Below are positions 1 through 51,978 of a DNA stretch of 51,978 nt, one piece after another. Origin of the DNA: Deltaproteobacteria bacterium (GTDB taxonomy: Bacteria; Bdellovibrionota_C; UBA2361; SZUA-149; JADLFC01); contig JADLFC010000011.1 in NCBI GenBank assembly GCA_020845775.1, forward strand, positions 1 to 51,978. The letters are read 5' to 3'. The translations under genes were made by a program, and so were the position numbers. Under the pieces are notes generated by a model. The model worked only from the letters and a program-made list of their open reading frames with translations. It did not search any database and was not told the origin of the DNA. Position 1 is the first letter of the stretch; each line of letters starts with the position of its first letter.

Positions 1-907
1 TCCATCGCTCATAAGCATGCTTGCAGAGTGCAGAAATGTGCTTCATGTCAGAAATGAGCTTGATTCTAATTTCTCTAAATATAGATTTTACAAAAATCTT
101 TCTTCCTTTCTTTTTAGGAGTATGAGGTTTTAGTAAGATTTGCGCTTTTAGGCGCTTAGCGCCTAAAACTTGTTTGCCAGATTTTTGACGCCGGATGGCG
201 TTTGCTGCCTCTTTTCTTCTTATAAGTGAAACAATGCGTTTGTTAATACTATTTACGTTTTCAGCAGTTGGGTTTTTAATAAATAGGCCAATCCACTGAT
301 TGGGATATATTTTTAACTCGTGCTTCTCTATGGCCTTAGAGCGCATCCGTTCTGTAATCAGCCTGTCCTGTCTATCCGTCACTGAGCGGCATGGAAGAGA
401 TTCAATCATGGGTAGTTGAATCCAAGGATGCCAAGAACTCATGCAGTCATTCAGTGAAGTTGCCCTTGTAGCCTTGTCCCAAGAACTCACTCCTGGATAG
501 TCCTCAATTTTTGCAGTTAGGTCATCGTTTGACGGATTGGTATAGAGGTAAACAATTTCATTGATGGCATCTATTAGGGTGGGAATTTCATATGCAGTGA
601 CTTTAGTCCACAAGCTTAAATGCTCCAGCCCCAAAAGGCGTTTTATTGAATCGGTTATCTGTTTCTCTATCTGGCCATAAAACATCTTGCAGGCATCGGA
701 ATCCTTAGCCGTTACAATCAGGTGCACATGGCTGCCCTCAAAGAGGTGGTGATTAACTATAACCTTGTCATCCCTCTGCACACGAGCGAGTATCCCTTCA
801 AGGATTAGGCGCATATACATTGTGCAACAAAACGGCAAGCCGCTACGTGCGCGAAATACTATATGGTATAAAGTATTAGATTTTATCCAACGCCGGGCCC
901 GAGGCAT
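1..907 (-). CDS. REP-associated (RAYT/IS200-like) HUH transposase, C-terminus off window
   Basis: An open minus-strand frame starts at ATG 907-905 and stays open for 302 codons to the window edge, so the C-terminus is missing. The N-terminus has the pattern of REP-associated tyrosine transposases: a basic start, YHI at residues 14-16, and the metal-binding HUH motif His60-Val61-His62 within GSHVHLIV. A tyrosine at about residue 77 lies where the single nucleophile of Y1 transposases is expected. Family members cut and join single-stranded DNA at hairpins, and many are domesticated managers of REP palindromes. The C-terminal half (about residues 190-302) is Arg/Lys-rich. No inverted terminal repeats were seen next to the 5' end. 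Hairpin elements elsewhere in the window could be substrates, but that is inference. The family call rests on the HUH motif and N-terminal pattern only. Confidence 0.72.
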   Translation of the reverse strand, partial: MPRARRWIKSNTLYHIVFRARSGLPFCCTMYMRLILEGILARVQRDDKVIVNHHLFEGSHVHLIVTAKDSDACKMFYGQIEKQITDSIKRLLGLEHLSLWTKVTAYEIPTLIDAINEIVYLYTNPSNDDLTAKIEDYPGVSSWDKATRATSLNDCMSSWHPWIQLPMIESLPCRSVTDRQDRLITERMRSKAIEKHELKIYPNQWIGLFIKNPTAENVNSINKRIVSLIRRKEAANAIRRQKSGKQVLGAKRLKAQILLKPHTPKKKGRKIFVKSIFREIRIKLISDMKHISALCKHAYERW

Positions 908-1199
908 ATTTGTTTACTTCTTATCTTAGGCAAATGTTTAAACCTCAATCGTTTGAATCATTATCGGCTAAATAATCCTTCGTGTGCAGAAAACACAAAA
1001 AAAGTCTAAACTGAGCATCGGTGGTTTAAGCGCGTTAAAGTAAGGCGTAGTTGCAATGCACCAGCTGGTAATGGGGCTGGAGGTAGGGGTCATGAGGGGG
1101 CTTGGGCAGGTCTTGCTGAAGGGGTTGGAGCATTGCAAATCCCTCAGGTCATTGTCCTTAGTAGTCAATATCAAACTCAATGTAACTGATTGAGTCTGC

Positions 1200-1577
1200 T
1201 CACAGCTGGTTTTTTAGTTGTTTGCGAATTTCTTGGATCTGATTGATCTTTTGCCCGACAAAATTGTCGAGGGCTTGGAGGAGAAATGGCTCTAGATCTA
1301 TGTCTTGGGTTCCAAAGTTGCTTATTAGCATATCGTAAAAATGTTTTCCTTGGTCACTTAGGTTTATCGTGACTTTGTTAGAGGAAAAGCGGTCGTCTAG
1401 CAAATCCCGCACTAGCGCCGATAGAGAGAGCTCTCTCTCTATTAACGTCTTATATTGGTCCTCGCGAATAGTAATGCTAATTCGATGAAAGGGAACCCTA
1501 CCGCCAGGTGATGTCGCAGCCGAAATCGCTTGCTTCTTTTGCTGTTTGGTTTTTGGCTTTCTAGTCTGGTTAGTCAT
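1200..1577 (-). CDS. Hypothetical protein, ribbon-helix-helix-like N-terminal half
   Basis: The 125-residue protein starts at ATG 1577. It has a Lys/Gln-rich N-terminal tail (residues 1-20). A short beta-like segment follows (HRISITI, 31-37), then two predicted helices (about 39-50 and 52-64), the spacing expected of a ribbon-helix-helix DNA-binding unit. The remaining 60 residues look helical and end in a Gln/Lys-rich tail. I do not recognise a named family, so the DNA-binding role is inferred from secondary-structure pattern alone. It lies on the same strand as the transposase-like gene, 292 bases upstream of it. A perfect 10-base inverted repeat lies 134 bases beyond its start codon and could be an operator. 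The Shine-Dalgarno sequence is weak. Confidence 0.6.
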   Translation of the reverse strand: MTNQTRKPKTKQQKKQAISAATSPGGRVPFHRISITIREDQYKTLIERELSLSALVRDLLDDRFSSNKVTINLSDQGKHFYDMLISNFGTQDIDLEPFLLQALDNFVGQKINQIQEIRKQLKNQL

Positions 1578-1696
1578 TGATTTTAAGTCTCATCGATTGG
1601 ACACTGCGCCTCAATACTCCAAAATGTCTTTTTATCGCATATTAGGATGAAAAATGACATCAGGAGGTTGCAAATATCTGAGTAATATGCTAGATT

Positions 1697-1745
1697 ATTA
1701 CGTAATGACAGATTATGCGCCATTATGCATATTTCGGCGCATAAT
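1697..1745. repeat. Nested palindromes, possible operator or hairpin
   Basis: ATTACGTAAT at 1697-1706 is a perfect palindrome. Just beside it, ATTATGCGCC (1712-1721) is repeated inverted as GGCGCATAAT (1736-1745) around a 14-base spacer. The position, between the divergent RHH-like gene (ATG at 1577) and the small membrane protein gene (start 1844), suits an operator or a REP-like hairpin. No function can be read from sequence alone. Confidence 0.45.
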
Positions 1746-1843
1746 TGATTACGGCTGGGAGGTTTTGGGAACTGGGGTGGAAAGCGGGGATGTTGTGGAA
1801 ATATTTAAGGTCATCGGTAGGTTATTATTGAAGGGAGATAGCA

Positions 1844-2215
1844 ATGAAAAAGCAAGGAGTTAAGAGCGGCTTTTTATGTCACCAGAGAGCTGCTTATGGG
1901 AAGCTCAGCCTAGGAGTCTTTAAAAACACTTTGGCATTAGCGGCCATTATGCTGAGCCATGGTCCGATTGCGTGGGCGACGACCTGTGAGTTTAATGGAC
2001 GTGTAGTGCCTTGCGATCAAATGCCAGTCTGGTTTATCCCAACTATGCTAGGCTTCTTTGGGTTAATGTTTCTCTTGTTTGGCTTCTGGTTGTGGATGTT
2101 TATTCATTGTTTGACCACTCCAATTGAGGATAAGTTGCTATGGGGAGTGGTGATTCTCTTTGCGGGCCCCCTAGGTGCCATCCTTTACTACTTCATAGTA
2201 AAACGGCGGCATTAA
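1844..2215 (+). CDS. Small inner-membrane protein with PLDc_N-like domain
   Basis: The 123-residue product has a signal-anchor-like N-terminus (hydrophobic about residues 24-46, ending near ATTCEF). Two membrane segments follow (about 62-90 and 98-117) and the tail is VKRRH. The segment from MPVWF to the end, with the EDKLLWG turn and GPLGAILYY near the C-terminus, fits the PLDc_N pattern. PLDc_N is a short two-helix membrane module found alone or ahead of phospholipase-D/cardiolipin synthase domains. No PLD catalytic domain is attached, so no enzymatic role is claimed. The start is supported by a GGGAG Shine-Dalgarno a few bases upstream. An overlapping 69-codon frame ending at 1863 was rejected as a gene. 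The next gene downstream is the zinc-ribbon RDD protein. Confidence 0.65.
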   Translation: MKKQGVKSGFLCHQRAAYGKLSLGVFKNTLALAAIMLSHGPIAWATTCEFNGRVVPCDQMPVWFIPTMLGFFGLMFLLFGFWLWMFIHCLTTPIEDKLLWGVVILFAGPLGAILYYFIVKRRH

Positions 2216-2265
2216 AAATGGCAATAGATAAAAAGCTGTAACCCCGTTACTTTGTTTCTCAACTG

Positions 2266-2288
2266 TTTGCAAAATTCATTTTTGCAAA
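2266..2288. repeat. Hairpin of family II (9-bp stem)
   Basis: TTTGCAAAA at 2266-2274 pairs with TTTTGCAAA at 2280-2288 around a 5-base loop. The right half plus flank closely matches the right half of the hairpin at 40944-40984 (both contain TTTTTGCAAATGG). It sits 35 bases upstream of the zinc-ribbon RDD gene, in the untranslated leader or as a terminator for the gene before. It lacks a clear T-run. Confidence 0.5.
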
Positions 2289-2323
2289 TGGCATTGCTTA
2301 ACACTTTTAGGAGGAGAGAATAG

Positions 2324-3199
2324 ATGCTTTGCCCTAGCTGTGGAACTGACGTTGGCGATTCACTAAGGCTCTGTCATGGCTGTAAGAATAATCAGGCACC
2401 TGTCCTGGAAGCTCAGTCTAGTGCAATTTTCCATCCCCGGAATCGGAGAGCAGGTGCTTATTATTCTGGGCGAAACGCCTCTATGGAACCCGCAGGTTTT
2501 TGGCTGCGCTTCTTTGCATTGCTAATCGACAGCATGCTAATGGGGATAATCTCTTGGGTAATCTGTGACTTGCTCCTGAGGAACATATTTAAGTGGAGCT
2601 TGCATGCTGACCTTGAGGCTCTTATTAGCGAATGGTTAGGAGCATTGACTAACGGCTCCTCATCCGGACTCCCTGGTGCGTCTGGCTTAATGGAGCTGAT
2701 ACTAGTGGGAATGTTGCTGCGACTTATGGTTTTAGCAGTCATTCAAGCATTTACGCTAGTCACTATAGGACTACTCTACTTTCCGGCATTTGAAAGTTCA
2801 AAACTCGCCGCTACTCCGGGCAAGTGGGCTTTGGGGTTAAGAGTAACGAACCTAGAGGATCAGCCAGTCTCATTCTCCTCAGCAGTAACCCGCCATCTCT
2901 CTAAAGTAATATCCTTCTTCTCGTTTGGTATCGGTTTTCTCATGGTTGGATTTACTGCGCAAAAACAGGCTCTGCATGACATCCTGGCCAAGTGTCTAGT
3001 GCAAAAAGACCCCCTAGTCAGTTCCGAGCGTAGATTTTTTGCCGCAATTGCCTCCGCGATCTTCTTTGTGCTGTGGATTTATCTATCGCCTGACTCAAAA
3101 AGTAACCGCACTGTCGCTATTAGAAAAAGTAGCAGTGCGCATCAATGGGGCTCCATGGATCGGCGATTTAAACGTCAGGACTCCTATTTTGTTAGGTAA
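2324..3199 (+). CDS. Zinc-ribbon/RDD-family membrane protein
   Basis: The 291-residue protein begins with a CxxC...CxxC zinc ribbon (Cys3, Cys6, Cys17, Cys20), then a linker, then an RDD domain from about residue 58. RDD hallmarks are visible: GFWLRFFALLID with Arg62 and Asp69 in the first membrane helix, TPGKWALGL (164-172) after the second helix, and a third helix around 196-212 followed by QALHDILAKCLV. A further hydrophobic stretch at 239-255 may be a fourth helix; the tail is basic. RDD proteins are poorly defined membrane proteins, some linked to transport. The zinc ribbon should face the cytoplasm. The Shine-Dalgarno AGGAGG is strong and sets the start. The first 20 residues closely resemble those of the next gene, so both share an adaptor. 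Confidence 0.8.
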   Translation: MLCPSCGTDVGDSLRLCHGCKNNQAPVLEAQSSAIFHPRNRRAGAYYSGRNASMEPAGFWLRFFALLIDSMLMGIISWVICDLLLRNIFKWSLHADLEALISEWLGALTNGSSSGLPGASGLMELILVGMLLRLMVLAVIQAFTLVTIGLLYFPAFESSKLAATPGKWALGLRVTNLEDQPVSFSSAVTRHLSKVISFFSFGIGFLMVGFTAQKQALHDILAKCLVQKDPLVSSERRFFAAIASAIFFVLWIYLSPDSKSNRTVAIRKSSSAHQWGSMDRRFKRQDSYFVR

Positions 3200-3350
3200 C
3201 TGCAAGAACGATAGTCTAAAAATGGTAAGCGTTACACTTAATAGTCAAGTTACTAGGATTTTGAGGTAGTGGTATCTTTTGCTATATGCGAACATGCGTG
3301 ACATCAAGTACTTAGTCAGCTATTGTTAATATTTATTGAGAGTAAGGAGT

Positions 3351-3992
3351 ATGCTCTGTCCACGGTGTGGAATTTCAGTTGGAGATGTGCCTCAGCTTTG
3401 TCCAAAGTGTAAACCTATTGAAGAGGAGAGCAGAGCAGTCAGGGAGTTTGCGCGGCGACAAGAGCAAATAAAGGCTCGGAAGGAGGAGTCACGGAGGAAT
3501 TTGTTGAGATTGATTGGAGGGGGAGTGGTTTTGACGTGTGGTCTCTTTCTCGCTGCTAAAGTTGCGCTCACTAAAAGAGAAATTCCTCACATTGAGCTAC
3601 ATGCTAAGGCGGGTGTTCAGCGAGAAATATGTCCCTATAGCGAGTATTGTGTGGTTATGTATCTTACGCCTTGGTGTCCTTCGTGTCAGGGAGTGGGAAC
3701 TGAGGTTAAGGAAATCAGCGAATATCTATCTCGCTCACCAAAGATCGATTTTGAACTTGTATTGGGAATAAGCGATCTTAATGGTTTAAATGCGTTTGCT
3801 AAGCGGTTCAATGTCGAGCCTTTGTTCGATCCGGACGGAAGTCTCTATCGCGCAGCAGGAGTAAGTGGTGTGCCGGCTTTGTTTTCAGTCAATAGGCAAA
3901 GACAAGTGTTGGGCTATGCAAGACCCTGGCATACGGGGAGCGTGGAACAGCGCATGAAGGCTCTGCTCGATGAGCTCAACTTGTCCTTTTAG
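3351..3992 (+). CDS. Zinc-ribbon membrane-anchored thioredoxin-like protein
   Basis: Taking ATG 3351 gives 213 residues; a TTG 15 bases upstream would add five. The N-terminus carries the same Cys3/Cys6/Cys17/Cys20 zinc ribbon as the RDD protein before it. A charged helix (about 24-50), one membrane segment (about 51-70) and a thioredoxin fold follow. The redox motif is WCPSC with Cys109 and Cys112, and the cis-proline is Pro175 in SGVPALF. The likely topology is zinc ribbon in the cytoplasm and thioredoxin domain in the periplasm, making it a candidate disulfide reductase or oxidase; the partner is unknown. I chose 3351 because it aligns the zinc ribbon exactly with that of the upstream paralogous N-terminus. 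A GAGAG element lies about seven bases ahead, while the AAGGAG only one base ahead is too close to be used. Confidence 0.78.
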   Translation: MLCPRCGISVGDVPQLCPKCKPIEEESRAVREFARRQEQIKARKEESRRNLLRLIGGGVVLTCGLFLAAKVALTKREIPHIELHAKAGVQREICPYSEYCVVMYLTPWCPSCQGVGTEVKEISEYLSRSPKIDFELVLGISDLNGLNAFAKRFNVEPLFDPDGSLYRAAGVSGVPALFSVNRQRQVLGYARPWHTGSVEQRMKALLDELNLSF

Positions 3993-4095
3993 TGACGACT
4001 GGTTATTATGCTCGAAATGGCCGTTTGCCCTCATGGCTGTTAAATTTAAATTGGCGGGTCAGTAAATTGCTTAGTGTGATCATACGAGGCGGCTG

Positions 4096-4125
4096 TTGAA
4101 TATTTTCGTTGTCTCAGTATATAAT
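4096..4125 (+). promoter_or_regulatory. Sigma-70-type promoter ending 6 bases before an ATG
   Basis: TTGAAT (4096-4101) and a perfect TATAAT (4120-4125) are separated by 18 bases. Transcription would be expected to start about at 4131-4132, which is the ATG of the following disrupted gene, so the transcript would have no leader. No Shine-Dalgarno is possible between the -10 box and the ATG. Confidence 0.55.
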
Positions 4126-4131
4126 TCACCC

Positions 4132-4434
4132 ATGTCGACGAACAAAAACAACATTCGACGCTTTCTTGGAGCGTTTTACCTGCTAGCCTCTATGCTAGCG
4201 GTTCTCCATTTTCTCGAAGTTAGTGGTGAGTCGGATACTCGCTCCCACCACCACTAGCAGTGTGCTGTTTGTAAATTCACTAGTGGCAGTTCGGCGAGCT
4301 TGGTTTCCAAGGCTGCCGAGGCTCTATTGCCTATAATCACTGTCGAGAATAGCTTCTTGCAGTATGTTTCGCTTCTTACCTCCACAGTTCATATAAACAT
4401 TTTTTTGCGAGGCCCTCCGGGTTATTTTTGCTAG
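4132..4434 (+). pseudogene. His/Cys small membrane protein interrupted by an in-frame TAG
   Basis: One reading frame runs from ATG 4132 to TAG 4432-4434 (100 codons before the stop), broken only by TAG at 4255-4257 (codon 42). The first part encodes a basic start, a hydrophobic helix (about residues 11-28) and a tail ending Ser-His-His-His. Directly after the TAG the frame continues with Gln-Cys-Ala-Val-Cys, a mostly uncharged stretch, and RGPPGYFC before the true stop. The His cluster plus CxxC layout resembles small DUF2946-like proteins that occur near metal-transport genes; this assignment is tentative. The TAG is followed by CAG, so one C-to-T change in a CAG codon would explain it. Either the gene is newly broken or the amber codon is read through. 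It lies immediately before, and slightly overlaps, the permease remnant. Confidence 0.6.
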
Positions 4435-5035
4435 GTATTGCCGCGCTCGGTTAAGCTGAAATTCTGCTCTCTAAGCACTACCTAGGCGGAGTCGTTGTAG
4501 GCGCTCGAAACGAGATAAGCGAAATGCATTATTAATTTTAAGCATGGTGCCGGAAGGAGGCGACGAGCTAAAAAATCTTTTGGTTGGGCATCTATTATTC
4601 ACTGAATGGCACGAGATTTCGAGTGTTTTTGTGATCTACTTAGTCGTTGCTGCTATTCACTGGATTTGTCGTCGTCAGTTTTTTGCCATTTCCTTTGGCG
4701 CTAGCGATTCGCGTGGTCTTGGTAACTCAAACGTGCGATGGTGGGATTTTTTGTTTTACTCGACTTTTGGGGTAGTAGTAACTAGCTCGGTAGAGATTGC
4801 TGGCGTTTTGTTGGTGTTTTCATTTCTTGTCGTTCCCGCAGTCTGTGGCGTTCTGTTGGCGGACTCGGCGAAAGGCAAGCTGATAGTTGGGTGGCTCTGC
4901 GGTTTTATCAGCAGCGTAGCTGGGGTTGTTGCTTCCTACGTATTTGATCTACCGACTGGCGCGACAGTCGTATGCGTATTTGGTGGATGTTTGCTCATTT
5001 GTTTATGTGTGCGTCGTAGGAAGACGTGCACATAA
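4419..5035 (+). pseudogene. Remnant of ABC-3 family (ZnuB/MntB-like) metal permease
   Basis: The open frame 4544-5035 (163 codons) encodes the C-terminal half of a metal-ion ABC permease. It has LLVGHLLF near the start, the GVLLVFSFLVVPA helix, and the conserved DLPTGA near the end, with about four membrane helices. Full permeases are usually 260-300 residues. Upstream, the frame from 4419 continues the family pattern (GLFLLGIAALG, then a TAA at 4452, then LGGVVVGARNEISE) but stops at TAA 4533. A second frame then resumes with ALLILS at 4526. The N-terminal third is absent; its expected position is occupied by the His/Cys gene. This is therefore a decayed gene with stop, frameshift and 5' deletion. 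No ATPase or binding protein of the system is present nearby. The C-terminal frame could still be translated from ATG 4544. Confidence 0.65.
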
Positions 5036-5060
5036 AATCTTAGGCTTAAGTCATAAGTGT

Positions 5061-5588
5061 TTATTTGCTCAATCCCTCCGGATTGTTCACTTCATCAATG
5101 CTAACCACGCGCGGAGGCGTTTGTAGAGCTTTCTTTATGTCTTCCGGCAGCTCTGGTGGCGGGCCTTCTAGTTGCGCTTGAAGATCAGCTGGTAATGGGG
5201 GAGGGGGAGACTCCAATTGCCTTCGCAAATCTTCCGGCAGTTCTGGTGGTGGAGCATTAAGTTGGGCTTGTAGGTCTGGTGGTAGTTCTGGCGGTGGGCT
5301 ATTTAACGCCTTCTCCATTTCGGGAGGTAGCGGAACTAAAGTGGGACGTTCCGCTTGCAATTGTGGTTCTGAACTCGAAATCGCGCCTGTGCCGGCTTCG
5401 CCATTAACAAGCCGCGAAGGCTCGGCGTTTCCATAGGCTCCTAATCCATCAGATCGCTTGTCGCCATTAGCAGAAATGACATCCTTCGGCAGTATCGCCT
5501 CGCGCTTGTATGCAAAATACGCAAACGCAAGAAGCACAATGCCAGCGGTAATAATAATTTTAAATTCGTTAGTTTTTGGTTTTCCCAT
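5061..5588 (-). CDS. Membrane-anchored protein with Pro-rich 15-residue tandem repeats
   Basis: The 175-residue protein has a single N-terminal membrane helix (about residues 11-26) after a short basic start. A polar linker follows, then a tandem array from about residue 83 to 157. Four clear units of 15 residues follow the pattern PPPELPxDLxxQLxx (98-112, 113-127, 128-142, 143-157), preceded by one degenerate unit (83-97). The array ends in PPRVVSIDEVNN. The likely topology is N-in with the repeats in the periplasm. I do not recognise the family. The alternation of Pro triplets with short amphipathic helices suggests an extended spacer or binding rod. It is convergent with the permease remnant (ends 26 bases apart) and divergent from the TPR lipoprotein. 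Confidence 0.72.
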   Translation of the reverse strand: MGKPKTNEFKIIITAGIVLLAFAYFAYKREAILPKDVISANGDKRSDGLGAYGNAEPSRLVNGEAGTGAISSSEPQLQAERPTLVPLPPEMEKALNSPPPELPPDLQAQLNAPPPELPEDLRRQLESPPPPLPADLQAQLEGPPPELPEDIKKALQTPPRVVSIDEVNNPEGLSK

Positions 5589-5823
5589 AAATAGCCCTCA
5601 TGCGACATTGCTATTAAGAGTTCTATAGAACTAACATTCCTAAACTAAGCGTCAGCTCTTGACTAGCTAAGGAATACAAAAATCAGTAGTGCAGTGGACA
5701 AAAAATTGTTTCCTGTGGACTGTTTTTTTAAGCTCGATTAAGTATTACTATCCCACTTCCTAATTGGTTACAAGCGCCGAGTTTGGTAAGGAATTTTCGC
5801 GTTATAAAAAAATATGTGTTTGA

Positions 5824-6858
5824 ATGCAGCATCTTTTTAACAGACTAGACCAATATTATTACTGGCGGCTCTTAGTTGTTATGCTCGCCTGTTATTTGTC
5901 TCATTTTCTAGCTGCATGCGTTTTCCCACCCGAGGACGTGTCGCCAAGCGTTATAGAGAGTCGCGAAATGCGCTTAATAAGCCACATAACCCGTGGGAAA
6001 AACAACGTTAGTGCAGGAAGGTTTGATGTTGCAGAGTTCGAGTTTCGCCAGGCTTTAGCGGTAGATAACGGCGTCTCAAGTGTTTATAATGATTTGGGTT
6101 ATGTGCTTGGGGCGCAAAATCGGCTGGAGGAGGCTGAGGCTTACTTTCGAAGGGCGGTTCAACTTAAACCTGATTATGTCATTGCGCGAGAAAATTTGGC
6201 TCAAACTCTTTATAAGAGCGCTAAATTTGAGAGCGCATTAGAGCAGTATGTTGACCTGCTAGACATGAGTTCGCTCGCATCAAGCAAGTTCGCTCCAAAT
6301 AGTGAGAATCACCAAGTTCAGGTACTTAGGCCAGCTGAAATTCACAGAAATATTTCTCTAGCTAACGTGGCGGTTGGCAAGTTCGATGAAGGGTACTGCC
6401 ACTCAGTAAGGGCCGTCCAGAATGATTATTCAATTGAGCAGATTTCCGAGCACGCGAAGCTGTTATTGTCGATGAATAACTCAGCCGAGGCAGCGGAATT
6501 TTTAGGTGCCCCAATCCTGGCTCTTAGAGATAAAGTATCAGCTTCGCTAATGTTAGATTATGCGATAGCATTGTATGGAAAAGGCGACTATAATCTTTCG
6601 AAACAAGCCGCTTCAAAAATTCTTAGCCTGCATGTAATTGGCCGCTTTGAAAGGCTAAGTTCGAAGTTGTTGTTGCTGCTCATTGCGAGAAGGGAAAATT
6701 CCATGGGGACAACTGAGTTGCCCTCAGTTGATGTTGATGTTTTTGAGGAGGACAGAGAGAGTTTTTGTGGCGATGTAAAGTTTGTTGCAGCAGAGCATTG
6801 GCCTTTTGTCGTGGTCGAAGATTTTGAAAATTTATTAGCGAGTATTTGCGATGTCTAA
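5824..6858 (+). CDS. TPR-repeat lipoprotein upstream of dnaB
   Basis: This 344-residue product has an N-terminal hydrophobic segment ending in the lipobox-like FLAAC (Cys32), so it is probably a lipoprotein. At least two canonical tetratricopeptide units follow (about residues 64-148), including a DLGYVLGAQNRLEEAEAYFRRA-type helix pair and LKPDY at the turn. The rest is helical with weaker TPR-like periodicity, and the last 50 residues are acidic. TPR proteins act as protein-binding scaffolds; no partner can be named. The stop codon overlaps the dnaB start by eight bases, so the two are probably translationally coupled, although a functional link to replication is not implied. The Shine-Dalgarno is weak. 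An alternative internal start would lose the signal sequence. Confidence 0.75.
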   Translation: MQHLFNRLDQYYYWRLLVVMLACYLSHFLAACVFPPEDVSPSVIESREMRLISHITRGKNNVSAGRFDVAEFEFRQALAVDNGVSSVYNDLGYVLGAQNRLEEAEAYFRRAVQLKPDYVIARENLAQTLYKSAKFESALEQYVDLLDMSSLASSKFAPNSENHQVQVLRPAEIHRNISLANVAVGKFDEGYCHSVRAVQNDYSIEQISEHAKLLLSMNNSAEAAEFLGAPILALRDKVSASLMLDYAIALYGKGDYNLSKQAASKILSLHVIGRFERLSSKLLLLLIARRENSMGTTELPSVDVDVFEEDRESFCGDVKFVAAEHWPFVVVEDFENLLASICDV

Positions 6859-8296
6859 CGTTCAGCCAATTGATGAGCATGTCGTCCAAGGTTCCTCACT
6901 TAAGGTAGTTAGTTCGCATAGACATAGTGGAAGGGTGCCGCCTCACTCTCTTGACGCCGAGCAATCTGTTTTAGGTGCGGTACTTTTAGATAATGAGGTT
7001 GTTAATGCGGCCATTGAACTACTGGAGCCAGAGGATTTCTACCAGCGCGCACACAAGATACTGTTTCAGGTTATGCTCGAGCTTGCAGAGCGCCAGGAAC
7101 CAATTGACATCGTAACTTTGACTGAATCTTTGCGCATGTCCGCCTTGCTCGATTCTATCGGTGGAATCGAATATCTGTCTAAACTAGTAGATGTGGTCCC
7201 AACATCGGCTAATGTTGAATATTATGCGCGTATAGTAAAAGAGATGTCGTTAAGACGTAAAGTTATCTCGGCGTCGTCAGAGATAGCCACCGCTGCGTAT
7301 GGTGAGGTTAGCGACGTCGACGATTTTTTGGACGAGGCTGAGCAAAAGATCTTCGCCGTGTCAGAATCTCGCGTAAAGAGCGGCTTTGTTCGAGTAAGTG
7401 ACATTGTCAAGGAATCGATAAAGCAGGTTGAGCAGCGCTACGTTAGTAAGGAGGCTTTAACTGGGGTTGCGTCGGGGTTTGCGGAACTAGATAAGTTGAC
7501 CAGTGGATTTCAAGAATCCGATCTAATAATTATTGCTGGCCGCCCTAGTATGGGAAAAACATCGTTAGCGCTTTCGATCGCGCAGCACATTGCAATAGAA
7601 CAGGCAAAAACAGTTGCGCTGTTTTCGCTCGAAATGTCGAAACAACAAATAACCACGAGGCTCCTGTGTTCAGAGGCGCGAGTTAGTAGTTCGCGCGTTA
7701 GGAGCGGGAAACTCGGTGAGAGCGATTTTCCAAGATTGGTGGACGCAGCTTCGGAAATCACCAATGCTAATATTTTTATCGACGACACTGCGGCAATCTC
7801 GGCTTTGGAGATGCGGGCTAAGGCTCGTAGATTGTATCGCCAGAATCCATTTGCGGTAATGATTATCGATTATTTGCAGCTAATGCGCGTTACTAATAAG
7901 CGCACCGAACGGCGTGAGCAGGAGATAGCCATTATTTCAGCTTCCTTAAAGAGTTTGGCTAAGGAGCTAAACGTTCCAATAATTGCTCTCTCTCAGCTAA
8001 ACCGTAGTGTAGAGGGCAGGCAGGACAAGAGACCTTTAATGTCAGATTTGCGCGAATCGGGAGCTATCGAACAGGATGCTGATATAATAGCGTTTGTTTA
8101 CAGAGATGAAGTGTATCATCCAGACACACAGGATAAGGGCGTTGCGGAACTCATAATAGCAAAACACCGCAATGGCCCGATTGGCACTGTGCGCCTGGCG
8201 TTTATTGGGGAATACACGATCTTTGAAAATCTTGCCGAGGATGCCGACTACGATTATTTGGGCGAGGATTTGGATTTGCCTTTGGACGTGTCTTAA
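6851..8296 (+). CDS. dnaB: Replicative DNA helicase DnaB
   Basis: DnaB is the hexameric 5'-3' helicase that unwinds the replication fork and recruits primase. The 481-residue product matches the usual length. The N-terminal domain opens with PHSLDAEQSVLGA (about residues 31-43). The RecA-like motor carries Walker A GRPSMGKT at 230-237, ending H1a TS. The Walker B strand is MIIDYLQLM, starting about residue 337, and is followed by the SQLNRSVEGR loop and SDLRESGAIEQDAD. No intein interrupts the usual insertion points. The start overlaps the TPR gene stop by eight bases. The N-terminal 28 residues before the conserved block are longer than in many homologues and Ser/Val-rich. The downstream neighbour is convergent. 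Confidence 0.97.
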   Translation: MSNVQPIDEHVVQGSSLKVVSSHRHSGRVPPHSLDAEQSVLGAVLLDNEVVNAAIELLEPEDFYQRAHKILFQVMLELAERQEPIDIVTLTESLRMSALLDSIGGIEYLSKLVDVVPTSANVEYYARIVKEMSLRRKVISASSEIATAAYGEVSDVDDFLDEAEQKIFAVSESRVKSGFVRVSDIVKESIKQVEQRYVSKEALTGVASGFAELDKLTSGFQESDLIIIAGRPSMGKTSLALSIAQHIAIEQAKTVALFSLEMSKQQITTRLLCSEARVSSSRVRSGKLGESDFPRLVDAASEITNANIFIDDTAAISALEMRAKARRLYRQNPFAVMIIDYLQLMRVTNKRTERREQEIAIISASLKSLAKELNVPIIALSQLNRSVEGRQDKRPLMSDLRESGAIEQDADIIAFVYRDEVYHPDTQDKGVAELIIAKHRNGPIGTVRLAFIGEYTIFENLAEDADYDYLGEDLDLPLDVS

Positions 8297-8354
8297 AAAA
8301 AACTATGTCGAGGGACGGCAGTTTCTTGGAGGCTTTCCTTGTTTCTAGTCGTTT

Positions 8355-9005
8355 CTAATCGCGCCAAATAGTCTCTGAGGTTGACAAATCAATCCAGCGA
8401 TCTACGCCTTTCCATCCATCGGACGTGCCGTATAAACCAAAATCAGCTAAATGCGTCTCTACCCCAGCACAATGAGCTGTATGTATGGCGTAAGTAATTT
8501 CTCGGCTCGGACATACGAGCACGGCGATTTTTTTTACACTCTGTGCTTCCTCGTCCGGTATAGGCTCTTCTGCAACGGTATTTCCGTTTACTACCTTGCT
8601 TATGCCAACATAGTTCTCTTGAGAAAAACCTTCTTGTAGTAACGAGCTTCTATTTAGACTAAACGACATCAAATCGGTTGCAATGTGGACGTCCATAGAA
8701 ACCTGCCGCTTAACACCTTTAGGTGGCAGGCGCTTGACTATGACCTCTAATCCAGCTCGCTCAACTGCCTCGAGGAAGGCAAACTGTCGCGCATCGTCTT
8801 CGTATGGAACTAATGTGTAATATCTTGCGATTTCCGGAGTTAGGCCGCCACATAAACCTTCCACTAATCGGGATAGATCTATTTTCTTATCGAGTCGCCG
8901 CGTGGCGCGATCCAGGTTAATGCCGTTGATAAACAAACTCAAGCGGCGCTTAGTCCTTCGTTTTACCACACCTTTTCGCAATTCGGCGAACTGTCCTTTT
9001 GTCAT
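8355..9005 (-). CDS. NYN-domain (LabA/DUF88-like) protein with altered first acidic residue
   Basis: The 216-residue protein begins with a basic stretch, then LSLFINGINLD (residues 22-32), which aligns with the first strand of NYN/LabA PIN-like nucleases, where the consensus is FIDGxNL. Further NYN signatures follow: YYTLVPYEDD, MDVHIATDLMS with Asp in both expected spots, a spacer of about 40 residues, then IAVLVCPSREITYAIHTAHCAG and a final VETHLADFG strand. NYN proteins are metal-dependent RNases or RNA-binding regulators. Here the first catalytic Asp position is Asn27 (codon AAC), so nuclease activity may be lost or altered. It is a monocistronic-looking gene convergent with dnaB. The assignment to NYN is good; the functional consequence is inference. 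Confidence 0.75.
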   Translation of the reverse strand: MTKGQFAELRKGVVKRRTKRRLSLFINGINLDRATRRLDKKIDLSRLVEGLCGGLTPEIARYYTLVPYEDDARQFAFLEAVERAGLEVIVKRLPPKGVKRQVSMDVHIATDLMSFSLNRSSLLQEGFSQENYVGISKVVNGNTVAEEPIPDEEAQSVKKIAVLVCPSREITYAIHTAHCAGVETHLADFGLYGTSDGWKGVDRWIDLSTSETIWRD

Positions 9006-9239
9006 TGAAGTAGTCTTTATGTAATTTTGAGTCGTTTTGCTCTACCGTTTAAGGTTATGCCAAGCAGCTGCTAGAGTGTATACATTTAGTTATTTTGTTA
9101 GTTTATAGAGCGTATAAGTCTATAAATATCCAGCAAATGCCGCTTTCCACGCCAACAGACGCAGCTATCTAACTTTTAGTAGGCGTTTTTGACGCGCCGC
9201 CCAAAAAACGAAAGAAAGACAGAAAGGGCGCCGTCCCGC

Positions 9240-9947
9240 TCACTTTACTACTATTGTTGCACCAATAGGAATCATATAATAAATCGATGATAGATCGTTG
9301 CGCTTTATTCGCATTCCGCCTACATCGCTGTCCCAAAGCGATGCCGAATGTATGGCAAATGTTGTCGACGCATATATCACGTGTTCACCCAAAGCTCCTT
9401 TCCTGTATCGCGTGTGATCTTCGGCGGCTGGCACAGATTGCCGCCTCTTGAGAAAGTAGCTATCTGGCGCATACCACAAGGGATTCCTTTGCTTGTGTTG
9501 AAGTGCATATACCCCTGGCTCTAAATCAATCTGGCCATCGCCAGCAATTCTTTTTACGATCTCGCTACCGCGATAGAGCGTAAGTGTTTTAGCCTCCGCT
9601 GAAATTTCTATCCACACTTCGTTGTCCGCGGGCAAAAAAGCAGCAACCGGCGGAATGTAGCTCACGAAAGCTCCATAAGAAAGAGAACTACTCGGAGTAG
9701 GCGCAGTCGACGCAAATGCACTATTCACTTGTCCAATTTTCGCATTGTCCGAACTAATTTTAATAGGCACGCGCTTGCTGATAATCAAGGTGCCGCTTCT
9801 ATCATATTTCTGTCCAGCGAAACCAATTGATGACAAAGAAAGCCTATCTGTTATTGCATCTTGCAAAGACATTGACGAGCAGGCGTTAAGCAACGACACA
9901 GACAACAATAAAATTAGCGCCAAAAATCTCTGCCAACAAATCCTCAT
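9240..9947 (-). CDS. L,D-transpeptidase-like (YkuD-fold) lipoprotein without catalytic Cys
   Basis: The 235-residue protein has a type II signal peptide with lipobox LLNAC (Cys23), so it should be membrane-anchored in the envelope. From about residue 108 it resembles the YkuD L,D-transpeptidase fold: WIEISAEAKTLTLYRGSEIV as the opening beta hairpin, PGVYAL, His199 in FAIHSAS, and a final hydrophobic GATIVV strand. In active enzymes the C-terminal motif is HGCxR. Here the aligned residues are Val208-Gly209-Gly210-Met211-Arg212, so both the His and the nucleophilic Cys appear missing. It may be a binding or structural homologue rather than a crosslinking enzyme. The fold call is by pattern, not by search. 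The next gene on the other strand is a lytic transglycosylase, so both neighbours concern peptidoglycan. Confidence 0.6.
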   Translation of the reverse strand: MRICWQRFLALILLLSVSLLNACSSMSLQDAITDRLSLSSIGFAGQKYDRSGTLIISKRVPIKISSDNAKIGQVNSAFASTAPTPSSSLSYGAFVSYIPPVAAFLPADNEVWIEISAEAKTLTLYRGSEIVKRIAGDGQIDLEPGVYALQHKQRNPLWYAPDSYFLKRRQSVPAAEDHTRYRKGALGEHVIYASTTFAIHSASLWDSDVGGMRIKRNDLSSIYYMIPIGATIVVK

Positions 9948-10260
9948 AATAATTACCTCAATTCTTCCATCGGATAATGAAGATTACACAATCTGATGAA
10001 GCAAAAATATATTACAAACACATAGAAAATTATAATAGTTAATGTACTTTCGGCAACAAATATAATGGAGTGTCCTCATCTTTTATTATTTATTACGCAC
10101 ATAAGTTATGTGATTGCTAGGAAATAATGCCTAGGGCTTGTCTCCAAACCGCAAATGAAAGTAATATCCCCACTTGAAGAGCGCAGTGAGATATCTGATT
10201 GATAACTAGTAGGGGGTGTGGAGTGAGTTGTGGGTAAAAGTGATCTAAGGAGAAAACGAG
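9948..10260. promoter_or_regulatory. Divergent intergenic region with perfect palindrome
   Basis: These 313 bases separate two divergent envelope genes. CACATAA (10098-10104) and TTATGTG (10106-10112) form a perfect palindrome around one central base, a plausible operator. CTAGG/CCTAG (10117-10121 and 10130-10134) is a second small inverted repeat next to it. The Shine-Dalgarno AAGGAG at 10246-10251 serves the lytic transglycosylase. No convincing sigma-70 boxes or RNA gene were identified. Confidence 0.4.
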
Positions 10261-11052
10261 ATGATTTTTTGTAACAAGTCTATGCTTCTTAAGCGAATCT
10301 CTTTAGCGACAGGCCTTTTAGTCGCATTGGGTTGTTTAGGTGGATGTTCTGTTTCGGCACTTTCAGAAAGTACCAGGAGTTTTAGCTTCTCGCCAGCATC
10401 GATCTTCGCGTGGCGCACTGCCAGTGTTGAGCGTGTAGAAGAGCGAAGCGATGGTGACGCCAGAGGCTCACGGCGGAATTTGCCATTAATAGGAGATATG
10501 CACGTAGTTGAGAACGCCCAAGTCAAGCGGTTTACGCGCCACTATGCTTCAACAGGAAGGCGGTTTACCGAGCAAGCACTTGCTCGAAGGCGAACGTATA
10601 ACAAATTGTTGGAAAATATTTTTGATAGCTATGGTTTGCCCACGGAATTGGTAAATGTAGCTTTTGTCGAAAGCGGATATGTTAATGGTGCTCGGAGTGG
10701 GAGTGGCGCGGTCGGAATGTGGCAATTTACTAAGGCAACTGCTAGGAAATATGGCCTGATGGTGAATGTGTTTAGGGATGAGCGAAAGGATTTTATCAAG
10801 TCCACTCACGCCGCGGCGCGACATTTTATATACCTCTACGATCTCTTCGACGACTGGTACTTGGCTATTGCTGCCTATAATGCCGGTGAGGGGCGCGTGC
10901 GGGAAGCTATTAAAGTAGCCGGGACGCGAGATTTTTTTGAGCTCGCAAAAACTGATCTCCTGCGGCATGAGACAAAAGAATTTGTTCCGAAGGTATTAGC
11001 TGCTACGAAAATCAGTCAGTCACCGCGAGCTTATGGTTTCCAGTTGTCGTAG
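10261..11052 (+). CDS. Lytic transglycosylase (SLT domain) lipoprotein, MltD-like
   Basis: The 263-residue protein cleaves, by family, the MurNAc-GlcNAc bond of peptidoglycan with 1,6-anhydro product formation. The N-terminus is a type II signal with GCLGGC and lipid Cys29. The SLT domain spans about residues 112-230. The catalytic Glu is Glu137 in VAFVESGY, followed by GAVGMWQF (149-156), DERKD, and AAYNAGEGRV (204-213). The C-terminal ETKEFVPKVLAATKI helix is typical of the MltD subgroup, but LysM repeats are absent, so the enzyme is short. AAGGAG nine bases upstream supports the start. The ispF gene follows after 28 bases and may be cotranscribed. Confidence 0.9.
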   Translation: MIFCNKSMLLKRISLATGLLVALGCLGGCSVSALSESTRSFSFSPASIFAWRTASVERVEERSDGDARGSRRNLPLIGDMHVVENAQVKRFTRHYASTGRRFTEQALARRRTYNKLLENIFDSYGLPTELVNVAFVESGYVNGARSGSGAVGMWQFTKATARKYGLMVNVFRDERKDFIKSTHAAARHFIYLYDLFDDWYLAIAAYNAGEGRVREAIKVAGTRDFFELAKTDLLRHETKEFVPKVLAATKISQSPRAYGFQLS

Positions 11053-11080
11053 ACACTAGGGCACGTTTGGAGCTTGATAG

Positions 11081-11572
11081 ATGGCTGGTGTAGCTATGCG
11101 TGTTGGTTGTGGTTTTGACGTGCATGCCTTGTGCGAGGGGAGGAAGTTAGTTTTAGGTGGCGTTGAGATTCCTCATGATAGGGGTTTGCTTGGCCATTCA
11201 GATGCTGACTGCCTACTGCACGCCATTATCGATGCTCTTCTCGGGGCGCTAGCTTTGGGAGACATTGGCACATGGTTCCCTGATAGTGACGAGCGGTACA
11301 AGGACATAGCTAGTACTGATCTTTTTAATGCAGTATGGAAACACGTTAGTGAGCTCGGCTGGGAAATAGTCAACTGCGACACTGTTGTCATGGCTGAAAA
11401 GCCGAAGTTAAAACCCCACGTAGAAAGTATAAGACTCTCGCTAGCAAAATTATTCAGTTGTGCCGTAGAGCAAGTCTCTGTAAAAGCAACAACCTTTGAA
11501 AAACTTGGCTTCGTAGGTCAAGAGAAAGGGATTTCTGCCCAAGCTATAGTTCTTCTTAATAAGAGCACCTGA
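11081..11572 (+). CDS. ispF: 2-C-methyl-D-erythritol 2,4-cyclodiphosphate synthase
   Basis: IspF forms the cyclic diphosphate intermediate of the non-mevalonate isoprenoid pathway and works as a trimer binding a divalent metal. The 163-residue product has the usual length. GFDVHAL near the N-terminus supplies Asp13 and His15. GHSDADCLLHAIIDALLGAL with a further metal His and GDIGTWFPDSD follow, and the C-terminal signature ATTFEKLGFVGQEKGI is intact. GGAG nine bases ahead supports ATG 11081; ATG 11096 is an alternative that would start at the family consensus. IspD is not adjacent. The gene follows the lytic transglycosylase gene closely. Confidence 0.95.
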   Translation: MAGVAMRVGCGFDVHALCEGRKLVLGGVEIPHDRGLLGHSDADCLLHAIIDALLGALALGDIGTWFPDSDERYKDIASTDLFNAVWKHVSELGWEIVNCDTVVMAEKPKLKPHVESIRLSLAKLFSCAVEQVSVKATTFEKLGFVGQEKGISAQAIVLLNKST

Positions 11573-11674
11573 GTAGTTGCTTTTCTGTAACCTAGATGGC
11601 CTGTCTGAAATAAAATGCAACATTTTAGTTGTATTTCGCGATAATATCTCGCAACGTCAATGTTGTTAATGATG

Positions 11675-11718
11675 CGGTTTTCAGAAAGTAAGTTAAATCT
11701 TCTACTTTTTGGAAAGGC
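11675..11718. repeat. Palindromic element family I, copy 1
   Basis: This 44-base element forms a hairpin. TTTTCAGAAAGTA (11678-11690) pairs with TACTTTTTGGAAA (11703-11715) with two G-T wobbles, around a loop containing GTTAAAT. It matches the element at 40862-40905 at 37 of 44 positions, including the loop. It ends 48 bases upstream of the 709-residue secreted protein gene. Confidence 0.6.
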
Positions 11719-11766
11719 TATGACGGTTCAATCACGAACGCTTGTTTTTAGGACATCGAGGGAAAC

Positions 11767-13896
11767 ATGAGAGGGACTTTTGCTAAACTAAATTATTTCG
11801 CCTGGGTGATGTGCACCTGGATTGTAATGGCAGCAGTTGCCGAATTCGGCGCTGTTTTTTTTATGGTCAACAGTGCCTTTGCATTAGACGCAGACGGGGA
11901 TGGTTATGAAAACATAACTGAGGTTGCTGACGGCACCGATCCGAACGATCCTGGAAGCTTTAAAGGTGTCTTGAACAGTCCAGCATATGCCCCTTGGAAT
12001 GGGTTTCTAGATCAGCGTAATATTCTCGAAATAGTCAATACGGGCTCCAGCGATGTTCGAGTACATCTCACTATATTTGATATACATGGGAACAAAGGTG
12101 TTGAATTTAATTTGCCAATTCTTGCTCCTAGTCAGCAGTTTGACACTATTTTAAACGATCTTAGACCAGGGTTCAGTGCTGATTCATTCGGAATGGTCAA
12201 GATAGACTTTGAGGGCTCAGTTGCCGGCCGAGTTTCTTACTACAGGGATGGGATAGGTGGCGGATTTGAATTCGCGTATGCCCTGCCGGTATCTGAACCA
12301 ATACGAGGGGCAAGTTCAGTTGGTTTTAACACCTTTCAACCTAGCGCGGCGGGTTGGGAAATTCAGAATGGCGTTGCTAACTGGCATACGTTAATAAATT
12401 TAGAAAATGTGCCTAAACAATACGAAGTCATAATGCACGATCAGGAAGGCAAAGAAGTTGCGCGCAACACAGTTCAGGTTACTGGTTTTGGCAGAATTGA
12501 TTTAGATGGCGGACATAATACACTTGGCCATTCTAAGGTAGGACTAATCCGTATTGTTCCCGCGGATAAGCATGCTGCTTATATCTCATATGTAACGCGC
12601 TTTGGGCATGACGCGCCATTTGGTCTCGCCTCCCTGACATATAGTTTTGCATTTCCCATAATGGCCCGTGCGGGCAATGGACGTCCATTGCATATCACGC
12701 TGTCGAATCGAGGGGGTAGTCAGAATTGGGTTGAGGTTTTAAATGCTAGCGATGAAACCGTTTCGCCTCAGGTGATTTTCTATAACAGTGCAGGACAAGC
12801 AGTCTACAATGAGACGATCTATCTTCCCCCATTTGGTCAGCAGCACTTAAATGCTAGCAAATTTCTTGCACCAGAAGATACTGGCTTTGCTACTATCCTA
12901 CCTTCTCACGCAAATTCTATTATTGCCCAAAGTATGTTGTACTTTAGGTTCGATGACGGAAGTATTTCGGCCATGTATGGAACTTCTTCGCGCGAGGCCT
13001 TTGGCGCAGCAATTACTGCTTCTTACAACTTGTTTTTAAATATGAATAACTTTGCATATTTGAGCAATACATCTTCGGAGGATATTAATGCGCTAATCAC
13101 AGTAACAACCGGTCAAAGCTCTCATGTGGAACCGATCTTAATCGGAAAGCACCAAACTAAAACCCTCGCTCTGCATGATATGCAACACTACAACACAGTC
13201 CCCGATAGTTATGGCGTTGTTACAATAGATGCTCCTTCCTCGTCTCAACTCATAGCAGAAATCATCAGAGTTCGTGATGGAGACTTTGCGTTTCCAACCG
13301 CAGCTGAACATGCTGGACGCGCAACTGGAATTCACCTGTGCGACAGTTATGTCGGGCCATATCCAGAAGAACTTATTTACTTTCCAGAAGTCAAAGATGG
13401 AGTTGGTTATGACTTAGATCCTAAGACAATTTGTGGGACATGGCTGCAGCTCGTTAGTGATTTAAACGCATCTGCACTGTATTCCTTCTACGGAGACGGC
13501 ACTTACTCAGTTGAGTATGAATATTTAGTGGCCAAAGTAAACCATATGGATATTTGCAATGCCGAACGAGCTGGGAGATCTGCTCGTGATACAGGATACT
13601 GGTTTTCTAGCGACAATTCTATCGAGATTCTGTCGACGTATACCTATATATCGGACACTTGTCCTAAGGATCAAGATCCACAGGTTGAAGAATATACTAC
13701 GCCGGAACTATGGCAGTCTGAGGCCTACCGCGTCGACGTAGTCAGTTTATTCTCAGATGCTCACCAGCTCCAGTATCAAAGTGACATTATAAATCCAGGC
13801 ATCGCGATGGTTGGCTCTTTTCCGCCAAGGTGGCGAGCTCTCTTGGACTACGAGCCGCTTATTGTCTTACAGCGATACGATGCTAAGCAAGAATAA
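11767..13896 (+). CDS. Large secreted protein with calcium-loop N-terminus, unknown function
   Basis: The 709-residue product has a long signal peptide, hydrophobic at about residues 11-39, with cleavage likely after NSAFA (39). The mature chain opens with LDADGDGYENITE, a DxDxDG calcium-binding loop like thrombospondin type 3 or dockerin repeats, followed by GTDPNDPGSF. The rest is rich in beta-strand-like alternating patterns. Two or three similar segments start with an NxWx or FLDxRNILEIVNTG-like strand and contain SYYRDG or LYFRFDDGS, suggesting repeated beta-sandwich modules. Cysteines are concentrated in the last 180 residues (LCDSY, TICGTW, DICNAE, DTCPKD), probably in disulfides. I do not recognise the family as a whole. 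A family I palindrome lies just upstream and a hairpin lies just after the stop. Codon use looks like the neighbours. Confidence 0.8.
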   Translation: MRGTFAKLNYFAWVMCTWIVMAAVAEFGAVFFMVNSAFALDADGDGYENITEVADGTDPNDPGSFKGVLNSPAYAPWNGFLDQRNILEIVNTGSSDVRVHLTIFDIHGNKGVEFNLPILAPSQQFDTILNDLRPGFSADSFGMVKIDFEGSVAGRVSYYRDGIGGGFEFAYALPVSEPIRGASSVGFNTFQPSAAGWEIQNGVANWHTLINLENVPKQYEVIMHDQEGKEVARNTVQVTGFGRIDLDGGHNTLGHSKVGLIRIVPADKHAAYISYVTRFGHDAPFGLASLTYSFAFPIMARAGNGRPLHITLSNRGGSQNWVEVLNASDETVSPQVIFYNSAGQAVYNETIYLPPFGQQHLNASKFLAPEDTGFATILPSHANSIIAQSMLYFRFDDGSISAMYGTSSREAFGAAITASYNLFLNMNNFAYLSNTSSEDINALITVTTGQSSHVEPILIGKHQTKTLALHDMQHYNTVPDSYGVVTIDAPSSSQLIAEIIRVRDGDFAFPTAAEHAGRATGIHLCDSYVGPYPEELIYFPEVKDGVGYDLDPKTICGTWLQLVSDLNASALYSFYGDGTYSVEYEYLVAKVNHMDICNAERAGRSARDTGYWFSSDNSIEILSTYTYISDTCPKDQDPQVEEYTTPELWQSEAYRVDVVSLFSDAHQLQYQSDIINPGIAMVGSFPPRWRALLDYEPLIVLQRYDAKQE

Positions 13897-13904
13897 TGTT
13901 GCAA

Positions 13905-13932
13905 GTATTTTGCCTCAGTCGTGGCAAAATAC
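13905..13932 (+). terminator. Hairpin after secreted-protein gene
   Basis: GTATTTTGCC (13905-13914) and GGCAAAATAC (13923-13932) form a perfect 10-bp stem with an 8-base loop, nine bases after the stop codon of the secreted protein. There is no T-run, so it may act as a transcript-end stabiliser or a bidirectional stop rather than a classic intrinsic terminator. Confidence 0.5.
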
Positions 13933-14075
13933 AGCAAGCAGAGATTATTAATCAGTGCAGGATCAGTATATTATTAGAGCGGTTTTGGGGAAGCAGCCTA
14001 AAGACCTACTTCGCGAAATTCCATCAGACTTAATCTTAGAGAAAAGGAATTTTGACCGTAGTAAAAATCAAGTAT

Positions 14076-14157
14076 TGCCCTGGGAGAGACTCGAACTCTC
14101 ACGCCTTGCGACACACGGCCCTCAACCGTGCCTGTCTACCAGTTCCAGCACCAGGGC
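14076..14157 (-). tRNA. tRNA-Leu(GAG)
   Basis: On the minus strand the 7-bp acceptor stem GCCCTGG/CCAGGGC, discriminator A, a D-arm with GG, the anticodon stem CACGG/CCGTG with loop TTGAGGG (anticodon GAG), a long variable arm and the T-arm with GTTCGAG are all present. The 82-base length with a long variable arm fits tRNA-Leu. The CCA end is not encoded. It begins 10 bases downstream of the secG stop, the same order as secG-leuU in Escherichia coli. Confidence 0.95.
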
Positions 14158-14167
14158 TTAAAATTAT

Positions 14168-14701
14168 CTAATTTGTCGTCTCGCTGCTCGGGAGGCCATC
14201 GTCGCCCTCTGCTTGCTCTCCATCTCCCGCCCCTACTGCCGGCTCGTTAGCAACCTGCTCTGGTAGAACCGGAGCCGCTTCGCTAGGAGCCTCTGCACTA
14301 GCCTCTAAAGGTTTATCGAGAGCTGCATCCTCGGTCGGCTTATCGGTCTGCTCAGCATTCTCCATCTGTGCCGGTGCTGTCGAGGTATCTGTAACGCCGC
14401 TCGTAAGCGGTGGACTGTCCGGAGCTTGCGGCGCTTCAATGTTTTTAAAAATCTCGCCCTCGCCAGCAGTGCTACGCTTGGAAAGCACAGCCAATGTTAC
14501 GGAAGTAACCATGAATAGGATAGCCGTACAGGTCGTAATGCGTGTCAATATATTTCCAGCACCACTTGCTCCAAAAAATGTTTGTCCACCTCCGCCAAAA
14601 GCTGCTCCAGCTTCAGCTCCTTTTCCACGCTGCAATAAAACTATGCCTATGAGTATTATACAGGCAATGATGTGTACTATAGAAATAAGTGTATCGCTCA
14701 A
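14168..14701 (-). CDS. secG: Preprotein translocase subunit SecG with long acidic tail
   Basis: SecG is the small accessory subunit of the SecYEG channel. The first 80 residues match the family: a first membrane helix (about residues 4-23), the conserved loop LLQRGKGAEAGAAFGGGG (22-39) and FFGASGAGN, and a second helix (about 52-74). The usual protein is near 80-110 residues; here a Pro/Ala/Glu-rich tail brings it to 177. The tail is low-complexity and probably disordered, so it should not affect the core assignment. The gene lies 20 bases downstream of tpiA on the minus strand and 10 bases upstream of tRNA-Leu, so gap-tpiA-secG-tRNA probably form one transcript. Confidence 0.93.
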   Translation of the reverse strand: MSDTLISIVHIIACIILIGIVLLQRGKGAEAGAAFGGGGQTFFGASGAGNILTRITTCTAILFMVTSVTLAVLSKRSTAGEGEIFKNIEAPQAPDSPPLTSGVTDTSTAPAQMENAEQTDKPTEDAALDKPLEASAEAPSEAAPVLPEQVANEPAVGAGDGEQAEGDDGLPSSETTN

Positions 14702-14721
14702 GATCCTAATCCTTCAATGGT

Positions 14722-15516
14722 TTAACCAGCCGCTTTTGCATTAATTATTAACTGAAAAAGCCCATTGGGATCAAGACTTGCACCTCCAACAAGCGCCCCG
14801 TCTATGTTTTTTTGCGCACATAACTCGCCAATATTGGCCGGGTTAGTCGAGCCACCATAGACAATGGGTATCTCTTTGCTGAGGTCTTCGCCAAAAATGC
14901 CCTTAAGCAGCTTGCGAATATGAGTATGAACCGATGTTGCTATCTCAGGCGTTGCCGCTAACCCAGTTCCAATTGCCCAGACCGGTTCGTAAGCAACGAC
15001 GAGGTATTGAGTAAGGTTTCTCAAAGTAGAAAAATCCTTAAAGGCCGCCTCTATCTGTCGCTCAATTACATTAGCGGTAACTTTAGCCTTGAACTGCTCC
15101 GCAGATTCGCCCACGCAAACTACGGCAGTTAAACAATTTTCAACCGCTGCAAGTGTGCGCCTGGCGACAACTTCGTCAGTCTCGCCATAATACTGCCTTC
15201 GTTCTGAATGCCCAATAATGCAAAACTTTGCGCGGGCCTCCTCAAGCATCTTTGCCGAAATTTCACCAGTATGCGCCCCAGTGTTTAGCCAATGGACATT
15301 CTGCGCGCCAAGATGGACGATTTGCGACAAGTCTTCCGAACTTTCAATTGCCTCGCGCACGACATCCAAGCTCGTATATGGTGGGGCAATCCCAATATAT
15401 GTCTCCGAGAAATCGATTTTGCGAGCGTCGAAGAGGTCAAAAAATTGTTTCATGAATATGCTCGCTTGCGCGCGAAGCATATTCATTTTCCAATTCGCTA
15501 GAATGTGCAATTTCAT
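14722..15516 (-). CDS. tpiA: Triosephosphate isomerase
   Basis: TpiA interconverts dihydroxyacetone phosphate and glyceraldehyde-3-phosphate in glycolysis and gluconeogenesis. The 264-residue product has the expected length. Catalytic residues are visible: ANWKMN with Lys10, IIGHSERR with His103, and VVAYEPVWAIGTG with Glu177 at the start of the flexible loop. The phosphate-binding IVYGGSTNPAN and ALVGGASL are present near the C-terminus. The start lies two bases downstream of the gap stop, which indicates tight coupling. pgk, which often sits between gap and tpiA, is absent here. Confidence 0.97.
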   Translation of the reverse strand: MKLHILANWKMNMLRAQASIFMKQFFDLFDARKIDFSETYIGIAPPYTSLDVVREAIESSEDLSQIVHLGAQNVHWLNTGAHTGEISAKMLEEARAKFCIIGHSERRQYYGETDEVVARRTLAAVENCLTAVVCVGESAEQFKAKVTANVIERQIEAAFKDFSTLRNLTQYLVVAYEPVWAIGTGLAATPEIATSVHTHIRKLLKGIFGEDLSKEIPIVYGGSTNPANIGELCAQKNIDGALVGGASLDPNGLFQLIINAKAAG

Positions 15517-15518
15517 AA

Positions 15519-16517
15519 TTACCCAAACAGTATGGCGGCTACGTCGTTCATTCGGTGCGAGAAGCCAATTTCATTGTCATACCAAGCTAAAATCTTTACC
15601 ATCCTGCCGCCTATGACCATTGTAGACTCGATGTCGACTATCGCCGACTTCGGACAACCGTTAAAATCACAACTTACCAAGGGTTTGTCAGAAATGGCTA
15701 GGATCTGGGAAAGTTTGCCTCTTGCGGCCTCAACGAGCGCACTCTTGACTTCCGCCAGGGTAACGTCTTTTTGCGTTTCGCAGACAAAGTCTACCAGTGA
15801 CACGTTCGGAGTAGGTACTCTAATTGCCAATCCATCTAACTTGCCCTTTAGCTCCGGAATTACTAGCGACATTGCCTTGGCTGCTCCAGTTGTAGTTGGA
15901 ATCATAGACAATGCCGCAGCTCGCGCTCGTCTCAAATCCGCATGCGGCAAGTCTAGAATCTGCTGGTCATTGGTGTAGGAATGAATGGTTGTCATCATTC
16001 CACGCTCGATGCCGAAATTGTCCAGCACGATTTTGGCAACGGGTGCTAGACAATTTGTGGTGCAGGAACCATTAGAAATAACTTGATGTGTCTGCGGCTC
16101 GTAATTCTCGTGGTTTACTCCATACACAACTGTGATGTCAGGATCTGGGGAGGGGGCAGATATTAGTACTTTCTTTGCACCAGCATCTATGTGAGCAGAC
16201 ACCTCCTTTTTCGTGCGAAAAATTCCAGTGCACTCGTATACGACGTCTATGCCTAATTTAGCCCAGGGTAAGTTCTGTGGATTTCGTTCCGACAATACTT
16301 TAATTGTCTTGTCGCCCACTACTATGCTATCGGCGCTTGCCTCGACTGGAAGTGGCAGAGTGCCGTGTACTGAGTCGTACTTTAGTAAATGCGCAAGAGT
16401 CTTAGTGTCAGTTAAATCGTTAACAGCCACGATCTCGATTTTGCTATTGCTGGGTAAGCTGCGCAAAACATTTCGGCCTATCCTCCCAAAACCATTTATG
16501 GCTACTCTTATGCTCAT
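15519..16517 (-). CDS. gap: Glyceraldehyde-3-phosphate dehydrogenase (type I)
   Basis: The enzyme oxidises glyceraldehyde-3-phosphate with phosphate and NAD(P). The 332-residue product has the Rossmann signature INGFGRIGR at residues 8-16, the acidic NDLTD (33-37) that normally selects NAD, the active-site SNGSCTTNC with Cys152, and MTTIHSYT with His179. The C-terminal WYDNEIGFSHR is intact. A strong GAGGAG Shine-Dalgarno lies upstream of the ATG. It heads the minus-strand group gap-tpiA-secG and is divergent from tolQ. Confidence 0.97.
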   Translation of the reverse strand: MSIRVAINGFGRIGRNVLRSLPSNSKIEIVAVNDLTDTKTLAHLLKYDSVHGTLPLPVEASADSIVVGDKTIKVLSERNPQNLPWAKLGIDVVYECTGIFRTKKEVSAHIDAGAKKVLISAPSPDPDITVVYGVNHENYEPQTHQVISNGSCTTNCLAPVAKIVLDNFGIERGMMTTIHSYTNDQQILDLPHADLRRARAAALSMIPTTTGAAKAMSLVIPELKGKLDGLAIRVPTPNVSLVDFVCETQKDVTLAEVKSALVEAARGKLSQILAISDKPLVSCDFNGCPKSAIVDIESTMVIGGRMVKILAWYDNEIGFSHRMNDVAAILFG

Positions 16518-16887
16518 CTTCTAACTCCTCGCTGCTAGTTGCTAATTACACTGAGTAAAACAAAATCAATCTCCAAGCTCATTTTTCATTAACGGAAAAA
16601 TAACGCAAACGACGTATTGTAAGCACTTGGGACTTGCGTTAGTCTTTTTTTAATAATGCACAAAACTACCTACTGGGCGCGTTATGCCAAGCTGCATTTA
16701 GGCATAGCACACGGGTTGGTACTTTAATTGTGCAAAAAAAATCTTAGCGGCTCAATTAGCATAGCCTTAAAGATTAACCAAAGAATTTCTGCTGATAGTC
16801 TACGGCAGCGCGGTTAGCAGAGAAGAAGAAGTTAGTAATTAATTTACTACAAGATAACTACGATATTATTAGAAAAGACTAGTGAAT
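16518..16887. promoter_or_regulatory. Divergent intergenic region between gap and tolQ
   Basis: About 370 AT-rich bases without a supported gene. It should hold the promoters of the gap group (minus) and the tol group (plus). The only clear structure is TATGCC (16683-16688) repeated inverted as GGCATA (16701-16706). Both strands have A/T-rich boxes but none with good spacing to a -35 box, so I mark no specific promoter. Confidence 0.4.
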
Positions 16888-17661
16888 ATGGCTGGCATGT
16901 ATTGGATTGGAGTATTTCCGCAGTTAGTTGCGGAAAATGCTGTGAAAGATTTGGAACTTCCATCGGTCGCTACAGGGGCGATGGTGCATGAAAGTTCTAT
17001 AATAGATTTAGTCTTAAGTGCTGGTCCTGTAGTAAAGCTCGTTCTTCTTTTGTTGGCCATCATGTCCGTAGTCACATGGGGGATCGTTTTTGCTAAATGC
17101 CTAGAAATTCGCAGGGCTAAGAGCCAGAGCGATAAGTTCTCAGATGTCTTTTGGGGGAGTCGCAATTTATCGCAGGTGAATGATTCCTGTGCTCGACTGA
17201 AAGCGAGCCCCGTTGCGACTGTTTTTGTGGCTGGACATAAGGAGCTCACTCAGGTCTTGCGGCAGCTCGAATCGCGCAGTGAAAAGGGGGATTTTAGAGA
17301 GCTGGAGAATTTGGATCGGGCGCTAAAGCGCGCGAAGGCCGAGGAGGTTACGCGACTAGAGAAGGGAACTACTTTTCTTGCTACAACTGCGTCTGCCGCG
17401 CCGTTTATTGGTCTTTTCGGAACGGTGTGGGGAATTATGAACGCATTCAGAGGCTTAAGTATGTTAAAGAGTTCGTCCATTCAGGCGGTTGCGCCTGGTA
17501 TCTCGGAAGCTTTGATTGCTACCGCGATTGGTTTAGCTGCAGCGATACCGGCGGCTATCGCCTATAATTATTTCATGCAGCAAGTGCGCTTGTTGTCGCG
17601 CAACATGGACATGTTCTCTGCTGAATTTCTAAACATGGCACGAAGATATTTTCTCACCTAG
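16888..17661 (+). CDS. tolQ: Tol-Pal system proton-channel protein TolQ
   Basis: TolQ is the inner-membrane ExbB/MotA-type subunit that, with TolR, uses the proton gradient to energise TolA during envelope constriction. From ATG 16888 the protein has 257 residues. The first membrane helix is VVKLVLLLLAIMSVVTWGIVFAK split over about 46-68 (from SIIDLVLSAGP). The large cytoplasmic loop ends at EKGTTFLATTASAAPFIGLFGTVWGIM, which is the ExbB signature for helix two; helix three follows GISEALIATAIGL. The roughly 30-residue N-terminal extension before the usual family start is odd; ATG 16981 could be the real start. GTG 16882 is also possible. The order tolQ-tolR-tolA-tolB-pal-cpoB fixes the identity against ExbB. 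Confidence 0.93.
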   Translation: MAGMYWIGVFPQLVAENAVKDLELPSVATGAMVHESSIIDLVLSAGPVVKLVLLLLAIMSVVTWGIVFAKCLEIRRAKSQSDKFSDVFWGSRNLSQVNDSCARLKASPVATVFVAGHKELTQVLRQLESRSEKGDFRELENLDRALKRAKAEEVTRLEKGTTFLATTASAAPFIGLFGTVWGIMNAFRGLSMLKSSSIQAVAPGISEALIATAIGLAAAIPAAIAYNYFMQQVRLLSRNMDMFSAEFLNMARRYFLT

Positions 17662-17675
17662 GAGCCTACTGAAAG

Positions 17676-18086
17676 ATGGCATTTGACGAGCCAGGGCAAG
17701 ATAGCGGCGCACTCTCGCAGATTAACGTCACTCCCTTGGTGGATGTGATGTTGGTAATGCTAGTCATTTTTATGGTTGCCGCACCCATTCTGCAGCAGGG
17801 TGTTGAATTGGAGCTTCCGCGAGAGACTATTGCGCCTATCGAGGGTGAGGGGGAACAGCTAGTTGTTTCTATAGATGCAAAAGGTTTGGTTTATATCGGT
17901 GCTGGCAATTTGGTTGAGGTTGCTAAGTTAGGGAAACGCGTAGGTGCGATTATTAAGGACAGAGCTGATAAGCGCGTTTTTATTCGCGCTGACAAAAAAG
18001 TAGCCTATGGACATGTAATGGAAGTAATGGGCGAAATCCGCAGGGCCGGGATAGAGAAGGTAGGTCTAGTAACAGAGCCTGGGTAG
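17676..18086 (+). CDS. tolR: Tol-Pal system protein TolR
   Basis: TolR is the single-pass partner of TolQ that forms part of the proton pathway and reaches into the periplasm. The 136-residue product has the expected length. The membrane segment includes PLVDVMLVMLVIF with the essential Asp23, and is preceded by INVTP, the standard ExbD/TolR start. The periplasmic domain ends RADKKVAYGHVMEVMGEIRRAGIEKVGLVT in pieces typical of the family. The gene begins 14 bases after tolQ and 12 bases before the tolA start. Confidence 0.95.
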   Translation: MAFDEPGQDSGALSQINVTPLVDVMLVMLVIFMVAAPILQQGVELELPRETIAPIEGEGEQLVVSIDAKGLVYIGAGNLVEVAKLGKRVGAIIKDRADKRVFIRADKKVAYGHVMEVMGEIRRAGIEKVGLVTEPG

Positions 18087-18098
18087 AAATATTATTTT

Positions 18099-19169
18099 GT
18101 GGAACGGTCATATAGAGATGATGTGCATGCCACGGAAGTGGCTCGAGGTAGGCTGTTTAAGCGCCGTAGCAATCCCGTTCTGTTTCCATTGGGGCTAGCG
18201 CTCTCTTGTATTGGACATCTGTTGGCAGTCTTTATTGCCATCCTCATGATAGAAAGTAGCGATGCGAAGGCCCTGCGTCGGCAAGAGGTTTTTACCGTAT
18301 CTCTCGAGGGCGGGAAGTCAATTGGTGGGATCTCTCACGTAAGTGATGAGAAGGAAAAAAGTAAAGTTGCGCCTCCGGTTGTAGATAGCTCTCCTGTAGA
18401 TAAGACTAGTCGTGAAGAAAAGCGAGATTCGGTAGAGCCCGAAGATATAAAAAAAGTAGTCGAGCGAGATATTTCTCAACCGACAGTTGTAGAAGACCCG
18501 GAGAAAATTAAAGCACTTCAGGAGGCAGAGAAACAAAAAATTGAAGCCGAGAAAAAACGGCTTAAGCAGGAGAAGGAAGAGAAGGAGAAAAAACTTCGCG
18601 AAGAACGAGAGAAACAGGCCGAGGAGGAAAAGAAGCGCAAGCAAGAGGCGGAAAAGAAGCGACAAGAAGATGAGCTAAAAAAGAAACTTCAGGAGGAGGA
18701 GAGAAAGCGCCAGGAAGAAGAGAGGAAGAAGGAGCAAGAAAAAAGGGCGCGACGCGAGCGCGAGGATAAGCTAAAAAAGGCCATCGAAAAATCAGCAAGT
18801 CGTTATAAGGGCAATTCAGCTGACGCGGGTGGCAGCGGCATCGGTGCGGCTAAAATTGGCGGTAACGATAGAGGAGGCGGAACGCTTGCAAGCGTTGAGT
18901 TCATTAGATATCGAAACGCACTCGAGGCTCACATCAAGGGGGGATGGCATTGGCTAGCCGGGACTGAGCGCCTGAGCGCGCAGGTTTCGGTAGCGATTTT
19001 ACCCGACGGCGTTATTCAAAATGCCGAGATTTTGCAGAGTTCTGGGCGATCTGGTTTTGATGAATCGGTGTTGCGAGCTGTGTATAAGGCTTCGCCAGTT
19101 CCCGCGCCACCGGCAAGCTTGCGCGATAAGTTTAGGGAGGTGCGCATTGTGTTCGATTCTCACGAATAG
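18099..19169 (+). CDS. tolA: Tol-Pal system protein TolA
   Basis: TolA is the inner-membrane protein that transmits TolQR energy across the periplasm to TolB and Pal. The GTG-started protein has 356 residues: one membrane helix at about 29-50, a Glu/Lys/Arg/Gln-rich coiled-coil from about 135 to 232, then a Gly-rich hinge (about 240-262) and a C-terminal TonB/TolA-like domain (265-356) with QVSVAILPDGVIQNAEI and SSGRSGFDESVLRAV. The coiled coil is unusually charge-dense and Ala-poor compared with the Ala/Lys-rich rod of enteric TolA. The Tol operon context and the order with tolR support the name. The TolB signal peptide starts 49 bases later. Confidence 0.92.
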   Translation: MERSYRDDVHATEVARGRLFKRRSNPVLFPLGLALSCIGHLLAVFIAILMIESSDAKALRRQEVFTVSLEGGKSIGGISHVSDEKEKSKVAPPVVDSSPVDKTSREEKRDSVEPEDIKKVVERDISQPTVVEDPEKIKALQEAEKQKIEAEKKRLKQEKEEKEKKLREEREKQAEEEKKRKQEAEKKRQEDELKKKLQEEERKRQEEERKKEQEKRARREREDKLKKAIEKSASRYKGNSADAGGSGIGAAKIGGNDRGGGTLASVEFIRYRNALEAHIKGGWHWLAGTERLSAQVSVAILPDGVIQNAEILQSSGRSGFDESVLRAVYKASPVPAPPASLRDKFREVRIVFDSHE

Positions 19170-19218
19170 CGTCCTTGATTATGTCGTTAGGGTATTACTA
19201 ATTAGGTTGGCAAGTTAC

Positions 19219-20571
19219 ATGGAAAAATTTCGTTATTTACCTTTACGTGTTTCGCTCAGTTGGGGCAGGTTATTTTTGGCGGTTTTCTTCCTTTTGTCTT
19301 TATTAAGCGGAGGCAGTGCGTTTGCTCAGACCGATTTAAGAATTACTGGGCCGCAGGCTGGGTTCCCCATTGCAGTGCCGCAGCTCTGCAATGCAGGCGA
19401 AGCAGATGATCAGTCAGTGAGCATCTCGGAGACGATTGGCAGAAACTTGCAGCTCACTGGGATTTTTAAGGTCATGAATCCTGGCTCTTTTGTGGAAAGT
19501 CCTGGAAGGTGCATAGAACCTGACAACATAGTCTTTTCGGATTGGTCAGTAATAGGCGCCGAAGGCTTGGTTCGAGGTGAGGTGAGTGTTTTAAGAGAAC
19601 CTCAACCAGTTTTGCAAGTTAAGCTATACCTCTATGATGTGCTTCGGAAACAAATGGTCCTAGGCAAACAGTATCGCGGCGAAGCAAAAGACAGCAGGCG
19701 AATTGCTCATAAGTTTTCTAACGAGATAATGAAATATTTTACGGGAGAGAGCGGTGTGTTTGGCTCAAGGATAGCCTATATCTCGCGCGTTGGGCGTTTT
19801 AAGGAACTCTTTGTGATGGATCTAGATGGCTCAAATGTCCGCCAATATACAAGGGATCGGGGATTAGTTCTTTCGCCGGCCTGGTCGCCAAGTGGAGATA
19901 GAATTGTTTATACTTCGTATAAGACGCGTGAGCCGGAGCTTTATATTGTATCGAGCGACGGGGCATCCCAGAGGAGAATCACACAGGCAAAAGGCATGGA
20001 GCTAGGGGCGGAGTTTTCTCCTGACGGGGGCGCGCTTGTCGCCTCGTCCACATACGAAGGTAGTTCGGATTTGGTGCTTTTTGATCTAAGGGGATCTTTG
20101 ATTCGAACGCTCACAAAGAGAAGCGGGGTTATCAATGTATCACCTAGCTATTCTCCAGACGGCGGCCAAATCGCCTTTTGCTCCAATAGAGCTGGTAGCC
20201 CGCAGATTTACGTCATGCCGGTAGACGGTGGGGATGGTTCGGCACGTCGTATTAGTTATGCCGACAGCAACTACTGCACATCTCCTAGCTGGTCGCCTCG
20301 AGGTGATTATGTGGCCTTTGTGTGCCGCTCTGGTGGTAATCAACTGTTCATAGCGTCGCCAGATGGGAACAATACAGTGCAGCTGACTTATGCTGGAAAT
20401 AATGAGGATCCGAGCTGGTCGCCAGATGGTCGACTTATAGCGTATAGCACCACCGTGCGAGGACCTAACAGCAGCATTGCCATTATATCGCTCCGCGGTG
20501 GTAGTCCGACGATACTAGGTTCTGCCCGCTCGTCCGATAGTCAGCCTACATGGTCACCTATTCTTGAGTGA
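19219..20571 (+). CDS. tolB: Tol-Pal beta-propeller protein TolB
   Basis: TolB is the periplasmic protein that links TolA and Pal. The 450-residue precursor starts at ATG 19219. The reading frame is open further upstream into tolA, but that part codes for no family sequence, and ATG 19219 precedes a typical signal peptide cleaved after GGSAFA (36). The N-terminal domain (about 37-165) is followed by a C-terminal beta-propeller, shown by repeated WSPSGDRIVYTS, FSPDGGAL, YSPDGGQIAFCS and WSPRGDYVAF blades. The stop is 387 bases ahead of pal, a larger gap than in most Tol operons. Confidence 0.95.
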   Translation: MEKFRYLPLRVSLSWGRLFLAVFFLLSLLSGGSAFAQTDLRITGPQAGFPIAVPQLCNAGEADDQSVSISETIGRNLQLTGIFKVMNPGSFVESPGRCIEPDNIVFSDWSVIGAEGLVRGEVSVLREPQPVLQVKLYLYDVLRKQMVLGKQYRGEAKDSRRIAHKFSNEIMKYFTGESGVFGSRIAYISRVGRFKELFVMDLDGSNVRQYTRDRGLVLSPAWSPSGDRIVYTSYKTREPELYIVSSDGASQRRITQAKGMELGAEFSPDGGALVASSTYEGSSDLVLFDLRGSLIRTLTKRSGVINVSPSYSPDGGQIAFCSNRAGSPQIYVMPVDGGDGSARRISYADSNYCTSPSWSPRGDYVAFVCRSGGNQLFIASPDGNNTVQLTYAGNNEDPSWSPDGRLIAYSTTVRGPNSSIAIISLRGGSPTILGSARSSDSQPTWSPILE

Positions 20572-20958
20572 GTCTGTAGATATTTGTTTCGCGTAAAAAA
20601 TCAAGCTTGCACAAAAATATCGCTAGATATAAGCCTAATAAAATTATATATAGGGCGTAGCCAAATTTGATGAGTATGCTAGCGGAAGCTGAGAAGTAGA
20701 TTGTGGCACGGTCAGTTTTCAGAGGCTATTGTCAGTACAGCAACTAGCGAGCGGTCACGGTTTGCTAGTTTTGACAAGAGCGAATGCCAAAAAATTTCTT
20801 GTTGGGAAGCGTTTGTCATTCGCTATTGGTGTTGTGAGTGAGTTATGCCGTTTGTTAAAAGTGTTTTGGCAACGCGGTGTATAAATTTTGTTTAATATTA
20901 TTGGTGTGATTTTTTTTAATGACGACATGGCAGTGTGAAAATGCCTTAGGAGGGATTG
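20572..20958. promoter_or_regulatory. Long tolB-pal intergenic region
   Basis: These 387 bases hold no supported gene. AACTAGC (20742-20748) is repeated inverted as GCTAGTT (20764-20770), a 7-bp stem with a 15-base loop. TTGACA occurs at 20771-20776 but no -10 box lies at the right distance. The Shine-Dalgarno AGGAGG just before ATG 20959 serves pal. An independent pal promoter is likely but not located. Confidence 0.4.
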
Positions 20959-21426
20959 ATGCGAGTATTTAGATTTTTGTCGACAGGGATATTATTGGTG
21001 TCAGTAGCTGCGTGCTCCAAGACTGGTAAGGGAGGAGTTGGTGGTGCTGACGGTTCAGGTATGGGAGATGGCAACATCCCATTAGCTGAGGCAGGTAAAG
21101 AGTTAGGCGACGTCAATTTTGATTTTGACTCCTCGTCCTTGGATGATAGTGCCCAGGGGGTTTTGAGCTCCAATGCTCGATGGTTACACGACAATCCAAA
21201 TGTCCAGGTCGTTGTAGAGGGACATTGCGATGAGAGAGGAACTGCTGAGTACAACATGGCGTTAGGTGAGCGACGAGCTCATTCTGTGAAGGAGTATTTG
21301 AACTCGTTGGGCGTTAAATCCGATCGCTTAAGCACAATTAGTTATGGCGAGGAGTTGCCTCTTGACTCGGGTCACGACGAAGGTGCTTGGGCAAAAAATA
21401 GGCGGGCTCACTTTGCAATGAAGTAG
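20959..21426 (+). CDS. pal: Peptidoglycan-associated lipoprotein Pal
   Basis: Pal is the outer-membrane lipoprotein that binds peptidoglycan and TolB. The 155-residue precursor has a type II signal with SVAAC and lipid Cys19, then a Gly-rich linker (about 24-45). The OmpA-like domain contains [13 protein letters not shown], the peptidoglycan-binding [28 protein letters not shown] and [13 protein letters not shown]. The start at ATG 20959 follows an AGGAGG; a TTG three bases earlier was not chosen. Its position after tolB matches the family. Confidence 0.96.
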
Positions 21427-21515
21427 GTGCGTTGCGTATTCTGTGGTTGCCGAGTGGCGTGGCAAGTTGTTCCACGCAGTCTGCCACGGATAGATAAAAC
21501 AAGAGTTAGTAGCAA

Positions 21516-21565
21516 GGCGAACGTGGGCGACGTAGGAAGTTTAGGTATGCGTCGTAGCGTTCGCC
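21516..21565 (+). promoter_or_regulatory. Structured leader hairpin before cpoB
   Basis: GGCGAACG (21516-21523) and CGTTCGCC (21558-21565) form a perfect 8-bp stem. Inside it CGACG (21528-21532) pairs with CGTCG (21550-21554), separated by a small internal loop. The stem ends 31 bases before ATG 21597, just ahead of the purine-rich AAGAGGAG. It could be an attenuator, an RNA-processing site or a weak terminator of the pal transcript. Confidence 0.45.
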
Positions 21566-21596
21566 GCAGTTGTTTAAGAGGAGCAGTGCGTTAGCA

Positions 21597-22304
21597 ATGA
21601 TGCGGGATAGAGCAGTGGTTCTGTCGATGTTTTTTTTCTGCCTGGGCTGTGCCTCTGGAAATAAGGTTCAGCTGTTAGAGGCAGACATTGCTGATTTGCG
21701 AGAGATACAGGCTCGACAGATAGCGAGTATCGGCGAGCTAAAATCTGAAGTGCGCCTTATGAAGGGCATGGTAGAGGAACTTGCGCATGTTTCTAGCAAT
21801 AAGACCAAGGAACTTGAGCAAACCATTAAGAGATTTGGGACGAGAGTGCCTCCGCCTCAGGGCGTTCCGGCGCAACTTTTAGCCGAGGATGAGGAGCAGA
21901 TTGCTAGCGTTGCTGGAGGTCAGGCAGACGCTTTTAAGAAGGCTCTTGCGTTACTGAGAACTGGAGATTACGAAGCGGCACGTAGCTCGTTTCAGTCTTT
22001 TGTGGAGGCAAATCCAGATACTACTTATTCCGATAACGCTTTGTTTTGGGTCGGTATATGCCAAGAGAACTTAGGGCAATACGATCGCGCGATAGTATCG
22101 TATAGCGATGTGTTTCAGATATATCCAGCAGAGAACCGAGTCCCCGAGGCTTTGTTTCGGCTAGGCGAGTCTTTTGCAAAAATAAATTCTGTAGATGAAG
22201 CTATTCTCACCATGCAGAAGCTAGTCGAAGAACATCCGAAGAGCGCGGTTGCTTCAAAAGCCAAACAGCGAATTCAGGAGCTTCGGAGAAGACAGCGCAG
22301 TTGA
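21597..22304 (+). CDS. cpoB: Tol-Pal coordinator CpoB (YbgF)
   Basis: CpoB coordinates peptidoglycan synthesis with Tol-driven outer-membrane constriction. From ATG 21597 the protein has 235 residues. The N-terminus is hydrophobic and ends FFFCLGCAS, which could be a weak lipobox with Cys18 but lacks a standard -3 residue. A coiled coil (about 25-75) is followed by a Pro-rich hinge, then C-terminal tetratricopeptide units with YSDNALFWVGICQENLGQYDRAI and FRLGESFAKINSVDEAI. That is the usual architecture of the family. The ATG has a GAGGAG 14 bases upstream, a long spacing. The next gene, ribF, starts 17 bases later. Confidence 0.92.
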   Translation: MMRDRAVVLSMFFFCLGCASGNKVQLLEADIADLREIQARQIASIGELKSEVRLMKGMVEELAHVSSNKTKELEQTIKRFGTRVPPPQGVPAQLLAEDEEQIASVAGGQADAFKKALALLRTGDYEAARSSFQSFVEANPDTTYSDNALFWVGICQENLGQYDRAIVSYSDVFQIYPAENRVPEALFRLGESFAKINSVDEAILTMQKLVEEHPKSAVASKAKQRIQELRRRQRS

Positions 22305-22321
22305 TGTTCGCAGAATATTAG

Positions 22322-23314
22322 ATGCGTTTTGTTAGAGATGCAAAAACTTTTTCTTCCTTGCCCGCTTTCCGGGAGCCAATAGTAAATGATTCGATAGTCG
22401 GTGTTTGTATTGGAAATTTCGATGGGTTTCATCGTGGCCATCAGCAATTATTTCGCACATTAGAGGACAGTCTTTCTAGTCTAACACGAGCTCAGGGCAA
22501 ACTTCCGCTTAAGGTTCTCTTGACCTTTGAGCCACATCCCAAGCGAGTTATTTCAGAACTATCCATAGGCGAAACATTAAGTCGGCCGGAGTATTGGAGA
22601 TTGACATCGATTCGCAAAAAAATTGAACTTGCTAGTGAATTTGGGTTTGACTATTTTTTTGCCGCTAGGTTTAGCAGGGGTTTTTCACAACTCGCACCTA
22701 AAACTTTTGTCGAGCGCATACTGCGTAATCCCCTTAGCCCAAAAATCGTCGTTGTGGGAGAAGATTGGTCATTTGGCAAGAATCGCGGAGGGAACGTGGA
22801 ATTATTGTCGAATATGGGCCTAGAAATGGGTTTCCAAGTGCTGGCAGTTTCGCCAGTGCTTTGGGAGGGCAAGAAGATAAGTTCCACTATGGTAAAAGAT
22901 GCCTTAGGCGCAGGCGATTTAAAAAGAGTGAGAGTGCTTCTGGGGAGGAATTTTAGCCTTAGTGGTAAAGTTAGGAAGGGAACTGCTCGTGGAAGAAAGC
23001 TCGGGTTTAGGACAGCCAACATGCGCTTTTACTGCCAGGTTCTGCCGCGCGATGGCGTTTATGCAACATATGCCGAACTAGATGGTGAGAAAATTCCATC
23101 AGTGAGCAACGTGGGCGTGAGGCCGACATTTGGGGCAGGAGAGCGCTTGGTAGAAACACATCTTTTGATAGATGGCGGAAGGGAACTCCTGTCTAAGAAT
23201 ATCAGTGTTGAGTTTGTCGAAAGGATTCGCGATGAAATTTGCTTTCCTAGTGAGGATCAGTTGCGCGCACAAATAGAAAAAGATGTTAAACGTGCGAGAG
23301 ATGTTTTGTCTTAA
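22322..23314 (+). CDS. ribF: Bifunctional riboflavin kinase/FAD synthetase
   Basis: RibF phosphorylates riboflavin to FMN and adenylates it to FAD. The 330-residue product carries the N-terminal nucleotidyltransferase signature GNFDGFHRGHQ (residues 31-41) and the C-terminal kinase signature GTARGRKLGFRTANM, with NVGVRPTFG further on. Both halves are of standard length, so it should be bifunctional. It lies 17 bases after cpoB and six bases before rluD, in a likely single transcript. No FMN riboswitch was seen, as expected for a gene inside a larger operon. Confidence 0.95.
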   Translation: MRFVRDAKTFSSLPAFREPIVNDSIVGVCIGNFDGFHRGHQQLFRTLEDSLSSLTRAQGKLPLKVLLTFEPHPKRVISELSIGETLSRPEYWRLTSIRKKIELASEFGFDYFFAARFSRGFSQLAPKTFVERILRNPLSPKIVVVGEDWSFGKNRGGNVELLSNMGLEMGFQVLAVSPVLWEGKKISSTMVKDALGAGDLKRVRVLLGRNFSLSGKVRKGTARGRKLGFRTANMRFYCQVLPRDGVYATYAELDGEKIPSVSNVGVRPTFGAGERLVETHLLIDGGRELLSKNISVEFVERIRDEICFPSEDQLRAQIEKDVKRARDVLS

Positions 23315-23320
23315 GTTTCT

Positions 23321-24334
23321 GTGGAAGATAATTTAAAACGAGTTGGTTTTTGTTTTTCGGTAGATAGCAAAGACGTGGGGCAAAGGCTAGATAGCTTGCT
23401 CACAAACTTTCTGCTGACGGCCTCTAGCGCAGACGACTTGGCTTGCCAGTGGCTTGAAAACACAGCCATTTCTCGGAGTAAGACAACCAAGTGGATTGAA
23501 GAAGGTTTAGTGGAGGTCGATGGAGAAGTGGTTTGTAAAGCGTCTTTTCGCCTAAAGCAAGCCGGGAAAATTTCGCTTAACATCGATGTAGGAGCCAACG
23601 GACTAGCCATTGAAAGCGATGCGACAGTACCTATAAATGTAGTTTACGAGGATAATTACATTTTGGTCATAGATAAGCCCGCTGGATTGGTGGTTCACCC
23701 AGGGGCGGGAAATTACAGTAGGACGCTAGTGAACGGTTTAGTGCACTATTTGGGCGAAGAGTTTAGACTAGTTGGAAGTCTCGAGAGGCCAGGTTTAGTG
23801 CATCGCTTGGACAAAGATACTTCGGGATTGTTGGTTGTTGCTAAGACCGGAAAGGCATACGAGCATCTAGTTGGGCAGTTCGGCCAGAGGACGATCGCAA
23901 GAGTTTATGTTGCACTGGTCGTTAGATTGCCAAGCGGAGATGGTACGATAGACATGTCAGTTGGACGGCATCCGATCGATCGTGCGCGAATGGAGGTGGG
24001 CGTTCGCGGTGGGAAGGAGGCTCTGACCTTTTGGAGTATTCGAGAAGCGCTTAAGTATGGTTTTTTGCTTGAACTAAAACTGGCAACTGGTAGAACACAT
24101 CAGATTCGCGTGCATTTAAAGGCCTGTGGTGCGGCAATAGTTGGCGATAAAAAATACTCAGTTGCGAAGCGAGATATTCCTGCTCATTTGCGAAAGGCAG
24201 TGGATAATTTTGGGAGGCAGGCACTGCACGCTACGCGTTTGGAGCTGATACATCCCAAGACAGAACGAGTAGTTTCGTTCGATAGTCCGATTCCAGAAGA
24301 TATGCAAATGCTTATAGCGCAGTTTCGTGCCTGA
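23321..24334 (+). CDS. rluD: Ribosomal large-subunit pseudouridine synthase, RluD/RluC family
   Basis: RluD-type enzymes isomerise uridines of 23S rRNA. The 337-residue product starts with GTG. It has an S4 RNA-binding domain (about residues 15-85, with SRSKTTKWIEEGLVEVDG) and a catalytic domain in which YILVIDKPAGLVVHPG precedes the active-site HRLDKDTSGLLVVAK, with Asp164 as nucleophile. GRTHQIRVHL near 250 confirms the family. The gene order rluD-pgeF is the same as rluD-yfiH in enteric bacteria, which favours RluD over RluC. Confidence 0.93.
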   Translation: MEDNLKRVGFCFSVDSKDVGQRLDSLLTNFLLTASSADDLACQWLENTAISRSKTTKWIEEGLVEVDGEVVCKASFRLKQAGKISLNIDVGANGLAIESDATVPINVVYEDNYILVIDKPAGLVVHPGAGNYSRTLVNGLVHYLGEEFRLVGSLERPGLVHRLDKDTSGLLVVAKTGKAYEHLVGQFGQRTIARVYVALVVRLPSGDGTIDMSVGRHPIDRARMEVGVRGGKEALTFWSIREALKYGFLLELKLATGRTHQIRVHLKACGAAIVGDKKYSVAKRDIPAHLRKAVDNFGRQALHATRLELIHPKTERVVSFDSPIPEDMQMLIAQFRA

Positions 24335-24357
24335 AGTGTATGCTCGGAGGAAAATAA

Positions 24358-25098
24358 ATGTTTCTACAAAAGACTTGTAACTCGACTAACTATTGGACAT
24401 TGAGTCGATGGGATGAGGCAGGATTGCTGCATGGCTTTGTCGGTCGCGATATTGACGTCAGTGGGTCAAACCTCAAGTTTCATGAGTGCTTTGGGAAGGA
24501 CAAAGAGCTAGTGCTGCTTTCTCAGGTGCATGGAAACAAGATAGTTGATGTTGGAAAGTGTTTGAGTGATAAGATTGCTGTAAGCGACTTTGGCGACTTC
24601 GAGGCCGATGCTTGGATGAAACACCGAGATGACTCAGCGGAAAGGAAAATAGTTCTCGGAATAAAAACGGCCGATTGTTTTCCCGTGTTGATGTGGGATC
24701 CCAATAGTAACTACTGTGCGGCTTTGCATTGCGGATGGCGGTCTACGATGCTGGGAATTGTCGAAGTGGCTGTTAGCTGGTTTTGCGAGCGTGGCGCTAG
24801 GGTGCAGGACATAGAACTGGCTATTGGGCCGGGTGCCCAAAGTTGCTGTTATGAAGTGGGCCTTGAGTTAATAGAGCAGTTTTCCAATTCTGGAGCTGAG
24901 CTTAGGTATCGCCAATCGTCTATTCCTGGAAAGATAATGGCCGACATCGCGACTGTAATTTCAGATAAGGCTCGTAGCAGCGGGCTAATCGAAAAAAAAA
25001 TATTTTGCCTTGGTCTTTGCACGATTTGCGATAGCAGGTTTTTCTCCTTCCGCCGCGAAAAGTCTCAAGCAGGCAGACAGCTTAGCTTTATTTGCTAG
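24358..25098 (+). CDS. pgeF: Purine nucleoside phosphorylase/peptidoglycan-editing factor PgeF (YfiH, LACC1 family)
   Basis: The 246-residue product belongs to the multicopper polyphenol-oxidase-like family, whose members cleave purine nucleosides and, in E. coli, prevent incorporation of wrong amino acids in peptidoglycan. The zinc-binding residues are His58 (SQVHGNKI), Cys107 (KTADCFPV) and His124 (LHCGWRST). IGPGAQSCCYEVG completes the signature. The Shine-Dalgarno is GGAGG seven bases upstream. It follows rluD by 23 bases as in many proteobacteria. Confidence 0.93.
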   Translation: MFLQKTCNSTNYWTLSRWDEAGLLHGFVGRDIDVSGSNLKFHECFGKDKELVLLSQVHGNKIVDVGKCLSDKIAVSDFGDFEADAWMKHRDDSAERKIVLGIKTADCFPVLMWDPNSNYCAALHCGWRSTMLGIVEVAVSWFCERGARVQDIELAIGPGAQSCCYEVGLELIEQFSNSGAELRYRQSSIPGKIMADIATVISDKARSSGLIEKKIFCLGLCTICDSRFFSFRREKSQAGRQLSFIC

Positions 25099-25161
25099 CT
25101 ACTAGATGCGATTAGCGGGATTTATTTAGTGATGTCAATGCGTTAGCGTTTTTTTCGCACG

Positions 25162-25191
25162 TTGACAAAGATGCTCAGAAAGGGAGATAAT
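25162..25191 (+). promoter_or_regulatory. Sigma-70-type promoter for YdcH-like gene
   Basis: TTGACA (25162-25167) and GATAAT (25186-25191) are separated by 18 bases. A start near 25198 gives a leader of about 110 bases before the ydcH-like ATG at 25307. Confidence 0.65.
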
Positions 25192-25306
25192 AGAAGTGTA
25201 TATGGTTGCTGGCGCAGCATAACTAGGCGGTAGGTTTATTATGCTGTTAAGCCAGCATGTAAAAATCGGTAATGCCAGGAAATATATTAATGGAGGAACC
25301 GCCCTT

Positions 25307-25555
25307 ATGGAAAAAGTAGACCGCGAATTAATAGCTGAGATCGCACCGTCTAACCCTCGTTTGCAGGAATTATATGAAGAGCATGTGGCGTTAGAAAAGG
25401 AGCTCAGGCAATATCAAGGTCTGTCAGAGTACTCTCCCGAGATGGCGATAAGGAAGAGAGAGTTAAAGAAGCAAAAGTTAAAGGGAATGGATGACATAAT
25501 GGGCATCCTAGCAGAGCACAGGAGAGGTTGCGGTTGTGAAGTAAATGCTAGCTAG
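25307..25555 (+). CDS. YdcH-like (DUF465) small protein
   Basis: The 82-residue product is predicted to be almost all helix, with acidic and basic heptads (RLQELYEEHVALEKELRQY and AIRKRELKKQKLKGMDDI in short runs), the pattern of DUF465 proteins such as YdcH. The conserved LKKQKLKGMDDI segment is typical. The C-terminus RRGCGCEVN adds two Cys residues and is atypical. GGAGG nine bases upstream supports ATG 25307; the frame is open further back but without a family match. Cytoplasmic function of the family is unknown. A perfect terminator follows. Confidence 0.75.
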   Translation: MEKVDRELIAEIAPSNPRLQELYEEHVALEKELRQYQGLSEYSPEMAIRKRELKKQKLKGMDDIMGILAEHRRGCGCEVNAS

Positions 25556-25613
25556 CTGATTACTTCGAGGTAGTTAATTTAATTGTAATTATTGTGCTAG
25601 GTAATAAATTAGG

Positions 25614-25651
25614 CGCCTTTTTCCCGGAATCGGAGAAAAAGGCGTTTTTTT
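25614..25651 (+). terminator. Intrinsic terminator
   Basis: CGCCTTTTTC (25614-25623) pairs perfectly with GAAAAAGGCG (25635-25644) around an 11-base loop, followed by seven T residues to 25651. It ends the ydcH-like transcript just before asd. Confidence 0.92.
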
Positions 25652-25682
25652 GTATATAGGCGTTTCTTTTTTTAAAGGAGTT

Positions 25683-26735
25683 ATGCGCGATATCGAAAAT
25701 CTTACGGTAGCGGTAGTGGGCGCTACGGGAGCGGTTGGGCGAGAGATGCTCGCAGTTTTAGAGCAGCGAGGCTTCCAGCTTGCTAATATTAGGCTATTTG
25801 CGAGCAAGAAATCTGCGGGGAGCAGACAGAGTTTTAACGGCCGTGATGTTTTAGTAGAAGAGTTAAATGAGACCTGCTTTAAGGGCGTCGATATAGCCTT
25901 GTTTTCGGCCGGTTCGCGCGTCAGTGCGGAATTTGGTCCAATAGCTGCTAAGAGTGGAACCGTAGTTGTAGACAACTCGAGCTATTTTCGCATGAATGAA
26001 GATGTTCCGCTTACTGTTCCGGAAGTCAATGCTCACAGTCTGAAGGAGCTTATTAGGGGAATGAGCCACGAAGAGGGGCTTATAATTGCCAATCCGAACT
26101 GCTCGACTATTCAGATGGTGGTAGTGCTTAAGCCGCTCTTGGAGCAGGCAGGTCTTCGCCGCGTGGTGGTTTCGACCTATCAGTCAGTATCGGGTGCTGG
26201 CAAGCTTGCGATGGATGAATTGTGGAATCAGACTATGGCCATAATGAATCAGCGCGAGATTAGCCAAAAAGTCTTTCCTCATCGCATTGCGTTTAACTGC
26301 ATTCCGCATATCGATACTTTTTTAGACAATGGTTACACGAAGGAGGAAATGAAAGTAGTTAATGAGACGCGGAAGATTTTGGCTTTGCCAGAGCTCTTAA
26401 TTACGGCTACAGCGGTGCGCGTTCCAGTATTTTCTTGTCACTCCGAGTCGGTGAACGTTGAGACAGAAAGGCCTTTGTCGCCAGAAGATGCACGTGAGCT
26501 CCTTAGAAAGAGTCCCGGAGTAATTGTCGTGGACGATCCCGGTGAATCAATTTACCCCTTGTCGAGCGACATTGTTGGAACAGATGCGACATATGTTGGG
26601 CGCATCAGGCGGGATTTTTCCGTAGAAAATGGGCTAAACATGTGGATTGTGGCGGACAATTTGCGCAAAGGAGCGGCGTTAAATGCTGTTCAAATAGCGG
26701 AGTTAGTGGTGGATTCTTGGAGTAGAAGACAGTAG
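25683..26735 (+). CDS. asd: Aspartate-semialdehyde dehydrogenase
   Basis: Asd reduces aspartyl phosphate to the semialdehyde at the branch toward lysine/diaminopimelate, methionine and threonine. ATG 25683 (AAAGGAG directly upstream) gives 350 residues. The NADP-binding GATGAVG is at residues 13-19. The catalytic Cys140 is in ANPNCSTIQMV, and SVSGAGKLAMDEL and a conserved His in HSESVNVE follow. The frame is open back to TTG 25650 inside the terminator tail, which is not the real start. It stands between a terminator and the convergent small membrane gene, so it looks monocistronic or starts a separate unit. Confidence 0.96.
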   Translation: MRDIENLTVAVVGATGAVGREMLAVLEQRGFQLANIRLFASKKSAGSRQSFNGRDVLVEELNETCFKGVDIALFSAGSRVSAEFGPIAAKSGTVVVDNSSYFRMNEDVPLTVPEVNAHSLKELIRGMSHEEGLIIANPNCSTIQMVVVLKPLLEQAGLRRVVVSTYQSVSGAGKLAMDELWNQTMAIMNQREISQKVFPHRIAFNCIPHIDTFLDNGYTKEEMKVVNETRKILALPELLITATAVRVPVFSCHSESVNVETERPLSPEDARELLRKSPGVIVVDDPGESIYPLSSDIVGTDATYVGRIRRDFSVENGLNMWIVADNLRKGAALNAVQIAELVVDSWSRRQ

Positions 26736-26760
26736 TTTAGGTTTCCCAGAGTATGGTGGG

Positions 26761-27135
26761 TTACCAGTCATCGGAATCGTCTGTGGATTGGGTGTTTTCT
26801 TTCGGGGCCTCGACAAAGATACTTAGCCCGAGCGCTCCGCTAGTAAGTATCCAGCTTGTTAGTAGCGCAAGAGTTACTTGAGTAGAGTCTAGCGTCAAGG
26901 TGAAAGTAAATACGAGCGCAAGGATTGCGCCAAAGCTATAGAGTTTTACTAGCAGGCGGGCGGATGGGAAGGATTCCAGTTCCGCTTTGCCATTTTCTTT
27001 AATTATATCGCGTGCCACGTCTTTTACCCAATGTGCTTGTCTTCCTATTTTGTCGGCAACTTGTTTAAATAGCTTAAGCGAATGATGTGTCGACGATGAA
27101 AATAAAACTAGAATTAGAGTATAGCCCTGGAACAT
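26761..27135 (-). CDS. Small membrane protein overlapping truA antisense
   Basis: The 124-residue frame encodes a helical N-terminal part (about residues 20-45), two membrane helices (about 66-82 and 86-108) and an acidic tail ending DDSDDW. No family was recognised. The only ATG lies at 27135, inside truA, and has no Shine-Dalgarno, so the 5' part overlaps truA antisense by 40 bases or more. The membrane helices and the acidic tail favour a real gene over a shadow, but the start is uncertain. Confidence 0.45.
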   Translation of the reverse strand: MFQGYTLILVLFSSSTHHSLKLFKQVADKIGRQAHWVKDVARDIIKENGKAELESFPSARLLVKLYSFGAILALVFTFTLTLDSTQVTLALLTSWILTSGALGLSIFVEAPKENTQSTDDSDDW

Positions 27136-27908
27136 ATAGTGGATGGCAGTCTCAGCCAGGTCTTCTAACTATTCAGGGAGAACTGGAGAATGCGCTCGCA
27201 ATTTTTCTAAAAAGCCAGTACAAAAAGGCAGCCAGGGAGGAGCCGGGAGAAACGAACTCTTTTGTAACCATAACTGGTAGCGGGCGAACGGACGCTGGCG
27301 TTTTTGCTAAAGGGCAGGCTGCTAGTTTTTCCTGGCCTAGCGACGTGCCAATTGACACATCGAGGCTAAAATGTGCGCTAAATGCTCTGACCTCGCGAGA
27401 GCTCTTAGTGCGTAATGTTGAGGTCATGCGAGACGACTACGACGCGCGACATAGTCCACACGTAAAATGCTATAAATACAATTTAGTGCTAGGCACTCGC
27501 GGGGGCGGTTATTACGGCAAAATTGCATGGTGCGTTGGGGAGCAGGTAGTAGATATTCCAGCTATGATAAGCGCCGCGCGATATCTTAGAGGTTGTCGGG
27601 ATTACTCTTCCTTTAGGGCTAAAGATTGCACGGCAAAGAGCACCGTAAGAACGTTATTGCTTAGCGAACTCTCGCGCACTGGCCCCAATAGTTTGGTGTA
27701 CGTCGTGTGTGGCAGTGGTTTCCTTAAACAGATGATTCGCATAATTGTGGGAACGCTTGTCGATGTGGGAAAGGGAAAAATTACTTTTGAAGAGTTTAAA
27801 AACATTGTAGAAGCAAGAGATAGAAGGCGTGCCGGACAAACAGCGCCGGCATGTGGTCTCGTGTTGGAGTGGGTCAGGTACGCGGATAATTATGTTCCGA
27901 TAGGGTAA
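27096..27908 (+). CDS. truA: tRNA pseudouridine(38-40) synthase TruA
   Basis: TruA modifies uridines 38-40 in the anticodon arm. ATG 27096 gives 270 residues; GTG 27087 would add three. The family landmarks are [11 protein letters not shown] near the start, TIQGELE, and [15 protein letters not shown] with the catalytic Asp66. [11 protein letters not shown] and YSSFRAKDC follow in the usual order. Family members usually have HA where this sequence has FA after DAGV, a minor change. The stop is two bases before metH. Confidence 0.95.
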
Positions 27909-27910
27909 TC

Positions 27911-30900
27911 ATGGCGTTGCAGACACTTATAGAAATATTGCAAGAGCGCATTTTGGTGCTAGACGGTGCCATGGGCACCATGATTCAGCAATATAACTTT
28001 TCGGAAGAGGATTTTCGGGGAAAGCGTTTTTCTAAACACCTTAAGCAGCTTAAGGGCAACAACGATTTGCTCGTTCTCACGCATCCCGACGTCATCGAGG
28101 GCATACATCGTTCCTTTCTTAGCGTAGGTGCGGATATCATCAGTACGAACACGTTTAATGCCAATAGGGTATCGCAGAGCGATTATGGCACGGAGGATGT
28201 TGTTTTTGAGCTAAATCTGGAGGCAGCTAGGCTCGCTAGGCGAGCGGCGGACGAGTTTTCTCAGCAGAACTTAGCTAAGCGCCGGTTTGTCGCTGGCGCC
28301 ATTGGGCCTACTAATAAGACGGCTTCCCTTTCGCCAGATGTGAGCGATCCAGGTTTTCGCGGAATTGTGTTTGATGAATTAGTGGCTGCGTATGAGGAGC
28401 AGATAAGAGGTTTGTTGGCGGGAGGTGCAGACATTTTGTTAATCGAAACAGTGTTTGACACGCTTAACTGCAAGGCCGCTCTTTATGCCATAGATCGAGT
28501 TCGCGAGGATCTTAAGATAAGTTGTCCGACGATGATTTCGGCTACGGTAACAGATCGCAGCGGACGTTTGCTGTCCGGTCAGACGGTCGAGGCATTTTGG
28601 ATTTCTGTTTCTCATGCTAAGGAGCTAGTCAGCGTTGGCCTGAATTGTGCCTTAGGCGCCGAGCACATGCGGCCGTTTATCGAGGAATTGTCGCGCGTGG
28701 CCTGTACTCATATTAGCATTTACCCAAATGCGGGGTTGCCAAATGAGTTTGGTGAGTATGTGGAGACGGCGGATATTTTGGCTGCGCATGTCGAATATCT
28801 TGCGGCGAATGGCTTTGTAAATATAGTTGGGGGATGTTGTGGGACGACTCCGGCACATATTAAGGCTGTTAGTGACGTCGTGGATAGGCATGCTCCGCGA
28901 CCTAGGCCAACTTTAAATAAGACGCTGCGCCTTAGTGGCTTAGAGGCGTTTGTAGTTGAGGCAAACAGCAATTTTATAAATATAGGCGAGAGAACCAATG
29001 TCAGTGGTTCTAAGCGTTTTGCTAAACTCATTTCCGATGGTCAGTATGATATTGCCCTAGATATTGCGCGCAAACAGGTCGAGGCTGGAGCGCAGATTAT
29101 CGATATAAATGTGGACGAGGGGTTGTTGGATTCCGAAAAGGTAATGACTACTTTTTTAAATCTCATGTCTGCTGAGCCGGATATTGCTCGAGTGCCTTTT
29201 ATGCTCGACTCCTCGAAGTGGTCAGTTTTAGAGGCTGGGCTTAAGTGTTTACAGGGGAAGGCAGTTGTAAACTCAATAAGTTTAAAGGAGGGCGAGGATG
29301 AGTTTAAGCGGCAGGCGCGGGAAATAATGCGCTATGGTGCTGCAATAGTTGTCATGGCGTTTGACGAGGTCGGTCAGGCCGATACCTTTGATAGACGGTG
29401 CCAAATTTGCGAGCGGGCATATCGCATTTTGACCGAGGAGGTGGGGGTACCGCCGGAGGATATTATTTTCGATCCAAATGTTTTAGCTGTGGCAACGGGG
29501 ATGGAGGAGCACAATGATTATGCGGTCTCGTTTATCGAAGCTACGCGTTGGATTAAGGGCAATTTACCGTATTCGCGGGTTAGTGCTGGGGTGAGTAATG
29601 TGTCGTTTTCCTTTCGTGGCAATGATGGGGTGAGAGAGGCGATGCATTCGGTTTTTTTGTATCATGCTACGCGAGCCGGGCTAGATATGGGGATTGTTAA
29701 CGCGGAGAGGTTGATACCATATCCGAATATACCGCAGGATTTGTTGCTGCTTATAGAGGACGTTTTGTTTAATCGTCGCAAAGATGCCGGAGAGCGTCTA
29801 ATTGCCCATGCTGCCGGTATTCAGGACGATTATAGGGCCGGAGGAAAGGCCATGGAGCATGAGTGGCGCCATGGGTCGCTAGAGGAGCGTTTGGGGCATG
29901 CGTTATTGAAGGGCAGTACGGATTATATCGAGTTAGATGTAGAGGAGGCGCTAGGGAAGTACGGAAGCGCCCTAGCTGTTATAGAGGGGCCGTTGATGGA
30001 TGGGATGAATATAGTTGGGGATTTGTTTGGTTCTGGCAAGATGTTTCTTCCTCAGGTAGTAAAGAGCGCCAGGGTGATGAAGAAGGCGGTGCGGCATCTT
30101 GTTTCCCGCATGGATGCTGATTCTGGCAACTGGCAGAGCGGGAAAAAGCGGGCCAAAATCTTGCTTGCTACTGTAAAGGGCGACGTCCACGATATTGGGA
30201 AGGGCATCGTATCTGTTGTGCTAGGGTGTAATAATTACGATATTATCGATTTGGGTGTTATGGTGCCTTGCGATAAGATTATTGACGCGATTCGGCGCGA
30301 GCAGGTTGATATTGTAGGGTTGAGTGGGCTCATCACGCCTTCCTTAGACGAGATGGTTCATGTGGCTACGGAGATGGAGCGCGAGGGCCTTTCGATTCCC
30401 TTAGTCATTGGCGGAGCGACTACTTCGAAGAAACATACGGCAGTGAAGATTGCTCCAGTTTACAGTGGCCCGGTGGTGCATGTGTTGGATGCGTCGAGAG
30501 GGGTAGCAGTTGCTAATAGCCTTGTTAGTTTAGGATTGAGGGAGGCCTTTTTAAGGGAAGTAAGGGAAAGTTATGACAAGATTCGCGAGACTCATTTAAA
30601 TCGGGATGCCGAGAAGCAATATGTGAGTATCGCGCAGGCGCGAAATAATAGGCTGGTTACTGATTGGGAGCGGGCACTGATCCCGACGCCCAAACGATTA
30701 GGGGTATCGGTGATTGATGATTTTTCGCTCGCGCGCTTGGTCGAATTCATAGATTGGATGCCGTTTTTTAATGCCTGGGGCATTAAGGGGAAGTTTCCCG
30801 ATGTGCTTTCGTCGCCGCATGTAGGAAAACAATGCCGCGAACTGTATGCCGATGCTCAGAAAATGTTAGAGGAGATTATCAAGCGGCGAAGTTTGAGAGC

Positions 30901-31594
30901 ACAGGCTATTTTTGGTTTATTTCCGGCAAACAGCGGAGACTGCGATGATATAGAAGTTTATGCAGACGAAACTCGCCGTGAGATTATCGCAGTTTTCCGC
31001 ACGTTAAGGGAGCAAGATTTAAAGCGACGAGGTATATTTAATTTGGCGCTTGCAGATTACGTCGCGCCTAGGAGTTCAGGCGTAAGGGATTATATAGGTG
31101 CTTTTGCCGTGACTGCTGGTATCGGAGTTGAGGCGATGGTAGAGGCTTTTCAGCACGATGCGGATGAATATGGCTCGATAATGGTTAAGGCCCTGGCCGA
31201 TCGTTTAGCGGAGGCGGCGGCTGAGTGTTTACATTTAGACGTGCGTAAGGAGTATTGGGGTTATGCGCCGGAGGAGAATTTAGAGAAGCTCGGTCTAATT
31301 AGAGAGCGGTATCAGGGTATTAGACCCGCTCCCGGTTATCCAGCATGTCCGGACCACACTGAAAAGGCTATGCTTTTTAGACTTCTCGGCGTCGAGCAGA
31401 AAACTGTAATTCGCTTGACGGAGACCTTTGCGATGTATCCCGCAGCTTCTGTTTGTGGGCTCTACTTTGAGCATCCCAAGGCAAAGTATTTTGGCATTGG
31501 CAAAATTGAACGCGACCAAGTGGAAGACTACGCTCGTCGTAAGGGCATGACTGTAGAGGAAGTGGAGAAGTGGCTGTCGCCGAACATTAGGTAA
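27911..31594 (+). CDS. metH: Cobalamin-dependent methionine synthase
   Basis: MetH transfers the methyl group of methyl-tetrahydrofolate to homocysteine through cobalamin. The 1227-residue protein has all four modules. The homocysteine domain (about 1-330) has [10 protein letters not shown] and zinc ligands Cys246, Cys309 and Cys310. The folate-binding domain (about 345-625) contains [14 protein letters not shown]. The cap and cobalamin domain has the DVHDIGKG lower-ligand motif, with His760. The C-terminal reactivation domain has [12 protein letters not shown]. It starts two bases after truA, with no room for a cobalamin riboswitch, so control must lie further upstream. Confidence 0.97.
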
Positions 31595-31617
31595 CGTCGG
31601 AGTTCAGTGCGTATTTA

Positions 31618-31986
31618 TTGGCATTTCTATCGAGCATAATATTTGCAGTAGCTTGTGGTGGTTCAGGCGGAGGAGGTAGCGATTCTGGAGAAATCAGTAT
31701 CGCAGTGAAGCTTATTTTGACCGATGGCGATACGGTTGTCGCTAGAAGCTTGCCGCTTGGCAAGGGCTGGAGTGGTTTAGAAATAATTTCGTCAGCCTAC
31801 GCAGGTGAGGTAATTGGTGGAGTGCCTTTAGTAGGTGCTACTGTTAACCTTTTTGTCATTTGCAGAGACCGTAGTTGGTGGGGGAGCATCGGTGTCTGTG
31901 CTTCACAAAAGACCGAGAATTGCCTAGACAAAATGGGCGTAAATAGTGATAATATAGGGAGTTTTTGTTGGTATTGTGGCGGTTGA
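31618..31986 (+). CDS. Small lipoprotein with Gly-rich linker and Cys-rich tail
   Basis: The 122-residue product starts at TTG 31618, 23 bases after metH. The signal peptide ends FAVAC with the lipid Cys13, followed at once by a Gly/Ser stretch, then a compact domain. The C-terminal third has Cys residues (VICRDR, GVCASQ, ENCLDK, SFCWYCGG) that probably form disulfides. I do not recognise it. A GGAG 16 bases ahead of the TTG is the best ribosome site found; the start remains uncertain. Confidence 0.6.
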   Translation: MAFLSSIIFAVACGGSGGGGSDSGEISIAVKLILTDGDTVVARSLPLGKGWSGLEIISSAYAGEVIGGVPLVGATVNLFVICRDRSWWGSIGVCASQKTENCLDKMGVNSDNIGSFCWYCGG

Positions 31987-32049
31987 GCCGCATTGCTATG
32001 GCTTACGTTGGTGATTTAATAGAAGGCGCTTTGGACTAGGTTAGGTGGT

Positions 32050-33497
32050 ATGATTCGAGTTGCTTGGTTTTCTCCCATTGCCGAGAACAATATGCTTAGA
32101 AGTGCGGCGTTTACGAGGCGGGTTCTCGAAAAGTTGGGGCTGCACTTCGATGTAGAGCTCTTCATAGACGATAGCGATTGGAGTCAGCTACTCATAGACG
32201 GGAAGTTGACGCCAATCATGGGAGTCTCGGTTTTTCCTTACCAAGTGGCTTTTTTGCGAAACGAGATAGAACCATTTGACGCATTTGTCTATCATATGGA
32301 AGATGCGCCCGAATGTGCTTTCGTTAAGACCATGCTCGCAATGTGGCCAGGCATAGTGTTTTTTCACGATTTGGCCTTTAACTCATTGGAGCTAGCTCTG
32401 CTGGGACACGCAACTACCGAGACCGCCTTAAATGCCAAAATGGTCGAGATGTTTGGGGACAACGCACCACGGCTTGGCGACTGGCAAGCACGGGGGTGGC
32501 CCATAGAGGTGTTTAGTAGCTGTTACCCTATGGGTTGGGAACAGATAAAGAGTGCCGAAGTCTTGGTGCTCTCTAGCGAGGCGGCTTTGAGAGCCATAGC
32601 AAACTGCAATCTGTCTACTAAAACCGAAACATGCGCCGTGCCGGTAGACGTGATTAAGGACGGATTCGTTCGCATGTCCCGTAGGCGACACAGGAGAAGT
32701 TTAGACATCTCAAGTGAGGCGTTCATGGTCGGTTTCCAGGGAACGCACAAAGTGCGCGATAGAATCCATGCCGCATTGGAGGGCTTTGCGCTTTTTAAAA
32801 GGGAGGTTATAGCGGCTAGCGATAGCGAAACTGATAACGAAAAAAATGCCCTATGGTTTTTGTGGATTGTGGGGTCGGCTGAGGAAGAGAGAGATGCAGA
32901 GGATTTGGTGGAAAGCAAGGCAAGAATATATCCAGAGCTTCAAACTGGAGTAATTATCGCGACGGCAGATCTCGACGCTACCGTTTTAAGCCTGCTTTCC
33001 GCTGTAGATGTAATGCTAGCAATGAGTTTTTCACCTTTAAGCCCAGCCGTGCCACTAGTGGCATATGAGGCTTTTGCTAGAGGGATACTGGCAATTTTGT
33101 CCGATGATAGAGCTGCTGCGGAGATTCCAACCGCATGTGCGCTTAGAGTTCAGCTCGGCAAGGGAGAGCGGGAGATGCTCGCGGCGACTCTTAGAGAGCT
33201 ATACTTAAACGAGGGACTGCGCGATGCGCTTAGAGAGAACGCGCGGGCATATATCGATATGGCGTGTGCAAGCGACTGCGTGTCCCTAGATGTTAGAGCT
33301 ATTATTGAGGAACATAGAGGTTCGCTAGTGCAGAAAAGAGCAGAGAGGCAAGCGGATATGGATGTGCTAAGGAAGGACCTCATTTATGCTTTAAAACAGC
33401 GCCATGTCGAGCACGAGTTGGCGGTAGTGGACTTTGGCCAAGAGATGCGCGAGCGCAATTCGCGCCTTGTCGACGAAACGTTAGGCAGCTTGTTGTG

Positions 33498-33498
<1 letters not shown>
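32050..33498 (+). CDS. Glycosyltransferase family 4-like protein
   Basis: The 482-residue protein opens with IRVAWFSPIAENN and RVLEKLG, the N-terminal nucleotide-sugar-transferase fold, and has a donor-binding-like second half with VAYEAFARGILAI (residues about 335-347), which resembles the GT4 acidic motif region but with the first Glu shifted. A charged C-terminal helix (about 430-475) follows. The partner gene overlaps its stop by one base, so the two are coupled. Acceptor and sugar cannot be read. Best guess: envelope polysaccharide or glycan synthesis, by analogy with paired glycosyltransferases. Confidence 0.65.
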
Positions 33499-36888
<3,390 letters not shown>

Positions 36889-38742
36889 ATGATTTCTAAA
36901 GATCTACTATCCCGAATGCCACGCCGCACTGGTGTCTATCTCATGAAGGACAAGGCTGGCAAAGTCGTTTATGTCGGCAAGGCTAATAATCTACAGGCCC
37001 GGGTTCGTAGTTACTTTAACGAATCCGATGCGCGTTACAGCGTGCGCTTTATAGTGGAAGCGGTGTGTTCGATTGAGACCATCGTAACAGAAGACGAGCG
37101 CCAGGCACTTATACTGGAAGGCGATTTAATAAGAAAGTTCAAGCCACGATATAATGTGCGACTTAAGGACGATAGGGCTCCGCTTTTGGTTAGGATTGAC
37201 GAGCATGGCGAGTGGCCGCGCATAGAGCTCGTCCGCAGTCATGTGGAGGACGGGGCGCGCTATATCGGGCCTTTTGCCTTTAGTTACGAATTGCGGGCGA
37301 TGTTGGAAACAATTCAAAGCACTCTTTTGCTTAGAACGTGTAGCGATAAGGTATTGCATAATCGAATTCGCCCGTGCTTGGATTATCAGATCAAGCGCTG
37401 CTGTGGGCCGTGTTGCATAGATGTAGATAGAAAACTTTATGAATCGTATGTGCAGGCTGCTATCTCTATCCTTGAGGGTAAGAACACTGATGTAATTGAG
37501 CAGATGGAGCGCGAGATGCAAAGAGCTAGCGATGAGATGCGGTACGAGGATGCGGCCTCACTTCGCGATCGCATTGGCGCGTTAACAAAGGCCGGACGAG
37601 AAGGCGTTTCCACTGTGACAGTTGCCGGCGGTTCCAAGGATTGCCTTGGTTTATACAGAGAGGGGAACAGGGCCGAGTTTACGGTTCTCAAGGTACGAAA
37701 TGGAAGGCTATTTGAGGCACAGACGTTTGGTCTTGACGGCGTGGAGGTAAGCGATAGAGAGTTGTTGTCAGCGCTGTTGATGCAGTACTACGACGTATGC
37801 CGGGATATACCGGAGGAGATATTAGTTGGTTGTGAGATGGAGGATCGACAGATTAGAGAGGAGTTACTAAGCGAGAGGATTGGGCGAAGAGTAAAAATAG
37901 TTTTGCCGCTTAAGGGCGCGAAGGCTAGAGTCCTCGCGTTAGCGCAGGAAAATAGCTATCAAAATTTCAGGGCGCGTTGTGGTGTCGGTGTCTCCTGGGA
38001 AAGCGCGCTGCGCGGTATTCAGCGGGCCTTTGGGCTTTCCGAGATGCCTAGGATTATAGATTGCGTGGATATTTCTCACTTCCAAGGGGGTGCAACAGTT
38101 GGTTCTGTTGTGTCATTCTGTGATGGCAGTCCCCATAAGGAGAGGTATAGGCATTTTCATGTTCACTGCGTTAAGGGCAAGCCAGATGACTTCGCGTCCA
38201 TAACTGAGGTCTTGAGGCGATATTTGTCGGCCTGTCTTGAGCAAGATGCCTTGCCAGATTTAATGATTGTCGATGGCGGAAGGGGGCAACTGTCGCAGGC
38301 GTTAAAAGTTAAAAAGGAGCTAGCCTTAGAAACTTTGCCCGTGGTGGGCTTGGCAAAACGACGAAAAATGCGGGCGAGCTACGGCAGTGAGGCGGATTTT
38401 CGCTACAGACCGGAGCGAATTTATTTAGAGAATGAGGTAGCGGCTCGAGTGTTAGAGCCATCAAGTTCATCTCTTCGTTTACTTGAACGCATTCGAGATG
38501 AGGCACACCGCTTTGGCATTTCATTTCATCGAAGCGTACGTGGAAAACGCCTTTTTGTCTCCCGTTTGGACAAGATTCATGGCGTGGGGCCTAGGAGAAG
38601 GAAAGAGCTGCTTCGCGAGTTTGGTGATGTGCAAAGTATTGCAAGCAGTAAACCTGAGGAGTTGGTATCGAGGTGCAAGATGCCAATGCGGCTTGCACGG
38701 CGAATTATAGATTCACTTTCTACTAAGAGCGTTGAGGAGTAG
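36889..38742 (+). CDS. uvrC: UvrABC system protein C
   Basis: UvrC makes both incisions in nucleotide-excision repair. The 617-residue product has the GIY-YIG domain with GVYLMKDKAGKVVYVGKA (about 15-32), a UVR-type helical segment, the RNase-H-like domain with CVDISHFQGG, and a C-terminal HhH pair (KIHGVGPRRRKELL). The start follows the ligA stop with no gap, so ligA-uvrC are coupled. A conserved Cys cluster around CLDYQIKRCCGPC is present as in homologues. Confidence 0.96.
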   Translation: MISKDLLSRMPRRTGVYLMKDKAGKVVYVGKANNLQARVRSYFNESDARYSVRFIVEAVCSIETIVTEDERQALILEGDLIRKFKPRYNVRLKDDRAPLLVRIDEHGEWPRIELVRSHVEDGARYIGPFAFSYELRAMLETIQSTLLLRTCSDKVLHNRIRPCLDYQIKRCCGPCCIDVDRKLYESYVQAAISILEGKNTDVIEQMEREMQRASDEMRYEDAASLRDRIGALTKAGREGVSTVTVAGGSKDCLGLYREGNRAEFTVLKVRNGRLFEAQTFGLDGVEVSDRELLSALLMQYYDVCRDIPEEILVGCEMEDRQIREELLSERIGRRVKIVLPLKGAKARVLALAQENSYQNFRARCGVGVSWESALRGIQRAFGLSEMPRIIDCVDISHFQGGATVGSVVSFCDGSPHKERYRHFHVHCVKGKPDDFASITEVLRRYLSACLEQDALPDLMIVDGGRGQLSQALKVKKELALETLPVVGLAKRRKMRASYGSEADFRYRPERIYLENEVAARVLEPSSSSLRLLERIRDEAHRFGISFHRSVRGKRLFVSRLDKIHGVGPRRRKELLREFGDVQSIASSKPEELVSRCKMPMRLARRIIDSLSTKSVEE

Positions 38743-38746
38743 CGAT

Positions 38747-40765
38747 ATGCATAAAGCCTCTAAGCGAGATATGCATAAGGAGGATTGTTGCGGATGGCAG
38801 GTGGATGTTGCTTGGGAAAAAATGTATAGGGCGCTACTTCTTGCGCGGTATTTTGAGGAGGAGATGCTGTTGCTGCTAAGGAAAGGGCAGTTATCTAAAT
38901 GGTTTTCAGGGATTGGACAAGAGGCGATATCGGTTGGGAGCACTTTGGCGATGGACGAGGAGGAGTACATCCTGCCGCTTCATCGCAATGTCGGTGTGTT
39001 TACTACTCGTGGTGTGCCAATAGTGCAAATGCTCAATCAGATTCGCGGCATGGCTGGTGGTTTTACAAAGGGCCGAGATCGCTCGTTTCATTTTACAAGC
39101 GTTCAGCACAGGATCGTCGGGATGATTTCTCACCTGGGTGCGCAATTACCTGTCGCCGATGGCCTAGCGCTTGCTAGCGTTTTACGGGAGGACAAAAAGG
39201 CGGTTCTCGTATTCTGCGGAGATGGTTCAACGAGTCAGGGCGATTTCCACGAGGCGCTTAATGTGGCTGCGGTTTGGGATTTGCCGGTAATATTTTTAGT
39301 CGAAAACAACGGCTATGCCCTGTCTACGCCGACTAAAGAGCAGTATCGTTGCAAATCGCTCGTAGAGCGCGCCGTTGGCTACGGAATGCAGGGGGTGCAG
39401 ATCGATGGGAATGATTGTCTCGCGGTCTATATCGCTATGAGACGGCTACTTGTAGAGATTCGCCGCCGTCCGCGGCCTGTAATGGTCGAGTGTATAACCT
39501 TCAGGATGCGCGGGCACGAAGAGGCGTCCGGGGTGAAGTATGTGCCGTCGGAGCTAATAGATGATTGGGTCAAGAAGGACCCAATCGTCGTGTTCGAAGG
39601 CGAGTTGCGGCGCCTAAAAGTGTGTAGTCCCGAGGAGCTCGTAGTTATTAGAGATGATGTAAGGCAGGAGGTAAAACAGGGGGTTGAGAGTGCGGGGAAT
39701 GCGGCGTCCATAGTGGTCGATTCTGAACGAGAGCTTGAGGATGTATATGCTGCCGGGAAGAAGGATCGCCATGAATTGGAGACAACATCGCCATCACGGT
39801 TAGTGGCAATGCGCTTTTGTGACAGCATAACTGATGCGCTAGGTTGTGCCATGCGAAAATTTCCGGAACTCGTCATCATGGGGCAAGACATTGCCGAGTA
39901 CGGCGGGGTATTTAAAATTACTGAAGGCTTGTTAGAGGAGTTTGGCGCAAAGAGAGTGAGAAACACTCCGCTCTGCGAGTCAGCCATAATTGGCGCGTCG
40001 CTAGGACTTTCATTAGGCGGCTTTAAGTCGGTAGTAGAGATGCAGTTTGCTGACTTTGTAAGTTGTGGATTTAATCAGATAGTCAATAATCTGGCAAAAT
40101 GCCATTACAGAACAGGCGCGGTCGCCGATGTTGTTATTCGAATGCCAACTGGGGCTGGAACACGGGCTGGGCCGTTTCATTCGCAATCGACTGAGGCTTG
40201 GTTCTTTAATACGCCGGGGTTAAAGATCGTTTATCCATCTACGCCGTTTGATGCCAAGGGATTATTGTTAGCCGCGATTGAGGATCCAAACCCAATTATG
40301 TTTTTCGAGCATAAGCTTTTGTATCGTACGCTAAAGGAAGACATTCCGGAAGATTATTATAGTGTAGAAATCGGCAGAGCGAGGATTGTTCAGGAGGGGG
40401 AAGATGTGGCGATTATTACTTATGGTCAAGGCGTACATTGGGCAAGAAAGCTTGCCGATAGCGATGGCAAGCACTCGATCTATATTTTAGATTTGCGTAG
40501 TCTCAAGCCACTTGACTATGAGGCAATAGAGCGAGCGGTCAAGGCTACGGGTCGGGTCTTAATATTGCATGAAGCGTCGTTGATGGGCGGCATTGGAGCT
40601 GAGATTGCGGCTTACATTTCTGAGCATTTATTTTCTTACTTGGATGCACCGGTCGTTCGCTGTGCTAGCCTCGATACTCCGGTTCCTTTTGCAGCGGCGT
40701 TGGAGGATGATTTTTTGGCAGTCTCGCGGTTGATGGCAGCATTTAAGAAGGTTCTTCTTTACTAG
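38747..40765 (+). CDS. Fused E1 alpha/beta of a 2-oxoacid dehydrogenase complex
   Basis: The 672-residue protein (ATG 38747, GAGGAG upstream) joins the thiamine-diphosphate-binding alpha subunit and the transketolase-like beta subunit of an E1 enzyme in one chain. The alpha half (about 1-345) has FSGIGQEAISVG, the TPP motif GDGSTSQGDFHEA (158-170), ENNGYALSTP and MRGHEEASG. The beta half (from about 350) has IMGQDIAEYGGVF, LCESAIIGASLGL and MQFADFV. The substrate is most likely branched-chain 2-oxoacids or pyruvate; nothing in this window fixes it. No E2 or E3 gene is nearby. Fused E1 proteins are known in several phyla. Confidence 0.87.
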   Translation: MHKASKRDMHKEDCCGWQVDVAWEKMYRALLLARYFEEEMLLLLRKGQLSKWFSGIGQEAISVGSTLAMDEEEYILPLHRNVGVFTTRGVPIVQMLNQIRGMAGGFTKGRDRSFHFTSVQHRIVGMISHLGAQLPVADGLALASVLREDKKAVLVFCGDGSTSQGDFHEALNVAAVWDLPVIFLVENNGYALSTPTKEQYRCKSLVERAVGYGMQGVQIDGNDCLAVYIAMRRLLVEIRRRPRPVMVECITFRMRGHEEASGVKYVPSELIDDWVKKDPIVVFEGELRRLKVCSPEELVVIRDDVRQEVKQGVESAGNAASIVVDSERELEDVYAAGKKDRHELETTSPSRLVAMRFCDSITDALGCAMRKFPELVIMGQDIAEYGGVFKITEGLLEEFGAKRVRNTPLCESAIIGASLGLSLGGFKSVVEMQFADFVSCGFNQIVNNLAKCHYRTGAVADVVIRMPTGAGTRAGPFHSQSTEAWFFNTPGLKIVYPSTPFDAKGLLLAAIEDPNPIMFFEHKLLYRTLKEDIPEDYYSVEIGRARIVQEGEDVAIITYGQGVHWARKLADSDGKHSIYILDLRSLKPLDYEAIERAVKATGRVLILHEASLMGGIGAEIAAYISEHLFSYLDAPVVRCASLDTPVPFAAALEDDFLAVSRLMAAFKKVLLY

Positions 40766-40856
40766 ACGACGCATAGTATCTGGGCTATGCCAGTAATTTG
40801 TGTGGTGATTTCAGGTACTTAAATTTTGTCTTCAAATTATTGTTTTATTGCTGTAT

Positions 40857-40910
40857 ATATACCGTTTCCAAAAAGTAAGTTAAATATTTTACTTTTTGGA
40901 AACGGTATAT
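40857..40910. repeat. Palindromic element family I, copy 2 (22-bp perfect stem)
   Basis: Arms 40857-40878 and 40889-40910 are exact inverted copies, 22 bp, around a 10-base loop containing GTTAAAT. The core CCGTTTCCAAAAAGTAAG matches copy 1 (11675-11718) at 37 of 44 positions over both arms and the loop. It lies about 160 bases upstream of the 959-residue gene. No T-run after the stem suggests it is not an ordinary terminator. Confidence 0.8.
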
Positions 40911-40943
40911 GTTGTTTATTGGCAAGTGCTTACGCACTTCCTG

Positions 40944-40984
40944 TTTATACCATTTACAAAAATTCTTTTTGCAAATGGTATAAA
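40944..40984. repeat. Palindromic element family II, copy 2
   Basis: Arms 40944-40962 and 40966-40984 pair over 19 bp with one mismatch and a 3-base loop (TTC). The right arm resembles the repeat at 2266-2290 (TTTTTGCAAATGG in both). It begins five bases after the small hairpin at 40924-40939. Confidence 0.7.
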
Positions 40985-41069
40985 TGGCTCTGGAGTCGGA
41001 TATTGAGTTGTTAGGGTATGATAGTCGGCTCCTATATCTAAGTAGTGTTTTAGTGGGTAGTATCGAGCA

Positions 41070-43949
41070 GTGAAAAAGCAGTTTTCTTGTAGTAAGTCTT
41101 TTCTTCGGCATGGTGACGTTGTTTGTGGAGAATGTGGTGTTAGTTCGCTGATGTTTGCCATGGTAAGTCTTGGTGCCATGGGTTTCTTGGCGTTGTATTT
41201 CAATTTAGCTTCTTATATTTCGGCGCAATCTACCGTGGATGCCGCGGCGAATGCCGTCATGCGCTGTCTGATACCAACTGATGCGGATTGTGTTGAGTAT
41301 TTGGAAACTCCTCAAGAGAAACCGCTTTTTGATTGGTATGGGTATGCCGTTGGCGATGGCGGCGAGACTGAAACAGAGGTTTGGCTTTCTGAGATGGATT
41401 ATTCTGCCTCCATGAATCAACGAACCTGGAGCGCGCAGTATGCTAGCTACCAGTCCCACTGGCAGCAGCGGCAGGTGGCGTACGATACTTACATTGTGCC
41501 CGAAAAAGAATTTAGGCCGGTTTATAGCCGCTATGTTACCAAGACTGGCGATGATAATAAGGTGCGTTTTAAAAAGCGAGACGTTCACTACAGGCCTTCT
41601 CATTCTTTCTTAAGGCATTTTCCTGGCTTTGAAACTAATGAATCTGCTCATTGGTCTTCCTGGCTTACGGGCGAGCCGTTGTATAGCTCATTGGATGAGC
41701 CAATTAATGAAATCAGCCTTTCTCCGGGAGAGGTGAGAGAGATTCAGCATGTTATTCAAATTCCTCTGCTTCCAGAAATTGCCCCAAACATTTCTTGTAT
41801 CGACAACAATGGGAGCGACTGCGATGTTGCGGCCTTGGCAGGTGGAGATGGTGACAGCAAGACATGGCAGCATACGGCGTATTTGGCTTTAAAAGTATTT
41901 GCGCAGATAAAGGCAAAAAATGGCACGGCATCGGCTAAGTGGGGACGAGACGATGAGGATGCCTTTTCCAGGGCTGGTTTATGGGTAGATGTATATGACG
42001 GTAATGGAAACAAGCTAAGGACTGAATGTTTGGGCGGAAGGGTTTATTCACAGGCTGTCGACGGGGACGAATGGCAAGGCTATAACTTGTGGACGAGAGG
42101 TCCCGCGGGAGCGCATGGAGGAAATAGCGATGGAGTTTGTCCAGGCGGCGATACTTCGCACGATAACATTGCAGTGCCGCGCGGTGGAAAGGCCATAGTT
42201 AGGGCTTATTTAAAGGCCCATGAGTCTTACTCGCCGCTGTTAGCGCGGGTTAATTTCGCCTGGTTTTTTGACAATTATCTTCCTGTCGAGAAGACGGAAT
42301 TTGTTGAGGCGGATTGCGAGGAAGTGTACCTGCCGGGGGAACTCGAGTCGGAATGTATTGAGGCGGCGCAGTGTGGTTTAAGTGCGGTTTGGGAAACTGT
42401 CGATAGCTGCGTTACTAGGCGTTTAGATGGAGAGGGGGTGATTACTACGGCGGTTTGCGAAAGGGGGGCAGATAGTATCGAGATTGCGGAGGTAAAGCCT
42501 CTTGTTTCGTACCGTGCAGCAGTTTGCGAAGATGCCTGGCATATTGATCCCAGTAATAAGGTTGTAACTTCGCCAGAGGAGTTTGTCGCGGTAGCCAAGG
42601 ATTTAAATCGCGCGAAGCTAATAGCGGGTGTTGATGTAAAGGTGTGTGGTTGGGAAGAAACGAGAAAAGAACTTGAGGTAGGTTCGATTCCGGATAATTG
42701 CAGCGCTTCGGCGCCTCAGGCTAGAATTCATGCCTGTCAGGACGCCCCGATGGGTGAGGTGGGCGAGGTCGACGAATGCAGAGGTATTTCTGAGCTTAGA
42801 GCGAAGTGGCAGAGAGTTGCGAGAGACTTAAATATTAAACAAAGCAGGCTTCCAAGGGAGGCGGTATCGTTTCCCGAGAATGAGATTGAGTTTGACTGGA
42901 GCGATATTACAAACGATCGCTGGGAGGATAGCTGGACTATTCCGATGTATAATGGTCGCCCAATCGAGGGAGAGGCATTGCGAGTAGTTAGTGACAATGA
43001 GCTTAGAGACGAGCAGCATTGGGTTAGACAGTTTGAGCGCAAAATATTGCCCAAGTGGGAGGAGCCAAATTCTAGGGATTTTATAGCGGCTGTAAAGGCA
43101 GAGGGTGGAAAGAAGGGTGGTTCTTGGGAGGAGTATTTGCGAAATTTCGATGAAAATATTCGAGTAGTTGATAAGGGAGTAACTAAAGCTAGTATCTCGT
43201 CGGTTTATCCTTTTATAGAGCCAGTTTACGAGATCTATTGGGGAAGTGTGCTTCAACCACCAGTATATGATTTCAATCGCGATGGCATCGCAGATGCCGA
43301 ATGTCATGATGAGCATAGGAAGTATTCTGGGCTTGACGAGATGTTAAGGGAGTTTGCAGCTAAACAATTTGCCGAGGCTAATGAGAAGAACGAGGGAGGA
43401 GAATTTGTGTATGCGTTTGAGGGGGAAGGCTTACAGAGCAAGATGAAATTTTTGGGGGCGTTTAGAGGGCAGCCAAAATTAGAGCTTGGCAGTTGTGCGC
43501 CTACTCGAACAAACAAGAGGACGACTCCTCGGGATGGCGATAAGATGGTTTATCTCGGTCGCAGTGCTGAGCGACCGATTGCCTGTGATGACGGAACGTT
43601 CTTTTATTGCTCTTCTGTTAGCAACGAGACGAACGTTCAGTTGGGTGAAACTATTATGACTACGGATTACAAGGCGGCCATTGAGAGGGGGGCTAGAGAA
43701 ATTCGAGCTGTGTTTCCGCAGGCGCATTTCGCCGAAAAATGCTTGGAGTCCGATGGGAGATGTTTTAGTATAAGAATCGACGACGAGGATTCTTATCACA
43801 CAAAGGTGCTTTTGAGTTACAATGTGCCGTTAAGCTTTCCACTGGATAAGTTGCTAAACTCTAAGACGATATCGGTTTACTCACTGAAGGAGGAGATCCG
43901 CCAGCTAGAGACAGTTAACAACCTGGTTCAAGGTGGAATTGTGCGCTAA
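41070..43949 (+). CDS. Very large TadE/TadG-like single-pass secreted protein
   Basis: The GTG-started product has 959 residues. A short Cys-containing cytoplasmic tail (Cys7, Cys19, Cys22) is followed by GVSSLMFAMVSLGAMGFLA (residues 23-41) and then ASYISAQSTVDAAANAVMR (47-65). This order, one membrane helix followed by a VDAAANA helix, is the TadE/TadG pseudopilin-like start. The remaining 890 residues are extracytoplasmic and have about two dozen further Cys residues, a calcium-loop-like DFNRDGIADAE (about 731-741), several Trp-rich segments and no low-complexity regions. No tad or flp pilus gene is nearby. The protein therefore looks like an orphan TadG-type surface or envelope protein of unknown function. 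Its stop overlaps the terC stop by four bases on the opposite strand. The start codon GTG has only a weak Shine-Dalgarno. Confidence 0.75.
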   Translation: MKKQFSCSKSFLRHGDVVCGECGVSSLMFAMVSLGAMGFLALYFNLASYISAQSTVDAAANAVMRCLIPTDADCVEYLETPQEKPLFDWYGYAVGDGGETETEVWLSEMDYSASMNQRTWSAQYASYQSHWQQRQVAYDTYIVPEKEFRPVYSRYVTKTGDDNKVRFKKRDVHYRPSHSFLRHFPGFETNESAHWSSWLTGEPLYSSLDEPINEISLSPGEVREIQHVIQIPLLPEIAPNISCIDNNGSDCDVAALAGGDGDSKTWQHTAYLALKVFAQIKAKNGTASAKWGRDDEDAFSRAGLWVDVYDGNGNKLRTECLGGRVYSQAVDGDEWQGYNLWTRGPAGAHGGNSDGVCPGGDTSHDNIAVPRGGKAIVRAYLKAHESYSPLLARVNFAWFFDNYLPVEKTEFVEADCEEVYLPGELESECIEAAQCGLSAVWETVDSCVTRRLDGEGVITTAVCERGADSIEIAEVKPLVSYRAAVCEDAWHIDPSNKVVTSPEEFVAVAKDLNRAKLIAGVDVKVCGWEETRKELEVGSIPDNCSASAPQARIHACQDAPMGEVGEVDECRGISELRAKWQRVARDLNIKQSRLPREAVSFPENEIEFDWSDITNDRWEDSWTIPMYNGRPIEGEALRVVSDNELRDEQHWVRQFERKILPKWEEPNSRDFIAAVKAEGGKKGGSWEEYLRNFDENIRVVDKGVTKASISSVYPFIEPVYEIYWGSVLQPPVYDFNRDGIADAECHDEHRKYSGLDEMLREFAAKQFAEANEKNEGGEFVYAFEGEGLQSKMKFLGAFRGQPKLELGSCAPTRTNKRTTPRDGDKMVYLGRSAERPIACDDGTFFYCSSVSNETNVQLGETIMTTDYKAAIERGAREIRAVFPQAHFAEKCLESDGRCFSIRIDDEDSYHTKVLLSYNVPLSFPLDKLLNSKTISVYSLKEEIRQLETVNNLVQGGIVR

Positions 43950-44656
43950 ACTTCGCGCCGTTTTCGGTTGTAGTCGTAGCGGAGCTGGACTAATTCCACG
44001 GCAAGTGCAAAGGCCATTGGCAAATAGAGATAAGGTTTGGGGATTTCGTGGTGAAATGCCTCCATGCAAAGAGTCACGCCAATACAGAGAAGAAATGCTA
44101 GCGCGAGGATTTTTAGTGTGGGGTTGCTTAGGACAAAATTTGCAATAGGTTTTGCAAATATCAATACCAGTGCAAAAGAAACCACTACGGCCCCAACAAT
44201 CACTAGCATATTTTCCGAAAGTCCCACGGCGGTCACTACAGAATCGAGCGAAAACACTGCGTCCAAGGCGACAATTTGCGTAACTGCTGACGAGAAGGTA
44301 AGTGCAATCTTTTCGGAATTAGCAGGATCGCTCGATAACTCCACCACGTGGTGCATTTCCTTTGCCGCTTTGTAAAGAAGAAACAAGCCTCCTGCTAGCA
44401 AAACCAAATCGTGCACGGAGAGAGAAGCAAGTATGGGCGAACTCATCTTTTGCAGCCAAGTAACGCCAAAAAGCATAGAAACGCGCAATAGTAGAGCTAG
44501 GCCTAAGCCCGAAATCCTAGCGATGCTTTGTTCCTGTCTTGGGAGACGACCGGTTATAATAGAAATTACCAGAATGTTATCAATTCCCAGGACTAGTTCA
44601 AGGCCCACCAAAAGGGCAAAAGTTCCTAGTAAATTTGGGTCAAATAAATTTTCCAT
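43946..44656 (-). CDS. TerC-family membrane protein
   Basis: From ATG 44656 the product has 236 residues. The TerC signatures are GLELVLGIDNILVI with Asp26, and SLDSVVTAVGLS with the second acidic helix. About seven membrane helices are expected. TerC proteins are associated with metal (manganese) efflux and tellurium resistance and can metallate exported enzymes. The frame is open a further 33 codons upstream, but MENLFDPNLL is the usual family start. The gene is convergent with the TadG-like gene (stop codons overlap by four bases). Confidence 0.88.
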   Translation of the reverse strand: MENLFDPNLLGTFALLVGLELVLGIDNILVISIITGRLPRQEQSIARISGLGLALLLRVSMLFGVTWLQKMSSPILASLSVHDLVLLAGGLFLLYKAAKEMHHVVELSSDPANSEKIALTFSSAVTQIVALDAVFSLDSVVTAVGLSENMLVIVGAVVVSFALVLIFAKPIANFVLSNPTLKILALAFLLCIGVTLCMEAFHHEIPKPYLYLPMAFALAVELVQLRYDYNRKRREV

Positions 44657-44861
44657 CAACGGGCTACTAGCAAAGTGCCACCTACAGCGCAAGTGATAAC
44701 GACCGATATAGTTGTTGATTTGAAGTTCTGTTTTGTGCTGCTGATACCACTCCAAAACTAGCGTTAATGCTCTGCGTGGAAACTTACCATTTACAATGCC
44801 AGACTCAACACAGAACGAAACTCTGAACCATCCAATCCACCCAACTTCAAGCTAAAAACTA

Positions 44862-44948
44862 CGGAGGGGGGGGGATTCGAACCCCCGGTGCGGGTTAACG
44901 CACACTTGATTTCGAATCAAGCACCTTCAACCACTCGGACACCCCTCC
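44862..44948 (-). tRNA. tRNA-Ser(CGA)
   Basis: The minus strand folds with acceptor GGAGGGG/CCCCTCC and discriminator G, anticodon stem CTTGA/TCAAG with loop TTCGAAA (anticodon CGA), a long variable arm and a T-arm GGGGGTTCGAATCCCCC. The 87-base length with a long variable arm fits tRNA-Ser. The CCA end is not encoded. Confidence 0.95.
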
Positions 44949-45028
44949 AAAAAAAAGAAACGTTGAAGCAATCGACTGGAAAACGGTATACTATTTTGCG
45001 CTAAAACATGCAAAGGTTCTGTGTCGGG

Positions 45029-45940
45029 TTACCATGGACGAGATGCTTTTAATTCTTCCAAAATATTGAGGTAAGAGGCATAGCGACTTTCGGCAATTTG
45101 CTTTTCCCTAAGGGCATTTAGCACCCCGCATTGAGGTTCTACTGTATGCGAGCAGTCTGCGTATTGGCAGTCCCGCTCGAAAGACGAAAATTCCAAGAAC
45201 GCATTGCGGACTTCTAAGGCACTTAAGTGCGAAACTCCAAAATTTTGCAGGCCTGGTAAATCGACGAGGATTAGCGGCATGGCAGCAGATTTTCGTGGCA
45301 TTATATAGCCGTAGGCCTGCGTCGTAGTTTGTTTGCCTTGGCCCGACTTCTCGCTTACAGTTCGAGTTTTTGCATCTGCCGTTGGAACCAGGCGATTTAG
45401 CATGGTGCTCTTACCGACACCAGAAATTCCCACCAACCCGACTATCTCTAGTTCGGGATTTTCTAGGCGCATTCTTAACTCATCGACGCCCAAATTACTC
45501 TTGGCGCTTAAAAAGCTTATTTCGTATCCCAATTCTTGGTAGATTTTGGCAATGTTTTGTACGCGAGCGAGCTCATCTGTTAAATCGCTCTTGTTTACAG
45601 CAATGGTTTGTGCAATGCCCTCATTTGTCGATGCTACTAATACTCGGTCTATAAAAACAGCATTTGGCGCAGGTTCCGGTGCGGAGACAATTATTAACAA
45701 GTCAAGATTAGCTATGAGCTGCTTCTGCTTTCCCAAATACGAGCGCGATAGGCAATTTTTCCTTTCGCGAATCTCAGTGACTACTTTATCTCTGCCTTCT
45801 TGACTAACTAATACTTTGTCGCCGACACAGGTATCTAACTTGCTGTTAAGAGCGCGACCCAGGCAAATATCGCCATTCTTAGTAACAAGCTCAACATAAC
45901 GACGCGTGCGAGAAATGACGAGACATTCTTCCTGCTGCAT
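45029..45940 (-). CDS. rsgA: Ribosome small-subunit biogenesis GTPase RsgA
   Basis: RsgA is a circularly permuted GTPase that checks the decoding site of the maturing 30S subunit. The 303-residue product has an N-terminal OB domain. Its G motifs occur in permuted order: NKSD at 116-119 (G4), GISGVGKS at 171-178 (G1) and DLPG at 227-230 (G3). The C-terminal zinc site is Cys258, Cys263, His265, Cys271 (CxxxxCxHxxxxxC). The small membrane protein gene lies 10 bases upstream of its start codon on the same strand, so the two may share a transcript. Confidence 0.95.
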   Translation of the reverse strand: MQQEECLVISRTRRYVELVTKNGDICLGRALNSKLDTCVGDKVLVSQEGRDKVVTEIRERKNCLSRSYLGKQKQLIANLDLLIIVSAPEPAPNAVFIDRVLVASTNEGIAQTIAVNKSDLTDELARVQNIAKIYQELGYEISFLSAKSNLGVDELRMRLENPELEIVGLVGISGVGKSTMLNRLVPTADAKTRTVSEKSGQGKQTTTQAYGYIMPRKSAAMPLILVDLPGLQNFGVSHLSALEVRNAFLEFSSFERDCQYADCSHTVEPQCGVLNALREKQIAESRYASYLNILEELKASRPW

Positions 45941-45950
45941 TGGTGCTTAG

Positions 45951-46190
45951 CTACTGCTCAAAAGTATCGAACAAGCTGTAGCTCGGCTTTTTCTCGATTT
46001 TTCTAAGCCTCAATCCTAGAATGATTAAGCTAAAACCAGAAAAAATAATTACCGTAGCCAGCATAGCAACGAGCAACTCGGGAACGGCAATAATTAAGAC
46101 GCCAAGAAAGACCAAAAAAAGTCCTATGCTAAATGGAATACGCCACGCCGAATTAGAAACGCCAAATCTAAAAGCCTGAAAATTAAACAT
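45951..46190 (-). CDS. Small two-helix membrane protein
   Basis: From ATG 46190 the product has 79 residues; ATG 46217 would add nine. Two membrane helices are obvious (about residues 17-35 and 38-58), followed by a basic turn LRLRKIEKK and a polar tail. No family name was assigned with confidence. An inverted repeat ATAGGCA/TGCCTAT at 46216-46222 and 46238-46244 lies just upstream. Confidence 0.6.
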   Translation of the reverse strand: MFNFQAFRFGVSNSAWRIPFSIGLFLVFLGVLIIAVPELLVAMLATVIIFSGFSLIILGLRLRKIEKKPSYSLFDTFEQ

Positions 46191-46284
46191 GTTCACCGAT
46201 TCTAAGTGCTGGCGCATAGGCAGGCGCGAAAAACTCTTGCCTATAATGGCGTGTACGCCTACACGGCCAGTATTGCTATATGCG

Positions 46285-48537
46285 TTATTCCTCTATGAGC
46301 TCGGCAACGAGTTCAGCAATGTCTTTTACCAAAAGGTTGCTAGATTTGTCCCTCTCCTCGCTGCCAGTGCCCGTTAACTTTACACCATCTTCAAGCATTT
46401 GCATACAAAAAGGGCATCCAGTAGCTACGACATCAACATCGGTCGCACGCGCTTCGTCGGCCCTTAGAACGTTTATTCGCTTCCCTATCTTGATGTCAAA
46501 CCAATAATGTCCGCCGCCAGCGCCACAGCAAAGCGCCCCTTCTCTCGAACGAGGCATCTCGCGGAGCGGCAACTCGCTGACGTGCTCCAAGATAGCGCGT
46601 GGCTCATCAAACGTGTCGTTATAACGCCCAAGATAGCAGGGATCGTGATAGGTGATTTTAGAAGCAAGTGGTTTAGAGAGCGAGATAAATTGGTCACGAA
46701 TTAACTCGTTAATTAACTGACTGTGGTGCAATACTATTGTTTCTCTTGGCAAGAAGGACCTATCAATTTTTGGGTATTCGTTCTTTAGCGTATTAAAGCA
46801 ATGAGGACAGGTCGCTAGGAGCATTTTGAATTTGTATGCTTTTATTGTTGCGATGTTTTTTTTTGCCTGAGACTGAAATAAATTTTCCTCTCCTAAACGC
46901 CTAGCCGAGTCGCCGGTGCAACATTCCGCGGTTCCTAATATTCCCCATTTTAGCCCGCTTGCGTTTAGTATTTTTGCCATGGCTTGGGCAATTTTTTGCT
47001 TGCGCTTGTCGAAGGCCGATACGCATCCGACCCAATAGAGCAAATCAACCTCGCTTCCAGCTTCCAATATTGGCACGTCTAAACCGTTAGTCCACTCAGT
47101 GCGAATGTGACTCGGGCCAAAGGGATTTCCTCTCGTTTCAATAGCGCGAAAACTGGCCTGTGCTTCACTTGGCAGCTTAGCCTCCATTAGAGCCATCGAG
47201 CGCCTAACATCTACAATTAAATCGACGTGTTCAATCCCCACTGGGCAAGCCTCCATGCAGGCTCTACAAGTTGTGCAAGACCAGAAAACGTCTTCATGCA
47301 TTACATCTTTAGAAATGGCTTGCGAGACGGAGGCGTGCTGATTAAAACGGCCTGAATCGAGACTTAGCGACTTAATGAGAAAACTATCTACGGCGTTAAG
47401 CTTTTGGCGAATGCCGAAAGAGGTGCCCGAAATGTCGCGTTTTGCGCCCACTTGGCCAAGTGAGCGCAAAGACAATAAGTGGTTGCGGCAGTCTAAAATG
47501 AGGTTTTTTGGCGAGAGAGGTTTACCCGATATATGTGCCGGACATACTTCCTGGCAGCGCCCGCAGGCAGTGCAGGCATCGAGATCTAGGAGCTGCTTCC
47601 ATGAAAAATTGCTAATATCTTTAATGCCGACCTGAAACTCATCATCGCCTTCCAAACTTTTTTCGATTAAAGTTTCGATGTCGCCGGGTGAGGCAAGCTC
47701 ACCTTTTTGTCTTTCTAGGTTTTGAAAGGCCAAGTTCAGACTAGAAAAAATCACGTGTGAGAGTTTGCTGTAGGGAATCAGAGCGACAAACGACAATGCA
47801 CAAACAGTATGTGACCACCAGACAAGGTAGTGAATTAGCCTAATTGTCGATTCGGAAAGTGGCCAGAGTATTAAACTAACTAAATATCCTACAGGAGAAA
47901 AAAGTGCCCAGGCGTCCTTCGTCGCATGTATGCGCAAAGCCTCTAGTGAGAAACCTTGAACGCAAAGCAGGGCAAGAAAGAGCAATACAAAGTAGTCAGC
48001 AGTTCCACTTGCTATTCTGTCGGGCTTTTCAATCATTCGCCGTCGAAAGGCGACTAGTACGCCAAACAGCAGTCCCAGGCCTAGCACATCGCTAAATACT
48101 GTAACGATTAGGTAGAATGGCCCTCGATAAATGTCGAAATTAAAGTCATGGTGAAAAAATACTATGACGGTAGTAACAAAGAGAGCAATAAACCCCAAAT
48201 ACATTGGCAGGTGAAATATTCGAGCTGCCGAATCTCGGTTAACGCGACGCTGAAGAACGACGTCGACGAAGACATTTTTAAGCCGCCTAAATACGAACTT
48301 TAGCCGACTGCGATCGGCCCTACCGCTAGCCCAAAGCTCAAGCCGACGCCATATCCCCCAAAAAAATACTAACGTCGAAACGCCAGCTAAAAAGTACATT
48401 ATAATAACATCTGGAACCGCGGGGATATTCCAGAGTATTTCTCGCGTAGCTAAGTAAATCGAACTCTCTTCCATGTCATATGCATTATCAGCAACCACAA
48501 GTTCTCGGAAAGCGCTTTTTTGACGACCCGCCATCAA
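46285..48537 (-). CDS. Membrane Fe-S oxidoreductase, HdrD/EtfD-like (NarI + ferredoxin + CCG domains)
   Basis: The 750-residue protein combines three parts. The N-terminal part has five to six membrane helices (about 43-65, 111-130, 141-166, 181-200, 213-232, 236-256) with several His residues, like the heme-binding NarI (nitrate reductase gamma) domain. Next come two [4Fe-4S] ferredoxin motifs, with Cys322/325/328/332 and Cys421/424/427/431. The C-terminal part has two CCG domains, seen as AECCTGD and GALCCGAGGGHYW with HDPCYLG. This architecture is found in proteins proposed to pass electrons from electron-transfer flavoprotein to menaquinone (EtfD-type) and in HdrD-like enzymes. No etfAB genes are in the window, so the electron donor is unknown. 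Confidence 0.85.
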   Translation of the reverse strand: MMAGRQKSAFRELVVADNAYDMEESSIYLATREILWNIPAVPDVIIMYFLAGVSTLVFFWGIWRRLELWASGRADRSRLKFVFRRLKNVFVDVVLQRRVNRDSAARIFHLPMYLGFIALFVTTVIVFFHHDFNFDIYRGPFYLIVTVFSDVLGLGLLFGVLVAFRRRMIEKPDRIASGTADYFVLLFLALLCVQGFSLEALRIHATKDAWALFSPVGYLVSLILWPLSESTIRLIHYLVWWSHTVCALSFVALIPYSKLSHVIFSSLNLAFQNLERQKGELASPGDIETLIEKSLEGDDEFQVGIKDISNFSWKQLLDLDACTACGRCQEVCPAHISGKPLSPKNLILDCRNHLLSLRSLGQVGAKRDISGTSFGIRQKLNAVDSFLIKSLSLDSGRFNQHASVSQAISKDVMHEDVFWSCTTCRACMEACPVGIEHVDLIVDVRRSMALMEAKLPSEAQASFRAIETRGNPFGPSHIRTEWTNGLDVPILEAGSEVDLLYWVGCVSAFDKRKQKIAQAMAKILNASGLKWGILGTAECCTGDSARRLGEENLFQSQAKKNIATIKAYKFKMLLATCPHCFNTLKNEYPKIDRSFLPRETIVLHHSQLINELIRDQFISLSKPLASKITYHDPCYLGRYNDTFDEPRAILEHVSELPLREMPRSREGALCCGAGGGHYWFDIKIGKRINVLRADEARATDVDVVATGCPFCMQMLEDGVKLTGTGSEERDKSSNLLVKDIAELVAELIEE

Positions 48538-48842
48538 GCCTAAATAGAGCTGTTAGTTCTTGCTAATTTCTCTCGTGTTTTTAATGCCTTAATAGAAGTT
48601 GGTTGACAAATAGTTGTGTTCCGGGAGATACTTATCGGGTGAATGAGCCTCCTAGTATTAGTTACAATCATAAGTCAGCATCTGGGCCGAATAAAAGCTT
48701 TCCCGTCTGTTCGTTACGGTTTTGTTGTTTTTTTTCCAAAAACTTTATTAAGCAGATGGTCGAGGTTGTTTTAGGTGGCTTCGCTTCTATTTTTTTGTAT
48801 AGTTTTTTCTTTGCTGTTAGCTCACTTAAACTACATATTTAA
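48538..48842. promoter_or_regulatory. Intergenic region ahead of the CNNM-like gene
   Basis: About 305 bases. It carries the promoter at 48603-48632. A 79-codon frame inside it is not a likely gene, as it starts within that promoter at TTG and encodes no recognised fold. The leader from the promoter to the ATG would be about 200 bases; no stable repeat or riboswitch-like element was noticed. Confidence 0.4.
48603..48632 (+). promoter_or_regulatory. Sigma-70-type promoter
   Basis: TTGACA (48603-48608) and GATACT (48627-48632) are separated by 18 bases, matching the spacing of the promoter at 25162-25191. It should drive the CNNM-like gene at 48843. Confidence 0.55.
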
Positions 48843-50366
48843 ATGAACGATTCGATTTTTGGGCTTGCAAATATTCTTTTGGTCTTTGCTCTGGTTCTTG
48901 CTAACGGCTTCTTCGTGGCCGTAGAGTTTGCCATGGTTAGGGCGCGCGAAACAAAATTGCGTAGCCCAGAGATGGTTTCAAAATTCGGAGTCAAAGAGTC
49001 ACTTAAGCTTATTAAAGACCTAGATGGTAGTTTATCTGCCGTTCAGTTGGGAATTACCGTTGCAAGCCTGGTTTTAGGTTGGTGGGGTGAACACACTTTT
49101 CAGAGATTGTTCTTAGGAATGTTTTCCTGGCTAGGAGAGGTTACGGCGTTTGTGATGTCTCATAGCGTTGCAACTGCCCTTGCTCTTATCGTCATTACGT
49201 TTCTCCACATTGTCATTGGTGAGCTTGCTGCTAAATCCGTCGCCATCCAATACCCAGAACTCACATTAAGAGTCTTAGCGTGGCCTATGTTCCTGTTTAG
49301 CCAGGTATGTAAGCCGCTTGTTTTTTTCTTTAATGGCGCGGCACGCTTATTTTTAAAAATGTTAAGAGTTACTGCGCCTTCAGATTTGGAGCGGGTTCAT
49401 TCGGGGGCGGAACTCGCGATGCTAATTTCTGAAAGTGGAGCAGGTGGGTTGTTGGACAAAGATGAAGAGCAAATGCTTCAAGGAGTGTTTTCTTTTTCCG
49501 ATACTGTAGCGCGCGAAGTTATGACGCCTCGAACAGACGTAGTAACGGTTTCTGCCGACGCTACGCTGGAGGAGGTAATAGAAGTAGTGAATGAGTCTGG
49601 GCATTCGCGGTTTCCGGTCGTAGGCGAGCGAGTCGATGACGTCTTAGGAGTCTTACTCATAAAGGACATACTTCCCTATGTCTCTCAGTGCATTAAGCAT
49701 AATAAGGTTAAGGAATTCGACGTCAAAAGAATTATGCGCGAAAGCTACTTTATCCCGGGGACTAAGCGCATTGATAGTTTGCTTACTGAGTTTAAAGGTA
49801 GGAAGCTGCATATCGCCATAGTGCTAGACGAGCACGGTGGCGTCGATGGTGTGGTAACGCTAGAGGATCTGATTGAGGAGATTTTTGGAGATATTTTTGA
49901 CGAGTCCGACGCCGATGAGACCGATGTAATCGTTGAGGAGGATGGTGTCGTGGTGGTGGATGGCGGTGTGCTAGTTGCGGATCTAAACTCTCGATTCGAA
50001 CTCGGACTTCCTGAGGGTGATTACGATACTATTGCTGGATTCATCTTTACTCAATTAGGCCGTGTTGCGAGCGAGGGGGATAGAATAATTCTAAACCCCA
50101 ATGGGTCGATTGTCGTTGGGAATGGCAGCGATGTCGATGGGCATGAGCAGGAGGTTTTCGCGGAGGCAGAACCTAAGGATAAGGAGCCCGCAGAGGACAA
50201 TTCTCAGCCTGGGGCGGCGGTAATCACCGTAGAAAAGGTAGAAAACCATCGAGTAGAGCGCGTGGCCATACAGCGCCTTGTATCTGATTCGCCTGCGGAA
50301 GAAAGCGGTGAATCTCTTGCCACAGAACCGACATCAGAAGCGAAGAAGGTAGCAACTGGCCGCTAG
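48843..50366 (+). CDS. CNNM/CorC (HlyC-like) membrane protein with CBS pair and long tail
   Basis: The 507-residue protein has the DUF21 (CNNM) transmembrane domain (about 1-190), with LAAK in helix three and an FFVAVEFAMVRARETKL start. A CBS pair (about 210-330) contains VMTPRTDVVTVSADATLEE and SRFPVVGE. The CorC/HlyC transporter-associated domain (about 355-425) has DYDTIAGFIFTQLG. The family acts in magnesium or cobalt homeostasis as ion efflux or sensor proteins. The last 75-80 residues are an acidic Glu/Asp/Pro-rich tail not found in short homologues. ATG follows an A/T-rich leader with no strong Shine-Dalgarno. Confidence 0.88.
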   Translation: MNDSIFGLANILLVFALVLANGFFVAVEFAMVRARETKLRSPEMVSKFGVKESLKLIKDLDGSLSAVQLGITVASLVLGWWGEHTFQRLFLGMFSWLGEVTAFVMSHSVATALALIVITFLHIVIGELAAKSVAIQYPELTLRVLAWPMFLFSQVCKPLVFFFNGAARLFLKMLRVTAPSDLERVHSGAELAMLISESGAGGLLDKDEEQMLQGVFSFSDTVAREVMTPRTDVVTVSADATLEEVIEVVNESGHSRFPVVGERVDDVLGVLLIKDILPYVSQCIKHNKVKEFDVKRIMRESYFIPGTKRIDSLLTEFKGRKLHIAIVLDEHGGVDGVVTLEDLIEEIFGDIFDESDADETDVIVEEDGVVVVDGGVLVADLNSRFELGLPEGDYDTIAGFIFTQLGRVASEGDRIILNPNGSIVVGNGSDVDGHEQEVFAEAEPKDKEPAEDNSQPGAAVITVEKVENHRVERVAIQRLVSDSPAEESGESLATEPTSEAKKVATGR

Positions 50367-50451
50367 AGTAGAGTAGCATTTGGCTCTTTTAATGCGCCTA
50401 GTTACGTGTCACTTTGTAACTTTTATTGACTAAGCTAATAATATCTCGCAA

Positions 50452-50976
50452 ATGAATGAGGAAAATAGCGAAACTCCTTTTGAGTCGAACAAAAATGGAG
50501 ATAGCTCAGAGTCTTTAGTGGATGGCGATGTTGGCTCAGAAGTGCAGCCTGAGCGTTCCGAGGGTTCGTCGCCAGCAAGCGCGTCTAGTGTAGTGCGAAA
50601 CCGTGAGGTTACTGTTAACACCATTGTTAGGTTGATGGGCTTACCCACTTCTAGCGATATTCGAGTTTTGGAGAGTAAACTCGATGCGCTTACGAGTAAA
50701 TTAGCTAGTATTGCGGTAAGGTTGGATCGCGTTTCGTCTCAGGTGCTCGAAATCTCGCACGATAGCGATAGAGTTGACCTGCAGATCTCGGATTTGCGCG
50801 CCTTCGTAAAAAAGGCACTGGCTTCGGTAGTAGTAGATATTGAAAGAGCGACGGCAAAGAACAATAGCGGAAAGAAAAAAATAGAGGCCGAAGTTAAGCC
50901 GATTATAGCGTCGAGTGAGGGTAGTTCCGCGCCGGAGGGTGATGTAAAGACTACGGAAAAGGTTGAGACTTCTTAG
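50452..50976 (+). CDS. Hypothetical coiled-coil protein with disordered ends
   Basis: The 174-residue product has an acidic Ser/Glu-rich N-terminus (1-45). A helical region (about 47-130) shows heptad-like hydrophobic spacing (LESKLDALTSKLASIAVRL and VLEISHDSD), and the C-terminus is a Lys-rich then acidic tail. No family was recognised. The helical core may oligomerise. It sits 85 bases after the CNNM-like gene and 21 bases before the PHP-like gene, so an operon is possible. Confidence 0.6.
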   Translation: MNEENSETPFESNKNGDSSESLVDGDVGSEVQPERSEGSSPASASSVVRNREVTVNTIVRLMGLPTSSDIRVLESKLDALTSKLASIAVRLDRVSSQVLEISHDSDRVDLQISDLRAFVKKALASVVVDIERATAKNNSGKKKIEAEVKPIIASSEGSSAPEGDVKTTEKVETS

Positions 50977-50997
50977 GTTAAAAGGAATATTTGCTCC

Positions 50998-51978
50998 ATG
51001 GCTAACATTCAAAGCGGCTCTACAAAACTTCCGCGAGCGGCTCGGAAGACTGGCAAGAAACCACCAGTCCAGAAGAAGAGCGAAAAAGAAAAAGTTATAG
51101 ATGTTAAACTTAAGTCGACTCAGTCCCGCAATAGGCAAAAGGCCACGAGAGATGTTCCAAATGTTTTAGCGCCAAAGGACGGAAACAGGCCCGCTGTTGA
51201 GAGTGCTACGGCAAGTGTAGGTGATAAGCCTCAAGTTGGCGTAATTTCCGCTCCAGACGAAAGGGCTTTAGCGGCGTTTCAGCAAGTAAGCCGTAGGAAC
51301 AAAGAAGATATTCGGAAGCGAAGGGCCGGCGCCAATAAGATGTTGTCCAAATTTATGGCAGCTGAGCCTACGAAAGGGCGAAAATTTGCGGTTGATCTTA
51401 GGATTCATTCGCCTGCTTCTGTTGGTTATTTTTCCACAGGTGGCATTGAGACTGGCGAGGCGTTGGTGCGCTTATCCAAGGTGAAGGGATTAGAGATTAT
51501 CGCCGTTACTGATTACTACACTGCGTCCTTTGTAGACTTAGTAAAAGATGCGGCGCATAAGGTGCCTCTCACTGTAATACCGGGAGTAGATTTCCGCTGT
51601 GTTTTAAATAACTGTCGCGAGGTTTTTATTACGGCCTTGTTCCCAGAGGAGCTTCACTCAAAAGATATTTGCAATGTGTTGCAGGAGCTAAAAATTCCCC
51701 CAGAGGCTTATGGGCGTTCGGATTACTGTTATAGTGGTTCGTTCGGCAGGCTTTTAGAGATTGTTGAAAAAAACGGCGGAGTAGTAATACCTACACGCCT
51801 TGATAAGACACCATATCGGCAGCTCGCCATCCCAACTCTAGTTGAGACTTACGGCTTTCATGCCTTTGATTTAGTGCACTGCGAACATACGGATTTTTTT
51901 CGCTCTAGGTGGCCCAATGGCGAGTTTACTTTTTTTTCATTCTCCAACGCTAACTCCCTAGCTCAAATAGGAAGTAGA
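50998..51978 (+). CDS. PHP-fold-like protein with altered metal motifs, 3' end off window
   Basis: The ATG follows AAGGA about ten bases upstream, and the frame stays open for 327 codons to the window end. The first 100 residues are basic and low-complexity. From about residue 129 a PHP (polymerase and histidinol phosphatase) pattern appears: VDLRIHSPAS (132-141), IAVTDYYT (168-175), IPGVDFRC (195-202) and GGVVIPTRLD (260-269). In active PHP proteins these motifs hold His residues, as DLHxHS, TDHD and AHP. Here those positions read Arg135, Tyr173 and Thr266-Arg267, with only His137 kept. The protein could have lost metal-dependent hydrolysis, or the alignment may differ. The C-terminus is unseen. 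Confidence 0.6.
   Translation, partial: MANIQSGSTKLPRAARKTGKKPPVQKKSEKEKVIDVKLKSTQSRNRQKATRDVPNVLAPKDGNRPAVESATASVGDKPQVGVISAPDERALAAFQQVSRRNKEDIRKRRAGANKMLSKFMAAEPTKGRKFAVDLRIHSPASVGYFSTGGIETGEALVRLSKVKGLEIIAVTDYYTASFVDLVKDAAHKVPLTVIPGVDFRCVLNNCREVFITALFPEELHSKDICNVLQELKIPPEAYGRSDYCYSGSFGRLLEIVEKNGGVVIPTRLDKTPYRQLAIPTLVETYGFHAFDLVHCEHTDFFRSRWPNGEFTFFSFSNANSLAQIGSR

Follow-up and report, generated by a model that had tools for sequence, protein, structure and literature searches.

A stretch of 51,978 nucleotides of bacterial DNA (here called the window) carries the same palindrome at two places, each ahead of a large open reading frame (ORF), and the question is whether these hairpins are a signal shared by two surface-protein genes or copies of something that moves. 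A sequence-only reading of the window had put the identity of the two 44-base hairpins at 37 of 44, and direct comparison of 11675–11718 with 40862–40905 gave the same figure. The position ahead of ORFs of 709 and 959 amino acids (aa) was likewise found as described; in Pfam searches the 709-aa ORF yielded only a sub-threshold TSP3 repeat and the 959-aa ORF no match. With up to 3 mismatches allowed, the core pattern matches the window exactly twice. In 100 dinucleotide-preserving shuffles of the window it never appeared (mean 0, largest 0), which rules out a chance origin of the pair.

The 44 bases originally delimited are only part of the repeat. They make up the core of a hairpin at one end of a longer element, whose true extents in the window are 40858–40984 (127 bp) and 11672–11721, both on the forward strand. 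The first of these is a complete copy, 96.9% identical to positions 1–127 of the family consensus, and with DNA parameters it folds 11.7 standard deviations better than shuffled sequences (z −11.7). In the 127-bp element the palindromes H1 and H3 form the two ends, and a small hairpin lies between them. In the window copy the left-end hairpin H1 (40857–40910) consists of two 22-nt arms (40857–40878 and 40889–40910) that are 100% complementary and enclose a 10-nt loop; the middle hairpin H2 (40922–40941, consensus positions 65–84), placed from the fold of the copy, is small and imperfect; and the right-end hairpin H3 (40944–40984, consensus positions 87–127) has arms at 40944–40962 and 40966–40984 that are 95% complementary. 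H1 and H3 span 39–52 bp and differ in their loops, and their outer arms, TATACCRTTT..., match each other as inverted repeats. At its 5′ foot H3 carries TTTA, the complement of the TAAA at the right border (40981–40984), which comprises the target TA and then A. The second window copy is an H1-only remnant, 84% identical to consensus positions 2–51, with a weak fold and no H3 after it. Of the two window hairpins, one belongs to a fresh and the other to a decayed copy of a short, parasitic piece of DNA.

The genome to which the window belongs (G000) is a draft of 2,568,238 bases in 189 contigs, 95.8% complete. When all of it was searched for the hairpin consensus with up to 3 mismatches, the H1 core matched at 150 places; the statement that the palindrome recurs nowhere else therefore holds within the window, with its two matches, but not for the genome. 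The H3 core, which is palindromic and so is matched on either strand, was found at 122 places, and the reversed-pattern control gave 0 in either search. Flanks were read for a sample of 116 distinct copies or pieces, drawn from 100 of the 150 H1 places and from other searches, and 90 of these are near full length (aligned over at least 110 bp), with sharp ends and differing flanks. Median pairwise identity, calculated from 61 copies without missing bases, is 96.8% over 125 positions. Contigs C65, C98, C102 and C132, for example, begin inside the element, and C43, C66, C122 and C129 end in one; because many contig ends fall within copies, the element is probably one cause of the assembly's fragmentation.

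Hairpins also stand alone, at about 51 bp, as H1-only forms, H3-only forms and hybrids that join the left arm of H1 to the right arm of H3. Most singlets of the H1 type are not continued by GGTATTTG, the sequence that follows H1 inside the full element, and after most of them stands GGTATA..., as at the full element's right end. This continuation matches what would be expected of a deletion between the direct repeats of the two right arms; recombination or slippage between these repeats after insertion would delete the middle and leave singlets with one hairpin.

The flanks of different copies have in common TA at both ends and TAA on the right, and the remainder varies. In the 49 gap-free copies for which both flanks are available, A follows the right-hand TA in 47, against 13 with the mirror-image T before the left-hand TA (Fisher p = 3e-13), the latter figure being at background level. 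The A after the right-hand TA is part of the target, not of the element, and no target duplication longer than TA stands out among the 49 copies. An empty site is also available. At locus L256 (G000:C114:3500-6500) a copy is nested in a hybrid hairpin, and removal of 123 bp leaves exactly the intact hairpin of locus L258. The nested insert has TA on both sides, flanks in which a duplicated TA and a TA carried by the element look identical, and net insertion of the 127-bp element amounts to about 123 bp plus target bases. Nested copies on C46, C61, C66, C101 and C132 agree with L256, with one junction each because the contig stops within the inserted copy. The element inserts at TA, its right end coming to lie beside an A, so that the target is TAA read in one direction, and we infer that its integration is directional. 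Within a single genome the family runs from fresh copies by way of singlets to decayed copies, with the empty site of one insertion and the direction of the target both known. It displays unusually well the way in which hairpin elements of this sort insert, decay and maintain matching arms.

The element is dispersed in about 150 copies, nearly all of them intergenic. Very probably it is a non-autonomous, palindrome-ended mobile element of 127 bp, which a transposase would move in trans and which deletion and template switching would later alter. The proposal of a REP-like mobile palindrome is supported as to the kind of thing, given the dispersed intergenic copies, the precise ends and the nested insertion with its empty site. 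The transposase acting in trans would move the element, and as this mobiliser we rank first, with some hesitation, a single-strand enzyme of the HUH kind (Y1, RAYT or IS200/IS605), given the hairpin at either end, the fixed orientation of integration and the complementarity between the TTTA of H3 and the TAAA target. A DDE transposase that duplicates TA would also leave TA on either side of the insert, which counts against the HUH step. Should the HUH reading prove right, it would link REPINs, PATEs (palindrome-associated transposable elements) and TA-ended MITEs.

An unlikely alternative is a classical TA-inserting MITE of an IS630/Tc1-mariner-type (DDE) element, similar to RUP or Correia, whose autonomous partner has been lost or is missing from the draft. 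The TA flanks of the nested insert and the inverted repeats at the element's ends are features of such MITEs, and bacterial MITEs of 100–200 bp are described as mostly TA-ended in the account of PMC2229807. Correia, RUP, ERIC and CIR, as described there, resemble the element in size (about 100–200 bp), TA ends and mainly intergenic position, and CIR also in its fold of two separate long stem loops (PMC2229807). From these families, as presented there, the element differs in its directional TAA target, in the near-perfect palindrome at each end, which is complete by itself, and in that no IS630-type transposase was detected with it. Searches with DDE_3, the IS630-type transposase model, found no match in draft G000 or in G002, a genome of another family in the same order, and insertion is strongly directional (47/49 versus 13/49). 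TA-specific DDE elements are not known to show an orientation preference at TA. In the genome-contig, viral-contig and plasmid collections searched, no sequence match was seen. On present evidence the element is not an IS630-type MITE.

The DDE-type genes that came to light were considered as partners and rejected. G000 has one DDE_Tnp_1 match (C33:954-1205), apparently a remnant, which adjoins a singlet hairpin and has no other matching end; six DDE_3 loci in G007 and G010 have no matching ends either. At the C33 locus (L219), over bases 844–894 and those that follow, the singlet hairpin adjoins the DDE_Tnp_1 fragment and two stretches that look tRNA-like by eye.

Less probable again, and quite doubtful, is that the copies are an ordinary REP/REPIN family moved by the gene at 2–907 or its relatives. 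This gene, on the reverse strand and cut by the contig start, was proposed in the sequence-only reading (as an HUH transposase at 1–907) to be the mobiliser. It does encode a RAYT-like HUH protein (NCBIfam REP_Tyr_transpos E 8.8e-5, below the cut-off; Pfam Y1_Tnp E 0.072), but it has its own, different 5′ hairpin and, in the sequence read, no 127-bp element adjoins it, the nearest window copy being more than 10 kb off. Partial relatives of the gene lie on C36 (83% identical over 70 residues), C62 (34%), C86 and C114, and its 5′ hairpin, conserved in 4 copies, is unlike the 127-bp element. No 127-bp element was found beside the RAYT pieces on C11, C36, C62, C86 and C114 in the flanks read, some sides of which end with the contig. 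Several partial or decayed copies of the gene at 2–907 and its hairpin at 1025–1061 were seen at loci L075, L076 and L077. Because several such copies keep their own 5′ hairpin, the RAYT-like gene seems to be mobile in its own right, whereas RAYT genes are typically single-copy.

The element shares with REPs and REPINs its palindromes in inverted pairs, more than 100 copies (150 for H1 and 122 for H3), intergenic position and singlets, and RAYT-like genes are present in the same genome. The likeness to REPINs and BIMEs mobilised by RAYT, as these are outlined in PMC3116915 and PMC3733652, extends to the inverted palindrome pair as the replicating unit and to remnant singlets. Set against the REPs of these accounts, the element has the foot TTTA/TAAA without a GTAG or CGTC tag, no REPtron (in the flanks read, no cognate RAYT gene is bordered by the same repeat), hairpins of 39–52 bp and unlike loops. 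REPs are said there to lie mostly between unidirectional and convergent genes (PMC3116915; PMC3733652), whereas 127-bp copies are placed according to intergenic length. The PATEs of Haloquadratum, which are related to IS605-type transposons and are defined, in the description given in PMC3119063, by the absence of terminal inverted repeats, resemble the element in having palindromes near both ends and no transposase gene. They differ from it in that its outer arms are inverted repeats and that no parent transposon was found. Site- and strand-specific insertion that leaves no target duplication is another trait of PATEs and IS200/IS605 derivatives; for the element the target is a directional TAA, and at its border a duplicated TA and an element-borne TA look alike. 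Because the REP tag is absent and terminal inverted repeats are present, we file the element neither as a REPIN nor as a PATE. We read it as a new, non-autonomous, palindrome-ended element that works like both and fails a defining feature of each. A non-exhaustive literature search, judged by titles and abstract openings, produced no description that we recognised as this family.

Relatives of the element were sought in 96 genomes, own genome included, the relatives among them all belonging to other families. Relatives of MetH are 54–62% identical and are distributed across phyla. The 127-mer matched in three of the 96: G000 itself; G084, where the match has no comparable hairpin; and G002, where it led to a sister element. 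Across the 15 genomes of the order, the right-end 18-mer had 308 matches in G000, 24 in G002 and 0–2 elsewhere, with controls of 0 or 1 (0 for G002). The G002 elements are about 400 bp long, with shorter forms beside them, and their ends (left TATACCGTACGC..., right ...GCAAATGGTATA) each lie within a palindrome in the better preserved copies. The G002 element shares the plan of the 127-bp element and has a different middle. At the G002 loci L222–L247 (for example L242, L244 and L247) the repeat of about 400 bp is a mosaic with several internal palindromes, and its ends resemble those of the 127-bp element. By our reading, T follows the right-hand TA in 10 of 16 distinct G002 copies. The H1 core pattern had 0 matches in each of the genome-contig, viral-contig and plasmid collections.

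Matches to Y1/HUH models number 2 in G000 and 9 in G002 and are present in 12 of the 15 genomes of the order, against only 2 genomes with the element. Y1/RAYT-like matches in the order reach 9 in a single genome, and many of them lie in open frames of about 320–370 aa. Only one G002 contig contains a Y1 match as well as an end match, and about 31 kb separate the two. An autonomous partner was also sought as pairs of ends 0.3–3 kb apart, which, as far as inspected, were known copies or the 400-bp elements of G002, and the stretches examined, a minor part of the genome, contained no transposon, of the IS605 type or other, that shares the element's ends. Lone right ends at L250 and L252, and a left end on C67 that runs into other sequence, were rejected as traces of a partner; they adjoin ordinary genes. 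The gene beside the C67 end is presumably Fic-like, judging by a motif.

The complementarity of the H3 foot TTTA to the TAAA target recalls the guide sequences of IS200/IS605 elements, which PMC8266576 places 5′ to each palindrome. It is conceivable, if somewhat unlikely, that in this family, from a bacterial lineage that has been little sampled, the right hairpin carries its own guide, TTTA pairing with TAAA, so that a single-strand HUH enzyme integrates the element directionally at TAA, and that template switching during replication repeatedly restores the match between the arms and turns the loops round. The guide idea serves as a lead only, because the rule in G002 differs and its long and short forms show no separation of the kind that the supposed guide predicts. 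If this combined reading were true, the roughly 150 copies would serve as natural replicates for studying how bacteria maintain palindromes.

The arms themselves bear on the template-switching step, in which switching within hairpins would re-match arms and invert loops. Compensated arm changes, in which both partners of a pair depart from the consensus and can pair nonetheless, were counted in 88 copies, omitting the four outermost H3 pairs, which overlap the target. Compensated cells number 29 and fall into 12 kinds; in 2000 shuffles the means were 4.4 cells and 1.4 kinds (maxima 10 and 5). Another 64 cells are uncompensated. A single change, 93/121, makes up 17 of the 29 and may be inherited from one event, and 5 of the 12 other cells belong to one diverged copy, C36:27331. 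Inverted loops were found in 4 of the 88 copies for H1 and in 4 of the 88 for H3. Near base 1300 of L256, the nested copy has an H3 that is much diverged yet retains perfect pairing, which again points to re-matching of the arms. PMC8794818 names multiple compensations together with inverted loops as marks of template switching in hairpins. The cases described there are RNA genes followed along phylogenies, whereas here the likeness is seen among near-identical mobile copies in one genome. The co-varying arms and inverted loops are as template switching would leave them, in counts that make no correction for the relatedness of copies; alternatively, arm co-variation might arise through selection for pairing, for example by a transposase. 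Covariation in repeated hairpins is no proof of a functional RNA, since template switching can produce it as well (PMC8794818).

Placement was assessed on 62 interior copies, the 116 sampled minus 54 near the edge of a contig or stretch. By ORF calls that are crude, 15 of the 62 overlap an ORF of at least 80 aa. Five of these 15 ORFs are longer than 170 aa, and four of the five are touched at their last 21–30 bases only, the fifth (C121:51973) near its 5′ end. With a second ORF set, 32, 17 and 11 copies lie between tandem, divergent and convergent genes, where intergenic length predicts 36.6, 15.1 and 8.3 (p = 0.44), and relative to tandem genes 16 copies have the same and 19 the opposite orientation. 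In a crude test, an N-terminal hydrophobic segment was found in 15 of 64 facing genes and in 63 of 189 other genes (Fisher p = 0.16). The copies are placed as random intergenic insertion predicts, with no preference for genes of secreted or membrane proteins. It is extremely improbable that surface-protein genes share the hairpin as a cis-regulatory element in DNA or RNA, a reading favoured by the position of both window copies and by the high stability that the hairpins would have as RNA: facing genes show no excess of hydrophobic segments, intergenic length accounts for placement, orientation is near even, one of the two window copies is decayed, and all 27 Rfam matches (E up to 5, mostly to microRNA models) fall below their gathering scores. 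The roughly 150 intergenic copies and the null result for facing genes speak against a control signal for surface-protein genes. The copies ahead of the two such genes in the window would have no regulatory role there and would owe their position to the tolerance of intergenic gaps for insertions. What seemed a regulatory motif of two genes turns out to be a high-copy mobile element. The window also contains an imperfect 17-nt palindrome at 47441–47470, which lies inside a 750-aa ORF and is unrelated to the 127-bp family.
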